Source: Coffea arabica
Lineage: Eukaryota > Streptophyta > Magnoliopsida > Gentianales > Rubiaceae
Direction: 5' to 3'
Assembly: GCF_036785885.1 (NCBI RefSeq)
Contig: NC_092323.1
Coordinates: 4,256,501 to 4,320,500 of the forward strand
DNA: 64,000 nt
This document shows positions 1-64,000 of the stretch, in pieces; the stretch's first letter is position 1, and every line of letters starts with the position of its first letter. Below the pieces are notes generated by a model that made no database searches, was not told the origin of the DNA, and saw nothing but the letters and a program-made list of their open reading frames with translations. Both the position numbers and the translations under genes were made by a program.

Positions 1-1640
1 ATCAAAATCTACTGCAAAATTTAAGCCCTTGCTTGTTTCAATAACGGAAAAAGTAACTGACGGTAAGCATCTCAAGAAAGTAGAAACCCTAGAACAAGAA
101 CCGATAAGGTGAGATACTTCTAATCCTTTGCGCCTACTTTTGTTTTGAATCATATACTTGGAGCAGCTTAATCTTTCTCATCATCATCCATAACCAAGTC
201 ATATTGATTGATAGAGGGAGAGAAGGAATAGTTTGGCAGTACTAGAAAACTACTCTATTTCATCTGAATAGTTCATGAAAAGTTAGATGACAGAGAAAAT
301 AAATAATTAACAGGATATATTAAGTTATCAAATTTCATCGAAGAGACGTCACAAATTTACTATGAGTCATCAGTGTAAACTCATCTTACGTTGACGGTGT
401 AGAAAAAATTTAATTTGAATTTAAAATTTAAAATTTCATTTGAAATGGCAAGAACATCATAAAATTGAACATGTACATAAATAGGAAAAATAATACTTGT
501 ACCCTTTATCACGTTAACACTTACCAAAATTTAAAAGAATTTCAATACATATATTATGAAAAAACAAAGACTATGTTGCCTTGTTTTTTCTCTTTTTGGT
601 CTTTCAATAAAAGTTTTAACATAATTTTCTTTTAAATTTTGGTGTCACGAGTTTCAATTTAATTGTGTTAAATCATAGCTTTTTTCTGAACCATGTACTT
701 TAAAGGTACATGATTAATTATAAACATATCAAAAAAAGAGAGAAATATATGAAAATTGTAAAATTATCAACCACCACTTAAATTGTGATTATTATTTCAT
801 GAAAAGAATATATCTGTTTCCGTAGGATAGTATAGTAAGTGTTAGAGGGAAATACTAGTAAGTGTGTTTGGATTGCTGAATTATTTCATCTAATATTTCG
901 CTTGCATCATAAACATAATTCTCAATCCATTTTTTTATATTTTCAACTATATTTTTATCTCATATACATTATATCATAAAAAGTACTACATTAATTATTT
1001 CAAATAACACTCTATCCAAACACACTTAATAGTACTTAATGTGTCTGAATAGGATATTATTTGGACATCTATTTTGTGATTATATATATTTTTTATAATC
1101 TGATATATGTAAGATAAAAAAAATTAGAATCATGTAAACGTAACCAGAAACGTGTTTGTAATCCATATATTAAAAAAAAAAAAACCATGTATTAGTGCAT
1201 GTCTGAATACTCTTTTCATTAAACACGCGTCACATCATTACCGGCAGTGTCCGGCTTCGAGCAATTCCCCAATCTCACCGCCCCAATCCTCGCCGCTTCT
1301 CCAATTCTCCGTCCATAAATACAAAACCCCTTATCTAAACCCGACGTCCCTTCTCCTTATGCCGGCGCCGTTTTCTCTATCTCTCCCAAGGCTCCAACCC
1401 GGAAAAGGAAGATAACACCCCCAAAAAAAAAAAAAAAAAAAAAAAGGTCCAGGTGTTTCTCTTTCAATTAGCCCTTCTACCTACTTGTCAAGTAATCTAT
1501 TAGTACAAGACGTAATCTTCGGGTCTGGTCTGGTCAGAGCGTTACCCGGGGTGTGCTTTTGAACTGAGCTCAAGCTCTACCTCGGTTGCCGCCAATAAAA
1601 CCCTAGAAAACTGTCCATACGTATATTTCTGATCTATTTT
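1..1640. other. Upstream spacer of TAF8
   Basis: AT-rich sequence without a supportable gene. It holds a MITE (859-1028), a run of about 23 A at 1422-1445 and, near 1598-1607, an AAACCCTAG telo-box-like motif that probably lies in the TAF8 promoter or leader. The short open frame at 1152-1415 has no recognisable protein features. Confidence 0.6.
859..1028. mobile_element. MITE, family A copy 1 (ATTTCGCTTGCATCAT type)
   Basis: The ends are inverted repeats: TAAGTGTGTTTGGAT on the left and ATCCAAACACACTTA on the right. The interior carries AATATTTCGCTTGCATCAT and a degenerate form of the ACTGTAG/ATGTATGTGAG core. Related copies lie at 27371-27548 (opposite orientation), 36971-37139 and, partly, 37469-37520. 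No transposase is encoded, so it is non-autonomous. The superfamily is not clear because I could not fix a target-site duplication. Confidence 0.7.
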
Positions 1641-1813
1641 ACCTTTTACCTCCTCAAATTTTTTGAATTTCTTAACTCAACAAGTCCTGTGGAAGAATCT
1701 AGGGTTTTTCTAGGAATGGTTTCAATTTTGATTTCTCCTCCTTTGTCAGCAAAATGGATGGAATTTTGGGAAATATAGTTTGGATGAAGTGATATGAAGT
1801 GGCGGTGCCGAAT

Positions 1814-2959
1814 ATGAGCGATGGAGGTGGGGAGAATGTAAAAGAGGGGGAAAATAATTTGAATCATCTCCATAGCAAGAAGAGTAGGTCACGAGCTGAC
1901 GACTTTGGCCTTTCCATTGCTAAAGTTGCTGTGGCTCAGATATGCGAGGCTGCAGGGTTCCAGGGCTTCCAGCGCACCGCTCTGGACACCCTGTCTGATG
2001 TGGCTGTTCGGCACATTCTAGAGATCGGGAAGACTGGGAATATGTTTGCAAATTTAGCGGGTAGGAGTCAGTCTAATGTGTTTGATATAATTCAAGGGCT
2101 GGAAGATTTGGGTTCAATACAGGGGTTTTCGGGTGCTTCCGATGTTCATCATTGTCTTTTGGGTTCAGGGACTGTGCGGGAGATGGTGCGGTATGTTGGA
2201 GAGGCTGAGGAGATCCCATTTGCTTATTCACTTCCTGGATTTCCTGTTTTAAAAGAACGGGAGCCTGGCAGGACTTTTGAGCAGACTGGAGGGAGCCCAC
2301 CTGCTGAGCATATACCACCTTGGTTACCTGTATTTCCCGACCCTGAGACCTATGTCAACCTCCATAAAATAGATGAGAAAATGGCACAGATTTGGGAGGA
2401 CGAAGTCGGGGGGCCTGTTGAAAAGAGAAGAGAGTTGGATAAAACTTTTGCAAATTTGCAGCAGCGAATGGCTTGTAACGGGACTCAGCCATCCGTAGAG
2501 GTTGATTTTGGGAATGAAGCTAAGGAAAAGGGATTGGTGGAACGTAATCCATTTCTTACTCCACCTCTGCAGCATGGGGAGAAGGAGGTGTCTTTAGTTC
2601 TTCCTCCTGCTAAACTCTCGGACGAAGTCTTCCTGCAGAGTGCTAACCTTGAAGTTCCGGTTAGTCACATTTCTGCAATGGAGACATTTGCACCTGGCAT
2701 TGAGGCGGTTAAGAGTGGAACATTTGATTTCGAAGATGGGAGGAAAAAGGTTCCTTTGAACGGGAGACCAAATGTGCGATTTAAGCTTGGAGGTGGCAAA
2801 AGGTGCTTGCGTGTGGCTATAAGCTCTCAGAACCAGGGAATTGATAAAAATTCCACTTGGTTTGGGAATGACGATGGGATGGATGACAAGAAAAGGCGGG
2901 TGGAACAAATTCTGAAGCCGTCATACGAATCTGCAGGAACTGACTCACTTGTAAATTAG
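1814..2959 (+). CDS. TAF8: Transcription initiation factor TFIID subunit 8 (TAF8)
   Basis: TAF8 is a histone-fold subunit of TFIID, which recruits RNA polymerase II in the nucleus. The 381-residue single-exon protein has a bromodomain-associated histone fold at about residues 29-97 (DDFGLSIAKVAVAQICEAAG at its start, then TALDTLSDVAVRHI). Near residues 165-182 it has the TAF8 signature HIPPWLPVFPDPETY. The tail is low in complexity, basic near KLGGGKRCLRVAI, and probably disordered. The frame is open from a GTG at 1799, but the first ATG in frame is at 1814, so I start there; an ATG at 1794 is out of frame. Length is close to what I recall for plant TAF8, and plant TAF8 genes are usually intronless. 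It lies tail-to-tail with the LONGIFOLIA-like gene. The family assignment is firm. Confidence 0.93.
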   Translation: MSDGGGENVKEGENNLNHLHSKKSRSRADDFGLSIAKVAVAQICEAAGFQGFQRTALDTLSDVAVRHILEIGKTGNMFANLAGRSQSNVFDIIQGLEDLGSIQGFSGASDVHHCLLGSGTVREMVRYVGEAEEIPFAYSLPGFPVLKEREPGRTFEQTGGSPPAEHIPPWLPVFPDPETYVNLHKIDEKMAQIWEDEVGGPVEKRRELDKTFANLQQRMACNGTQPSVEVDFGNEAKEKGLVERNPFLTPPLQHGEKEVSLVLPPAKLSDEVFLQSANLEVPVSHISAMETFAPGIEAVKSGTFDFEDGRKKVPLNGRPNVRFKLGGGKRCLRVAISSQNQGIDKNSTWFGNDDGMDDKKRRVEQILKPSYESAGTDSLVN

Positions 2960-4347
2960 GTGTGTTCATATTTGAACTTGTACACTTCTTCAGGGAACTG
3001 GCAATACATGCTGGTTCCAGGTTAGTTAGAATGAATGTATTAGAGTTGTCTGTATACAGGACTGTTAGAGACCGATGTTCCCACATATAACAAGTTCTTG
3101 GGGCAAGTCATTCTCGGTTGTCCTCGTGAACGTCTATCGATGATAATTCTTCGCAGTTGATATAATGTTTCTACGTTTGTTGTTCTGTGCTTTTTTGTAT
3201 TTATGACCTGATAATAACAAAGCTAATTGTTACTGTTTAACTTTTGAAATTTTTGTCCTTTTATTCTGATGAAGTTATTGTTGCAAGGATTTCCATTTTC
3301 ATGGGTATTTTAGGATTTAAGTGTACTTGAAGAGATCATTTCCATTTTCGTGGGTATTGCTAGAACAATGACTTGTCAAATTGCTATTGCCACCCCCAGT
3401 TTTTCAACATTTTGTTGGCATTTTTTGGTGTATGTATATGTCTCTGTGCATGTATTGGAATAGGTTCAAATAATGTACATGGGCAAAATCTTTTGCTAGA
3501 AGTCTTCCAGAACTATTAAAAATTATAGGATTTCATTAACTGATAAGGAGTTTCTGATAATCTCTTTTCCTGAAAATTTTTGTTTTTCGGCCATTTTTTC
3601 TTGAAACCAACATGATAACAGCTATAACGATTTTGCTTTCTGTCTTTACATTGTCAATGCTACAACTTGGAAATCCCTTTGTTAGGATGCTTGCTGAAAC
3701 TTGATTTCTCTGGTTAGTACTTGGCTAAAACTGAGCCATGTTCATTTGAAATGTTCCCCACCCCCGCCCAACACCCCCACCCCCAAAAAGGAAAAATAAA
3801 TTGTTGTGACAGGCGAAATGGAGCTGCAAATCCTGTATTATGTGAAGGATCTTATATCGGATCCCTTGTTTTAGTACCTCTGGTGTCAGTGGCCTTGTGA
3901 AAAAATGTTAGCATATACCTGGGATGATCTGACTAGAATGCCCATATTTTCTATTTGATAGTGAGCAGGCAAATATGAGCAATCCTGACTGGTTTTTGTC
4001 ATACTTTCTGGGGGAAAAAATGGACGATCTAGAAGGGAATAGGACTCAAATGAGCTTTTAACTTTTTGTATTGCCGTCCTTTCACGAACCAAATGATATT
4101 CCCAGCTATACACAAGATTCATCCACAAGTACGTATCTGGAACATGAAAAGGGGAAAACTCCATCTCATGTACGAGGATGTTTGTAGTTAGACGTAAGAT
4201 AGCATCTTCTTTACAGGATGGCTGGTGTCTCATGAGCAAGACTCCCAGCTATTTGGAACTGAATTGTGAGAAGTTGCAAGCAATGGTACCCATTAATGGT
4301 GGGGAAGAAAGAGAATGTTAAGAAAAGAACACAAGATTAACTACTCA
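2960..4347. other. Convergent 3' spacer between TAF8 and the LONGIFOLIA-like gene
   Basis: The 3' untranslated regions of both genes must lie here. Open frames at 3886-4239 (-) and 4315-4524 (+) show no family resemblance and look like chance. A C-rich stretch at 3756-3785 with four runs of C could form an i-motif, or a G-quadruplex on the minus strand. Confidence 0.6.
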
Positions 4348-7300
4348 TTAGTAAATGGTTTTACATTGCCTTCCAGTCCAATCACACTGCCCCAAAGCCT
4401 GAGCAGTAATTACCTCGGTTATCAGGTCCTTAAAAATGAGTCGCTCCATGTCCAACACCACTGCTGGAATCTCACTTGGGTAATCTGCCCAGTCATCACG
4501 TTGTTGCATCATATCCATATATAAGATGCAGGTGGTTTCATCAGCATTATCTAGGCTGCAGTCAGTTTTTGCTTGGATATGATCCACCTCTGAATATAGC
4601 TCCCTCAGAAGCTCCTTCCCAGTCCTGTTTCTCTTTCTTTGCATGAAGGAACTTTCTGGAGCTAATTTACGTATAAGAATTTCATTTACAATATCAAATA
4701 CCAACTTTCTATGGATTTTCTGATCAAGCTTTAAAGGAGCATTGCTCCGCCTGTGTTCCTCATTTGCTGACATGGTGTTTTCCTCAGTTTGTTCCAGTAC
4801 ATGGAACAAATCAGGATTGATCAAATAGCCTGATGAATGGAGCTGAATATCTGTTGATACTGTACACATGTCTTCAAGGAGACCCGACGCTAGTAATATC
4901 TTGGTAATGTATCTGTGATCCGGGCTAGGTCTCTCGCTGAGAGAATCGAATTCAAATGTGCTAGCTTCATCAGGAACTGTGTTCAGCAATCTGAGCTTAT
5001 GAAGTAATTGCTTTAGGTTCTCTAGTTTCTTCTGATTGAACCCATCACCAAGATAATGCCATTCTGCTTCATCAGGATCTGGAGTCCTGTAATCTGTTGT
5101 TATGGGGACAATTAGGACGAGAAGAATAGTGAATTTACAGTCCTGAGAAAAGTAACTCTAAGAGTACACTGTCGTACTTATGTGTGATTTGGTTTCTTTT
5201 GTTGTCTGATAGGCAAGGACATAATTTGCTATGCGGGTGTTACAGGAATTAAAACTGCTACCTTGAAAAACAGTTGATATCTTCTTCACAGGAGACAGTG
5301 AATCTTCTCTACAGAATGTTGCGTCCAGAACAGAGACTGGACTTGGTTGTTCAGTTGGGACTATTATGAGTTCAGCAAGTGGCATGTCTTCACCTAACCT
5401 AGCTGCACCATTCTGGACATATGAAATAAAAAATTGTCAATCTTTTTAGTGAATAATTCTTGAAAAATGCATGTATGTAGCAGAATGCCCATTAGCGCTT
5501 ACCCTTTCTTTTTGGTCTACTTTCCGTCTGGTTCTGATCTCAGTAGAAGATCCTGTGCTTGTAATTTCTGTGTCAGTTTGGGAGGCTAAGCTACTGGTAC
5601 TTTCAGATGGTATAGAAGCTGTATCACCTTGGTGACTGAATTCTTTGTTGCCAGTAGTACAGCTTATTCTGTCCTTACGGCGGTGCAAAGTTGATTTTGG
5701 TCTGAGTTTACTACTTGAATCTGGTTCGATGAGTTTGCCTCTTCTTTTTCCCAATTCAGGGGATGGAGTTGTCAGATGAGGTTGTGTTACAATCCCATGG
5801 TTCTTCTGTTGGAATCTTGGACTCACAGAACCAGAACTCCTCCCAAAGGCAACGTAGTTTTCTACCTTTGCCAGCTGAGGTGCTCTTGTTGTTTGCACTA
5901 CTTTTGGAATCTTACTATTGATCTTCTTGTCTGTGCAAGATTTACAGTGATGTGGGTTTTGGGGGGTAGTTTTCTTTGGTGTTAGATCTTTTGCTGCCAG
6001 TTTACAAACTGAATCTTTTCTAGTGTATAGAGTTTCACGAGTCCGGAGGTTTGGGAGATGTGGCGCATCAGCAGGGACCACTGACGTACCTGAAATCCTG
6101 CCATCGCCCATAGTTCTGGCTGGTTTTGTTATCAAAATTGAAGAGTTGAACCTCTTTGGAGAACTAGTCACCTTCTTGGAAGCCAAATGGTCAATCTTGT
6201 TGCTTTGGCATTTAAATGCTGTTGAATCCAGGTCACTGCAGCAGCTGTAATCTAAGCTGTATCTGCTTGTTTCAGACCTCAAGTCAGCTTGCTCTCCTTC
6301 TTTGTTGTCTAACCTCATCCTTGTGTTTTGCATTGCTTCAAGTATCTGCTTAAGAGCTCTGAGATCCTTGCCTGATTTCCTGAACTCAAGTTCACTTATC
6401 CTTTTCTCAATCTCACCGTAAACTGAAGAGGATGTCCGTGGGGTGTCTCTGTAACTATTCCAACTACCTGGACCTGTTCTTGGAGAGTCGTTAATGGCAT
6501 TGGGCTGCCTCCAGGATGCTGTTTCTAGAGGAAACCTTGGACTGGAAGTAGGTTGAATTCCCAAGCTGCCATTTTTGGATACTGGTGAAGCGGGATCCTT
6601 GTGCACCATCTGTTGGATTCGTAGTGGATTTTTCTTGCATTTGTCGGATTCTTTTGAAGATTTTGTGAAAAAATCCTTATCATGGCACGAATTATCTTTT
6701 ATGGTTTCACCCTCATCATTGGTAACGGAATCTGGAAAAGCTTCCAAACCCATGAGCTTTGCAACAACACCAGATGGTCGCTTATTGCTTCCTGGTACTT
6801 GGTAGGCATCGACTATTTTGCTGGCAATTACGTTTTCCCCCTTTCGCAGTTCCCTCAAGAGGAAATTCAACCTTGGTTCAGAGGCAGAACTCAAGGAACT
6901 TTGCCTGCTGTCCAGTGACAACCTAGGTAGTTCTTTGAGCTTCGAGGCAGACTTTAATGTATTTCGTGTCTCTCTTTCATCATAGGAGAATCGAGGCGGT
7001 TCCTTTCGCTCCTGGCGCAGAGAAGCATCGCTCTCTTCCTTGCAAATACAAGGAGAATCTTGAAGCTTAGCCAGACTGCGGCTGTCAAACTCTGCAACTC
7101 TGGGTTGTACAGTTTTGGGCTGCTGGAAAGGCCTTGGTGAGTCAATATGCTTCAACGTGCGGCCTCTTCCATCTTCTCTAGCTGCAGTTTTAATTGATAT
7201 TCGCCGATGTTCTCTTTGCATGGAGTCCTTTACAACATCTCGGATATCAGGTGATTGCTGGCTGAAATGCAACGAGGAACTTTGTCGTTTCACAGGTATT

Positions 7301-8213
7301 TCGTTTGTGCTTTCAAGAAGATTATTTTGGGTGAAAGAACGTGGTCTGCATTGAAGTGTTTTGCTATGATCAAGCGAAGAAAATGTAGATGAACAAGAAG
7401 ACGATGAAAAGGAGGTTCCAAGCGATTCAGTGGAGACTCGTGGTTGGTCTTGCACAACCTCCAATTTTGATCCCTGCAAGTGCAACATATAGTCAGTGCC
7501 TTATCCACCGTACCTGAACTCGACCTATGCAACCGTAAGAGGATTTATGTGGAATCTTACAGTTGTCTTCTCTGTTGCATTCTTGGCCTCCCCGCCGCTG
7601 TTGTCACCTTGACATGCAGAAAAACGTTGAAATGTCAAGAAACTGAAGAAGTTGATTATTTCTGTTGGATAGCGACCTCAGATTATGCTGAGTTAAGGCC
7701 GAAATGGTTATGGTGTAAGCATCAGTATATCTTAATTGACCTTGTAGACCACAATCGTAGGCTAGAAGAAATCTTCTTTCGTCACTACTAGAATAGTAAA
7801 GCTGGATGAATTACCTGTTAACTGAGAGTTTTATCTCTAGTGAATTAGTTTTCTGCATCTCCTTTTTTTTTTCACGTTATACTTAGTCTGGATATTATTG
7901 TACTCGACAGTAGCAGTATCATGCTTCATGGTTGAGGAATGTGAAGCAGCATGGAGGGATTGTGATGCTTTCAATTGCTTTTAAGAGTAACGAGGACTCA
8001 AATGCGTACAAGTACGCTAAATATTTCCGTTTGTGCAGTTTCAGCATAGAGGAAGGTACCTGGAAGCAGCCTTTTGTGATGATGGGCAGCGGAGCGTCGA
8101 CCAGCGAGGAAGTAGTGGCCGTCAAAGAGCTGAAAGATCCCATTCATGCATCCAATCTGCTTCTGCAGATCTCTGTTTTCATCCTTGGAACGAGGCAGAA
8201 TCTTCGCAGACAT
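4348..8213 (-). CDS. LNG1: LONGIFOLIA / TON1-recruiting-motif (TRM) family protein
   Basis: LONGIFOLIA proteins recruit TON1 to cortical microtubules and promote cell elongation along the organ axis. I read five exons: 8213-8060, 7607-7561, 7473-5503, 5412-5262 and 5093-4348, giving 1022 residues. Family marks in order are the N-terminus MSAK..QKQIGCMNGIFQLF, RVSTES plus a serine-rich run, a VVAKLMGLEA motif near residue 305, KSGKDLRALKQILEAM, TEQPSPVSVLDATF near 744-756, IHRKLVFDIVNEIL, and the C-terminal VLDMERLIFKDLITEV, which corresponds to the TON1-binding motif. The second exon is only 47 nt; it restores the frame and encodes NSGGEAKNATEKTT. An in-frame ATG six codons upstream (8231) is possible, but MSAK is the usual start. 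The acceptor of exon 5 is the least certain border. The protein is largely disordered, as expected. Confidence 0.9.
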
Positions 8214-10869
8214 CTCTGTTTCTTTCTTCAAGTCAGGCTACGGAAAATTTTGGGCTTTGCTGTGTTCATTTACTTCTTTGTCTAGCTATTTGAATCGATC
8301 CTTAACTATCAAATTTTAGAGGGGTTCCATGCAAAGCAGAATTGCTTCAGGCTTGAGATTCTTTCCAGTGAAAACAACATTCTAAAGAAGGAAATTCTCT
8401 TTTGTTTGTGTCAAGAGTAAAGTTATACGAGGTTCTGCGGTTTGGAATGTAATATGATGAGAGGCAGAGCAGCAGCAGCAGAAGAAACAGAGAAGGGTTA
8501 AAGTGCAGGGGGTAACAGACATAAGAGTTACAGTGCTTCAAATCATTAGAGCAATGACTGGAGAGGCTGTACGACTCGAATCTGGGTTCTGAAGCTAACA
8601 AATAGTGCAGACAATGTACGCTGTGATTCCACTTCCGCCAGGAATGATATATAACAAAGAAGAAAAACACAATGGACCCAAAAGTTAATCGGTATCCCTC
8701 CTGTTCCCCACCTGGCACCTGCCAATTTTGTGCTTCAAGAAAATGGATACCAGAGCGAGTAAACTGTGAGGAAAAAAGGAAGGATGCAGACCCAAGAAAT
8801 GTTCTTTTGGTTATTCTCACAACTCACAGCAGCAAAAGGAAATGAGAGTTCTGTCTATCTTTTGGCTTTATCAGGGAAAAGAGTAAACACAGACGCAAGC
8901 GCTTGAATCTTGATGATGGATGCCAGAGTTTTAGGGATCTGTGGTTTGCGAAATATATATATAAAGGCTGCCCCTTGCAATTAACTAGTCATTGTGAAAC
9001 CGGGAAAAGAGCAAAAGAGGAATAGAATATATGTTATTCATGGTAGGAAGAGAATCAATGATGAAACAGGCAGTCGAAAATTTTGCTCATTTTCTTGAGG
9101 GGTAGAATGTGTGGGACAGATCCAGTGTGAATGTTTGGGGTCATATCTGTAGTGGGGTCATTTTCTTTGGCTTCCATGTGGACAAGATAATGTGTTAGGA
9201 CCTTTTATTGCAGGGTTCATGTGGAGTTTGTCAGATTGTGTAAAGAAAGAAAAGTGGTTTCAAATTCTTGCAGAGTCTCAGAGCAGCTTCACTCACTCTT
9301 GTCCAAACGGACTCCCAAGTCTTTTGCCTGGCATCAGTAGGAGGAGATCTTCGAGCCTCGACCAATTCCCGACTGTGCTCCTTCCCATCCCATCCCATCC
9401 CATCCCATCCTTTCTAAGTCAGTTTTCTCGAGTAGTTTCCAGAACTGGCCTACTCCATTGTCCATGATACCAGTAGTTTCTTTTAGTAGGTAAAAATGAT
9501 ATGTGAAAAACTCGAATCAGCTTCTCGAGTTGGACTAGTTTTAGGATTGTTTTGCCAGTAATATGGCAGAACCAGTTTTGCTTTGCATTTAAACGAAAAC
9601 AGTTAAAATGGAAAAGAAAAAGGCACTACTGCTACCTTGACTCTTCATCCCTACAAAACCCAAGACATACTTCACAGTCAAGTAGTATCTGAGAACTACT
9701 ACCCTAACTCTTTTTTTCTTGCCATTTGAGAGGGAAAATGCCATGCCATTTTTCCGACCACTGTCATGGGCTTTTCTCAGGGAAAGAGAAAAAGATTATA
9801 CTTCCATTTATAGGAATTTTTGTCTGTCAATTTATGTTCCAAAAGTATTTTGCGTCTTTAACCTAACAAATATCTCAACCGTTGTGAACTACCAACATTA
9901 ATTAACCCGCAAAGAGGAGCTGCTCCATTACAATTTGAGTAACAGACCGCAAAATAAACCACTTCTGTCCACCTTTCCTTTTTGGAAGACTATCTATTTT
10001 AGCTTTCTTAAAGAACAAAAAAAAAAAAAAAATGCTTCTTAAAGCCTAGAATTTAGGTGAGATCAAAATAAAAATAATAATGGCCAAATTAAATTAGAGA
10101 GCTGGATTTTGACAGTAGTATATGTATATCCTCCGAACCTGAGCTCCGAGCCCCGAAGGAGGAAGGATGTGGTCCATGTCCAACAGCACCTAGCACACTT
10201 ACTTGAGACTTGAGAGTATGGAAATGTGTGGGTGCATGTTAGAGTTTTCCGTAACTTTGAAATTGACTTGCTTTCCAGGGTTAGGTGATCTCCCGACATT
10301 GCTATTTTCCATGTTGTCCGAAGACGTTTCATTGATTTTTCTACTTCCTGAAATTTTACTTAATCTTCTTCGTACAAAACCGAGTATGGTTGCGATGTTC
10401 CAAAAAATGACTCAATACTCAGCGGAAATGTGTTAAAGGTCCTACTAATTTCCAAACCCTGGAACTCCTCAAAAAAAAAAAAAAAACTAATTTTTCTTGG
10501 GCTAGTATAATTTGAAGATGCTGTTCTGATGATTTGTTCAAACTAGTAATTGTCAAAATTAAAAGGCACAAAAAAAAAAAAAAAAGCAAAAGAGAGAGAG
10601 ATCTCGGTGAAGCTCGTCTGAGTTGTTGACAATTCAATTTCGACTGCGGCGGCGATGGGACTGTTGTCCAACGAAATTTAACGCCAACTGTACGCAAGCC
10701 TGTCTTTGCAAGATCAAAACAGGTCACAGCTTTCATCCCTCGGACGGTACTTTATGGATGGAAATAATTAAAAGATGTCTTCGATTCATTTTCAGCAATC
10801 AATTTAATATCGCCTCTTGACAGTAAAATCATTGGAAATGATGAAATACTATTCATTGGGTCTGATGAG

Positions 10870-11090
10870 TTTTTTTCTTTTTTTTTTGTAAATAAAATTT
10901 TGGTTAGGTTCCGTTCCGCTGACCGTGACAAGTTAGAACATATTATATGTTTTCGGAATCATAATAGATCGTTTACAGGATTTTCTTACAGATTATTCAC
11001 AACATGACTCTCAACAATGGGATTCGAATACGCGACCTTTTGTTAGAAAGTGATTCGTCTTTATCAATTGAACCAACTTGTGTTCACGTT
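10870..11090 (-). mobile_element. tRNA-derived SINE, decayed
   Basis: Read on the minus strand, the right end has a tRNA-like head. An A-box-like TGGTTCAATTGATAAAG (11075-11059) is followed about 22 bases later by a B-box-like GTATTCGAATCCC (11031-11019). An unrelated body and an A-rich tail follow, seen as the T-run at 10870-10887. Spacing and order fit an RNA polymerase III promoter of a plant SINE. It is not a functional tRNA gene, because no acceptor stem or anticodon arm can be drawn. I could not define a clean target-site duplication. Confidence 0.5.
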
Positions 11091-14000
11091 GGATCCGTTG
11101 ATGATGATCCAACTTAATTCAATTCTTCCACGAATTATGAGCCTCGAAATACTTACGATTTCCCTTTTTTTTTTTGTGTAAATGTGGTTATGTAGTGAAA
11201 CTAGCTACAAGAGTTCAGATGAATGGACCCAAAATCTAACCACTCCAGCGACAAGATTGTCATGGCTAAATGATCCATCATTTTTCATGTACTAGTATTT
11301 AAAGACTTCTGCTGTCAAGGTCATTGGACGGATGATGACTAAACCGCATCATCTAGCCCAGGCTGTAATAGTGCAATTAAGCATGATATCTGTCGAAGGA
11401 AATCTCACAACTTCCTTAGAGATTTCGCTTTTAAGGAAACTACTGGCGTTTTAATTGGTTCACTCTTTTTTGACGCCAATAACAGACACAGATATGACTT
11501 TTCCGGCCGCCACATTAAACACATTGTCAAGAATTGCCTGCCTCTCGCCGGCCACTACTTAATGCTGCCTGCCCTGTTTGTCGCCATTTTCCTGCATGCC
11601 TTCGTCCCAGCAACTCCCACTATTTAGTACAGTACACTACTATTGTCATCACCATTTCCTGTATGCGCATAAGTTTGTTCACCTGAAGACTTTTTTTTTT
11701 TTTTTTTTTTGGGGGGGTGTGGGGTGTAGATATAGCATGAGTTCTTGGAGCAGTTAAAGAAGAATAAAAATTTTTCGAAGTGAAATCCGACTTTGACCTC
11801 AAAATAAAAGTAGAAAAAAAAAAGCTCCAAAAGTCTGATTTCAATTATGAGTACAAATTTGATGGCATGGCACTGAAGTATGGAGAAGTCCAGAAAATAT
11901 ACTTTATAATTTTGAGTCGCGAAGAAAATCTGGAGCTTGGGCAAAAACATACAATGCATTGTATTGAATCGGAGCTTCAATTATTGGTCGAACGTATGAT
12001 GGCGTTTGAATGGAATAATCAATAATCAGTACTACTACATGATATCTATTAAATAGTACTACTAGCTGTTATCTAGTCAAAACACGGCAGGAAAAGAAAC
12101 ATTTTGATGCATGAACGATTCCGCGGGATGCCAAATCGGAATGATCCCAAGGGAATTTGACAGATTAACTGCAAATGGAACATGGGGTGCGCTGCTGCAT
12201 GTTCCGCTGCTTGGGTGGGATTATGATTTTTATGCTTATATCAGCTCAGCTGCCTCACTACACCATCCATTCATTACAAGTTGAATTTCTGTCCCACGCA
12301 CCATTGTGTCTTGAGAATCATTAAACAAGTCTTGTTGATTTAATTAGCTTAATTCATTGAAAACCAAACCTTATCGCCTTAATTTGCAATTACCATTGCA
12401 TTGATTGACAAATAATACTATATATTTCTCTTTGATTCGAGTTACTAATTAGTGCAAAACTTCTCTATCTTCCTCCTCCTCCTTTGCCCCTCTTTTTTTC
12501 TCGCGAGTTCTGTCGATAATAATAATATACTCCTAGCTTGTGCGATGTGATCGATTTTCATGTGTGTGCAAAGAAAATTAGTTCATTAGAAATTAAGTGA
12601 GAGTGCCAACACTATTCTAAATACTCGAGAATGTTTCCGTGTAGTATTTATTAGGAGGCCAACACTATTTAAAAACTCATTTATTATTTGGGTTCGGATG
12701 TTCTTTTTTTTTTTTGGTACTACTCACCATAATATTATCGCGATATTACAATTCAACATTATAATTCAATTATTTATCAAATAGATACGCCTTAATCAAT
12801 TCAACAACTTAATTAATACTTTCAGTACTTAATCTCAAAATTTCAGATTTCAATCTTTTCAAATGTACCCTAATTGAAGATGATTAAACTAATAACAATA
12901 ATAAGAATAAGAATAGATTGACAGCGATGCTTGAGAGATATGAAGAAGAAAGCTAGGTGGGAGAGGAGGTTGGAACTTGGAAGGAAGCTGCAAGATCACG
13001 TGGATAAAGTAAAGAGAGTGCATGAGGGTTGCCTGAATTCCATGAGGCCCGAGAGTGCCCAACTAACCAATCTTAATCATCCACCCCCAATACTATGTTC
13101 CAAGAAGCTCTCTCCAGCCTCTGCCCCATCGGTCCACCATAATTGCCACATGATGTTCCCTCCACTCTTTCCCCACCAAATCCAACATGGGCTGCCTCCT
13201 CCTTCCCAACTTCTCCTCCTGCCCTCCCCCCCCCCCCCCCCCCCCAAGTCAATTCAGTAAACACACGATGCTACTAATTGACAGCAGCGATAAATATTTA
13301 GTCAAAATTATCTCCAGAGTGATGGCTAAAGAAAGTGATTGAAAAGCAGGGTCTGGTCAGATTCTTGCTTCGTCATACAAGAAATAATTAAGCTATTCAA
13401 TCTCTGACTCCTCTCTTCTGCTATCATGTCAAAGAAAATGCTTCACAACAACAATAATGGAGCCAGTACATAGCGTGATGATGGTGTTCCTTGAAGTTTT
13501 AGCTAAACTGCTGCATAAGTCGGGGTGATTCCGTCTTGATTCTTATGACTTTCAATCACATGACAATGAAGGAAGAGCATGAAAGGTTCATAGATCTAAA
13601 GCTTGCAGTCAAGCTTTAGTAACCTACTACTGGGAATTGCTTAATTTATGTCGGTGAAGAAGCTTAATAATTAAGTATGGTACCCCTAGTCCGGATTTGC
13701 TGTTATTGAGCAAAAAAGCAGGCATATGATAAGTGAGTCGAGTCTAATTTGTACGCAACAAGTACAGAATCAAAATTAAGCAGCATCCTTAATGGTCAGA
13801 TGAGTCTCAGGCACGCACAAACAACTTTTTGTCAACTCCACTAGTAGTAGTACTACTACTACACTACTATTTTCGTTGAAAAGTGCCACTAGACCATGAT
13901 CACCTTTTGCTTCTTCTCTCTCATGATTGACATTTCCAAAAATAACCAAAAAAAAAAAATTAATGCAGAAGATAGAGAAAGATTAATTTAAAATGAGCTT

Positions 14001-15402
14001 TTAGCTAAGCTAAAATCTTATTTGACATGTGATGTGGAATACTTTTTTTTTTTTTTTAACACAGGGAATATCTCAACTTTGCTAGATTAATATATCTGTG
14101 TCTGTGCACCTCGCCCCTCAAGAATACACAAGCGATAGAGAAATAACTCGAGCACACGATTTGAAAAATCTAATTAAACTATCCCAAAACCATCCGAACT
14201 AACCCGAAGCGGCGTATGTGACGTGGAATAGTATAAAATAAAAAATGGAGTGGGCAATTGGAAGGAAGTCCATTACAAATTCAGACAATCAATCAAGTTG
14301 CCAGATCATCGGAATCAGAAGTCACCCACTGGGCACGTGCCAAGTCGGTTGGCGGGCGCACGGCCCCTCGCATCATCAATTCCTAGGCGATTTCATATGA
14401 ATCGCATAATCAATGGGCTTCTCCGGGATCTCAACTTTCATTAATTATTGTCATTAGCCAGCAGTAACGCCTTCTTGTACTCTGGATGATTATCAGCACC
14501 TAATTCTAGTTCACAACAGAATGAGCAGGCAACTGCTCATCCAATAAAATAAATATAGGGTCTTGATTATTTTTTTTTTTCTTTTGATATAATAAATATA
14601 GGGTCTTGATTCTTGAATTACTTATAATACGGTCTGGTCTAACTCTAACCTTAGTTTAATACAAGTATTCTAGTACTACTCCTATTACTTACGCCTGCTC
14701 ACACGTGTAGCCCATTGGCTACGAACACATCCCAAAGCTGTTGCAAGATCTCTCAGATTCTCAACCCAATGCGCGGCTTCTGGCATATGAGTCGAATGGG
14801 TATATACTGCCCTTGATTGATGGACAGTTACTTGCATGGTTCTTTCTCTCTTTCTCTCTGATTAGTGACAGCAGCATGTGAAATCTGAGAATGCAGACAG
14901 AGAGAGATGGAGCGTCCAATGGATTTGGAGGGATATGAGGTGTCTGTAAGGTTGGCGTCAGTACCTACTACTAGGGAGTCCTTTGCCCAACACCAACGCA
15001 CACCAAGATAGAGAAAGAAAATGATTACGAACAGACACAATGATGATATGGGAATGACTAAGTCATGGCCCAGTACACACATACAACCCTGCTCTCTGTG
15101 CATTTGTGTCCTCAAATATTTATTTTTGGGCTGGTCGACTTCTTTCTGTGTCCCCCTCTGAATTACTATTTGGTAATCAGCTGATATTTGCAGTAATTGT
15201 TGAGAGTGCAAAATCTTGAAATTGGGAATAGAAATGTAGATCGAGATCGAGCCACCACGAAGAAATCGAATTATACCAATTGGCCAGAAAGGCCAAATTA
15301 GCCAAAGTGGCCTCGTTGTTGTTCATTCAATTTGGCCGTGGTCTTATCTCTCTAGCTGAAACTGACTGATTATCATCAGCCTATCCAAGATATGTTCTGG
15401 AA

Positions 15403-15760
15403 TAGGGTTGTTCACCAATTGAGCCGCTAGCGATCAAATGATCGAGCCCGAGCTAATTAAGTCGAACACGAGTTCAAAAATATTAAGCTCGTTGCTTCGC
15501 GAGCTCGATTTTATATATATTTTTTTATTTTTTATTTTAATAGTAAAATTACATATATATATCTATAATATTTTATTATTTGTTAAAAAATTATTATTTT
15601 ATTCATTTTTAAAAATAAAATAATTATTATTTTTTTATTTTTTAAGCTCGAGCTCGACTCGAATTTGAGTCGAGCTCGAGTTCGAGCTTCATAAGATTAA
15701 TTGGAGGTTCGATTCGATTAGGCCAAAACTCGACTCGACTCGGTTCGTTTGCACCCCTAT
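15403..15760. mobile_element. hAT-type MITE
   Basis: The element begins TAGGGTTGTTCACC and ends TTTGCACCCCTA, which are imperfect inverted repeats. It is flanked by an eight-base target duplication, TTCTGGAA on the left (15395-15402) and TTCTGGAG on the right (15761-15768). An 8-bp duplication and TAGGG-type ends fit the hAT superfamily. The inside is rich in GAGCTCGAGCTCGACTCGA, able to form hairpins, with an A/T-rich centre. No transposase is present. Confidence 0.78.
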
Positions 15761-16126
15761 TCTGGAGACATGTCTCCTATATTTATTGTCATCCCTGCCA
15801 ATATAATTGCATTGCGTCTTTATGATTCTCAATTATATTAATTGGACTACTTTTATCCGTTCGACAACTTCGCCTAACATTACAAATCAAGCACCTCGAG
15901 TCGAGCTCGAGTTCGAGCTTCATAAGATTAATTGGAGGTTCGATTCGATTAGGCCAAAACTCGACTCGACTCGGCTCATTTGCACCCCTATTCTGGAGAC
16001 ATGTCTCCTATATTTATTGTCATCCCTGCCAATATAATTGCATTGCGTCTTTATGATTCTCAATTATATTAATTGGATTACTTTTATCCGTTCGACAACT
16101 TCGCCTAACATTACAAATCAAGCACC
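15667..16126. repeat. Tandem duplication (231-bp period) of MITE right end plus flank
   Basis: Positions 15667-15895 and 15898-16126 are nearly identical at an offset of 231 bases; I count only about three or four mismatches. Each copy starts in the GAGTCGAGCTCGAG part of the hAT-type MITE, crosses its right end and target duplication, and runs about 130 bases into unique flank ending AATCAAGCACC. The high identity means the duplication is much younger than the MITE insertion. Confidence 0.93.
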
Positions 16127-17101
16127 GCTCATAATTGAATTCCGACTAAAGGAAAAAAAAAGGTCCTAATAATTGAGTATCGAAGAGTCCACACACAAGT
16201 GCAACCATGCCATGCCTGTTGATTTTTTAGCAAACGTATTAGTAGAGCATTTGAACACTCCTTGTACTTATATAGGCTTTCATTCCTAGTCTTTATGGTA
16301 GGAGTAATTGTTATTCTTCTGGGGCCGCTCTACTATTGCCGCTACTGTGTACGGAGGAGGAAATAATGGATTCAAGAGAATACTTGATTGTATAGAAGCG
16401 ACGAATCAATGTCTCTATGGATATGTGATTTCAATCTTGGCCTGGAATTCTGCCATACCATCACGGGCATCCCAACAGCGCCTAGTTACATGAAACCATA
16501 AAACAAATGGCAAAAAAAAAAAAAGTTGCTTCCATTATATTTTGATTAATGAAACATCAAGGCACAAAATTGTAGAAGTGTGGCACCAAATGGACATACT
16601 AGACATGGAAAGATACTTGGAATTAAAATGCTTTCACAATACCCAAGTCAGATCGTGCACACACTTGCTACAACAGAAAGCAAATTTCAATGGCTAACAA
16701 CAGTGGTGCATGAAGGTCAAGACTGGACACTTCTACTAGGACATCCAGCATTAAGAGCAAAATCTTCAACCATCACCAAAATATCAAAATTATGAAGCTG
16801 TATGGCAATATCCAAAAATTTCAATACAACAATAGAAGTTACAACACCAATGGCTAAATACCAAGATCCACTACTTTCACTGCTACGCCTAATTCTTGGG
16901 TATGACCACCCACAAGCAAAAACGTTCAGGTGGCGAGCTGGTAAAAATTTTTGTTGACTATTGAGCTCAATTAAACTCTATTGTGTGTTATTGACAAAAA
17001 AAAAATCATCACCTTATGCAAGTTTATACCATGGTTTCTCCCCTTAAAACAGAAATCAAATTAATTGCCAAAACTCACTTGAGCAACACCAAAGGGCAGC
17101 T

Positions 17102-19623
17102 TCATACGTAAGAAAATGACAAAGGATCAGTATCTCTGATAGATTGCCCAGACAGCCTGTGGAGCACTCTGGAGTAGAAGCCCCATAAGGAGCTAGTTTC
17201 ATCAATAGCTTTTTGACCAAATGGATGCTGCTCAATGTGCTTCGGTATATGTTCAGTTAGTGCCAAGCCTTCCAAATAAACTCGAAGATCACCTCCAGGT
17301 CCTGCATTGTGTTGCATATTTCTCTAGTAAATTTGATAAGAATAAATAATACAGGGGAGAAAAACCACAAAAAAGGCTATACCCAGAGATGATTCAACAA
17401 ACATAGGGAAGAAAAACACAGAAACTTGGTGAAAGGTACATACCTAGAGAATTATCACTTGTGTCTCTGTAGCAGTAAGAATGAGGAAATATCCCAGTAT
17501 GAATCTACCCAACATGGTTATAAAAATTTAGTGCAAAACAAAGAAACTACAAAACTTGCAATAACATCAAAATGGCATCAATGTCTCACAGGATTGAGCA
17601 AGGCCTTGTATGGAGAATCATCCACCAGTAAAGTATTTGATTCATCATAATCTCCTTTCTCCCAAGGAAGATCAGGGTAATCTTTTTCCCATAGCTTTCT
17701 CAACTCTTTGCAAACCAATGGCTTATGCCTATTTTCTAGTGTTCTGAACCCTGTATCAGTGCACTGGTACATATCCTGCAATCACATTAAATCCCAGTTT
17801 ATGAGGTTCAAAAAGAAACCGCAATCAAGGGTTCAACAGCAGCATGACAACAGAATCAGCTTGTTGAAAGCTGTGAAATCAGTATACTGGTACGAAATGC
17901 AATACTTTCTCTTACAGGTAAACGCGAATGCATGTATTTTCATAGAAGTGTAGGCTAAGTTTCAATTTTTTCAATTCCAATGAGATCAGTGTTACACTGA
18001 GATAAACTGAGTAAATATCCACGAAAAGCTTCTCTTTAAACTCTATCAGCAATATCTAGGAATCATCACAAGACTGCACAAATTAGAAGTAAATAAAAGA
18101 TTAAAGTAAAACTAAATGAGATCACGAAAGAGGGCAACCTGTTATCATGACCGACTTTTATCATATGTACCCTTGTATAGCAGCTAGATAATGACTGACA
18201 CAGTTGCTAACAAGCAGAACTACAAGTAAAAATGAGGAAAGCTTAAGCAAGGCATAAAAGCAGCTTCTTGGGCCCAACTACAGACAGAAAAAAGAGGCAA
18301 GGCTATCACTTCTTATTTATTTTTTTGGATTCTTGTTATTTCCTTCTTGTTTCTTTAACTCATTCTTTCTAGGTTGTTACACAAACTGTTTGTTTATATA
18401 ACTTTCACTCTCCTCTACAGATTTTTTTTCTTAAAATTGACAAGCCGTGCGCGGGCTGAAATTAAAACTTTGGCCTCAAGGATCAAAACACCTCCCTTTA
18501 CCATAAACACATCACATTTCTTTAAAGTCAGACATTTTTTGGGGTGAAACGAAACAGCTGGATTTAAAAAGGGCAAGGGCTCTTACCCAACAAAATAGCA
18601 ACTTATGCTTCAGATCTCCCAACAAGTAGTCAACCACTCTATCAATGATCCTCCTGCATATTATCCAAAAGTTAGTGCTCAGAAAATAACCGGAAAAAGA
18701 TGCATGTGGGAAGGGGGAGAACACTTACTTAGACCTTGAGGACCAAATTCCAACATCAAATCTCTCACAGCAAAACTTCAGAAAATCATAATAAAAAGGT
18801 CTCTTAAAAACTGCAGTAGCAAAAGAGAGAGCTCGTCAGATTTCAACCAATCTTCTGCTCCTCTATTTGGCTAAGGGATGCTTTTTCTGGGCAGCAAAAA
18901 TAATTTGTAATTCTCACTTGCTCGTCCTGAGATGTGTGTGTCTGCTTTACAGTCCAGTGGCGGAGGCATGACTATATCTGCAAGTAGCCCATTTATATCA
19001 AGAATGAGGAGTTTTCTTCTTGAACATACTGGTGATCTTGCTGCCATGTGGCGTGGAACAACCAGTACATTGAGTCCTCCATTGGCAACATTGGAGAGAT
19101 ATTCTGCATTGTTCGCACACTGTAAGGGAGGTATTACTGATTCTTTTGTCATAGAAATCCCAGGCTCTTGATCTGTAGTCATTATTCGGTTTATTGTACC
19201 ATTGGTTGGTTGATTACATGCATCAGCCAAACTCAGATTTGATAAGATATCTGCATGATCCATGCCTTGGGGTCCATAAACACCATCAACCTTTTTTGTT
19301 GCCTTCTGTTTCTTCTTTTTCTTTCTCGTGCACACAGACTTCTCCAAAGGATCTGTGGTCGACACACTATCTGGCTTTTGGGGTTCCTGAGTCAGTTTGG
19401 GAGTTGAATCCACATCCAAATTGGCATCTGGCTTACTACCCTCAGCTTTTGTGCTAATGTGTCCATCCACATTCTGATCCACTTGACCCGCATTTTGTAC
19501 TACTTCAATATCAGTAGCCTGTCCCTTCCCCCGTTTTCTCCTCCTCCTCCTCCTCTTCTTTTTTGACTCTAGGTTGACTTCAGCAAGAGTTACACCTGAG
19601 CTTGTGTCCATCGAGGCTGGCAT
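17102..19623 (-). CDS. FCP1/NIF-domain HAD phosphatase-like protein
   Basis: This belongs to a plant group of the FCP1-homology HAD family, whose canonical members dephosphorylate proteins such as the RNA polymerase II tail. Six exons fit: 19623-18918, 18810-18729, 18653-18587, 17775-17590, 17504-17444 and 17301-17102, giving 433 residues. The N-terminus is lysine/arginine-rich (KKKRRRRRRKRGKG, KKKKKQK), suggesting nuclear or nucleolar localisation. HAD motif I is KLLILDINGLL (Asp209), motif II lies in GIWSSRSK, and the last motif is LLVDDSPYKAL. The usual second aspartate of DxDx(T/V) is Asn211 here. The start is the ATG at 19623 (MPASMD); the open frame continues upstream without another ATG. 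The 5' leader is probably split by an intron between about 19760 and 20640. Substrate unknown. Confidence 0.88.
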
Positions 19624-21061
19624 GATCGTTGTGTCCACACAATACAACACCTTTAAGATTGTTTGTAGCCTCTGATTCCCAAACAAGAGGCCGACTACCA
19701 ATTTATCTGGTCGTGTGATATGGTATGTTTACACATCACATCCACTTCCTGTTTTGCGCTGAAAAAGCACAATAATTTGAATTCAAAATCAATCTAAAAT
19801 GAAAGATATGTGATGATTATGTATTCCAACAAGCTAAAGTACTCTCAAGGATGAGACAAGGAACGATAATCAGAAGCATAAAGAAATAGAAACCAACTCT
19901 ATAACCACACTAGACAATATTGAATGAGAAAGACCTCAATATCAGTATTAAGACCTGGGCAGGAGCTGAATTTTTGCATGAATCTTTCCCAAAAAATTCC
20001 AGTTAGATCTGGTGACATGATGTCCTTAATATTAACGTCGAAGACGACGCTATCGATATCAAATACACTATTGAATTGACATATTTTGGGCTAAATATAG
20101 ACTAGTCAAGGTTGACAGCGTCTAAATTCACTGACGCATGGAACACAACAATTAGTAGCAGTAACGAAGAACTTGATTTCACGTACTGAATAAGAATTTC
20201 ATCACAGGACATATTCTCGTGATGCAATAAACCAGGATTACGTAGTCAACAACAAAATTACCAACACCCAGCTTTAACGATTCTTTTCCAATTGTAAATC
20301 AGGCAAATTTTATATAACGGTTGCAAATTACAGATATAACAGGGGATTCTATAATCTACACGCGCGCGCGCGCATGTCAATATATATACACGTTCGTATG
20401 CATACTTCATTATAGACGTAAACTTTGCACGTTGTAGCAGGTTTTGAGAAACGACCAAGATGAAGCTCGGTTATTTTATCCGACTTCAGCCTGGAAAGAT
20501 TGTGTTAGGAAATTACAGCAAATCCAAAGTCTTTAGCATCTGCTATTACGATTTACGAGTATACAACATAAGCCGCTGGAGTAAATAGGAAGAAAGAGAA
20601 AGAAGAAGAGATCGATATTGGTTTGAAACGGACCTGTGGGCTGGGTGCCCGGAAAAGTTGGGCGTCGGCGGCTTGGACTGTAGGGATTCAGTTATTCAAC
20701 AAGAAGATGGAGAAGCGCGTCGCAGGTTAGTACAACGTGTTTCGTACTCAAAAAAATTTTAGGTTCCCTGAGTTGAGTGGGGTGGTTTTGAAGGACAAAA
20801 AGGAAAAGAAGTTGGACTTAGATTAGAAGAGATCATGAGAATGAACCGGGGAGGCAGTTAAGTATATTCCCAATAGAATATGGACTGTCAAGGCCGCTAA
20901 GGTAATATGCCTATTGTATGTAGTACACAACACAAACAAACAAGTTTTACTTTTATCAGAAAACAAACCAAACCAAAAAAAAAAAGATAGATAGAAACAT
21001 TTTCATGCTTTTTTCATTGTTTCTATTTTACTCTTTTATACTGTACTTCTAGTATATTTTA

Positions 21062-21190
21062 GTGTTTGGATTGCATTTTTCAGGATTTTTTTGTAAAAAA
21101 ATTACTGTAGCGATTTGATGTATGTGAGAAAAAAAGATAATAGGAAAATGTGATCACGGAAAATGACGCAATTTTTCCGCGAAAAATGGC
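21062..21190 (+). mobile_element. MITE, family B copy 1 (TGTTTGGATTGCATTTT type), right end decayed
   Basis: It starts GTGTTTGGATTGCATTTTTC and carries the family core ATTACTGTAGCGATTTGATG, ATGTGAG and GTGATCACGGAAAATGACG. It is closely similar to 26198-26342 and, inverted, to 27661-27809. The right terminal repeat is poorly kept. Non-autonomous. Confidence 0.7.
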
Positions 21191-21417
21191 TTCATAACAA
21201 CAATTTATTTTTTGCATTATCTATTCTTTCTTTTTTTAAAAAAAAAATTCTAGTGGTTGTACAAACTAAAAGAGAATTGATTGCACCGATTTATAACTGC
21301 ACTGCAAGAAAGCATTTGCATTCATTTGCGGTGACAATAGATGAATCTGAGTTATTGGCTACCACAACCAATTTTGGTTTTGCTAACAACTTGTTCGAAA
21401 AATAATTTGTCAACTTC

Positions 21418-21420
<3 letters not shown>

Positions 21421-21453
<33 letters not shown>
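21421..21453. repeat. TA dinucleotide microsatellite
   Basis: About 16 uninterrupted AT/TA units, likely polymorphic in length. Confidence 0.95.
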
Positions 21454-21456
<3 letters not shown>

Positions 21457-23602
21457 AACCTACTCCAATTTCAACCTAGTAAAAACTATTTGACTCAACG
21501 ACTTGGGGAAAAAGACAAATTTATATGAAAAACAATCAGACACGACCATCTAAAATTTGGAAGAGAGTTGATGTAGGCCCATTTCCAAAACAAGGCCGTG
21601 TTCTAATTAGGCTCAAGCTTAAATTTGACTTAAACAAGGCCACATTAAGTTCTGGAAAAGGGTGCAGCCCATAACTTATTGAAACCGGATTCAAACAAAC
21701 ATTTTCAATTTGGTGGCGTAGAGATATGTCATGTTGAGAAACTGCAGAGTAATAATAAGGTGCAGCTTTGCAGAAGAAGTGCACGTGTAGTTAATCGTAA
21801 GGGTAAGCAAGAAGAGAAAAGCAAGAGAGGCTAAGCAAAGTTCCACGAGGAGTCCACTACGGGAATGAACGTGAGAGAATAATGAACGGTGGTTGATGCA
21901 TCTCTCTGTCTTGCTGAGTGGTCCACTCCTGCAGAAGGCAAATCACCAAAAATGGTGGTGGTCCAGTCCATTCCTTTCCTCCGACCACCTACCTAGATCA
22001 TGCAGCAGTTGATCGTTTCAAAAAATGGGGAAAAAAAAAAAAAAGAGACGAGGGGTTAGGGTTGGACCTCTGTTCAAACAGAGAAAAGTGATAAAAAAAA
22101 AAAAAAAAAAAAAAAGGTCGACGTTGGTGCTCACTGATTAGCTACTACTCCCAAATAAAATCATGTTTGTTTGGGAATCGTCTGATTAATTAGTCATTAG
22201 TAATGTGCACTCTTAGCAAAATATTCACACGAAAAATCCTCCAGGTCAAGCCAACGTGAAAAATATATCCCATGTAGATTGCGAGTTTTTTTTTTTAAAA
22301 AAAAAAAAGAAATTACAGTGTGACGTTGTATGTGACAATATAGAACTAATTAAAAAAAATTGCATTAACACGAACATTAAACTCTCAATCAAAACGGAGT
22401 CCTGAAAAATATGCTACGGAGATGTCTGTATGAAGATACGTCCCGGTCACTTCGCATAACACATACATCTCCAATCACAACCGGCCGCGCCTGAGAATTC
22501 CGAAGGTGCCACGTTTTTTCCTTGAAAAAGAGAAAAAAGTTTTCCTAGGATCAAGTGCAGGAATCCAAGCACGGCCGTCGTGGATGCACATGATTGATGG
22601 CCTTTTCTTAGCAGCAGTAATTTAGTAGTACTAATTATCAAGTGATGCGAATACGTACGCATTAAAATTTTGGAAATGCCATAGTATAATAGTACTAATA
22701 AAAGCCAATTGGGTGGACGCCCCGTTGCTGAGGATCTCTGTCAGCCATCCGGACGGATTGATTTAGAAAGATTTGCTGCTAAACTAACCGAAAGCGGCGG
22801 AGTTCAATTCGTGTACGGAGGTGCAACATGTGGCATGGGCTCAAAACTCAAAACTCAAAAGTAGAGTTGAAAACATATATTTAAATAGTGAAAGTAAAAA
22901 TAATCATCAGTAGGTATAGGTACCTCATGCCAATTGCCAAGCCATCCTCTCGTATCATATGAGCATTTAAAAGTAGGAAACTAAAAACCACTACTGTCCA
23001 CCTTCCCTTAAGTATGCGTGTGGTATGTGGATTAATTGGCTAGACAAGAAAAGTGTCGCCAGACTAGTCAAATTTATTGGAAGCAAAGAAACATGGCCTC
23101 CAAATTCAGGAAGCTTTAGCACTTTTCTATACGGTGGCTGCCTCTCTATACACTCCACCGTATGGGACCATGCATGACGTGATGTGCATCCTGCGGCCGC
23201 CTTCGCTTACCTGCTCCGAGGAATATTATGCTTCCCATCTCAAAGAGGGACCCAAAAAAATGAAAACGACGGGGAGGCCGGGGTTGGCGTGGCGCGGCAC
23301 ATTGATTGGGTCGACTTGCTTGTTTATTGGCCATCCCAAAGTTACCACTTCCTCTAGGCTCAGAAAAAAAATAAGTTACCACTTCCTCTTTGTGGGCTAC
23401 GCTAGTATGTGTTCCTCTTATGAAAAATGGCTTTGATAATTTGTTACGGTTTTGACATACATCAAGGTGGTATGTGTTCTAAACATTTTAAAAAAAGGTC
23501 GTATGTGTTCTCCTATTCAATATCCATTAAAAGTTAATGAATCATGAAAAATACGTGTCATTCACATTGAGTGCAACAAAATTTCTAAATCCTTGTATTT
23601 TA

Positions 23603-24004
23603 CTTCCTCCGTCCCATTCTGATAGTCTTAATTTTTTTCTCACATAATTTAATTTTTAAAAAAAATTAGTTAACTTTATTCAAAAAATAAATATAATCTA
23701 ATGTTTTTCTAAAATACCTTTACATTAATATTAATAGTACCACTAATCACTATACTTTAACATTAATTATAACAACAATAATGATGGTATATTGCACCGT
23801 TCAAGACATATATTAAAGCAGTTATTGATGAAAATGTTGGTTGTATTAAATAAGATATATTATATTTATTGATAATGAAGTATATTAAATAAGGGTATTT
23901 TAAAAAAATAAAAAAATTATTATATATTTTTAATTGAAACGTGACCTATAATTTGAGATGAATGAAAAGAAAAAATAACGCTATCAAAAGTTGGACGGAG
24001 GAAG
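23603..24004. mobile_element. Stowaway-like (Tc1/mariner) MITE
   Basis: The ends are CTTCCTCCGTCCCATTC on the left and GTTGGACGGAGGAAG on the right, inverted and flanked by TA on both sides (23601-23602 and 24005-24006). The CTCCCTCCGTCCC-type terminus with a TA target duplication is the mark of plant Stowaway elements. The inside is very AT-rich and non-coding. Confidence 0.85.
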
Positions 24005-24147
24005 TACGTGTTTTTTCTGACTTAAGTCTCATCTCACCTTCTTGGCTTCTTACGGTGTTTGGTTTTTGTTCAAATGCTCGTGACTTCTTCAAACGTCAGC
24101 TAAGTGACCAGAAAGTCAGAAGCAGCAAAACAAGGGAGACTTTATCA

Positions 24148-24305
24148 ATGGGTGAATTTTTTATACACAAACGGTATATACACTATCATGATTTGGGATA
24201 TATGATACACATGTAAAATTTAGATTTCAAATTCAAATTCGAATTATGTCTTGTGAATCTTATGATGAAAGTATATACACTTTTAATGTATAAAAGATTA
24301 ATCCT
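24148..24305. repeat. Dispersed hairpin repeat, copy 1
   Basis: A short non-coding repeat with partly inverted ends, ATTTTTTATACACAAACGGT on the left and TATACACTTTTAATGTATAA on the right. The middle reads TTCAAATTCAAATTCGAATT. A second copy with the same order of motifs lies at 42618-42778. It is probably a MITE, but I could not fix target duplications. Confidence 0.6.
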
Positions 24306-24440
24306 TTATCAATAAATAAAAGTCATTGCGCGCACGATTTTGTGCAAATTTTTTGGTTGTTTGTCAACCATAACCGTAAGTTTGTACAGAGGTAAATAGT
24401 ACGTCACGCAACTCTTTGGTAGAGACGGGATCCCTCTAGT

Positions 24441-25337
24441 TAGAGGTGGCAAAATGGGCGGGATTTGCTTGGGTTTGAGATGGAACCGAGTCATATGGGT
24501 TTGGGCCCAACCTTACCCATATGTGTTTTGGGACTAACTTGGGCGGGATCATTTTGGGATGGGTTTAGATTGATCCCACCCAATACCCAAATCCATTTTC
24601 TACATATTTTTTTTCCTTTAATTCATTTTTTATTTTTATATAATTTTAATATTTTTGATTTATTAAATTTCTTTTAGTTTTATTAAATAAACATGCAAGT
24701 GCTTTATACTCAAGATTCCCACCAAAAATTGGATTAACAAATAAAGGAAAAGATAGATATACAGCCATATTCCAACATATATCAAGATGGCCAAGGTCCT
24801 TAGGATGTTGAATATTTATCCTTATCATTGTCCAAGGATGACAGGTCTAAACTAACTGAAATGCTGGAAATTCTTGTGGATAATGACTAGGAAGACTACT
24901 AGATTATATTCGCTGGTATGACTATAAAAATTGTTAAAGATAATTTTTGAATCTAAGATTCCGTTTGGATTGACTTTTTTTTCAAAAAATAAGTTTTTCA
25001 AATACAATGTTACAGTAATATACAATAACTCAAGAAACATCCCATCCATATTAATATATCAAATATTTCAAAAAAATTTTATAGTAAAAATTTTTCATAT
25101 ACACTGCTACAATAAAATATTTCAAAAACACCTACCAAAAACAGATATTCCAAACGGAGCCCTTGCCATTTGAGCCCAATGGGTACCCAAGTATTTCCCA
25201 TCCTTTCCCATTCATTAATGGGTATAGTTGGGATGTGTCCCAACTTAAACCCAATACCAAATTATAATACCCATCCCGCCCAAAGTTCCTTTGGGCATGG
25301 GTAGCCCATTGGGACTTGGGACAAATTGCCAGCTCTA
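24441..25337. mobile_element. Non-autonomous hAT element (TAGAGGTGGCAA type)
   Basis: A perfect eight-base target duplication CCTCTAGT flanks the element (24433-24440 and 25338-25345). Its ends are TAGAGGTGGCAAAATGGGC and, in reverse complement, TAGAGCTGGCAATTTGTCC. Subterminal runs of TGGGT/TACCCA type are repeated. The 897-bp element has no transposase frame. Another MITE with TCCGTTTGGATT ends (about 24958-25158) is nested within it. The perfect duplication implies a fairly recent insertion. Confidence 0.9.
24958..25158. mobile_element. MITE nested in the hAT element
   Basis: The inverted ends are TTCCGTTTGGATTGAC on the left and ATATTCCAAACGGA on the right. The inside has paired motifs such as AATGTTACAGTAATAT and ACACTGCTACAATAAA. 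It lies wholly within the hAT element and so inserted after, or was carried by, that element. Its target duplication is unclear. Confidence 0.65.
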
Positions 25338-26010
25338 CCTCTAGTCCACATGGGCCCTCCTTCAGTGTACGCTAGCTTAGCTGTAAATGTTGATCATTGA
25401 CAAAAAAAAATTTTGTTTGTCAGTTTATATGCATTTGCATTTGGTTTGAATTCAAATTCTTAATGTGATAAAAACCACTAATAATCGCAACACAGCAGTG
25501 TGATTTTGTGGGTATTGACATAAATTTTGCTTAATCTGTTCCATTATATGTTGAGAAAATTCTATGAACCTTGCATGAAATTATTTTTTCAAGTTGTATC
25601 CCTTAATGATGATATTGAGTTTGTTACAATCTAAAGCTTAAAAAAAAGACTCGCTTTATTGTCTAATAATAAATTTAACGTCATAGTATAATATCCAAAA
25701 AGAATTACAGAATCTCTCGATATCATATACTTGAAGTGCACGCATGGACCACCGTGCTGGTATTGTACTTCATGTCCTGGGCCTGTGTTTGTTTGATCCC
25801 ATTTCCCAACTCCTACCTCATACTTGATGCTTCATCTTATGGGACCCCACAACTTTTGGAACAAAAAAATTAACAAAAGTTAAATTGAACAATTTAAGGA
25901 AAAAGATTAAGTACACTATAGACGTACTTGTACTTGTACAGTTGGTACTGAACGAGGACCAACAGGAAAATCATCCATGCAAGTCATTTTTCTTTCCCTT
26001 CCGACATTTA

Positions 26011-26800
26011 TAGCTAGTTTGGGAGGGTGGAAATGAAAAGAAAAGAAAGGTTTTGAAAGGATAAGAGAGTTTTTCCATTGTTTGGGAATAAAAATGAGAA
26101 GAAAATGAAAAGAAAAGGAAAGATTTCACCTGCCTCCGTCTTTTGGACAACTTTCCGCCCAAAATTGGGCGGAAAAGGAAGGAACGGACGGAAGTTTAAG
26201 GTTGTGTTTGGATTGCATTTTCCGTCATTTTTCATGGAAAAATTACTGTAGCGATTTGATATATGTGAGGGAAAAAGGTGATAGGGAAATGTGATCACGG
26301 AAAACGACAATATTTTCCGACGGAAACAAGCAATCCAAGCATGTCAATTTTTCAATATGACAAAATCACACTTAAAATTCTGATACAAAACATTTTAACA
26401 CCCGATGAATCCCTCCACTTCAAAATTATCCATTTTGTTGTGTGGTTGTAGTAATTGTTAACTTGTATCAATTGGACCTACGTGATCTTAAAGTTCTTGA
26501 CACAAGTAATATACATCTTTTATTCTATAGTTTTTATTAGATTGCAGTAAATGAAGACAAATCTACATTAATTTGTTTAATTCATATTTGTTTTATAGAA
26601 AGGGTATATTTGTAAAATAATTTGTTTGAGTATCTTTTCCTTTCCTTTGCATTCAACTCGCAAACAAAAGAAAACTACTCACTTTTTTTTCTTTCTTAAA
26701 ACTCCCAAACAACTTAGATAGAAACTTTGATCCTTTCTTTTTTTTTCTAACTTATCATTTCTATTCTTTTCTTTTCTATTCTAAACTCCCAAACTAGCTA
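26011..26800. mobile_element. Tourist-like (PIF/Harbinger) MITE with a nested MITE
   Basis: The ends are TAGCTAGTTTGGGAG on the left and CTCCCAAACTAGCTA on the right, a perfect inverted repeat. TTA flanks both ends (26008-26010 and 26801-26803), as expected for PIF/Harbinger relatives. A family B MITE (26198-26342) is inserted inside. The right end with its flank is then repeated twice more to 26932. Confidence 0.85.
26198..26342 (+). mobile_element. MITE, family B copy 2, nested
   Basis: It runs from AAGGTTGTGTTTGGATTGCA to GGAAACAAGCAATCCAAGCA, imperfect inverted ends. The core is AAAATTACTGTAGCGATTTG followed by ATATGTGAGGG and GTGATCACGGAAAACGAC. It is inserted into the Tourist-like MITE at 26011-26800. 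Confidence 0.85.
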
Positions 26801-26932
26801 TTAAAGAATCTTTTATCATTTCTATTCTTTTATATTCTATTATAAACTCCCAAACTAGCTATTAAAGAATCTTTTATCATTTCTATTCTTTTATATTCTA
26901 TTATAAACTCCCAAACTAGCTATTAAAGAATC
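26750..26932. repeat. 61-bp tandem repeat, three copies, of MITE right end plus flank
   Basis: Units end at 26810, 26871 and 26932. Each holds a TTATCATTTCTATTCTTTT stretch, the right terminus CTCCCAAACTAGCTA, and the flank TTAAAGAATC. The second and third copies look identical; the first differs in the middle. This amplifies a transposon end together with adjacent host DNA. Confidence 0.92.
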
Positions 26933-27370
26933 TTGCATGGTTCCACCCCGGCGTTCCTTAAATGCCCCACACGACGAAATCATCCACAAATAAAATCCAA
27001 TGTGGAAGCTCGCCCAAATATTCAACTTTTACTGTTCAGATAATGTGCAAATATTAATATATCTGAAAATTTGAAATAGTTAATCAGTAGATTTGACGAT
27101 TGAAAATATACCTGAATAAAGTTTGAGAACACGTAACATTAATTAGTACTCTTAAAGTCACAAACTGATTTTAAAATGCATGATGCCGACAAGCATAACC
27201 GTCTTTGCCCTGGACAAAAATGACGCCGGACATTAATTACGACGCTGCGTTTCTTTAATTCTTTATCTCTATGCCGGTTGACCTGCAAGTCTCACACAAG
27301 TAATTCAAAAGAGAAATAATCTCCTTCCTCCCGCCAACCACAAACCACCAGAATTATGACATTATATTAT

Positions 27371-27548
27371 GGTTTGTTTGGATAATGTATTATTTGAAAT
27401 ATATTTGGAATAATTACTGTAGCACTTTTTATGATGTGATGTATGTGAGATAAAAAGGTGATTAGAAATATAAAAAGGTAGGTTGAGAAATGTGTTTGTG
27501 ATGCAAACAAAATATTATTTGAAATAATTTTGATATCCAAACACTTAT
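27371..27548. mobile_element. MITE, family A copy 2
   Basis: The ends are GGTTTGTTTGGATAATGTAT on the left and GATATCCAAACACTTA on the right. The core reads AATAATTACTGTAGCAC, then GTGATGTATGTGAGATAAAA. It is in the opposite orientation to the copies at 859 and 36971. Confidence 0.78.
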
Positions 27549-27660
27549 TATCGGATTATCCTCCTGCTACAACAAAAGTACAATAGAAAAGCGCACCAAT
27601 TATGTTATCTTAACCAACAACAACATTCCATTGCATTTGCATTCAAGTTTCACCAACTTG

Positions 27661-27809
27661 GCCTTGCTTGGATTGCGATTTTTCGTCGAAAAATTACGTC
27701 ATTTTCCGTGATCACATTTCCCTATTACCTTTTTCCCTCACATACATCAAATCGCTACAGTAATTTTTCCATGAAAAATCATGGAAAATGCAATCCAAAC
27801 ACAACCTTA
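27661..27809 (-). mobile_element. MITE, family B copy 3, inverted
   Basis: In reverse complement it runs from AAGGTTGTGTTTGGATTGCA to AATCGCAATCCAAGCAAGG. The core ATTACTGTAGCGATTTGATG is intact, followed by TATGTGAGGG and GTGATCACGGAAAATGACG. Very similar to the copy at 26198-26342. Confidence 0.85.
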
Positions 27810-28247
27810 TTTTCAATTTTCCGAAGATCGTACGGAACAGGAATACCATATTGTTAATTCAATATATATATATGTAAATATTATCTGCACTCTTATTATT
27901 TATTTTATCATATAATCTAATAAATAAAAATTATATCATTAAAATGATAATATGAGTGTGATTAACGAAAATGAGATTGCAAATAATATTTTTCAAAATA
28001 TATAAATTAATTGTAAAAGTAAGTAAACTGAATTGATGGTGCAGTACTATTAACTATGGTTATACTTGTATCTAATGCCATTTTAGATATTGCCGAAAGT
28101 TTCCGTTACCAAACCAAATCACTCCACCCCCTCACTCCCAACTCTTCGGACGTGGTCAGTATCAGTTCCTTCTACGTCAACGTCAAATTATCCTTTTGAC
28201 CAACTCCTCCCTCCCTAGTCCCTTTCTTTTCCAAAACTTTTTTATTC

Positions 28248-28790
28248 TAATGGTATGTTTGTAAGATGTAAAATATTTTATGTTGAAATTATTTTCTAGG
28301 AAAAGATTTGCATTTACATAATTTTCAGGTGTTTGGTTGCAATTTGAAGCTTTGCTTCTATCATTAAAATGTCAATGACCAATCGCTGCCACCACCGTTG
28401 TTCTCTGCCATGGTCGTTGGAGAAGGAAAAATCAAGTTGTTGAAAAGGAGAAAATTCCATTTACATCGAAAGTTTTTCGGTAATGGATACATTGATGAGT
28501 TTGTCACGAGTGAAGATTCAGCAAATTATCTGACACGCTTTTGGGGTCTTTCGCGTCCTTTGGATTGAATGTTCTTTTATCAACAAATGACAAGAGTTTC
28601 AACTTTTATCAACGGATGCGTTGTTTTGGAAAACAACTTCAAATCCTCATTTAAGGATGCTGTTTTACATCAAAATGAGAAAAATAATTCCTTGCGTAAA
28701 ATATTTTCAACAGTTCTAAGGCAACCAAACACCGAAAATTGTGAAAAAACATTTTTCGAAAATATTTCCTGTCCAAACAAACACACCCTA
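28248..28790. mobile_element. Probable MITE (TTAGGGTGTGTTTG type)
   Basis: The right end, in reverse complement, begins TTAGGGTGTGTTTGTTTGGA and continues through AAATATTTTCG. The left end, CTAATGGTATGTTTGTAAGA followed by AAAATATTTT, is a weaker counterpart. Internal GTGTTTGGTTGCA and GGCAACCAAACACC also mirror one another. The 81-codon frame at 28569-28814 inside has no family resemblance. Confidence 0.5.
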
Positions 28791-29267
28791 AGCCTGGAAT
28801 CTTTTCAAAGATAGAAAATTCTAAAGCCATTACAATTCAACATTCAACAACCACGGTGCATCAGGAGTATATTTATTGACCGGAATAGGAAAGAACTTAT
28901 TTTTAGCAGATACAAAATGACCAACATCGCGTCCCAATCCCAAATACTAATAGCTTTTACCCACGTCACACCCTTTTTTCATTTTTTTAATAGAAGTAAT
29001 GTGAGAATTTCATAAACCCCCACTCGCCCCGCTCCTCCACTTTCCCTACTGCTACTGCCTAGCGACTCCTTATCCCCCGCCCCCGCCACCGTCCAGCAGA
29101 ATCACATTTATTCATAACCTTCCCGATTAATGATACTTACTTATATCTATATCTATACCTGTATCATCTAAAGTGAACATTTCCCATCACAGTAGTACTA
29201 CTATTATTCAAAAAAAGGGAAAAAAAAATTATTTGCTGCATGTGATCAATTGCTGAAAGAGCTGCTA

Positions 29268-32200
29268 ATGGGGTTGTGTTTTTCGCGGAGGGCGACGGTG
29301 AGGAAGAAGCAGTCGAGACGGCTGACTAACCAGTCGTCGTCATCGGCTGGAAATGGAGGAATTGGAGGGAGTAATAGGTGGTCCAGGATTCGGTCCACTA
29401 AGAAAGAGGAACCCATCATCCACGAGCGAGCTTTGGCTGCCGCGATCCTCTTGCAACAGGAGTTGCAGAACTCCGGCGGCGCCGCCGCCGTGCCTTTTGA
29501 TCGGTCAACTTCTTTGAGGTATCCCAACGGAGGAAGCGCTAAAAGGAATCAGACCTTGCCTAGGAGTTCCAGCTCCAGAGCCCGCTCCCTTACTGATCCT
29601 TTACTGCACCCTCAACAGCTGCTCAATCAGGTACTCCTCATAATAAATCATCATACATGAAATCCTACCTCCCCCCCCCCCCGGTTATTTTTTCCTTCAT
29701 AGTAATTTCTTCATCATGAACTTCCAATATTGTTTCTAACTTTCCCAATTGGAAGGTAACTGATTGAGGTGATCCTTAAATTAGTCGAGGACTCTGTTAT
29801 TTTGGCCGTTTCTTTTCATCACCTTTCATATTCTTCCTCTTCTTCTTTGCAAACAAATTACAGTCGCGATTCGAGATATGAAGCTCGTATGACTATTATA
29901 TTCGTATTAATGTGCCATTTGCAATCGTGGAATAACACTTTAGGACCTGATTAAAATCAGTGATAAAATTCAGGCCAACGACTAAAGCTATGGTCTTATA
30001 TTTGCATCAATGGAAAAAAAAAAGGTTTATGATCATACACATTCGAAAATTACACAGCGGCTGGTAGTGGTTGGTTGCCTGGAATATTTGACAATTGACA
30101 TTCCTTTTTTTCTTCAATCACATACTTGTAGAATTTTGTTAGTATTTAAAAATTGTATATATTCGTTTCATGCTAAAATTTTTGGCATGTGGACAAAATT
30201 TTCTTTTTCATTGTCCTGTCTCCCCCAGGTACTTCTATATGTTGCTTCTTATTGGCTAATGTAAAAGACTAACAGTTTTGTAGTATATCCTTGCATTGTA
30301 AAGATGCCTGATTATGTTTCTAGAACTACAAGCATAGATGGGCACATAGAAGATATTCCTATTAACAAGCTGGAGTTATTTAGAGCACTTTGTTTTGTAC
30401 ATATTTAAATACTAAGGTAAGACAATTGTTCCTGGAGTAAATACTCTGTTGAGGTACTTTTCATGGTAGCCAAAAGTGTATCCAGTGAAAGTATTTTATG
30501 GCCTGAAAAATTGAGAATAGTTTCAAAGTATAATTTTGCACCCTAACAAGCTATCTCCTAAAGGTTTTCTATTTGTCGACTAGAATTTCCCTCAAAGGAT
30601 GGTTTTATGGTGCTTTATCCTTGACTTCTTGCCAGTTGTTCAAATTTGGCATCTATGGAATTGGAAAACAAATTTTTGGTATCCAAAACTACTGCCTATG
30701 CACGAGGATGTAAATTCAGGATTCAAGAATTTTTTTTTTCATTTTTTAATTTTTTTTCTGGTCTCAGTTTGTAATCTATGTTGGGGTAATGTTGCACAGC
30801 ATACTTCTTAACCCTTTTTTATTTCTTATTTTTTTTAAACTCATAAAAGCTAGATATGCTGATGGCTGGAAAAGATCCGCATCCATCCCCCCCCCCCCCC
30901 CGGGGGCGGATTGTCTGTATGCATTATCGGTCAATGCTTATGTTTATTCTACTGCATCATTCTCAACTTGTTTTCCCTTTGCCAGGATGTAAAGCTTGAG
31001 GGTCTTGAGACAAACCATTTTGTCCTTGTTCATGGTGGTGGTTTTGGGGCATGGTGTTGGTACAAAAGCATAGCTCTTTTAGAAGAAGCTGGATTTAAAG
31101 TTACTGCAATAGATTTGACTGGTTCGGGAGTTCATTCATTTGACTCAAATAGTATCACAAGTCTTTCACAGTACGTGAAGCCACTATTTGACTTCCTTGA
31201 AAAGCTTGCAGATGGGGAGAAGGTCATTTTTCAGTTCCATCATTTGATCTTTCCTGTCAAGCTCAACTTTTATTTGGGTGCTTTTTGTAATTTTTTTTAT
31301 ATTAGAGCTACAATGATTCTTTAATAGAAAAGAAGAATGAATGCCTGAATCCCTGTCCAGTGCTCGCTAGCTATTGTGGGTTAGCTTGACACTTGAGCTT
31401 CAGCCCTAGTTTTGTGTTATACCTACACAATTCATCTAGCTGCTTTCTTTTACCCAGAAAACACATAGGGGACTAAAACTGCTCTTGCATTTTTATCATG
31501 TTGTGGCACCTGAGAATACCATACTGACTACTAACTTCCTCTGCAGAATTGTTTGAACTTGAGTGAACTATATTCAAGTGCCATGCTAATGTTGTCTGAT
31601 GCAACAAAGCATAATAACAAACTTGAAAAGTTAGTCTTTTTTACACATTTTACCCCACGTGCAGGTAATTTTGGTAGCACATGATTTTGGCGGTGCGTGT
31701 TTATCATATTCTATGGAGCTCTACCCCTCTAAAATTTCAAAAGCTGTTTTTATAGCTGCAGCAATGTTGACTAGCGGCCAAAGTACCCTTGACATGTTCT
31801 CACAGAAGGTTTGTTCTTCCTCCCACCATACATGGATTCTATTTTTAATTTATTTTGAGGAACTCTTAGCTCAGTTAATTGTTGCAATGCTGTGGTTGTC
31901 ATAGAACCCCCCCCCCCCCTTGGGGGCTCACACACAGACACTGACAGCACAATTTCTGAAGAATGATTTTCATTCTATCACCATCTAGTAGTCTTAATTG
32001 TGGATTTTATGCACTGTGTATCTTAGATATCTACTTGACATGCTGAATTTGCTCTTAATCTGCCCCCCCCACCCCCCTTATTTGGGGGGATATTCTCACA
32101 GGCAAACTACGGGGAAAAAGGGGACCATTGATATTTGTGAGGGAAAATGCAATACGATTTTCAACTATGTTGAATTTGGAAGAATTATTTAGTGTCGTGG

Positions 32201-34213
32201 TAATGCATTTATTTAGTGAAGCTGGTATTTCAGAGATGGGTTGTTGCTTTTAAACAAACAAATCCAAGTGGAAAGATGTATGGCACTTTCGAGAATTAGG
32301 CATTTCTAGAGCCATAGTGTGCTTGGGAGCTCACACACAGACACCAACAGCACAATTTCTGAAGAATGATTTTCATTCTATCACCATCTAGTAGTCTTAA
32401 TTGTGGATTTTATGCACTGTGTATCTTAGATATCTACTTGACATGCTGAATTTGCTCTTAATCTGCCCCCCCAACCCCCTTATTTGGGGGGATATTCTCA
32501 CAGGCAAACTACGGGGAAAAAGGGGACCATTGATATTTGTGAGGGAAAATGCAATACGATTTTCAACTATGTTGAATTTGGAAGAATTATTTAGTGTCGT
32601 GGTAATGCATTTATTTAGTGAAGCTGGTATTTCAGAGATGGGTTGTTGCTTTTAAACAAACAAATCCAAGTGGAAAGATGTATGGCACTTTCGAGAATTA
32701 GGCATTTCTAGAGCCATAGTGTGCTTGGGAGCTCACACACAGACACCAACAGCACAATTTCTGAAGAATGATTTTCATTCTATCACCATCTAGTAGTCTT
32801 AATTGTGGATTTTATGCACTGTGTATCTTAGATATCTACTTGACATGCTGAATTTGCTCTTAATCTGCCTCCCCCCCCCCCCCCCCCTTTATTTTTTTTT
32901 TTGGGGGGCGGGGGGGTTGTGTGGTGGTGTGGGTGGGATATTCTCACAGGCAAACTATGGGAAAAAAGGGGACCATTGATATTTGTGAGGGAAAATGCAA
33001 TACGTTTTTCAACTACAGAGAGGGGTTGTTGCTTTTAAATAAACAAATCCAAGTGGAAAGATGTATGGCACTTTCGAGAATTAGGCATTTCTAGAGCCAT
33101 ACTGTGCTTATGCTTCTCAGTAGCAAGTTGCATTATCTATAAGCAGCTCTTGGATTCTGGAACAGACGTGCATTAGCAACTATCAATGTCCGCAGATATG
33201 AGTTTATGTAGCTGTCTAGGATGTAATCCTTATAATTAGCTTAAAAAACTCATGCTGCAGAGGGTCTACTGGAAATAATGAACTCTTGAATTAAAAATAA
33301 GCTGTCGTTCTTAAAATTTCTCATATTATGTATTTCAGTGCTGGTGTTCACTCAACTGTGTGCTTACTGATTACAACGTTTCTGGGGTGTTACTGAATTT
33401 CTGTAACTTCTGCAGACAGATTCAAATGATCTAATGCGACAGGCACAAATATTTCTCTATGCCAATGGGAATAGTCACCCTCCAACCGCTATTGATCTGG
33501 ATAAGTCTCTCTTAAGGGATTTATTGTTCAACCAGAGTCCATCTAAGGTAATGTGCTCTATACATGGTACAGATTTTCTTGTAATAGATGGTCCTGAAGG
33601 GGGATGAGTCCTGATATTCAGGAATGTTATTTACAATTTGCACAAAATTGAAATTTTTGAATGGGAATCCGTGGCATTTTGCTTCTAGTAGCTTTTGACG
33701 TAGTGGGTTAAATCATTGTCCAGCTTACCATGCCAATTGGATGGTTAGATCATGCTTAGGATGACGGATGCTCGAGTGTGCTTGCCTAGTTTAACTTTAT
33801 GGCTGTACAGGGGATCGTCATGTTTCCAATTTGCTTGGTTACTCTTGCATGCCTCTTGCTTTAAATCTTTGCTAAGATGGCCGTGTTTATGCATGTATGC
33901 TCTTGCTCATGCTCGTTCTGTGGTTCTGTTCATTTGCCAGGATGTTGCTTTAGCATCTGTCTCCATGAGGCCGATCCCCTTCTTGCCAGTTTTGGAGAAG
34001 CTGTGTCTTTCTGACGCCAAGTATGGTACTGTTAGGCGGTTTTACATTGAAACTCAAGATGACAATGCCATACCCATCTCTGTGCAGGAGAGTATGGTAA
34101 GCAAAAGTCCCCCAGAGAAGGTTTTTCGTCTAAAAGGTGCTGACCACTCACCTTTCTTCTCGAAGCCTCAAGCCCTACACAAGCTGTTGGTAGAGATTTC
34201 AAAGATCCCATGA
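29268..34213 (+). CDS. MES11: Methylesterase 11-type alpha/beta hydrolase (MES family), probably plastid
   Basis: MES proteins hydrolyse methyl esters of hormones such as auxin, salicylate or jasmonate. Five exons fit: 29268-29630, 30986-31222, 31665-31808, 33416-33547 and 33941-34213; all junctions are phase 0 and the product is 382 residues. The first exon encodes a serine/arginine-rich N-terminal extension (MGLCFSRRATVRKKQSRRL) typical of the MES11-15 subgroup, some of which are annotated chloroplastic. The hydrolase domain starts near residue 130 with FVLVHGGGFGAWCWYK. The nucleophile elbow, normally GHSxGG, reads AHDFGG (Asp207 for Ser), while Asp333 and His361 (KGADHSPFF) are kept. I start at ATG 29268; upstream in-frame codons are TTG or CTG only. 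Ester-hydrolase activity is therefore doubtful from sequence alone. Intron 3 carries a tandem triplication. Confidence 0.92.
31924..33110. repeat. 402-403 bp tandem triplication inside MES intron 3
   Basis: The marker TCACACACAGACAC starts at 31928, 32331 and 32733, so the period is 403 then 402. Copies share GAATGATTTTCATTCTATCA, CTTGACATGCTGAATTTGC, a C-run, GGCAAACTACGGGGAAAAAG and CACTTTCGAGAATTAGGC. The first two copies are almost identical. The third has an expanded C-tract (32871-32887) followed by a G-rich run and lacks about 90 bases near 33015. The short frames at 31998 and 32401 are simply the same repeat read twice. Confidence 0.95.
32871..32935. repeat. C17 tract facing a G-rich tract
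   Basis: Seventeen C, then a T-rich loop, then GGGGGGCGGGGGG and further GGTGGTGTGGGTGGG. The C and G arms could pair as a long hairpin in the intron RNA or form a G-quadruplex. Shorter C runs occur at the matching place in repeats 1 and 2, and others lie at 29672-29684, 30889-30902 and 31907-31919 in the same gene. Confidence 0.8.
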
Positions 34214-36612
34214 GCATTTTTCTTTGCATTCCCTAGAGTCCAACTGACATGACCTGAGAATTGGCACACCTTATGAAATTTGCCTCCTGACTTACAGACA
34301 GACTACAAGCTGCACCAGACACTGTGTTCCGGAGTGAGATAGTAATAAAACGGTTAATTTATCTGTCTGTTTCTCTTAGCAAGTGTAAAGGCAATGAATA
34401 AATTATGAGATGAGTGGCATTTAAAATTTTGCTGTGTGGAATGGAATCACTGGATGTAGAGAGAGAGCGAGGGCTCTAGATTTTTATGGAGGTGAGTTGG
34501 GGAGCGGAGAAGAGGAGGCCACTACTTGTGGTTGAACATCTTGCAGCGGCCTCTCTCCTAAAATTCGTTGGGGACCATCTTCGCCTGCAATTGGGTTTCT
34601 ATTTCTTCCCCCTGCAATGTTAATCCGCTGCGGGGTTTGGCGAGATTTTCGAGCCTCTCGCCCTGTCCTGCTTTTAAGTGCTGATCTGTTTCAAGAATCG
34701 AAAGGGAGTGAAACGAAAAAGGAGCATTTGCAATTTTTGGACGCAATCTGATTTGCCTTGGAACAAATTATTTCTGTGTCACTAAAACAAAATAACTTCT
34801 TCGATATGATTAGGATTTAGAATGCCTCAACTTCCAGTCTCTTAAGAGAGAGAGGAAAAAGGAGAGGGGCGTCCCTCATATCATATATTCACACACGAGT
34901 CATAAAATAAAAGTTTTCCAAAACCAATTTAAATATCTGAACTGGTTTAGCTTTCGGTGTGCTTTTTGCATGCCCATCCTTGGAACGCAAGTGACAAAAT
35001 GATTCTTAAATCGGTCGCATATGCTGGCCATCCATAAATATATGAGGTCAGGTAGACCTGGTAAATTGGTAATTTACATGAGCTGTTAACTGGTAATTAA
35101 GGTTCAAGCCATATTGTATTGAATATAAAGGGAAAAAAGAAAAGGAAAACAGAAAGTGAATTTCTTCTTATGCCGACAACAAATTACACAGGGTGATGGA
35201 AAATCAAAGCACCTGAATGTCAACCCATGCCTTTGCCAAAGTCTAACTTTAAATAGGAGAAATGAGATAGAAACTTGAAATTAAGTAAACAATACTTTAA
35301 TAATATACTGACGTTTTTCCGACTGAGTTTTTTTTAAAAAAAAAAAAAATTGTTTTCCTGAAAACAACTCCAAAATCCAATCATTCAAACAAAGTCAAAT
35401 AGATTACAAAACAGCTTTGAGGTATGTTATGAACAAAGTTTGGAAATGGCTTAATTTTACTTTACACCCTTCAAATATATTTGAATTCCCACTTCCGTCT
35501 CTCTTTAATTCCTAAAATTTAGTCTCAAAGCATGAAATTTGTCTTACTTTAACCTTTAACTGTAAAATTTGTCCCACGATTTTATTTAAGTGGGACAGAA
35601 CTTAGATTTTACAGACTAAAATGTTTCATTTTAAAATTTAGAAATCGAAGTAAGAATCCAAATACAGTAGAAGGGTGCAAAGTGGAATTAACCCTTGGAA
35701 AATAGGCATGATTAATTACCATCCACGGCCATCTTTGTTCCTACTTGTGTGCTTTAATAACTGTGAGCCAGAGGCCTTAGAAGTTAATGCTACTTTATTG
35801 AATCACAGAACATGGAATTGTGCGTTTTAACATTCCATGACACATTAAGCCATAGAATTTAGGGATAATTTCAGAAACCTCTCTTGAGGTTTCTAATCAT
35901 TTCACATAGATACCCTCTAATATGAAAAATTATACTGCCCTCCCCTTGATTGACATAGTTGATAACAAATTAAGCCCATATGAGAAAAGGTAATCTTAAA
36001 AGTGATGAATCAATCTTGTCAAACAATTATATTTCAAGTTTGCCCTTATTGACCCTGCAAGAAAATGAGTTAAAATTTTGGGTAAGAAAAATGGCAATAA
36101 AAAAGAAAAATTGGCACCAAGTTGATCCCCTTGGGACATGAAAATAACATTAAAATCAACATTCTGGATAATAAAGTCTTACAGGAACCGTTAGAAGTGC
36201 AGCGGTACCCAAATATTGATAATGATCAACCTGCATTTACTAGCTATATTCATTTCATTCAGATTGTAAAATTCATTTGAAATATGAATATAATTATACA
36301 AATGTACCCCCAAAAGTTGAGACTTGGTAGTTATATAATGGTAGAACCACAAGGGCACGAAATGGTGGATTTAAATTCATCTACAATATTTAGTAGAAAT
36401 TTATCTACCAAACTTCGAAATCAAAGATTCTAGATGTACAAAGCACTATAAACTAAAACAAGTCTTAAATATAATAAATAACAAGGTCATACACTTCAAG
36501 TTTATTGAATACCCACCAAAAGTTGTCATGTTGTTCGATTCAAGCATATTAGGAGGAATTACGTTCATATGGTCCACAAAACAAGTTGATTACCAGCCCA
36601 TTTTCATGTAAC

Positions 36613-36849
36613 TTAAACCTTTCCAATGACTATCTTATCAGTATTGGCATCCATAGTTGCAACACTCATTGGAATCATACATTTCATATGTAGCAAATAA
36701 TTAAGATTTTTAGGTAATTCATGAAGTACTTTCTCACAAATATCATTCGATAGTTCTATATAAGAGTACTTATCAAGACCGACATTAAGAATCCTGATTC
36801 TCTTTCCATTGTAGTGAACTACAATGTCATATGCAACTATAGGTGACAT
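36613..36849 (-). pseudogene. Fragment resembling MULE transposase N-terminus
   Basis: The 78-codon frame starts MSPIVAYDIVVHYNGKRIRI and includes HELPKNLNYLLHMKCMIP. The pattern of a strand reading VVHYNG followed by a small alpha/beta domain resembles the N-terminal region of plant mudrA proteins. The DDE catalytic domain, zinc finger and SWIM domain are absent. The location between MULE-type terminal repeats supports the call; the sequence likeness alone would be weak. Confidence 0.5.
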
Positions 36850-36970
36850 CCTATCTTATACAATTAATCATTAGTATCATAATTGTTACTTACTAAAATC
36901 AAAACTTGAATAATAAACTGAAACCTTCTTTATCATATAGGAATAACATCTAAGAGCACTTTTCAGAATA

Positions 36971-37139
36971 CACTGGATAGCACAAATATCTCAAATAATA
37001 TTTCGCTTGCATCATAGACATATTTCCCAACCCACCTTTTTATATTCCCAATTACCTTTTTATCTCACATACATCACATCACAAAAAGTGCTACAGTAAT
37101 TATTCCAAATAATATTTCAAATAATACTCTATCCAAACA
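36971..37139. mobile_element. MITE, family A copy 3, nested in the MULE relic
   Basis: It holds AATAATATTTCGCTTGCATC, CATACATCACATCACAAAAA, GTGCTACAGTAATTATTCC and ends ACTCTATCCAAACAATTA. Same orientation as the copy at 859-1028. Confidence 0.75.
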
Positions 37140-37468
37140 ATTATAATTTTTTGTTCATTTACTCACATTAGATAGGTTTATTATCTAGAAACAATCTCAA
37201 CTAATCTTTCATTCTTCCATTACCAGCATTTATTGCTCGACAAGTTTTACAAGTAGTACAACTAATAAATTGAATAGAAAAATATTATACTTGAATAGAA
37301 AAATATTATATTTTTCCCCATATTTCTAGGATTCTAGGGACTGATTTTGTAAGGGTATTTCGGTCACTTTACTGTTGTTGAAGATGATATCTGGTCACTT
37401 CAAAATGAAATGGGAGGGCAGTGTAATTTTTGATATTAAAAGATATTTATGTGTAATTATTAGAATGT

Positions 37469-37520
37469 TTGGATACCATTATTATTCCAAATAATATTTC
37501 GCTTGCATCATAAACACATT
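37469..37520. mobile_element. MITE, family A, left-end fragment
   Basis: GTTTGGATACCATTATTATT is followed by CCAAATAATATTTCGCTTGC and ATCATAAACAC, then the similarity stops. It abuts the truncated right side of the MULE relic, so its insertion or a later deletion may have removed that terminus. Confidence 0.6.
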
Positions 37521-37839
37521 TTCATTTATGTTAGAAAATAGTCGCATGTCATTCAACTAAATTAAATTAACTTTTTCGAGTGCAAAATCTAGGCTGCATT
37601 GACCCAGCATCTAACTTCCAATGGCTTTGTTTGGATTGTAAATTATTTGAAATAAAAAGGTGTGTTGGAAATTATAATGATGATGTATCCAGCATCTATC
37701 CCAAGAATTTCTACTGCTAATTTTTTTTTGCTTTGAATGTTAAGTACGTTACGTTCAGGCCTTTCAGTTTCAGCATAATAGTCCTTTCCTTTGCGAACAC
37801 CCCCACCCGCAACCCCAAAAAAAGTAATAAAAAAAAAAC

Positions 37840-37860
37840 ACACACACACACACACACACA
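37840..37860. repeat. CA dinucleotide microsatellite
   Basis: About ten CA units directly after an A-run, about 130 bases before the likely donor of the SPIRAL1-like leader intron. Confidence 0.9.
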
Positions 37861-38671
37861 AAATTATTATTGTCGCTTTGGGACTCCCTCAATTTAAACC
37901 TCACTTGCTCCTTACTTCTTCTCCCCCTCCCGACTTAAAACCAAACATCTCTCTCTCTTTCCTCTCTGCGTCTCGGCTAAGCAAATTCAAAAAGGTACGG
38001 ACGAGTCATAAGAAAAATTCTAACCAATCGATCATATTAGTCATTTTATCCTAACCGTTCAGATTTGGTCTTCTTGTCTCAATCTTTAAGAGCTCTAGTA
38101 ATTTCAACAAAATGTGAATTTTTATATGTTGTTAATTCCGACTAGTTTGAAGCTCATTTTTTTGGCTCTCGCTGATCCGTTTTTTTGCTTCTGTGTTTTC
38201 ATGTTTTAGCATTTGTTAAATGATCTGTTTGTTCTGGTTTTAGATCGGTTAGTTTTTAGCACTAACGATGAAACAAGCGATTCAACTGTAGTTGATGCGT
38301 TTTTAGAAATTTTAGATTTTAGGTGACTCGCGGAATTTTCATGACCTGGTAATTGTCTTTTATCAGATCCTTTTGTTGGATAGATGGTTTAATTCGTTTA
38401 AATTGTGAATGATTTCTCAATGTGGATTTATGTTGAGTTACTTCAATCAGTTTCACTGCTACAGGTTTAGGAATTGGATCTCCTTCAACTTTTTTCGCGT
38501 AGATTTCTTTCTTGTAGTTCAGTATCAGTCCGTTGTTGTAAAAAGTTAATTTGATGAATGTTTGTGCCACTGATCTATAGGGACAACTCGATCTAGCATG
38601 TTTAGTTTTCTCGATGAAATCGTAAGAAATTTTTTGGCTTCTTGTTGATACAGTAAGATTACTGAAAGAGA

Positions 38672-39975
38672 ATGGGTCGGGGAGTCAGTGCTGGAGGAGG
38701 TCAGAGTTCTTTGGGCTACCTCTTTGGAGGTGGAGAGGCCGCTAACACTCCTCCAGCTGCAAAGACTGAAGTTAAGGCTTCAAATGGTGAGTCTTCCACC
38801 AACCCTGCTGCTGTTTCACAGCCTGTGGATGCCATTAAGCAAGTTCCAGCCGGCATTCAAAGTAATAACGCCAACAACTATATGCGGGCAGATGGCCAAA
38901 ACTGTGGAAATTTTCTGACGGTATGACTCTTTGCATTAGTTCTATGCTATTTTATTATGTATTGTCAAGTTCTTGTTGCTCTGGAATAAGTATTGCTTGC
39001 ATGGAGGACGTAAAGATGCATTACCTTACCTGGAAAGAGATCCACAATCTGACTCATCTATAGTTTGGGTTTAAGTCAGAATCAAATACAACATTTAGCC
39101 TGCAATACACAATGCATGTATCAGATAATCTTTCGCACACATTGCCTCATGGGTTAATAAGCTATGAACATATCTATGCATTTTGATTCATCGTTGAACT
39201 AATGAATTGGAGGAGTATTAGTATGATATGCAAGTTAAATTCCTTTTGGACAATTTAATGTGAAAGAGTCACTTCGCTACCCATTACTGTCATTCTATGA
39301 TGCATAGCTGATGGGTTAGCTGACTGGTGATAAGGCTTTACTGCAATTTTTTTGGATGTGTCATGTTTATGAACCTGCTGGAATCGTCAATAGCATCTCT
39401 AGCACAAATCCACATGGCAGCTGTAGATGCTATCATGACTCCATTCTGTTAAAAGAAAGAATTATGGAGGTTTACCATATTTGTCATGTTAATCCTCCTA
39501 GAAGATTCTTACGTATTTCGCCAGGTTGCGGTCTTTATCATAGAACACTCTCTTCCTTGATAAGCAAACTGCAATTGATTTTGAGACACCAGTATTATCA
39601 CCAGTATTATCTGTTTACTATACTAGATCAGTTTCAGATGCAACTTAGCAACTGCAAATTAGCAGATGCGACCTGTGCTCTGCCTCCACCCCAATGGCGT
39701 ACTGCCATCCCTTGAACTTGATAGCCAAATAGGTTTTCACTTTCTAGATGGTGCACAGTGTTAATAATCTTATCTTTTGAGAGCTTGATTTGATTGTTGA
39801 TTTAGTTATAGTGGGTAGCCATCATGCTTTTGCTTGTCTTGACATTTCTGGAAGTTGCCAAGCATTTCTAAGAATCATAATCTTCTGACTGCAGGAAAGG
39901 CCGTCAACCAAGGTCCATGCTGCTCCTGGCGGTGGTTCTTCACTTGGTTACCTGTTTGGTGATGGCAAGAAATGA
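38672..39975 (+). CDS. SP1L: SPIRAL1-like microtubule-associated protein
   Basis: SPIRAL1 family proteins bind cortical microtubules, often at plus ends, and control directional cell expansion. Two exons (38672-38920, 39895-39975) encode 109 residues, close to Arabidopsis SPIRAL1 (119, from memory). The family hallmark is visible: near-identical motifs at both ends, GGGQSSLGYLFGGG at residues 8-21 and GGGSSLGYLFGDGKK at the C-terminus. The middle is alanine/asparagine-rich (NNANNYMRADGQNCGNFLT) and disordered. The start MGRGVSAGGG is the usual family start. A leader intron is likely: donor AAG/GTACGG at 37994/37995 and acceptor CAG at 38651-38653, typical of this family. The second open frame over exon 1 (38688-38918) is a shadow. 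Confidence 0.95.
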
Positions 39976-41654
39976 TTTGTACTTGAGACCTGTGGCCTGT
40001 TGCTTGTGGAATTACTTTGAAAAACAAAAATTCCTTATTATTTGATGTTTGGATCGTGAAATTTATGTGGAACTGTCTTATTTTCAGTCACTTCCATGAT
40101 TGAATTTGACAATGGGAGTTATAAAAGCAATGCTGGAAATGAAGGCATTTGCTGATAATCTCTCTTGTTTCTATTGGAACAGGCATGTTAATGGAAGTAA
40201 TATGCTAGTGATACATGTTCTTTTTTTGAGTGATATGTTACTGCTACGTGTTCATGAAGAGTAATCTGTTAGCAGTACATCAGCCATGTTCTGTGACTAT
40301 GACGCTATGTACATCAGCTGTGTTTTGTGACAATGACGCTGTGTATTGGGAGTGCAGGTCAGAATATAGAGCGATAGTCAGAACGAAGCGCTCTCCAAAC
40401 AAAGGGTTGCTTTTACTTTTCGAGCTTTAGGCCTTCACAATCGGGAAAGGCTGTAAATTTACTGCTCTAGTTTTTGTTTTGTGCTCTCCGAAGGCTGCAT
40501 GCAGAGCCTTCAAAAATCGTGTAGAAGGCTTTAAATTTGCAGCTTTCGATTTTGTTTTGTGCTTCTGTTTTAAACCTTTACGATCGACAAAGGATTGTAT
40601 TTCTATTTCTTATTTTGCTTCGCAACCGCCTATTAATTGCGTTAAGAGGGGGGTAAGCCATTCTTGTTTTTTTTTTTATTTTATGCCGTCAAAATGCATG
40701 GCTCATTGGTTTGGATTGTCTAAGATGGTGCTAATTCCAACTTATCGAACGCTAAACCCTGAATCTGCATTGCACTTCTAGAATAGTAGATTTTGACGAT
40801 TGTACATAGGCTCTTCAGCAATAATTATTTGTCAATTGAAGAGGTCTCTTATCACTCAAATTTTTGCCCAAAAAATTTATACAATCCATTTCCTCTAAAC
40901 TGAAGAAATGCAGAAATCCCAGTCACCAGCTTTGTTATCAATCGAGCTTCAAAAATTGATTGCCAAATTTGTATCAAATCGGCCCCAGATCAAAATCTAC
41001 AGCATAGTCTGAAGTAAAATAAACTAAATTTCGCCACTATTTACGAGGAGATTTGAAAGCCGTTCCTCCTTCAACCAAAACAGGTTGTTAACCAGAATAA
41101 TGTAGAACGGTTAAACCCCAATTTAATCCACAAACATGTCATGAACACATCTAATCATTATCTTCTATCTATCAAAGTCCCACCCTGCTGAATGTTGAGC
41201 TTCAGAGATCTCAGAAAGAGCACAAACAAATTGCAATTGTAACTGAAAGTCATAAAACACCTTCAGCACATATTACACACCTAATCAACTTAAAAATAGG
41301 CCTAGCAGACCAGAAACAATAAAAAAGCCAAAGAAAGCTTAGGATATGCTTTAAACAAAGAATCTCAAAGCATTTGTAGAAACTATAAAACACAAATGAA
41401 GGAAACAACAGAACATCTACCAAAAAGGCTCTTCAATCAAATTAAAGTTTCAATTTTGTGACTTCAATGAAATTCGTTCGAGACCTACAACGAAACAGTC
41501 ATAAGGATAATAACAATACCAAAATTGATTAAAACACCACCATCTTTAATTAAGCTACTAATTAAACCAAAAGTTCTTTTTTTTTTTGAGGGGGGAGGGT
41601 AAAAAGCTCGAGACAAATAAAGGTAACATGATGGTGACGGCGGACGCAGAAAAT
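39976..41654. other. Spacer between SPIRAL1-like and eL39 genes
   Basis: It holds the 3' regions of both genes, which converge here. A diverged tandem repeat with a period of about 73 bases lies at 40430-40610 (AAGGCT..TAAATTTGCAG..TTTTGTTTTGTGCT), and a 37-base imperfect repeat (CATCAGC.GTGTT.TGTGAC) lies at 40275-40345. Frames at 40230 and 40479 run through these repeats and are not supported as genes. Confidence 0.55.
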
Positions 41655-41918
<264 letters not shown>

Positions 41919-42015
41919 CTTCGGTTGCTGGAAGTTGAAGGAGAGCTCCGGCGGGAGGATGGGTTGGCTTCGGAATAGCTGCAGAGAGGCTGAAAGCGAG
42001 GCGGCCGAGAAACAT

Positions 42016-42043
42016 AAACCCTAAATCAAATGAACATATATAG
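42016..42043 (-). promoter_or_regulatory. Telo-box and TATA-like sequence of the eL39 promoter
   Basis: A perfect telo-box AAACCCTAA lies at 42016-42024 and a TATATA stretch at 42036-42043, about 100-125 bases before the eL39 start codon. Further up, GGCCCAG (42111-42117) gives TGGGCC on the coding strand, a site-II-like element. Telo-box plus site II is known to drive ribosomal protein genes in growing plant tissue. Confidence 0.65.
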
Positions 42044-42617
42044 TGGGACTATATGTACTCTGGAGTTATGGGGCGGACTACTTACCACCTTTTTGAAGTC
42101 TTGACCGCCAGGCCCAGTTACCCAAACTCTTTCACATGAGCCCAAACAGGGTGTCTCCCACTAGTACTCGTAGAATTGAGTCAAAAAAGAAAAACAAATA
42201 CTCATACAAAAGTAAACCTCAAGAAAGTAGAGACAGAAATTATTAGCAAATATGGGAGGAAAACTTTTGTAATGAACTAAAAAGAATTTACTACTATTTA
42301 TCTATGCTAGATCTTTATTTTACCCAAGAAAAAAATTGCCCTTGTTTTTTCTTCACCATGGAAAGGCTATAATGCTAAACATAATATAAGAGCTTTCCAG
42401 ACTATTTACCTAATTAAAAAAAGCAAAAAAGAGAGTTTATGAAGCTAAAAATGAAAGGTGTAAATCATTACTTAATAAAAAATCCAAATAGAACATAACA
42501 TTTAAAATCAATTAGTAACGTAAATAAATGTGTGTACCCGGAATATAAGCATATAAAGAACATGTTTCTTTGGACCTCTACCTTTGTGCGTGTGCGTGTT
42601 TTTTTTTTTTCTCATTT

Positions 42618-42778
42618 GTTATTGAGTAAATCTTATATACATTAACGGTGTATACACTATCATGGTTAAATATATGACATATATGCAAAATTTGAGTTTC
42701 AAATTTAAATTCGAATTATATGTCATGCATTTAATGGTGAAAGTGTATACATTGCCGTATATAGAAAATTAATCCTTT
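42618..42778. repeat. Dispersed hairpin repeat, copy 2
   Basis: Shares the motif order of 24148-24305: AACGGTGTATACACTATCAT, TTCAAATTTAAATTCGAATT, GGTGAAAGTGTATACA and ATTAATCCTTTG. Probably a MITE family specific to this genome. Confidence 0.6.
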
Positions 42779-42849
42779 GTTTAATAGTAAACATTTGCCT
42801 TGTCATGTTAGCAATTGTTTTCTAGAGTGAAGGCATTTGAACTCTTGCG

Positions 42850-43543
42850 TAGGGATGGCGATAGAGGGTTGGGGCGGGGGACCTCTCTCCCGTCCCCTGT
42901 TTCTCTTCCCCGTGGGGTTAATAAAAATGTGTTATAGTTAAATTTTAGTAAATAATCAAGTACTAAAATATCAACACATCACCAAATTATTATTCATTGT
43001 AATTTCACAATTGAAACTTATAAAAACAATCAAACAAAAGTTATTTGAATACAATCTAACATGATGAAATAAATACAACTAAAGTAGTCAAGTTTTCACT
43101 TTTGGCACAAATACAATCACTAATTCATTATTGTGCTTGTGCTTTTTTTTAAGAAAAAAATGTTATTGTATTAAGTGAAATTAGAGATTTAGTATAAATG
43201 TATTAGTAAATTTAGTATAACAATTAATAATTTGTATTAGTACACATATATAATTATTAGTATAATTAATAATCTCAATTATATTACATATACTAATATA
43301 CATTATATAATACATATAACTAATAATATCATTATCATAAGTTTGTAACTAATTAAATTATATATTATATATATAATTATATACATATATATTTTATATA
43401 TTTATTTTTTAAAGCGGGTGGCGGGATGGGGGATGAGACGGGAGTACACTCCCCCGTCCCCCGCTCCGTTTCTAAGCGGGGTTCCCCCTGCCCCCGCCCC
43501 ATTAGTCCCCCGTGGGGCGGGTGCCCGCCCATTGCCATCCTTA
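42850..43543. mobile_element. Non-autonomous hAT element (TGGCAATGGGCGGG type)
   Basis: It begins TAGGGATGGCGATAGAGGGT and ends, in reverse complement, TAAGGATGGCAATGGGCGGG. The flanking eight bases are CTCTTGCG (42842-42849) and CTCTTGAG (43544-43551), one mismatch. GC-rich ends enclose an extremely AT-rich core of about 450 bases. It resembles the hAT element at 24441-25337 in its TGGCAA..GGGCGGG end. No transposase. Confidence 0.85.
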
Positions 43544-43598
43544 CTCTTGAGCGATCCGTTATTTTGAGTATTTACACGTAAGCACTGCATTCTTTGAA

Positions 43599-43771
43599 GG
43601 AATAATTATAGAAATCTTCCCTAAGATTCCTAGCAATTGCACTCGCCTTTTTTGAGATTTAAAGAATAGCACTAATCTGTCATGTTACAGGAGATCAGTG
43701 CTTTTTTTCAAACTTTAGACGAGGTGAATGCAATTATTAAAAACCTCAGGAGAGATTTATGCAATTGTCCC
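43599..43771. mobile_element. Small Mutator-type MITE
   Basis: A perfect nine-base duplication TTCTTTGAA flanks it (43590-43598 and 43772-43780). The ends are GGAATAATTATAGAAATCTT and, in reverse complement, GGGACAATTGCATAAATCTC. Nine-base duplications with long inverted ends mark Mutator-like elements. At 173 bases it is mostly terminal repeat. The ends recall those of the MULE relic at 35861. Confidence 0.85.
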
Positions 43772-43973
43772 TTCTTTGAATACCAGCAACGGAGAGTATG
43801 GGAGATAAAATTTAGAAAAAAAAAAACTTGAAAATCAGGAAAGGTTCAAAGAGGTTTCTAATTTAATATAACATGAACCTGAAAGGGGGAGAAAATAAAA
43901 AGATACTCTTTACTAATTTAAAAAAAGGAAGAAACGAATAAAAATTCCCTCGGGTAGTTGAATTACCCGCAAA

Positions 43974-43982
43974 TTAGGGTTT
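43974..43982 (+). promoter_or_regulatory. Telo-box upstream of eIF3m
   Basis: TTAGGGTTT, the reverse complement of AAACCCTAA, lies 126 bases before the eIF3m start codon and is followed by a pyrimidine-rich stretch (TCTTTCTCTGGGTTTCCTCC) typical of leaders of translation-machinery genes. Confidence 0.5.
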
Positions 43983-44107
43983 TATCTTTCTCTGGGTTTC
44001 CTCCCTTGCAGAGCCCTTCCCGGCCCTATCCCCCAGTGCTATTTGCTGCGGAAGCTGAGCAAGTTTTTCCCATCAAAAATTAAAAAAGGAAGTTAGATAA
44101 AAGGAAA

Positions 44108-47100
44108 ATGACAACTGTGGTTCCTACTGCGGAGGAAGATCCTGCGCTCTCCGTCGTCCGATTCACCGCCGAGCTGTCCTGGGCTGATGCCGGTCCCGAG
44201 GTTTTCCCCTTCTTCACCACTTCTCTGTAACATCGTCTTATAGCTCTTGTCTGAGATTGCTCCTCAACAAACACACTCATATTATTGAGATTATTGATGC
44301 ATATATGTACAACCAATAAAAAAAATATAGATATGTATGTTTTGTAATTTGTTAGACGTAGGAACGAGTAGAATTTGAATTTTGTACTTCTTTTTTAAAA
44401 TTTTGTTCGTATTATGGATGCGTGTGCCAATATTAGGTATCGGAGGCACAGGTAAATAGCTTGTGCATGGAGGCGCAGGAGTGCATGATTGAAGGTAGAT
44501 GGCTGGATTTGGCTTCTCTCATGCTTACGTCTGCTGATTTGATCTTTTCCAAAGCTTCCGAGAAAGGTAATTTCTCTTGAGAAATTAAATATCTAATTAT
44601 AGCATGAATTTGCGAAACGTAAATCATCACATTGATTAGTATTCTCCTTTTTTCTTTCTTTTTTTTGGTGGGTGGAGGTTTCATTAGTAGTAAAATTGAA
44701 TAGGGAACTAGGGAACTAGGGATTCAATATATAGATTTCTCAAAGGATTGCAACCTCCTGTTAGTTATCAAAATTTTCTCATTGCCGAGTATAGAACAGG
44801 AGGAACCAAATTGTTTTACTAGGTGAGATGACATTCCTGTAGGGCTTTCGACGCATTAAGCGAAGACACCTTTGTCTCTTGGGGAATGGAATTAATGCTT
44901 TTCATAAACAATTTTTTCCTCCTCCATTTTCTCTCTGCAAATGTTCATATTGTTGTACATGGCATAAAATCTGCTATCCAGTGGCTACTTTTACCCCTTC
45001 TACTGTATTTAAGTCTTGCTTTGTTTTTTGGTTACATTTTCTTCTCGTGTGTTTTTCTTGGTGGTTCTTGTGCTTTCTATTTGTCAATTGTACGAGTGAC
45101 CTAATACTTGTTGGTTTTTTCATCAGATCTTGAGTGTGTTTTCACTGTGATTTGCAACCTTGTTAAGAAGGCTGAAAATTTTGATCAAGTACACACGATG
45201 GCAGATATCATATCCTCAAAAGTCACCCAACAGCCCAATGTTAAACCTGCATTGCGAGTAAAAATGTAATACACACCATTGATGATTATTTATCAGCTTA
45301 GTAAGCCTGGATGCTTTCTTGCACTTAGTCTTTTCTCTTTGTTGAAACATAACAGTTTGTTCAACCTCTACAATCTGCTGGAGAACCCAGCTAGCTGCTT
45401 CTTTGTGTACATGAAAGCTCTTAGCGTGGCAGTCAGTGGAAAAGTCACTGAACATGTAATACCATCATTCAAGAATATAGATAGCTTCTTGAGGGAATGG
45501 AATCTTGGGGTGAAGGATCAGAGAGAGCTCTTCCTCACCATCTCTAATGCATTGAAAGAAAATAAGAGGTAGGAAATGTTTCAGGTTGTCAATTAATCTT
45601 TTGTACTCATTGTACTTGCTATGACGTCTCTTGCCCAAAGTATGTTGTCTCATTTCATCTTATTTGTCTATTTGTGGGTTCCCAGCTCTGCAAAGGATTC
45701 TTTCAAGTTTCTCACTAGATATCTCGCAACCTTTTCTGATGAAGATGCATATGCTCTGAGTGAAGCAAAGGAAGAAGCAGTCCGTGCTATAGTTGATTTT
45801 GTGAAGGCACCTGACATGTTTCAGGTTTCACTTGTCTGTCTCTTTGCATTGCATATAAACTGGTTGTGAGGAGCTCCAAGGCTTGGTTGAATCTGACTTT
45901 ATGGTGCATGATTATTCATCTCCAAATGTTACATTAAATTTTTTCTTTAATGTAATTTTGAGCTGCAGTGTTACATATATGCTTTTATACTTAATTATCA
46001 ATTTGGTACGTCGGAACTTATTTGTATGATGTGTCAACGTTATTGAGTCATTTGTATCTTGGAATGGGAAACTTACAACTCATCAATCAAGTTAGATTTT
46101 GTTCTTGTGGTCTTGGAGTACAGTAGTTGGATTTCTACTTCCATAGTTATGTGAATAGTTGATAAACTGGACGAACTTGGCAGATGCTATGTCTTCTTGG
46201 AATACAGCTATATGTCAATCTTGTAGAAGGTGAAAAGCTGTATGCCTTTTACGAAACCAAGGACCTAATTTACTTTGTGTGCATCTTGTACTGGTGCATC
46301 TGGAAGTTACTCTTGCTATTATGTTTTGGATAAGCTATTTCATTCTTCCTGTTCGAATAATTATTCTTTTATGCTTTTTCTTGCTAGTGTGACCTGCTAG
46401 ATATGCCTGCTGTGGCACAGTTGGAGAAGGATGCTAAACATGCATTGGTATATCAGCTTCTGAAGATCTTCTTGACTCAGAGGCTGGATGCTTACTTGGA
46501 TTTCAGTACTGCAAATTCTACTTTGCTGAAAAGCTACGGTATTATCTTATACGTGTGCAGTTGTGGTCCATTTGATGTACCAGCGTCATGCTTTTTTTAG
46601 TTCTCTTGCCTATAATTGCTTGTTTGGATTATACAGGACTTGTTCATGAAGATTGTATAGCTAAAATGAGGTTGTTGTCATTGGTTGATCTTGCCTCCAA
46701 TGAATCTGGCCAAGTTCCTTATTCTTTGATCAGGGACACACTGAAGGTGATTTTTCATTTTCCTTTTCTGAAGTCTAATGATTCTGCAACATTTTAATAT
46801 TCATTGTGTTAGATGTTGACATTCTCGCAGATCGAAGGGGATGAGGTTGAATCATGGGTTGTTAAAGCAATCACAGCAAAGTTAATCGACTGTAAGATAG
46901 ATCAAATGAATGAAATAGTAATTGTGAGGTACAGAATTTGCAGTTTTCTTTTCCTCTACTCAGATTAACCAGTGGTGAGATGTGATGTTGGCACTTACAG
47001 CAGTTACTTTGTGTTATTATGTGAGTAGACGTGGCACAGAGCGTGTTTTTGGGCCACACCAGTGGGAAATACTCAGAGCAAAGCTTGTGAATTGGAGGGT

Positions 47101-47437
47101 AAGTTCTCTAGCTTCAGTCATATAAACTCCTTTTGGGCACTGCACTCTCAAAATCTGAAATTTATAACCACCAAAGTTGTTAATTTTGCCTTTAGCGGTG
47201 TCACCTTTTTTGTGTATGGTGGTATGCCTGTAATAACCTTCTCTTGATGTTAAAGCTGACGGTCATGTTTGTACTGCTTCACCACTGTTACTGGGTTTTC
47301 CTTAACTATAAAGTGTTTTTTGGGATCATTTATTTCTGCTGAATTTTTTGCAGACCAATATTGCAAACGTCATTACCTCCATTCAGGCTAACAAGATATC
47401 AGAAGACAGCACACAAGAAGGATTGATGATTCGCTGA
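44108..47437 (+). CDS. EIF3M: Eukaryotic translation initiation factor 3 subunit M
   Basis: eIF3m is a PCI-domain subunit of the eIF3 complex, which binds the 40S subunit during translation initiation in the cytosol. Ten exons fit: 44108-44200, 44437-44566, 45127-45265, 45356-45568, 45686-45824, 46388-46538, 46637-46746, 46831-46928, 47029-47098 and 47354-47437, giving 408 residues. Recognisable stretches in order are FTAELSWADAGPEV, LFNLYNLLENP, FLREWNLGVKDQRELFL, KDSFKFLTRYLATFSDEDA, the PCI core with HALVYQLLKIFLTQRLDAYL, and the end GTERVFGPHQWEILRAKLV. The ATG at 44108 (MTTVVPTAEEDPA) fits the plant family start. The acceptor of exon 9 (47029) was chosen to keep family length. It converges with the ABC transporter gene. 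Confidence 0.95.
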
Positions 47438-48510
47438 AATTTGTTCGTTGATCAGCCATTGGTCCATGGAAATCGTTGGGTACCAGACAGAAATGGGCTT
47501 CCATGTGGAAAAATCGCAATCTCTGTGTTACTTTTGATGTCAGATAACATTTTGTATCTTTATAGCCTCGGTTTAGGTTAAATTTAAAGACAGCAAAAAG
47601 GAAGGTTGAAAATCTCTGTGTTGCATGTCACAAAATTTTGGAGTCATTTAAGTTGTATGGAAACAATTTTGACTCGTGACCATGAGTTGCTTAGTTTGAT
47701 TCAATCGACTTCTGCAGTGTATGTTATTTTGTAATTGGGGCCGTTGGAACTCTTCTAATCCTCCTAAATTTCAGCATATTGAGGGAGCTGCAAAAGCAAT
47801 CTCATTCATTTGTTTTATTACCAATGTCTTTGCGTCACTTGCGTTGCTATTTAATTAAACAAGTGCAAGATGAAAGTTCTAAAAAGCTACAGAGGAAAAA
47901 CTCTAGTTTAACTGCAAGAGCAAAGTTCTAAAAGCAACGACAAAAGAGCACCTGTTCATTCTTATGAGGTATTTATGGCAGATTGTGTTATCTTTTGAGG
48001 AATTTCCAGAAGATATGTACCATGTTTTGAAACAGAGTTGATGCCGGGCGGTGGAAAACTGTTAAGTACTGATAATTTATTTTTACAGAATCGAACACGT
48101 TGGCAGACATTCGCACCATTTTGCATCCAACTCTTGTTATTATGAAAGTCCTTGTGTTTTCTTTTGTAGTTGGTAGATACGCATGACCAGTTTTTCATAC
48201 ATCATTTCTTCATCGAAACTGGAAATTGGTTCACTCACACCAACAAAATCTCATTTTGTTCCGAAAGGTTACACGGGGCAATCAGTGCAAGTAATTGTTT
48301 CTTTCATAATACACTAAATATGCAACCTTTTCCTGGTTACAAACGGTAATATGAACTGGTTGCTGGGAACATAAGATATGCAACTTCTGTCCACTTTTGC
48401 TTCCAGAAGTTTGTTGTTGAAGGATCCTACTATTGCACTGTCGGAAATTCCAAAGGAACCACAGATGATCTTAGCTCAGTTCACTTTTTGGTGAACTGCT
48501 CCAGTGCACT
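47438..48510. other. Convergent 3' spacer between eIF3m and the ABC transporter
   Basis: It contains the 3' untranslated regions of both genes. I see no repeat or extra gene in it; the 78-codon minus frame at 47962-48198 has no family likeness. Confidence 0.6.
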
Positions 48511-51500
48511 TCATTCCAAAGTTACAAGATCAGTGTCGCTTTTGGGTGCCTGTAATTGCCTCCTCACTAGTGCAGTGTAAATTCCATCCCTGTTCAGCAG
48601 CTCTTCATGGGTGCCACTTTCAGCTATCTGGCCATCAGATATGACTGCAACTGTGTCAGCGCTTTTGACAGTAGAAAGCCTGTGTGCTATGACGAGAACA
48701 GTCCTGCCTCTCATTAGAGAATCCATGGCATCCTGTACATAAATTACAAGTCAGCGGAATATGCTGGAACTGGTTTGGAGACATGAAAAAGATGCAAAAT
48801 GATCCTCACAGTAACATTTACTTATGGTATGAGAAAAATAATGCAGAACTACTAGCCACTGAACACAAAACACTGATTATAAATGGAGAAGGTACTGAAA
48901 ATTTTATTAAGACTTTAACATCAACTCACGAATGACAATAAAATAGCATTGCCCAATTTGGAACACAAATTTTAGGAGAATATTAATCATAGAGTTTTCA
49001 TACAAAAAGGAATTACGACAGGATAATTAATCTCACCTGTACAAGGTACTCGCTCTCAGCATCTAGAGCACTTGTTGCTTCATCCAATAGCAAAACTCTT
49101 GGGTTCATCAAGAGAGCTCTTGCTATCGCAATTCTTTGCTTCTGGCCTCCTGATAACCTCAATCCACGTTCTCCAACAACAGTTTGATATTTATCAGGAA
49201 ACGATGCAACAAAATCATGTGCATTAGCCATTTTCTGTAGAATTTAATCCCATTAGTATTAGTCAGTGAATCAAATGCCCAGGCAAAGAAATCACAACAT
49301 AAAACAAAAGCATGAAATAGAAACACGGAGGTACTTACAGCAGCATTTTCTATGTCTGTGCTGCTTGCTTTGCCATCAAAACCATATGCAATGTTCTCTT
49401 CTATGGAACAATTAAAAAGAACAGGTTCCTGGCTCACTATACTGATCTTTAAGTAGACATGCAGACAAGAAGCACAAAACTTCAGTGTATTGGGAGACAC
49501 AATGTTATTGTGTTGTAAATTGCTCAAAAAACAACCTTAAAGTGTTTCTGAATCTAACTTCAGGGATAGCAGGACTAGAATACCTTCCTGTGTAAATACT
49601 CGTGTGATATTTCAACCAAGGAAACCCCATTAAGCAAAATCTTTCCCTTTATTGGGTCATAAAATCTCTCAATCAAGTTAGCTATAGTTGTCTGCAATCA
49701 AAATATGGGCTTGCTTGATGAGATAATATATCAAATAGCTCCTCAGATGCAGAAAAAGGTGCCTTCACAGCAAAAAGATAAAAGAACTAGGAAAATACCT
49801 TTCCTCCGCCACTTGGACCAACCAGGGCTACTTTTGAACCGGGTTTCAGTTTTAAGGTTATTCCCTGCATTTGTTACAGAACATGCTCAACTGTAATCCA
49901 GACATGAAAACATGAATGTTTCATCATCTCTCCAGGAAAAGTGTATATAAAATTTTTGTCATTTTGATCTTGATATATACTATCAATGAAAAGACTACTC
50001 AAAAAAAGCTTTCGATCTAATCTTCATGAAGAACTCAAACAAAGCATCATCTCAGGATGAATATAAAGTGTAAATATAAGAAACAGACATTCAATATCTC
50101 ACTGCTTCATCTAAATGTGAGAAATTTTAGTTCATCAAGGAATGTCATACCTTGAGCACCATATGACTCGGACGAGAAGGGTAAGCAAACCAGACATCCT
50201 CCAATGCCACATCTCCATCTGGATTGCTGATCACAAGACCAAATATCAAATTAGCACCAAAGCCAGAGATCCTATGCAGCTACAACGGGATTCTTTCTTC
50301 TAGTTTAGGGTGGTTTCTGAAAGGGGAAAAGGGCATGTTTATGGGGAAAATTCAACAATCTTTACGAGGGAAACCCCTAGAAACACTTAAAATTACTTTT
50401 CCAACAAACAGGGAAAGGAAAGAATTGTAAAAGTTTGAAATGGGTCACGGTCCCCCACTGTGGTTCCTCATCTTCATGTTCCATTCATCAAAATACTGCT
50501 TTAGGGTCTTGATATGGAAAATCACATGTTAATGGAAACACTTTAAATCTAGATTGTTATTTAAGCAAGTTTTCATGTATGTCCAACAGACAAGAAGCTA
50601 ACCCCATGGGACATTTATCTCCTGCTTTAGGCATGGTAGAGACACGATCTAAAATTTGAAAAACTCTCCTACTTGCACCTGCTGCTTTCATAGCTGTTGT
50701 ATATAATCCTGATAATGATGATATTGAGGACCCAACTGCACAAGGAGTTTTCAGTCAATAAAGGCAATGATAATGTGAAAACTTGAAGCTTTACCATGCA
50801 ACATTAACTGTTGAAACCATTTGAAAAATGCAATATTCTGCTGCAAGGCTATGGAGAACTTTTGGAGCAGGTTACATCATTTAAGATAATAAATCATCCA
50901 ACAAGGTGTCCTCCTTCCATAATAGCCTTTACTAAATTATCCATGCTTGGAGTTTTATCCAGCCTTTACTAGGATCATGTAGATATGAAATGGCATCAGC
51001 TCCAAGTACAACCTGCATAAATATTCCAGGTTTGGAGTTTTATAATTTTCACCTTTACTACCTTATCCAGTATCTTTCCCATTGACAATCTTTCCTAGTT
51101 AACCTTATCATTTGGATAGTGATATTTATTAAGGTGTAGATCTAGCTTGATCTTTGCCAAAAATAAATAAATAAATAAAGGAAACCTTTCAGTATGGAAT
51201 TCTAGTTTGGTCCTCAATAGTTGAAACAAGATCTGACTGTTAAGGAGGGACTTTTTTTTTGGGTGCATTCATGAACTAATAGAAGTTATCATCCTCCAGT
51301 TGCCAGATGTCTATGTAAAACACTTAACGTAAAGATAACTTCTGAGTAAATCTTTTAAATATTTCTATCACAAAGGGAAAATAAACGATTTCATAACCTT
51401 GGATAATTTCTTTTGGCTATTAAAGTGGAATGGTATCAAAAAAAGAACAAGAGATTTACCTGTGAGGCTATAGAGAATGAAGGACGTTAGAGATCCAGTG

Positions 51501-54500
51501 GTCATGGAGCCAGTTATTGTCAAGTAAGCTCCATATATCACCACTACTATGACAGATAATGTTGATGCAGCATTGAGTCCTCCGAAGAATAGTCCAACCA
51601 CTTTCTGTGATGGATAATTAGTTTGAGGATCAGACATCAAAGGTACTCCATTTGTGCATCTAAAGCTAACAACAGAGGAGAAAAGTATCTGGGCTATGGA
51701 ATCTTTTGTGAGTATAGAGTGGAGAAAAGAGACTGACTGCTTGTCGGAGTCCAAGTTTCAATGTCTCATCAACCTTCTCAGAGTAACCTGCTATTGCATA
51801 CTGTTCTTGGGCAAAAGATCTCACTGTACGAATGGCCCCAAATGATTCCTAAAGGTTAACTAACTAGTCAAACTAATTTATTGTCTGTTGGTAAGTTTTA
51901 CACAATATCTCAGTCAAACACAATAAACACAAACCTCGGCAATTGAGGCAGCGACAGCTGCTGCTGCTTGAGTAGCATGTGAAAGTTCCCGAAGATAGCG
52001 GCCAAATTTACGAACACCAACTGAAATAACAGGCACGACAACCAAAGCCAGCACTATAGAACATGACAGAAAATCTTAGTAAGCAACTGCATACAGATTG
52101 GATACTGCAGCACAGATGAAAGACCATTAATCACTAACATGTTAACTTCCAAGAAGATGTGAACATGAATCCAATTCCAATGATTGCAGTAGTCACATTT
52201 CGTAGTGCCTCTGAAAGATTGGTAGTTGCAGCACTTTTTATGATTTGCGTGTCTTCAGATAGCCTGCTGAGAAGCTCGCCTGTCCGCGAAACATCGAAAA
52301 AAGCTATTTCCTGCGGAATTTTTTGTATCAGCACTTTACCAATGTCCAAGTTGGACACAAGGAACATCAATTTTGAGGTATAAGTGTCAGAATCTTCCAA
52401 ATCTGTACCACCACAGTAATTTGCCATCTTACTGTCTCAATCACGGGAGTTAAAGGCAATTATAACGTTCTTTACTAAAAGATTCATGGTTCTCAAATTT
52501 TGGCAACCAATTTATCAGGAAGGTTGTGGATTGGTACTATAAGATGCATGTATTTCACAAAGGTAATGAACAATGGGAAGCCTTACTTGTTGGATAAGGT
52601 GGCTAAATAAATTCTTCCTTAGACGAGCAACCACCCTTTCACTGGCTGATGCAAATAACCAAGACCGAATTGCTGTTGATACCGAACTGAACAGAATAGA
52701 GGATGAGATACCCGAGAAGTGCTTGGAATAAAAGATAGCAGTGAAAAAGAGGTTGATGATGAATGAGTGCAGGTGAACCTCAGCTTGTGTATTTTTATGA
52801 AAAATGAAAGCTAGCGCATGGAAAAAACACAACAGCCCCCCACCCCCTCCCCTCACCCACCTCCCTGATATTAAAGACAAACTTTGATCAGACCCCCTTG
52901 ATATCTAGAGAAAAAAAATAGATCTACTGCATCCTACTGAATTCACAAATTATTTGAGTTAAGCATATAGATTATCAGTTCATACTGCTGAAATTATACC
53001 AGAATGCTATCAGGTATGCATGTACTCATGTTAAGCCTTGAAATTAAGTTCGTTATTAAAAGCTCACTTCTCCAATCTTCACACATGACTAGGGAATTGC
53101 ATTTACATTACTCTAGAAATACTTGTGAATATCAATTTGGTTCTGAGGACAACAGAAATACCCATACCCGATGACAACTATTGAGATGATAACTATAATT
53201 GTGTTCTTGATGGCATCTAGTGCTTCAGCTTGCTGTTCAGGAGTCCTCGTATCCCTTGATACAATATCTATAATCATGCCACCATACTTTGGCTGCAACA
53301 CAATACAAATATGGTTAAAGAGCAATCCTACAAAGTTTGAAAATTGGCAAGGGTTTTTGTCAAGAGAGCAGGAAACTGTTATGTATGGAGAGACTTTTAT
53401 CTGGCTTAATATTGGAAGATAGCTAATCAGAACAAGTTTATGATCTGTACTAATAAAAGGAAAAGAAATCCAGCCAGGAGGAAACTATACAGTATGGGGT
53501 GGTAGAACAGGAAAAAGGAAACTTGAACTTTGCTGAACAGGGCATGGAATGGATGATATCTCAATCCTTTAGCAACCATTCTTAGAACACTGATTAGCAG
53601 GGTTATCATCAAAACTGGAAATGGAATAATCAAGATGAGCATATATTAAGGGCAGAGTTTTGCTGAAGGATTATGAATCAGTACGCAAAATACCATACTA
53701 TGAGAATGCTTGATGTGGATGCTATCAGCAATGCTATAGTAGCAACAATTAATTTTCCAGCATCTGGCTTTGCCTACACATTTCAAAGAGATCATGAAGT
53801 GTTAGTAAAAGCACCAATGAGACTCCATTCTAGTCATCACAGCTAATGCAAGACTCACCAGAGAAAAGACTCTACCAAATCCAACATTTGCAGCCTGAAT
53901 TTTGCCACAGAATTTGAACATTATTAGTACAAACCTACTACATAGTGCACAAAGAGATGCAGAATCAAGGAACAGAAATGTAACTACCTCTAATGCACCA
54001 TGCTCCAGGTCTGTCTTGGGAGCATCAGGTGAACCATCCTCATTTTCCTTCAGTCTAGCCTACAGGTAGAAAGGTAAGTTAAGCCTGTCAAATTTAAGAT
54101 GAACAAATAAACCGCAGTTATGTATCTGAAGCACTTGATAATCTACCATGCAACATGATTTCTCATATAGCATTCAACAGATACAACATTAATAATACCC
54201 TTCACCAAAAAAAAAAAGGAAGAAGAAGAAGAAGGCAAATTTGATAGGTATATATTACAAGGAGGACAACGACCCATTCTTCTAATTCAGGAGGGACGAG
54301 GTGCATTTTGTAAAGTAAGCAAACTGTGAAATGATAATCATTTCCAGTCAAGTGTCCAGATCAAAGCCACTTTAGTTTCCATTTGTGTCCAGGCCAATGC
54401 TGATGCAATACAAAATGAAAAGATTAGCCATTTCCTAGCGTGAAGGATCTACTCTCTGCTCAGCACAAATCAGTCGATGAACAAGGCTAGTCATTGTTAA

Positions 54501-55115
54501 GCTCTGGTATCGTGAAATCAGAATGCAAAGTTTCCAGTTCAGGCGAAATATCTGTTCCCAGGATTTCTAGAAGAATAAACACAACAAAACACCAGTATAA
54601 AAGCTAATAAAAGTTTAAAGCCAAAATTCTCAAGTCATGAAGTTCTTCATATAAGTACTGTCTCCCTAAAGACCGCTGTGTATTAGGTTTGACAAATCCA
54701 ATCAGACTTAGCCCTTGAAGCAGGTTAGACCGTACTGGCCTCCACCATGTTTCACGCACCATGTGTAGCTGCCGGTGCAGAAAAAAAGCACCAACCAAAA
54801 TTGGCTGCTGCAACATGCCTTGCCAAATGCCCCAAAAGTAAGATAATGCAAGCCATCGAGTAAGTCGACAAAATCACGGTACTGCTACAACAAGAAGCAA
54901 CACGAAATTTCACATAGCAAAAGGGTACAATGCGTGATCAATGAATCAAAACAAAATACACCAGATGATTAGGATCCCCGGAACAAGTAAAACAGACAAG
55001 GAAAGGCAGAAATTTTGATGAAAAAGCTTGCCTGTTTATTCAAAAGAGAGACTCTTTCGCTACCAGTGGACATGATAGACTTCGACGTCCAATCCAAATG
55101 CTGTTTCTTCCCCAT
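48511..55115 (-). CDS. ALS1: Half-size ABC transporter, subfamily B (ALS1/ABCB25, TAP-like)
   Basis: ALS1-type transporters sit in the tonoplast and are needed for internal aluminium tolerance in Arabidopsis and rice. Seventeen exons fit and give 649 residues: 55115-55032, 54059-53988, 53894-53859, 53773-53699, 53292-53168, 52686-52587, 52310-52139, 52053-51935, 51848-51734, 51600-51460, 50735-50603, 50226-50151, 49864-49799, 49691-49584, 49446-49339, 49234-49037 and 48732-48511. The N-terminal half is one membrane domain ([12 protein letters not shown], then [14 protein letters not shown]). The nucleotide domain has Walker A GPSGGGKTT (432-440), signature LSGGQ (537-541), Walker [13 protein letters not shown] (Asp561, Glu562) and H-loop His593, all intact. 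Intron 1 appears to start with GC rather than GT. It must dimerise to work. The family call is firm; the metal role is inferred from orthologues. Confidence 0.95.
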
Positions 55116-58100
55116 GAAAAGTAATAACTGAAGAAGCTAGTTGAATAATCAAATACAATTAAAGGAAATTCAAAGCCAAAGAATGAATGTTCTTTTGGCT
55201 TCCTTCCCCAGAAGATAACTAGGAGCTGACCTAAATTAAAATTCTTCCAAGAAAACCAATAGAAAAAGAAAATGAAAACTTGGCGGACTTTGGAAGCTAC
55301 TACGCTGACGCAAGGATTCTTACTGGGTCAAAATCCCATCAAGGTATCCTATTGATTCTAGAATTTAGTGAATAATAATCCCACCACTAAACCAGAAGGG
55401 CAGTTATAATGCCAACACACATTTTATAGAATGTAATCAAATGCTGCCACCAGAACGCTAATACTCATAGAGAGGTTGATCTGTCACTCACTCTCAGGAG
55501 TTGAGACGTTGAGATTTTCACGTGCTTTCGGGACCAAACACCAATCAAGGAAGAAGCGATTTTTGCCTCATTCGCCCCCTTTTTGACTTAACTTTCATTA
55601 CTTGAGGCGGGCTTATTACCAAACTTTCATGCAAAGTGTTACGGGTCGATGCGAGGTTGGTTTCTTAAGCAATAATAAGACCTTTTTTCTTTCTTTAGAT
55701 AGCAATAATAAGACCTTCGTCAAGTAATGCCTTGGTGTTTAGTCCTAGATAATATGGTCTAGTTCTCACCTCTCCCCAGTCCCCCCACAAGTCTCTGTCC
55801 CTTAGTAATAAAAAGTTAGGTGTTTTTACTCCGCTCATCACTGCAGTTTAAGTTATAGTAAAAAAAGTCAAGTGTTTTCACTCCGATCATCACTGTAGCT
55901 TAAGTTTATATTTTTTAGATCACTGATCACTCGTCGAAATTCTTATAAATTATTAGTAATTACTAACACAATTTTCGTATGTTTTTAATTTTACTGTCAT
56001 AATCAAAACATACTTTCAAGAACATGAATTACTTACAAAAGCAATTACTCGTCAATAATATCTATCAATGCAATAATCCTCACGTCCTAAAAAGAAAAAA
56101 AAGAAGCGGTCCATACCAAATGCTATCAAGATAATGCAGCTCTACTAGAAAAAGATGTCACCTTTTTTAATCATTCACCCCATGATTAATGATTGGGGGC
56201 TTTATTACTCTAATAATTGAAGCCTTAACTAGAGCAGTAATAAATGTTAGTACATTATCCCCTATATGAGTCGTAGCTTATCAAACAAAACATAATACGG
56301 TAGTACTAACAACAGAATCCACGGGTTCCAGCGGACCGTTATCATGCAGGGAAGGTTTCAACTATGAGAAAAAGATAAAAGGAAACGAAGACGAGGACAA
56401 AGCAAAGAAGACAAGAAGAAATCAATTTTTGGGGTGGGTGGGTGGGTGGGTAGGGGTCCAGTCGTCGTGGCACCATCTGCAGCTGCCCCCATGTCATGTG
56501 AAAACAACTCACGAAAAGTGCCTTTCACGTACATCTCTTGTACCTCATCGTCCTTCTGAAGCTCTCAATATAATATTCACTTCTCTTTAGTGCAAACGTC
56601 TTTTCGGGGCGTGATTGAATTTAGGAACCTAATTCCACGTCCGCAAGATGGCAAAAGTGAAAGTGACATTACCAGATCGTAATTCTCTGCTTTTAACCAA
56701 CATTTTCTTGTTTTTCCCCTGTCATTTATTTATTGTCAATAGACTCGAATCTTTTATGCTCTTGAAAGAAAAATTTACCACTGACGAAATCTCTTTCGTC
56801 ATTATCATGTACTACTAATTAATTGAATGGACTTCGTTATTTATTTATTTATTTATTTATTTTGGATTCTGAGGAGTGACCAAAGGCTCTGTTAAGTCAC
56901 ACGGGATCCTCAGTGTCACTTTTTCAGTGTCACTTCTATATTTATACCAAGTGTTCTGTTTATTTAATTTATTATGTGTTATTTATTTAAAATTCTTTTA
57001 TCATCACGTGATAAGTGAGATTGGCACTGAATTTGACACCAAGTAGTGATATAGAGGATTCCAACTGCTTTTAAGTACTAGCCTAGTGCACTAATTTATG
57101 TCTTCTATCGTAAAAGTCTTTGTTGGTCCAATAGGCCCGGAGTTCAAGGCTTAAGCAACGAAAAAAATATATTTATGTTCTTGTATGGACGGTGATCACG
57201 GAAATCTTTCACATCCAGTGTTAGAACTACAAAAAGGTGGCATGCAGTGGAAAACATTGGATGAGTTGTCTTTCTGTCTATTCCAGTTTCCTTTCGATAA
57301 CTTATAGTAATATAGTACCTTTTTTTTTGATAGAGGCTAAAGCAATTTCTTCTTTCTTTCTTTTTCTTTAATTTTGATAGACTAATTAACAGCTCCTTTT
57401 CTAATAAGATTGTGAATTTTTAACGGAGTTGTTTATTCTGTCAACAGTTTGTTTCACTCTTAAAAATGTGACTAAATTCTTGGTCGGCATCCAGTTTTCT
57501 GGTCGTACGAATTTCAGCATATTGCTCAATTCCTGGACTACGAATGCCAAAAAGAAGCCCCGCGTGGGCCGCATGGCGCTCTTCCCTTGCTGTCCACTGC
57601 CACTCTCAAGGCCCACGACTATCACTCTCCGGATCAGACCCATAAACCTTTGTACATTCCAACCGAAAATGGACAGCTAGGCTTTTGACCTTAATAGCCT
57701 GGTTTTAGAACGGCGTAGAGTGGTCATACTCACAGCACAGCGGTCTCCAAAGCCCATTAAAGTCTTGTTTGGTTTTGCCTCTGCACGGGAGATCCAATAT
57801 CTTAATTTGCACTGGAATCAATCTACCTGAACAATAAAAAATTTCATGCAGGCTTTTGGGCCTCCCTTCTGACCAGCCCAAAGAAAAAAGCTCATTTTCT
57901 TTTTCATTTTTCTTTGGTTTTAGTTAAAAATCGTCCTGTGCGAGTAGATAAACAAAACCCATTACACAACAGTAACTAAACAAAAACGCAAATTCACATA
58001 TGATATTATTAAATCTAGACTAGAATCGAAGTTGTTGTGGTTTGCATAGATCAGTAGTCTTTATTATAGGCTACTATAGCTGTGCTGTGATGGCAAAGTG

Positions 58101-58938
58101 GAAAATATTGGACTGTGAATTTGCTACTCTCCAAAAAAAAAAAAAAAAGATATAAATAAATAATTTGCAAAGAATAAAGGGGAATGTATTAGAAAAGGTT
58201 TTTAGTACGTAATAGCGACACGCAACCAAACAATCTTAGAAATTTCTCCAAATCAAACGACGGAAGAAGAAAAATGTTGTCTCCATCTATTCTATTCAGA
58301 AAAGCATTTGCAGTGCCAGCTTAGTTTCGCGTTTACTTTTACTTTTGGAAGCTTCTTGTATTATTATTAATACTAGCTAGCTTATTATTAGTAAGCCTTT
58401 CTTTCCTCCTCAATTAATTTACTTGGAACTTTCTCATAACAAAAATAAAGGAAATAAATTATTGTCTCCAGTCCAGAAGGCATTTCATTTCTTCGCTAGG
58501 AGAATCAGTCGCTAGCAGCAATCGATCAAAGTCCCAGTGTGCCGAGACCAACTCAAATGCAGCTACCCCACAACCTTAAATTTTGTTTGGTCCAGCAAGA
58601 ATCAAGCAGCCGCCTTCGTTTCGTTTATAAGCATAGTTCGTGCACAATTCCTCTGAATTTCTGAGAATATTACAAGACATTTCAAAACCAAGAATGGATG
58701 GATGGTGTGAGTGTAACACATCAAAATTATTTTTTCTTCAAAAAAAAAAGAAAAAGAAAAGGAAAACTTCCAATTCTTGGATAACGAAGACTTGCATGCA
58801 CGAGTTGACTGATTTCTTTCGCGGCAGCTTCATTTAGGCTCCGGTAACATTCTAATGATTTTATAGTACTGCAAGCAACTTGAATAAGGAAAAAATCCTT
58901 TCTTTGCCAGTACCATTTCTACAATCAATACCTGAAAT
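55116..58938. other. Intergenic region between ABC transporter and receptor kinase
   Basis: The left part is the leader and promoter of the ABC transporter, the right part the promoter of the receptor kinase. No gene is supported. A G-quadruplex-like GGGT run lies at 56431-56456, a TTTA tetranucleotide repeat at 56839-56863 and A-runs near 58133 and 58741. I see no clear transposon here. Confidence 0.6.
56431..56456 (+). repeat. GGGT tandem repeat, G-quadruplex motif
   Basis: Six G-runs separated by single T or TA: GGGGTGGGTGGGTGGGTGGG then TAGGGG. Single-base loops make this a very strong predicted G-quadruplex. Confidence 0.9.
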
Positions 58939-61900
58939 ATGCTTGTACCCAAACTATCATTTCTTTTCCTTTTCCTTCTGCACTTCTATTTCACAACCAT
59001 CTCTGCCAGTCATATCCCAGTTCTTGATAACATAGCCATTTCCAGCGGTTCTTCTGGCGTCTTAACTGCATCCAATGGCCGCGTTTGGGTTGGAGATACC
59101 GGTTCCAAATCTTCCACGTTGCTGCAATTGAGTGGCAAATCAACCAAGTCAAGAGTCATCCACCATCCAGCTGCCTCCGTGGATGCTGTCCCCTACCTGA
59201 CCGCACGCATATCTCATCACCACTTCACCTACACATTCCCCGTCAAGCCTGGCCAGAAAATCATCCGTCTGCACTTCAACCCTGTTTCATACAAGAATTT
59301 CAAGAAGTCTAGAGCTCTTTTTTCCGTCAAAGCCGGTCCTTACACCCTTCTCAGCAACTTCAATGGTTCCCTTACTGCTGGTGCTTCGGGGGCTGGGCAT
59401 TTTACTAGAGAATTCTGTGTCAATATAGAGGAAAATGAAGTATTGAGCATAACGTTCTCCCCAGATCAAGGAAACGAAGGTTCTTCAGATGACCGATATG
59501 CATTTGTCAACGGTATTGAGATTGTCTGCATGCCTGCTGGTCTTTATTTCACCCCCGATGATGGCCTGGGACCCTTTGTCGTTGGCCAGAAATACAGATT
59601 CTACATCGACAACAGCACCGCACTTGAGATGATTCAGCGGTTAAACATTGGCGGAAACTCCATTGCATCTGTTGAAGATGGAGGCATGTTCCGGTCATGG
59701 GATGAAGACCTCAATCACTTGCCACAAAACGGAAGCCTTGTAATTAAAAGGGTCATTCCAATCAAGTATACGCAGGCACCATCGTATATAGCACCAAAGA
59801 AAGTCTATCAAACTGCCAGGTCCATGGTTCCACATATGAATTTGAGAAGACGCAATCTTATGTGGAAAATACCAGTGGATTTGGGATTTAGATACTTGAT
59901 TAGGCTCCATTTCTCAGAGCTTGAGTTGGGGATAACGCAGTGCGGTGAGAGGGAGTTCAGGATTATCATAAATAATCAAGTCGCTGAAGATAGTGCTGAT
60001 GTCATCAAATGGGGTGCTGAACATGGAGTTGCAGTGTACAGGGACTATGTTGTGCTGATGGAGGGAGATAGGATGGAAGGTAAGCGTTATCTAAACATCA
60101 CCTTCCAGCCAAAATTGGTGTTAAGCGGTAAAGAAACAGATGGGATCCTCAATGGGATGGAAATATTCAAGTTGAGCAACCCTGATAACAATCTAGCAAG
60201 CATGAGGACCATCGAATTTGTACGGAGTTCCAGATCTCAGAAACAAGGGGACAAAAAGACACAGTCTTTTGGCCGTAAGAATGCAGTTGCAACGGCGCTG
60301 ACTGTTATAATCACTTTGTTGAATGTCAGTGTGTATTATATCAGGCGTCTTTCAGAAACTAGTGCCAGGAACTTGCGTTCGTCATCCTCAGAAAAATTTT
60401 GCCGCCTATTTTCAATTCATGAGATCCGATCAGCAACCAACGATTTCAGTCATGAATTCCTCATTGGCAGTGGTGGATATGGTAGAGTGTATAAAGGAAG
60501 CATTGATGGAGGAGCTACAACCGTTGCAATTAAGCGATTGAAATCAGAGTCTAGGCAAGGCGAAAACGAGTTTTGGACAGAGATAAAGATGCTATCCAGG
60601 CTCCGCCATGAGCATCTTGTCCCTCTGATTGGTTACTGCAATGAAGGTCAAGAGATGATACTGGTATACGAGTATATGCCAAAAGGAACAGTTGCTGATC
60701 ATCTTTACAAGATTGGTAGGCATGGTGGTTGTGCTCCTCCTCTCTCTTGGGAACAGCGGCTTAAGATCTGTATCGGTGCGGCACGTGGTTTGTACTTTCT
60801 TCACACCTCTCGACAGAGGGTAATCCACCGGGATGTGAAGAGCTCGAACATTCTGCTGGACGAGAATTGGGTGGCTAAGATTTCAGACTTCGGCCTGTCA
60901 AAGATGGGAGCACCTAACGAGTCAATTACACATATCAGTACCAATGTCAAAGGGACATTTGGGTATTTAGATCCAGAGTATTTCTTGACTCGCAAATTGA
61001 CACGAAAATCTGACGTGTATGCTTTTGGAGTGGTGCTGTTTGAAGTGCTGTCTGGAAGGCCAGCTGTGGACTTACGACTTGAAGAGGAGAAACACAGCTT
61101 AGCTGCGTGGGCACGATACTGCATGAGAAAGGGAAAAGTCGATAACCTCATCGACCGTAATCTGATAGGACAAATCTCCCCAGCTTGCTTAAAGGTGTTT
61201 GTTGGAATAGCAGGGAGGTGCGTGGATACGCATCCACATGAACGGCCTGCTATGGCTGATGTTGTCATACCCCTTGAGTTAGCATTGGTGCTGCAACAGA
61301 GCCCAGGTTCCACAGAACAGGCAGAAGAAGACGATGATATCAACAACGTTGCAAGAAGTTCCAGTGAACAAAGTGATGGTGTTTTCTCATTTGATGAATT
61401 ATCTGTTAACCCCTCCAATGGAGGAATGGAGCAGAATGTCTCCAAAGAGCTTTCAGGTGCTGCTCCTGGAACAAAAGAAACTTATGTTCTCAAGAATTCA
61501 AAGAAGGATAACAGTTCCAACAATGCAACATCATCAAGATGGTGGTGGGATCCATTTGGGCTTGTGCCAAGAAGTCCATCAAAAACGAAAGCTTCAGCAC
61601 TACATGAAGGGCTCCGCCAATTCCACATCCAAGAGATACGAAAAGCCACCAATAATTTCCAGAACAGTTTCATCGTTGGCTTTGGAGGCTTGGACAGTGT
61701 GTACAAGGGCCTTGTGGATGATATCCCAAGAATTGTGGCGGTCAGACGATCAAGCAGTAGAGAATCAAGACTTTCGATGGCACGTGAATTGCAATCAAAG
61801 ATGGAAATGGTCCCTTCACTAAAACATGCTCATGTCGTAACTCTGATCGGTTATTGCAATGATGAAGCTGAACTGATGCTTGTGTATGAGTACATGGCCA

Positions 61901-62517
61901 ATGGAAGCCTCCATGATCATTTATGTGACCCTAACAAGGATCCACTCCCATGGAAGCGGAGACTTCAAATCTGCATTGGCGTAGCACGAGGATTGTCCCA
62001 TCTCCAGTCCACTGTTAAACTAACGAATCTCCACTGCAACTTGAAGTCAACCAACATTTTGTTAGACGAGAACTGGGTGGCCAAGGTTTCAGACATTGGG
62101 TTATCCCGAAGAAGAGGAGTCAGTGGTGCGCATACAATTGTTAGAGGTGACTGGGGTTCTCTGGACTCAGACTATATACTGGATGACAGATTAACAGAAA
62201 AATCTTACGTATTCTCATTTGGCTTGCTACTGTTTGAGGTACTCTGTGCCACTAAAGAATCAACTCATTGGTTGGATGAGGATCAGGTAAGTCTGGCTCA
62301 GTGGATAAAATCAGGCATAAGAAACAACCTCTCTGGCAACATTGACCCATGCCTAGCTGGTAAAATTGCACCTGAATGCTGTAGGATATTTGCAGAAACA
62401 GCCATTAAATGTCTGCTTGATAAGGGTTCTGAACGACCATCAATGAATGACATAGTGGCAAGTCTTGAGGCTGCGCTTAAGCTGCAAGAAGCGTCAGACA
62501 ATGACGAGGGTGTTTAA
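58939..62517 (+). CDS. FERONIA-type (CrRLK1L) malectin-like receptor with kinase plus pseudokinase
   Basis: A single uninterrupted exon encodes 1192 residues; FERONIA has about 895. Order: signal peptide (1-23), a malectin-like ectodomain (about 27-430, with YQTARSM, PVDLGFRYLIRLHFSE and LNGMEIFKL), a transmembrane segment (about 449-469), an arginine-rich juxtamembrane stretch, a first kinase domain (from about 492), an acidic serine-rich linker (about 785-890), and a second kinase-like domain (from about 895). Kinase 1 looks active: GSGGYGRV loop, Lys532 in VAIK, HRD Asp632, DFG at 650-652 and GTFGYLDPEY. Domain 2 has GFGGLDSV, Arg936 in place of the lysine, HCN (Asn1034) for HRD, and DIG for DFG, so it is a predicted pseudokinase. 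CrRLK1L receptors sense RALF peptides and cell-wall state at the plasma membrane. A divergent RALF-like gene lies 0.7 kb downstream. Lack of introns fits CrRLK1L genes. Confidence 0.93.
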   Translation: MLVPKLSFLFLFLLHFYFTTISASHIPVLDNIAISSGSSGVLTASNGRVWVGDTGSKSSTLLQLSGKSTKSRVIHHPAASVDAVPYLTARISHHHFTYTFPVKPGQKIIRLHFNPVSYKNFKKSRALFSVKAGPYTLLSNFNGSLTAGASGAGHFTREFCVNIEENEVLSITFSPDQGNEGSSDDRYAFVNGIEIVCMPAGLYFTPDDGLGPFVVGQKYRFYIDNSTALEMIQRLNIGGNSIASVEDGGMFRSWDEDLNHLPQNGSLVIKRVIPIKYTQAPSYIAPKKVYQTARSMVPHMNLRRRNLMWKIPVDLGFRYLIRLHFSELELGITQCGEREFRIIINNQVAEDSADVIKWGAEHGVAVYRDYVVLMEGDRMEGKRYLNITFQPKLVLSGKETDGILNGMEIFKLSNPDNNLASMRTIEFVRSSRSQKQGDKKTQSFGRKNAVATALTVIITLLNVSVYYIRRLSETSARNLRSSSSEKFCRLFSIHEIRSATNDFSHEFLIGSGGYGRVYKGSIDGGATTVAIKRLKSESRQGENEFWTEIKMLSRLRHEHLVPLIGYCNEGQEMILVYEYMPKGTVADHLYKIGRHGGCAPPLSWEQRLKICIGAARGLYFLHTSRQRVIHRDVKSSNILLDENWVAKISDFGLSKMGAPNESITHISTNVKGTFGYLDPEYFLTRKLTRKSDVYAFGVVLFEVLSGRPAVDLRLEEEKHSLAAWARYCMRKGKVDNLIDRNLIGQISPACLKVFVGIAGRCVDTHPHERPAMADVVIPLELALVLQQSPGSTEQAEEDDDINNVARSSSEQSDGVFSFDELSVNPSNGGMEQNVSKELSGAAPGTKETYVLKNSKKDNSSNNATSSRWWWDPFGLVPRSPSKTKASALHEGLRQFHIQEIRKATNNFQNSFIVGFGGLDSVYKGLVDDIPRIVAVRRSSSRESRLSMARELQSKMEMVPSLKHAHVVTLIGYCNDEAELMLVYEYMANGSLHDHLCDPNKDPLPWKRRLQICIGVARGLSHLQSTVKLTNLHCNLKSTNILLDENWVAKVSDIGLSRRRGVSGAHTIVRGDWGSLDSDYILDDRLTEKSYVFSFGLLLFEVLCATKESTHWLDEDQVSLAQWIKSGIRNNLSGNIDPCLAGKIAPECCRIFAETAIKCLLDKGSERPSMNDIVASLEAALKLQEASDNDEGV

Positions 62518-63230
62518 GTGCAAAGTAGCTGACATGATAATGCAGTTCAGTTTTGTATGATGTTTACCAATATTGTTCACTTCATTCTGTAATTATGTGT
62601 GCTATTTAATGCTAATTAAGCTTGTTGTACGGAAATTATACGATAGATGGGATGGTTACAAACCTTTGGGCAGCTTATTTTGAAGCACCAAGTTTAACTG
62701 GCTAACATGCCTGGTTAGAACTTGGTAGAAGATAGTTTAAAATAAAAAGGCCAAGAATAGAAAAACTGCAAGAGTTTTCTCCTTCCTATTTATACTGAAG
62801 ATTGTGCGGAGAGATTCTATTCTATTGGATCGAGGAATTTGATGAAAGATTTGAATTCAAATCGCTTTAATTATTTGGATTGCTTAATAGACATTTGAGT
62901 TTATAATACACCAACTATTAAAATATATTTTAAATACTAGAATAATTGATAATTTATAAATCCAAATACCTCCTAAATAACGTAAAGAACTAGAGAATTT
63001 TGAGAGAATTTTTTAAATTCTTCGTTAGATCCCCCAATCGAAACGCAGCCTTGTGCTAGTTGAATTATTTGCATTACACGTAGTGATCTGGGAGATGCAA
63101 ACTTGCGGAGTCCATACTTTCAGTGCACAAAACCGGGACGGTATTCAGAATTACAATTCACCTAAAGACTGGAAATACTCCCAATGAAATAGCCTTCTCG
63201 GCTTGATTTGTTCAAACGTACGTCTTCGAG
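62518..63230. other. Convergent 3' spacer between receptor kinase and RALF-like gene
   Basis: About 700 bases of AT-rich sequence with no coding frame. Both 3' untranslated regions must lie here. Around 62810-63050 the sequence is especially AT-rich and may be a decayed MITE, but I could not find paired ends. Confidence 0.55.
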
Positions 63231-63584
63231 CTATCCCGCACGCTTGCAGCGATTGTAGGCTGTACATGGTCTATTATTCATATTAACTGGCACGAACCAA
63301 TTAGCATACTGAGCTGCATTGCAAACTGCCGGCCGCTGAAGAGCGCCGTAGGAAATTGCCTGTCCTTGTTGGAGTAGCAACCTGCCACCTGCAGAATAGT
63401 GCCTGAGAGACTCCCAATCCTCCTCATTTCCCCGGCTGCCGAAGAAGCAGTCTGCAAAAGCGCCATTGCACGACACCCGTGCATTGTTAAGCATATAAAA
63501 AGAAGCTGAAGCTCCTCCCAAGTCTTCTCCGAGGCTGAGCAACAAAACGAGGACAATAAAACTGCTGTATCTCTTTAATCCCAT
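63231..63584 (-). CDS. RALFL: RALF-like secreted signalling peptide, divergent
   Basis: RALF peptides are secreted, alkalinise the apoplast and bind FERONIA-family receptors with LLG co-receptors. This single-exon 117-residue precursor has a signal peptide (about 1-27, SSFIVLVLLLSL core), an acidic propeptide with the family pair SCNGAFADC, and a C-terminal mature region holding ISYGALQRPAVCN and ending RPCTAYNRCKRAG. The order matches RALF precursors (CNGSxxEC, then YISYGAL, then RGCxxxxRC). Two features are odd. The usual RRxL processing site is only GGRLLL here. The second of four expected mature cysteines (YYNC) is a Trp (YANW), leaving three. The 92-codon frame on the same strand (63278-63556) is a shadow. 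It lies tail-to-tail with the CrRLK1L gene. Confidence 0.82.
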   Translation of the reverse strand: MGLKRYSSFIVLVLLLSLGEDLGGASASFYMLNNARVSCNGAFADCFFGSRGNEEDWESLRHYSAGGRLLLQQGQAISYGALQRPAVCNAAQYANWFVPVNMNNRPCTAYNRCKRAG

Positions 63585-64000
63585 TTCAGCAGTGTCTGTA
63601 CACTAGTGTTTTCTTCATTCTCTTGTGAAGCTTCGATCTCGTGGTGATATAGGATTAGACCTGTAAAAGGGGTCCAGGAAGGTCGCTGACTACCACAGTG
63701 AGTAATACCATTGAGCCACTTGATTGCGGACAAATAATACGGCAACTATGCAGGCATTCTTATTTGTTGTTTTGTCCCTATGCTGTTACACTTAAACTGG
63801 CTAAGAATCCTTTCCTTATTAGTATATTTTGTTTAGGAGAATTAAGAAAGCTTATAGTGTCCGCTAGCGAACCCTTTTCTTATGATTCTACATTCTGCAT
63901 GATTGATGTCGGCAGATGATTTACTTGATTCCAAATTTACCGAATTTGTCTGTAAGCAAGCTTAAATAGTAGTAGTACTTGGCTGTCGGCACATCTGTTT
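63585..64000. other. Upstream region of the RALF-like gene
   Basis: Probable leader and promoter of the RALF-like gene, with a TATATC stretch on the minus strand near 63645-63652. The 73-codon plus frame at 63698-63919 has no family likeness. Nothing else is recognised before the window ends. Confidence 0.5.

What the first reader, a model, noticed from the sequence alone, without database searches (positions are those of the whole stretch)
58939..62517. Malectin-like receptor with a kinase followed by a pseudokinase in one exon
One continuous 1192-codon frame joins a full FERONIA-type receptor to a second kinase-like domain. Seen directly: domain 1 keeps Lys532, HRD Asp632 and DFG; domain 2 has Arg936, HCN (Asn1034), DIG and a disturbed glycine loop. 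Known: tandem kinase-pseudokinase proteins act as immune sensors in cereals (for example Rpg1 and WTK1), but these are mostly cytosolic. A membrane receptor of the CrRLK1L family with this layout would link cell-wall or RALF sensing to an integrated pseudokinase. Inference: the second domain may be an internal regulator, a scaffold or a decoy for pathogen effectors. The two domains share RLKICIGAARGL/RLQICIGVARGL and NILLDENWVAK, which points to internal duplication.
Basis: partly seen in the sequence, partly recalled or inferred. Interest (0 to 1): 0.85.

Follow-up and report, generated by a model that had tools for sequence, protein, structure and literature searches.

The report
FERONIA-like receptor carrying a built-in pseudokinase
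A coffee cell-surface receptor of the FERONIA type carries, behind its normal kinase, a second kinase-like domain that has lost its catalytic residues, and related plants keep the same layout, so it is a real and old receptor design and not an accident of this sequence.

Summary
One 1192-codon frame (58939-62517, +) encodes a malectin-like ectodomain, transmembrane helix, intact kinase (D1), linker, and a kinase-like domain lacking catalytic residues (D2). The homeologous copy in the same genome (inferred Coffea arabica) has the same open frame; 88 of 312 proteins examined combine malectin, D1-type and D2-type kinases. In the window's orthogroup (38 sequences; Gentianales, Lamiales, Solanales) D1 keeps its catalytic K, HRD-D and DFG-D (58 of 58), while D2 carries its own nearly fixed residues (VAIK K to R 42 of 44; P to S 44 of 44; alphaF D to Y 38 of 44) and HRD-D and DFG-D vary. 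This fits retention of D2 as a non-catalytic module, most likely a cis regulator or scaffold of D1 (inference). Against: D2 evolves about 1.8 times faster than D1, and the coffee homeologs' D2 show 8 non-synonymous and 2 synonymous changes. Decoy and immune roles, ligand and transcripts are untested. Multi-kinase CrRLK1L-type proteins are in print (sunflower, cytosolic); none of the papers listed by my searches describes the receptor form. Noticed: a RALF-like peptide gene 0.7 kb downstream, in both subgenomes.

The parts
58939..62517 (+). Single open frame: malectin-like receptor with kinase (D1) and pseudokinase (D2), 1192 aa plus stop
   Evidence: open homeolog L021; full-length homologues
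58939..59010 (+). Hydrophobic N-terminus, probable signal peptide (residues 1-24)
   Evidence: hydropathy peak at residues 1-24; no signal-peptide predictor was run
59062..60171 (+). Malectin-like ectodomain (residues 42-411)
   Evidence: Pfam PF12819 E 2.4e-25 for the whole protein; best solved match AtFER ectodomain 6a5e, E 7.4e-84
60280..60342 (+). Transmembrane helix (about residues 448-468)
   Evidence: strongest hydropathy windows of the protein
60412..61305 (+). Kinase D1 (residues 492-789), catalytic residues present (K532, D632, D650)
   Evidence: best solved match AtFER kinase 7xdy, E 4.5e-110
61306..61623 (+). Linker (residues 790-895), predicted disordered; holds RWWWDPF at residues 867-873 (61537-61557)
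   Evidence: block pLDDT 22-30 over residues 796-885; WW[DNG] in 35 of 38 orthogroup members and [RK]WWW in 24 of 38, against WW[DNG] in 9 of 53 other malectin-D1-D2 proteins
61624..62496 (+). Pseudokinase D2 (residues 896-1186): glycine-loop D919, VAIK K to R936, alphaC E to K, HRD D to N1034, DPE to DSD (S1077, D1078), alphaF D to Y1090; D1052 of DFG kept
63231..63584 (-). RALF-like secreted peptide gene (117 aa), tail to tail with the receptor, 713 bases after its stop; a neighbour, not shown to belong to it
   Evidence: Pfam RALF E 2.1e-7; also beside the homeolog

Best explanation
It is a CrRLK1L-derived (FERONIA-type) receptor kinase with a second, catalytically degenerate kinase domain joined to its C-terminus by a flexible linker. 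Shown by sequence: ectodomain, transmembrane helix, D1 with a complete catalytic set, D2 with a predicted complete kinase fold but without the usual catalytic residues, and joint inheritance of the pair in Gentianales, Lamiales and Solanales. Inferred: the ectodomain senses a wall or peptide signal, possibly a RALF; D1 is the active kinase; D2 is held next to D1 (or to D1 of a partner in a dimer) and acts without catalysis, as allosteric regulator and docking platform for D1 and its substrates, in the manner of kinase-dead EFR towards BAK1 or of a JAK pseudokinase domain.
For: D1 kept catalytically: K, HRD-D and DFG-D each 58 of 58 in its orthogroup clade. D2 differs but is not free: 15 positions are at least 90% one residue in D1 and at least 85% another in D2 over 38 orthogroup members, among them G515/D919, K532/R936, P679/S1077, D692/Y1090; at 11 of the 15 D2 departs from AtFER, at 4 D1 does. 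Strictly catalytic D2 positions vary (HRD-D 18 of 44, DFG-D 14 of 44). D2 identity to the window is 46-67% outside the three nearest relatives, too much for neutral drift over that span (inference). Orthogroup support 99 (D1) and 100 (D2); both trees recover the Lamiales and Gentianales groups. Between paralogous tandem receptors of the same genome D2 dN/dS is 0.28-0.33 against 0.22-0.24 for D1 (three non-independent comparisons). D2 alone: pTM 0.79, best structural match AtFER kinase. Precedent: abstract of PMC11259431: a kinase-dead EFR still enhances BAK1 activity.
Against: No functional data. Joint model of D1-linker-D2: pTM 0.49, linker disordered, so no arrangement of D1 and D2 is predicted. 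D2 evolves 1.83 times faster than D1 (median of 120 pairs). Between the two coffee homeologs D2 shows 8 non-synonymous and 2 synonymous changes (dN/dS 1.24) against 4 and 9 in D1 (0.14); Fisher p 0.08 against the rest of the gene, 0.036 against D1: D2 may be relaxed in this coffee gene. JAK, an analogy, has the reverse domain order (recalled).
Confidence: 0.5

Rival explanations
1. D2 is an integrated decoy: it imitates a kinase that pathogen effectors target (such as the FERONIA kinase it most resembles), and its modification activates D1 or a partner immune receptor, as discussed for cytosolic tandem kinases.
For: Kinase-pseudokinase layout as in WTK1 and RPG1 (passages of PMC6170490). D2 is 47% identical to the AtFER kinase. 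Fast evolution of D2. Sunflower CrRLK1L-1 double kinases are among the candidates in the OrDeb2 broomrape-resistance interval (passages of PMC8866362). Four Solanales proteins have the orthogroup's D1 with a D2 of another lineage, which could be module exchange.
Against: The orthogroup keeps D2 residues fixed across three plant orders, more like a standing regulator than a diversifying decoy. No expression, effector or resistance data here. The sunflower candidates lack ectodomain and transmembrane helix.
Confidence: 0.2
2. D2 is a passenger: a duplicated kinase that lost its job and is decaying in coffee while the receptor works through D1.
For: 8 non-synonymous against 2 synonymous changes in D2 between homeologs; the window copy has I1053 where the homeolog and three relatives have F; catalytic residues vary across the orthogroup.
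Against: Frame open in both homeologs and D2 complete in 38 orthogroup members; 69 of 291 D2 sites at 90% identity or more in them; nearly fixed non-canonical residues; D2 dN/dS 0.28-0.33 between coffee tandem paralogs and 0.16 and 0.35 in the two other presumed homeolog pairs. Ten changes are too few to prove relaxation.
Confidence: 0.15
3. D2 still binds nucleotide or has residual catalysis and is a second working kinase.
For: D1052 of DFG and the catalytic-loop Asn are kept in the window; some relatives keep HRD-D (18 of 44). WTK7-TM needed both kinase domains for activity in vitro (abstract and passages of PMC11006675).
Against: VAIK Lys to Arg in 42 of 44 and alphaC Glu to Lys or Arg in 38 of 44 remove the usual ATP-anchoring pair; alphaF Asp to Tyr in 38 of 44.
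Confidence: 0.07
4. The frame is two genes or an assembly join.
For: Gene models with 4 to 11 kinase matches occur among the hits, so fusions by annotation exist. No transcript was examined.
Against: No stop or gap between the domains; same frame in the homeolog; same architecture and a conserved linker motif in other species.
Confidence: 0.02

Closest known systems
FERONIA and other CrRLK1L receptor kinases (one kinase domain)
   Same: Malectin-like ectodomain, transmembrane helix, RLK-Pelle kinase; for ectodomain, D1 and D2 alike AtFER is the best solved match by sequence
   Different: Canonical members have one kinase (passage of PMC9959574), as do the single-kinase CrRLK1Ls read from this genome; here a linker and a pseudokinase follow
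Plant tandem kinase-pseudokinases (WTK1/Yr15, RPG1)
   Same: Kinase followed by a kinase-like domain lacking key residues
   Different: The 92 proteins collected in 2018 had no additional conserved domains (passage of PMC6170490); this one has an ectodomain and an N-terminal-side transmembrane helix. No resistance role shown
WTK7-TM (Pm36)
   Same: Membrane-associated tandem kinase
   Different: Transmembrane helix at the C-terminus, 667 residues, 12 exons (passages of PMC11006675)
Sunflower RLK-Pelle-CrRLK1L-1 double kinases
   Same: Same kinase subfamily, two kinase domains, active-site signatures in the first only (passages of PMC8866362); 67 sunflower CrRLK1L-1 proteins have multiple kinase domains (passages of PMC11646777)
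   Different: The four CrRLK1L-1 kinases of the OrDeb2 interval lack transmembrane and extracellular domains
Wheat RLK TraesCS5D02G357700.1
   Same: A receptor-like kinase noted with two kinase domains (passage of PMC11968617)
   Different: [quoted passage not shown] its family relation to this one was not tested
Kinase-dead EFR with BAK1; Janus kinases
   Same: A kinase fold regulating another kinase without catalysis (works like, proposed)
   Different: EFR and BAK1 are separate chains (abstract of PMC11259431); in JAKs the pseudokinase precedes the kinase (recalled). Not the same family

Membership tests
CrRLK1L receptor kinases | malectin-like ectodomain | tested here: met
   PF12819 E 2.4e-25; AtFER ectodomain E 7.4e-84
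CrRLK1L receptor kinases | single transmembrane helix between ectodomain and kinase | tested here: met
   hydropathy only
CrRLK1L receptor kinases | kinase falls among CrRLK1L kinases | tested here: met
   D1 and D2 both nest among the coffee CrRLK1L kinases and AtFER in a tree rooted on Pto
CrRLK1L receptor kinases | canonical layout with one kinase domain | tested here: not met
   two; so described as a CrRLK1L-derived variant, not a canonical member
CrRLK1L receptor kinases | RALF and LLG co-receptor binding | not testable with these tools
   needs binding assays
Tandem kinase-pseudokinases (Klymiuk 2018) | two kinase domains in tandem, second lacking key residues | tested here: met
Tandem kinase-pseudokinases (Klymiuk 2018) | no additional conserved domains | tested here: not met
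   ectodomain and transmembrane helix present; not filed as a member in that strict sense
Tandem kinase-pseudokinases (Klymiuk 2018) | disease-resistance function | not testable with these tools
   no functional data
RALF peptides (neighbour gene) | RALF domain with conserved cysteines after a secretion signal | tested here: inconclusive
   PF05498 E 2.1e-7; the window copy has Trp where the homeologous copy has the second Cys of the mature region

The most novel reading that the evidence does not exclude
Asterids have a distinct class of cell-surface receptor: a FERONIA-type sensor with a fixed pseudokinase partner covalently attached, so that ligand-sensing receptor, active kinase and non-catalytic activator lie in one chain; in coffee it is also linked to a RALF-like ligand gene. 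D2 modules are exchangeable between receptors, which would tie wall sensing to tandem-kinase immunity.
Probability: 0.25. Interest if true: 0.78.

Novelty: new variant of a known kind. Interest (0 to 1): 0.5.

Why it matters
If D2 regulates D1 in cis, this is a receptor in which kinase-pseudokinase regulation can be studied in one polypeptide at the plasma membrane, joining two fields usually kept apart: FERONIA/RALF wall sensing and tandem-kinase immunity. It also suggests that surveys of this receptor family in asterid crops should record the number of kinase domains per receptor.

Tried and rejected
Annotation fusion: rejected on the homeolog and other species. Recent internal duplication of D1 into D2 within this gene: rejected; each domain groups with the same domain of orthologues. 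Shared motifs as proof of duplication: rejected, AtFER has them too. A D1-D2 contact from structure prediction: none predicted. RALF beside other coffee tandem receptors: none in the fetched loci, whose flanks are only a few kb; the nearest of the 11 RALF-like hits in the genome to the C3/C4 tandem cluster is about 4.6 Mb away. Rfam at gathering thresholds and ARAGORN on the window: no hits. dN/dS between species: not possible, no DNA of relatives was at hand. The 2025 survey of tandem kinases across plants (recalled) is not held, so I cannot exclude that it lists such receptors. Term searches within the tobacco paper, the 57-species paper, the tomato paper and the poplar paper gave no passage on two kinase domains; the cotton kinome paper and the wheat review mention multi-kinase proteins of other subfamilies.

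Limits of counts. Each protein search lists only its best 120 hits (311 proteins in all). Searches used 600-residue slices of the window on purpose, so that only proteins of about 330-1050 residues came in; the 88, 76 and 18 therefore describe a steered sample and are no frequencies. An ectodomain was counted if phmmer with the window's ectodomain matched more than 150 residues at E below 1e-8. Kinase matches spanning fewer than 230 profile positions were left out of the tree (565 domains plus AtFER and Pto kept). The tree is a hand-picked 142 sequences; near-identical coffee copies were dropped. Results there against a simple D1/D2 story: deep nodes 75 and 66; a lineage of second kinases (Daucus, Cuscuta, part of Solanaceae, Rhododendron, Cinchona) on the D1 side with support 53-61; first kinases of Gossypium, Theobroma and Morus on the D2 side. 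Intron-free structure was seen only in coffee; for other species I saw protein records.
Full report
What is there. The frame 58939-62517 on the + strand is open for 1192 codons with an in-frame stop just upstream. Pfam finds a malectin-like ectodomain and two kinase stretches. Hydropathy peaks fall at the N-terminus and at about residues 448-468. D1 has a complete catalytic set. D2 has Asp919 in the glycine loop, Arg936 for the VAIK lysine, Lys for the alphaC glutamate, Asn1034 for the HRD aspartate, DSD for DPE and Tyr1090 for the alphaF aspartate, but keeps Asp1052 of DFG.

It is a real gene in its genome. The window lies at G000:C14:4256501-4320500 of a 1.198 Gb assembly. I infer Coffea arabica: the homeologous copy on C13 sits with P0001, a protein named Coffea arabica, at zero branch length. 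The homeolog has a 1193-aa open frame, and the two stretches align at 95% identity over 5.9 kb.

It is not unique. Among 312 proteins (311 hits plus the window) 88 have malectin, D1-clade and D2-clade kinases, 76 have the two kinases without a detected ectodomain, and 18 have malectin and one D1-clade kinase; the sample was steered by length, so these are no frequencies. Named sources of the first kind include Rubiaceae, Lamiales, Solanales, Ericales, Cornales and Asteraceae (order names from general knowledge). Coffee itself has further tandem receptors on C3 and C4 (L032, L033, L035, L039) beside single-kinase CrRLK1Ls.

Descent. In a FastTree of 567 kinase sequences the window's D1 lies in a clade of 264 that are mostly first kinases and its D2 in a clade of 266 that are mostly later ones; support .981 and .903, joint node .926, AtFER outside. 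The clades are not pure: the D1 clade holds 8 second-of-two kinases, the D2 clade 4 first-of-two and 11 first-of-three. In an IQ-TREE of 142 sequences the clade of 116 holding both has support 99 and excludes AtFER and its coffee relative L018, but the deep D1 and D2 nodes have only 75 and 66, one lineage of second kinases falls on the D1 side, and first kinases of Morus, Gossypium and Theobroma fall on the D2 side. The orthogroup is robust: D1 n=23, support 99; D2 n=18, support 100. Both trees recover the Lamiales (100, 100) and Gentianales (96, 100) groups, the latter with four unnamed sequences; Ipomoea and Solanaceae form one group in D2 (98) but successive branches in D1. The pair was thus probably joined before these orders separated. 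In Gossypium and Theobroma, kinase copies of one protein group with one another, so kinase duplication also happened independently in this subfamily.

Is D2 constrained? In the orthogroup clades D1 keeps K, HRD-D and DFG-D in 58 of 58. D2 has Arg for K in 42 of 44, Asp in the glycine loop in 40 of 44, Ser for Pro in 44 of 44, Tyr for alphaF Asp in 38 of 44, but HRD-D in 18 of 44 and DFG-D in 14 of 44. Fifteen positions are nearly fixed in each domain (at least 90% in D1, 85% in D2; 38 members each) and differ between them; at 11 D2 departs from AtFER, at 4 D1 does. D2 changes 1.83 times faster than D1 (median of 120 pairs among 16 members; Spearman .93). 69 of 291 D2 sites and 135 of 298 D1 sites are at least 90% identical. 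Between coffee tandem paralogs dN/dS is 0.28-0.33 for D2 and 0.22-0.24 for D1 (three comparisons, not independent); window against L033 gives 0.21 and 0.16 with saturated dS. Window against homeolog: ectodomain part 0.57, D1 0.14, linker 0.14, D2 1.24, the last from 10 changes; Fisher p 0.08 for D2 against the rest of the gene and 0.036 against D1. Two other presumed homeolog pairs give D2 0.16 and 0.35, D1 0.51 and 0.10. So D2 is constrained in general and perhaps relaxed in this coffee gene.

Mechanism. The most likely reading is a receptor whose active kinase D1 is regulated, or whose partners are recruited, by the covalently attached non-catalytic D2. Shown: architecture, conservation, loss of catalytic residues. 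Inferred: regulation, ligand, output. Kinase-dead EFR enhancing BAK1 is the best plant precedent seen (abstract). The decoy reading stays open.

Known work. Tandem kinase-pseudokinases collected in 2018 had no additional domains (passages). WTK7-TM is membrane-associated with a C-terminal helix (passages). Sunflower CrRLK1L-1 double kinases without transmembrane or extracellular domains are candidates at OrDeb2 (passages), similar ones at OrAnom1 (passages), and 67 sunflower CrRLK1L-1 proteins with multiple kinase domains are counted (passages). [quoted passage not shown] Among the rows listed by searches (capped lists of an open-access library) I saw no title or abstract describing the malectin-kinase-pseudokinase receptor; papers outside the library were not seen. 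Database entries already name such proteins FERONIA-like.

Neighbour. A RALF-like gene lies tail to tail 713 bases after the stop, and at the homeolog too. A tea gene model (P0264) runs from two kinases into a RALF, in the same orientation, unlike coffee, so shared synteny is not shown.

Noticed in passing
63231-63584 (-): RALF-like peptide gene 713 bases from the receptor, tail to tail, also at the homeolog; the window copy has Trp at a cysteine position and the homeologous copy has a one-base length difference near the start. A potential ligand gene beside a FERONIA-type receptor.
   Followed up: partly
P0264 (Camellia sinensis, TEA_015097), residues about 662-779: Gene model joins two CrRLK1L-type kinases and a RALF, suggesting a RALF gene next to a tandem kinase in tea as well.
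   Followed up: partly
P0045, P0049, P0053 (Solanaceae), P0068 (Cuscuta): First kinase belongs to the window's orthogroup but the second belongs to another second-kinase lineage: domain exchange, or whole-gene duplication with conversion.
   Followed up: partly
L003-L017 (G000 C11, C12, C21, C22): Clusters of closely similar malectin receptors with one kinase in the same genome, branching just outside the tandem clade together with a Nyssa kinase.
   Followed up: no
residues 867-873, 61537-61557: Conserved RWWWDPF-type motif in an otherwise disordered linker just before D2; function unknown.
   Followed up: partly
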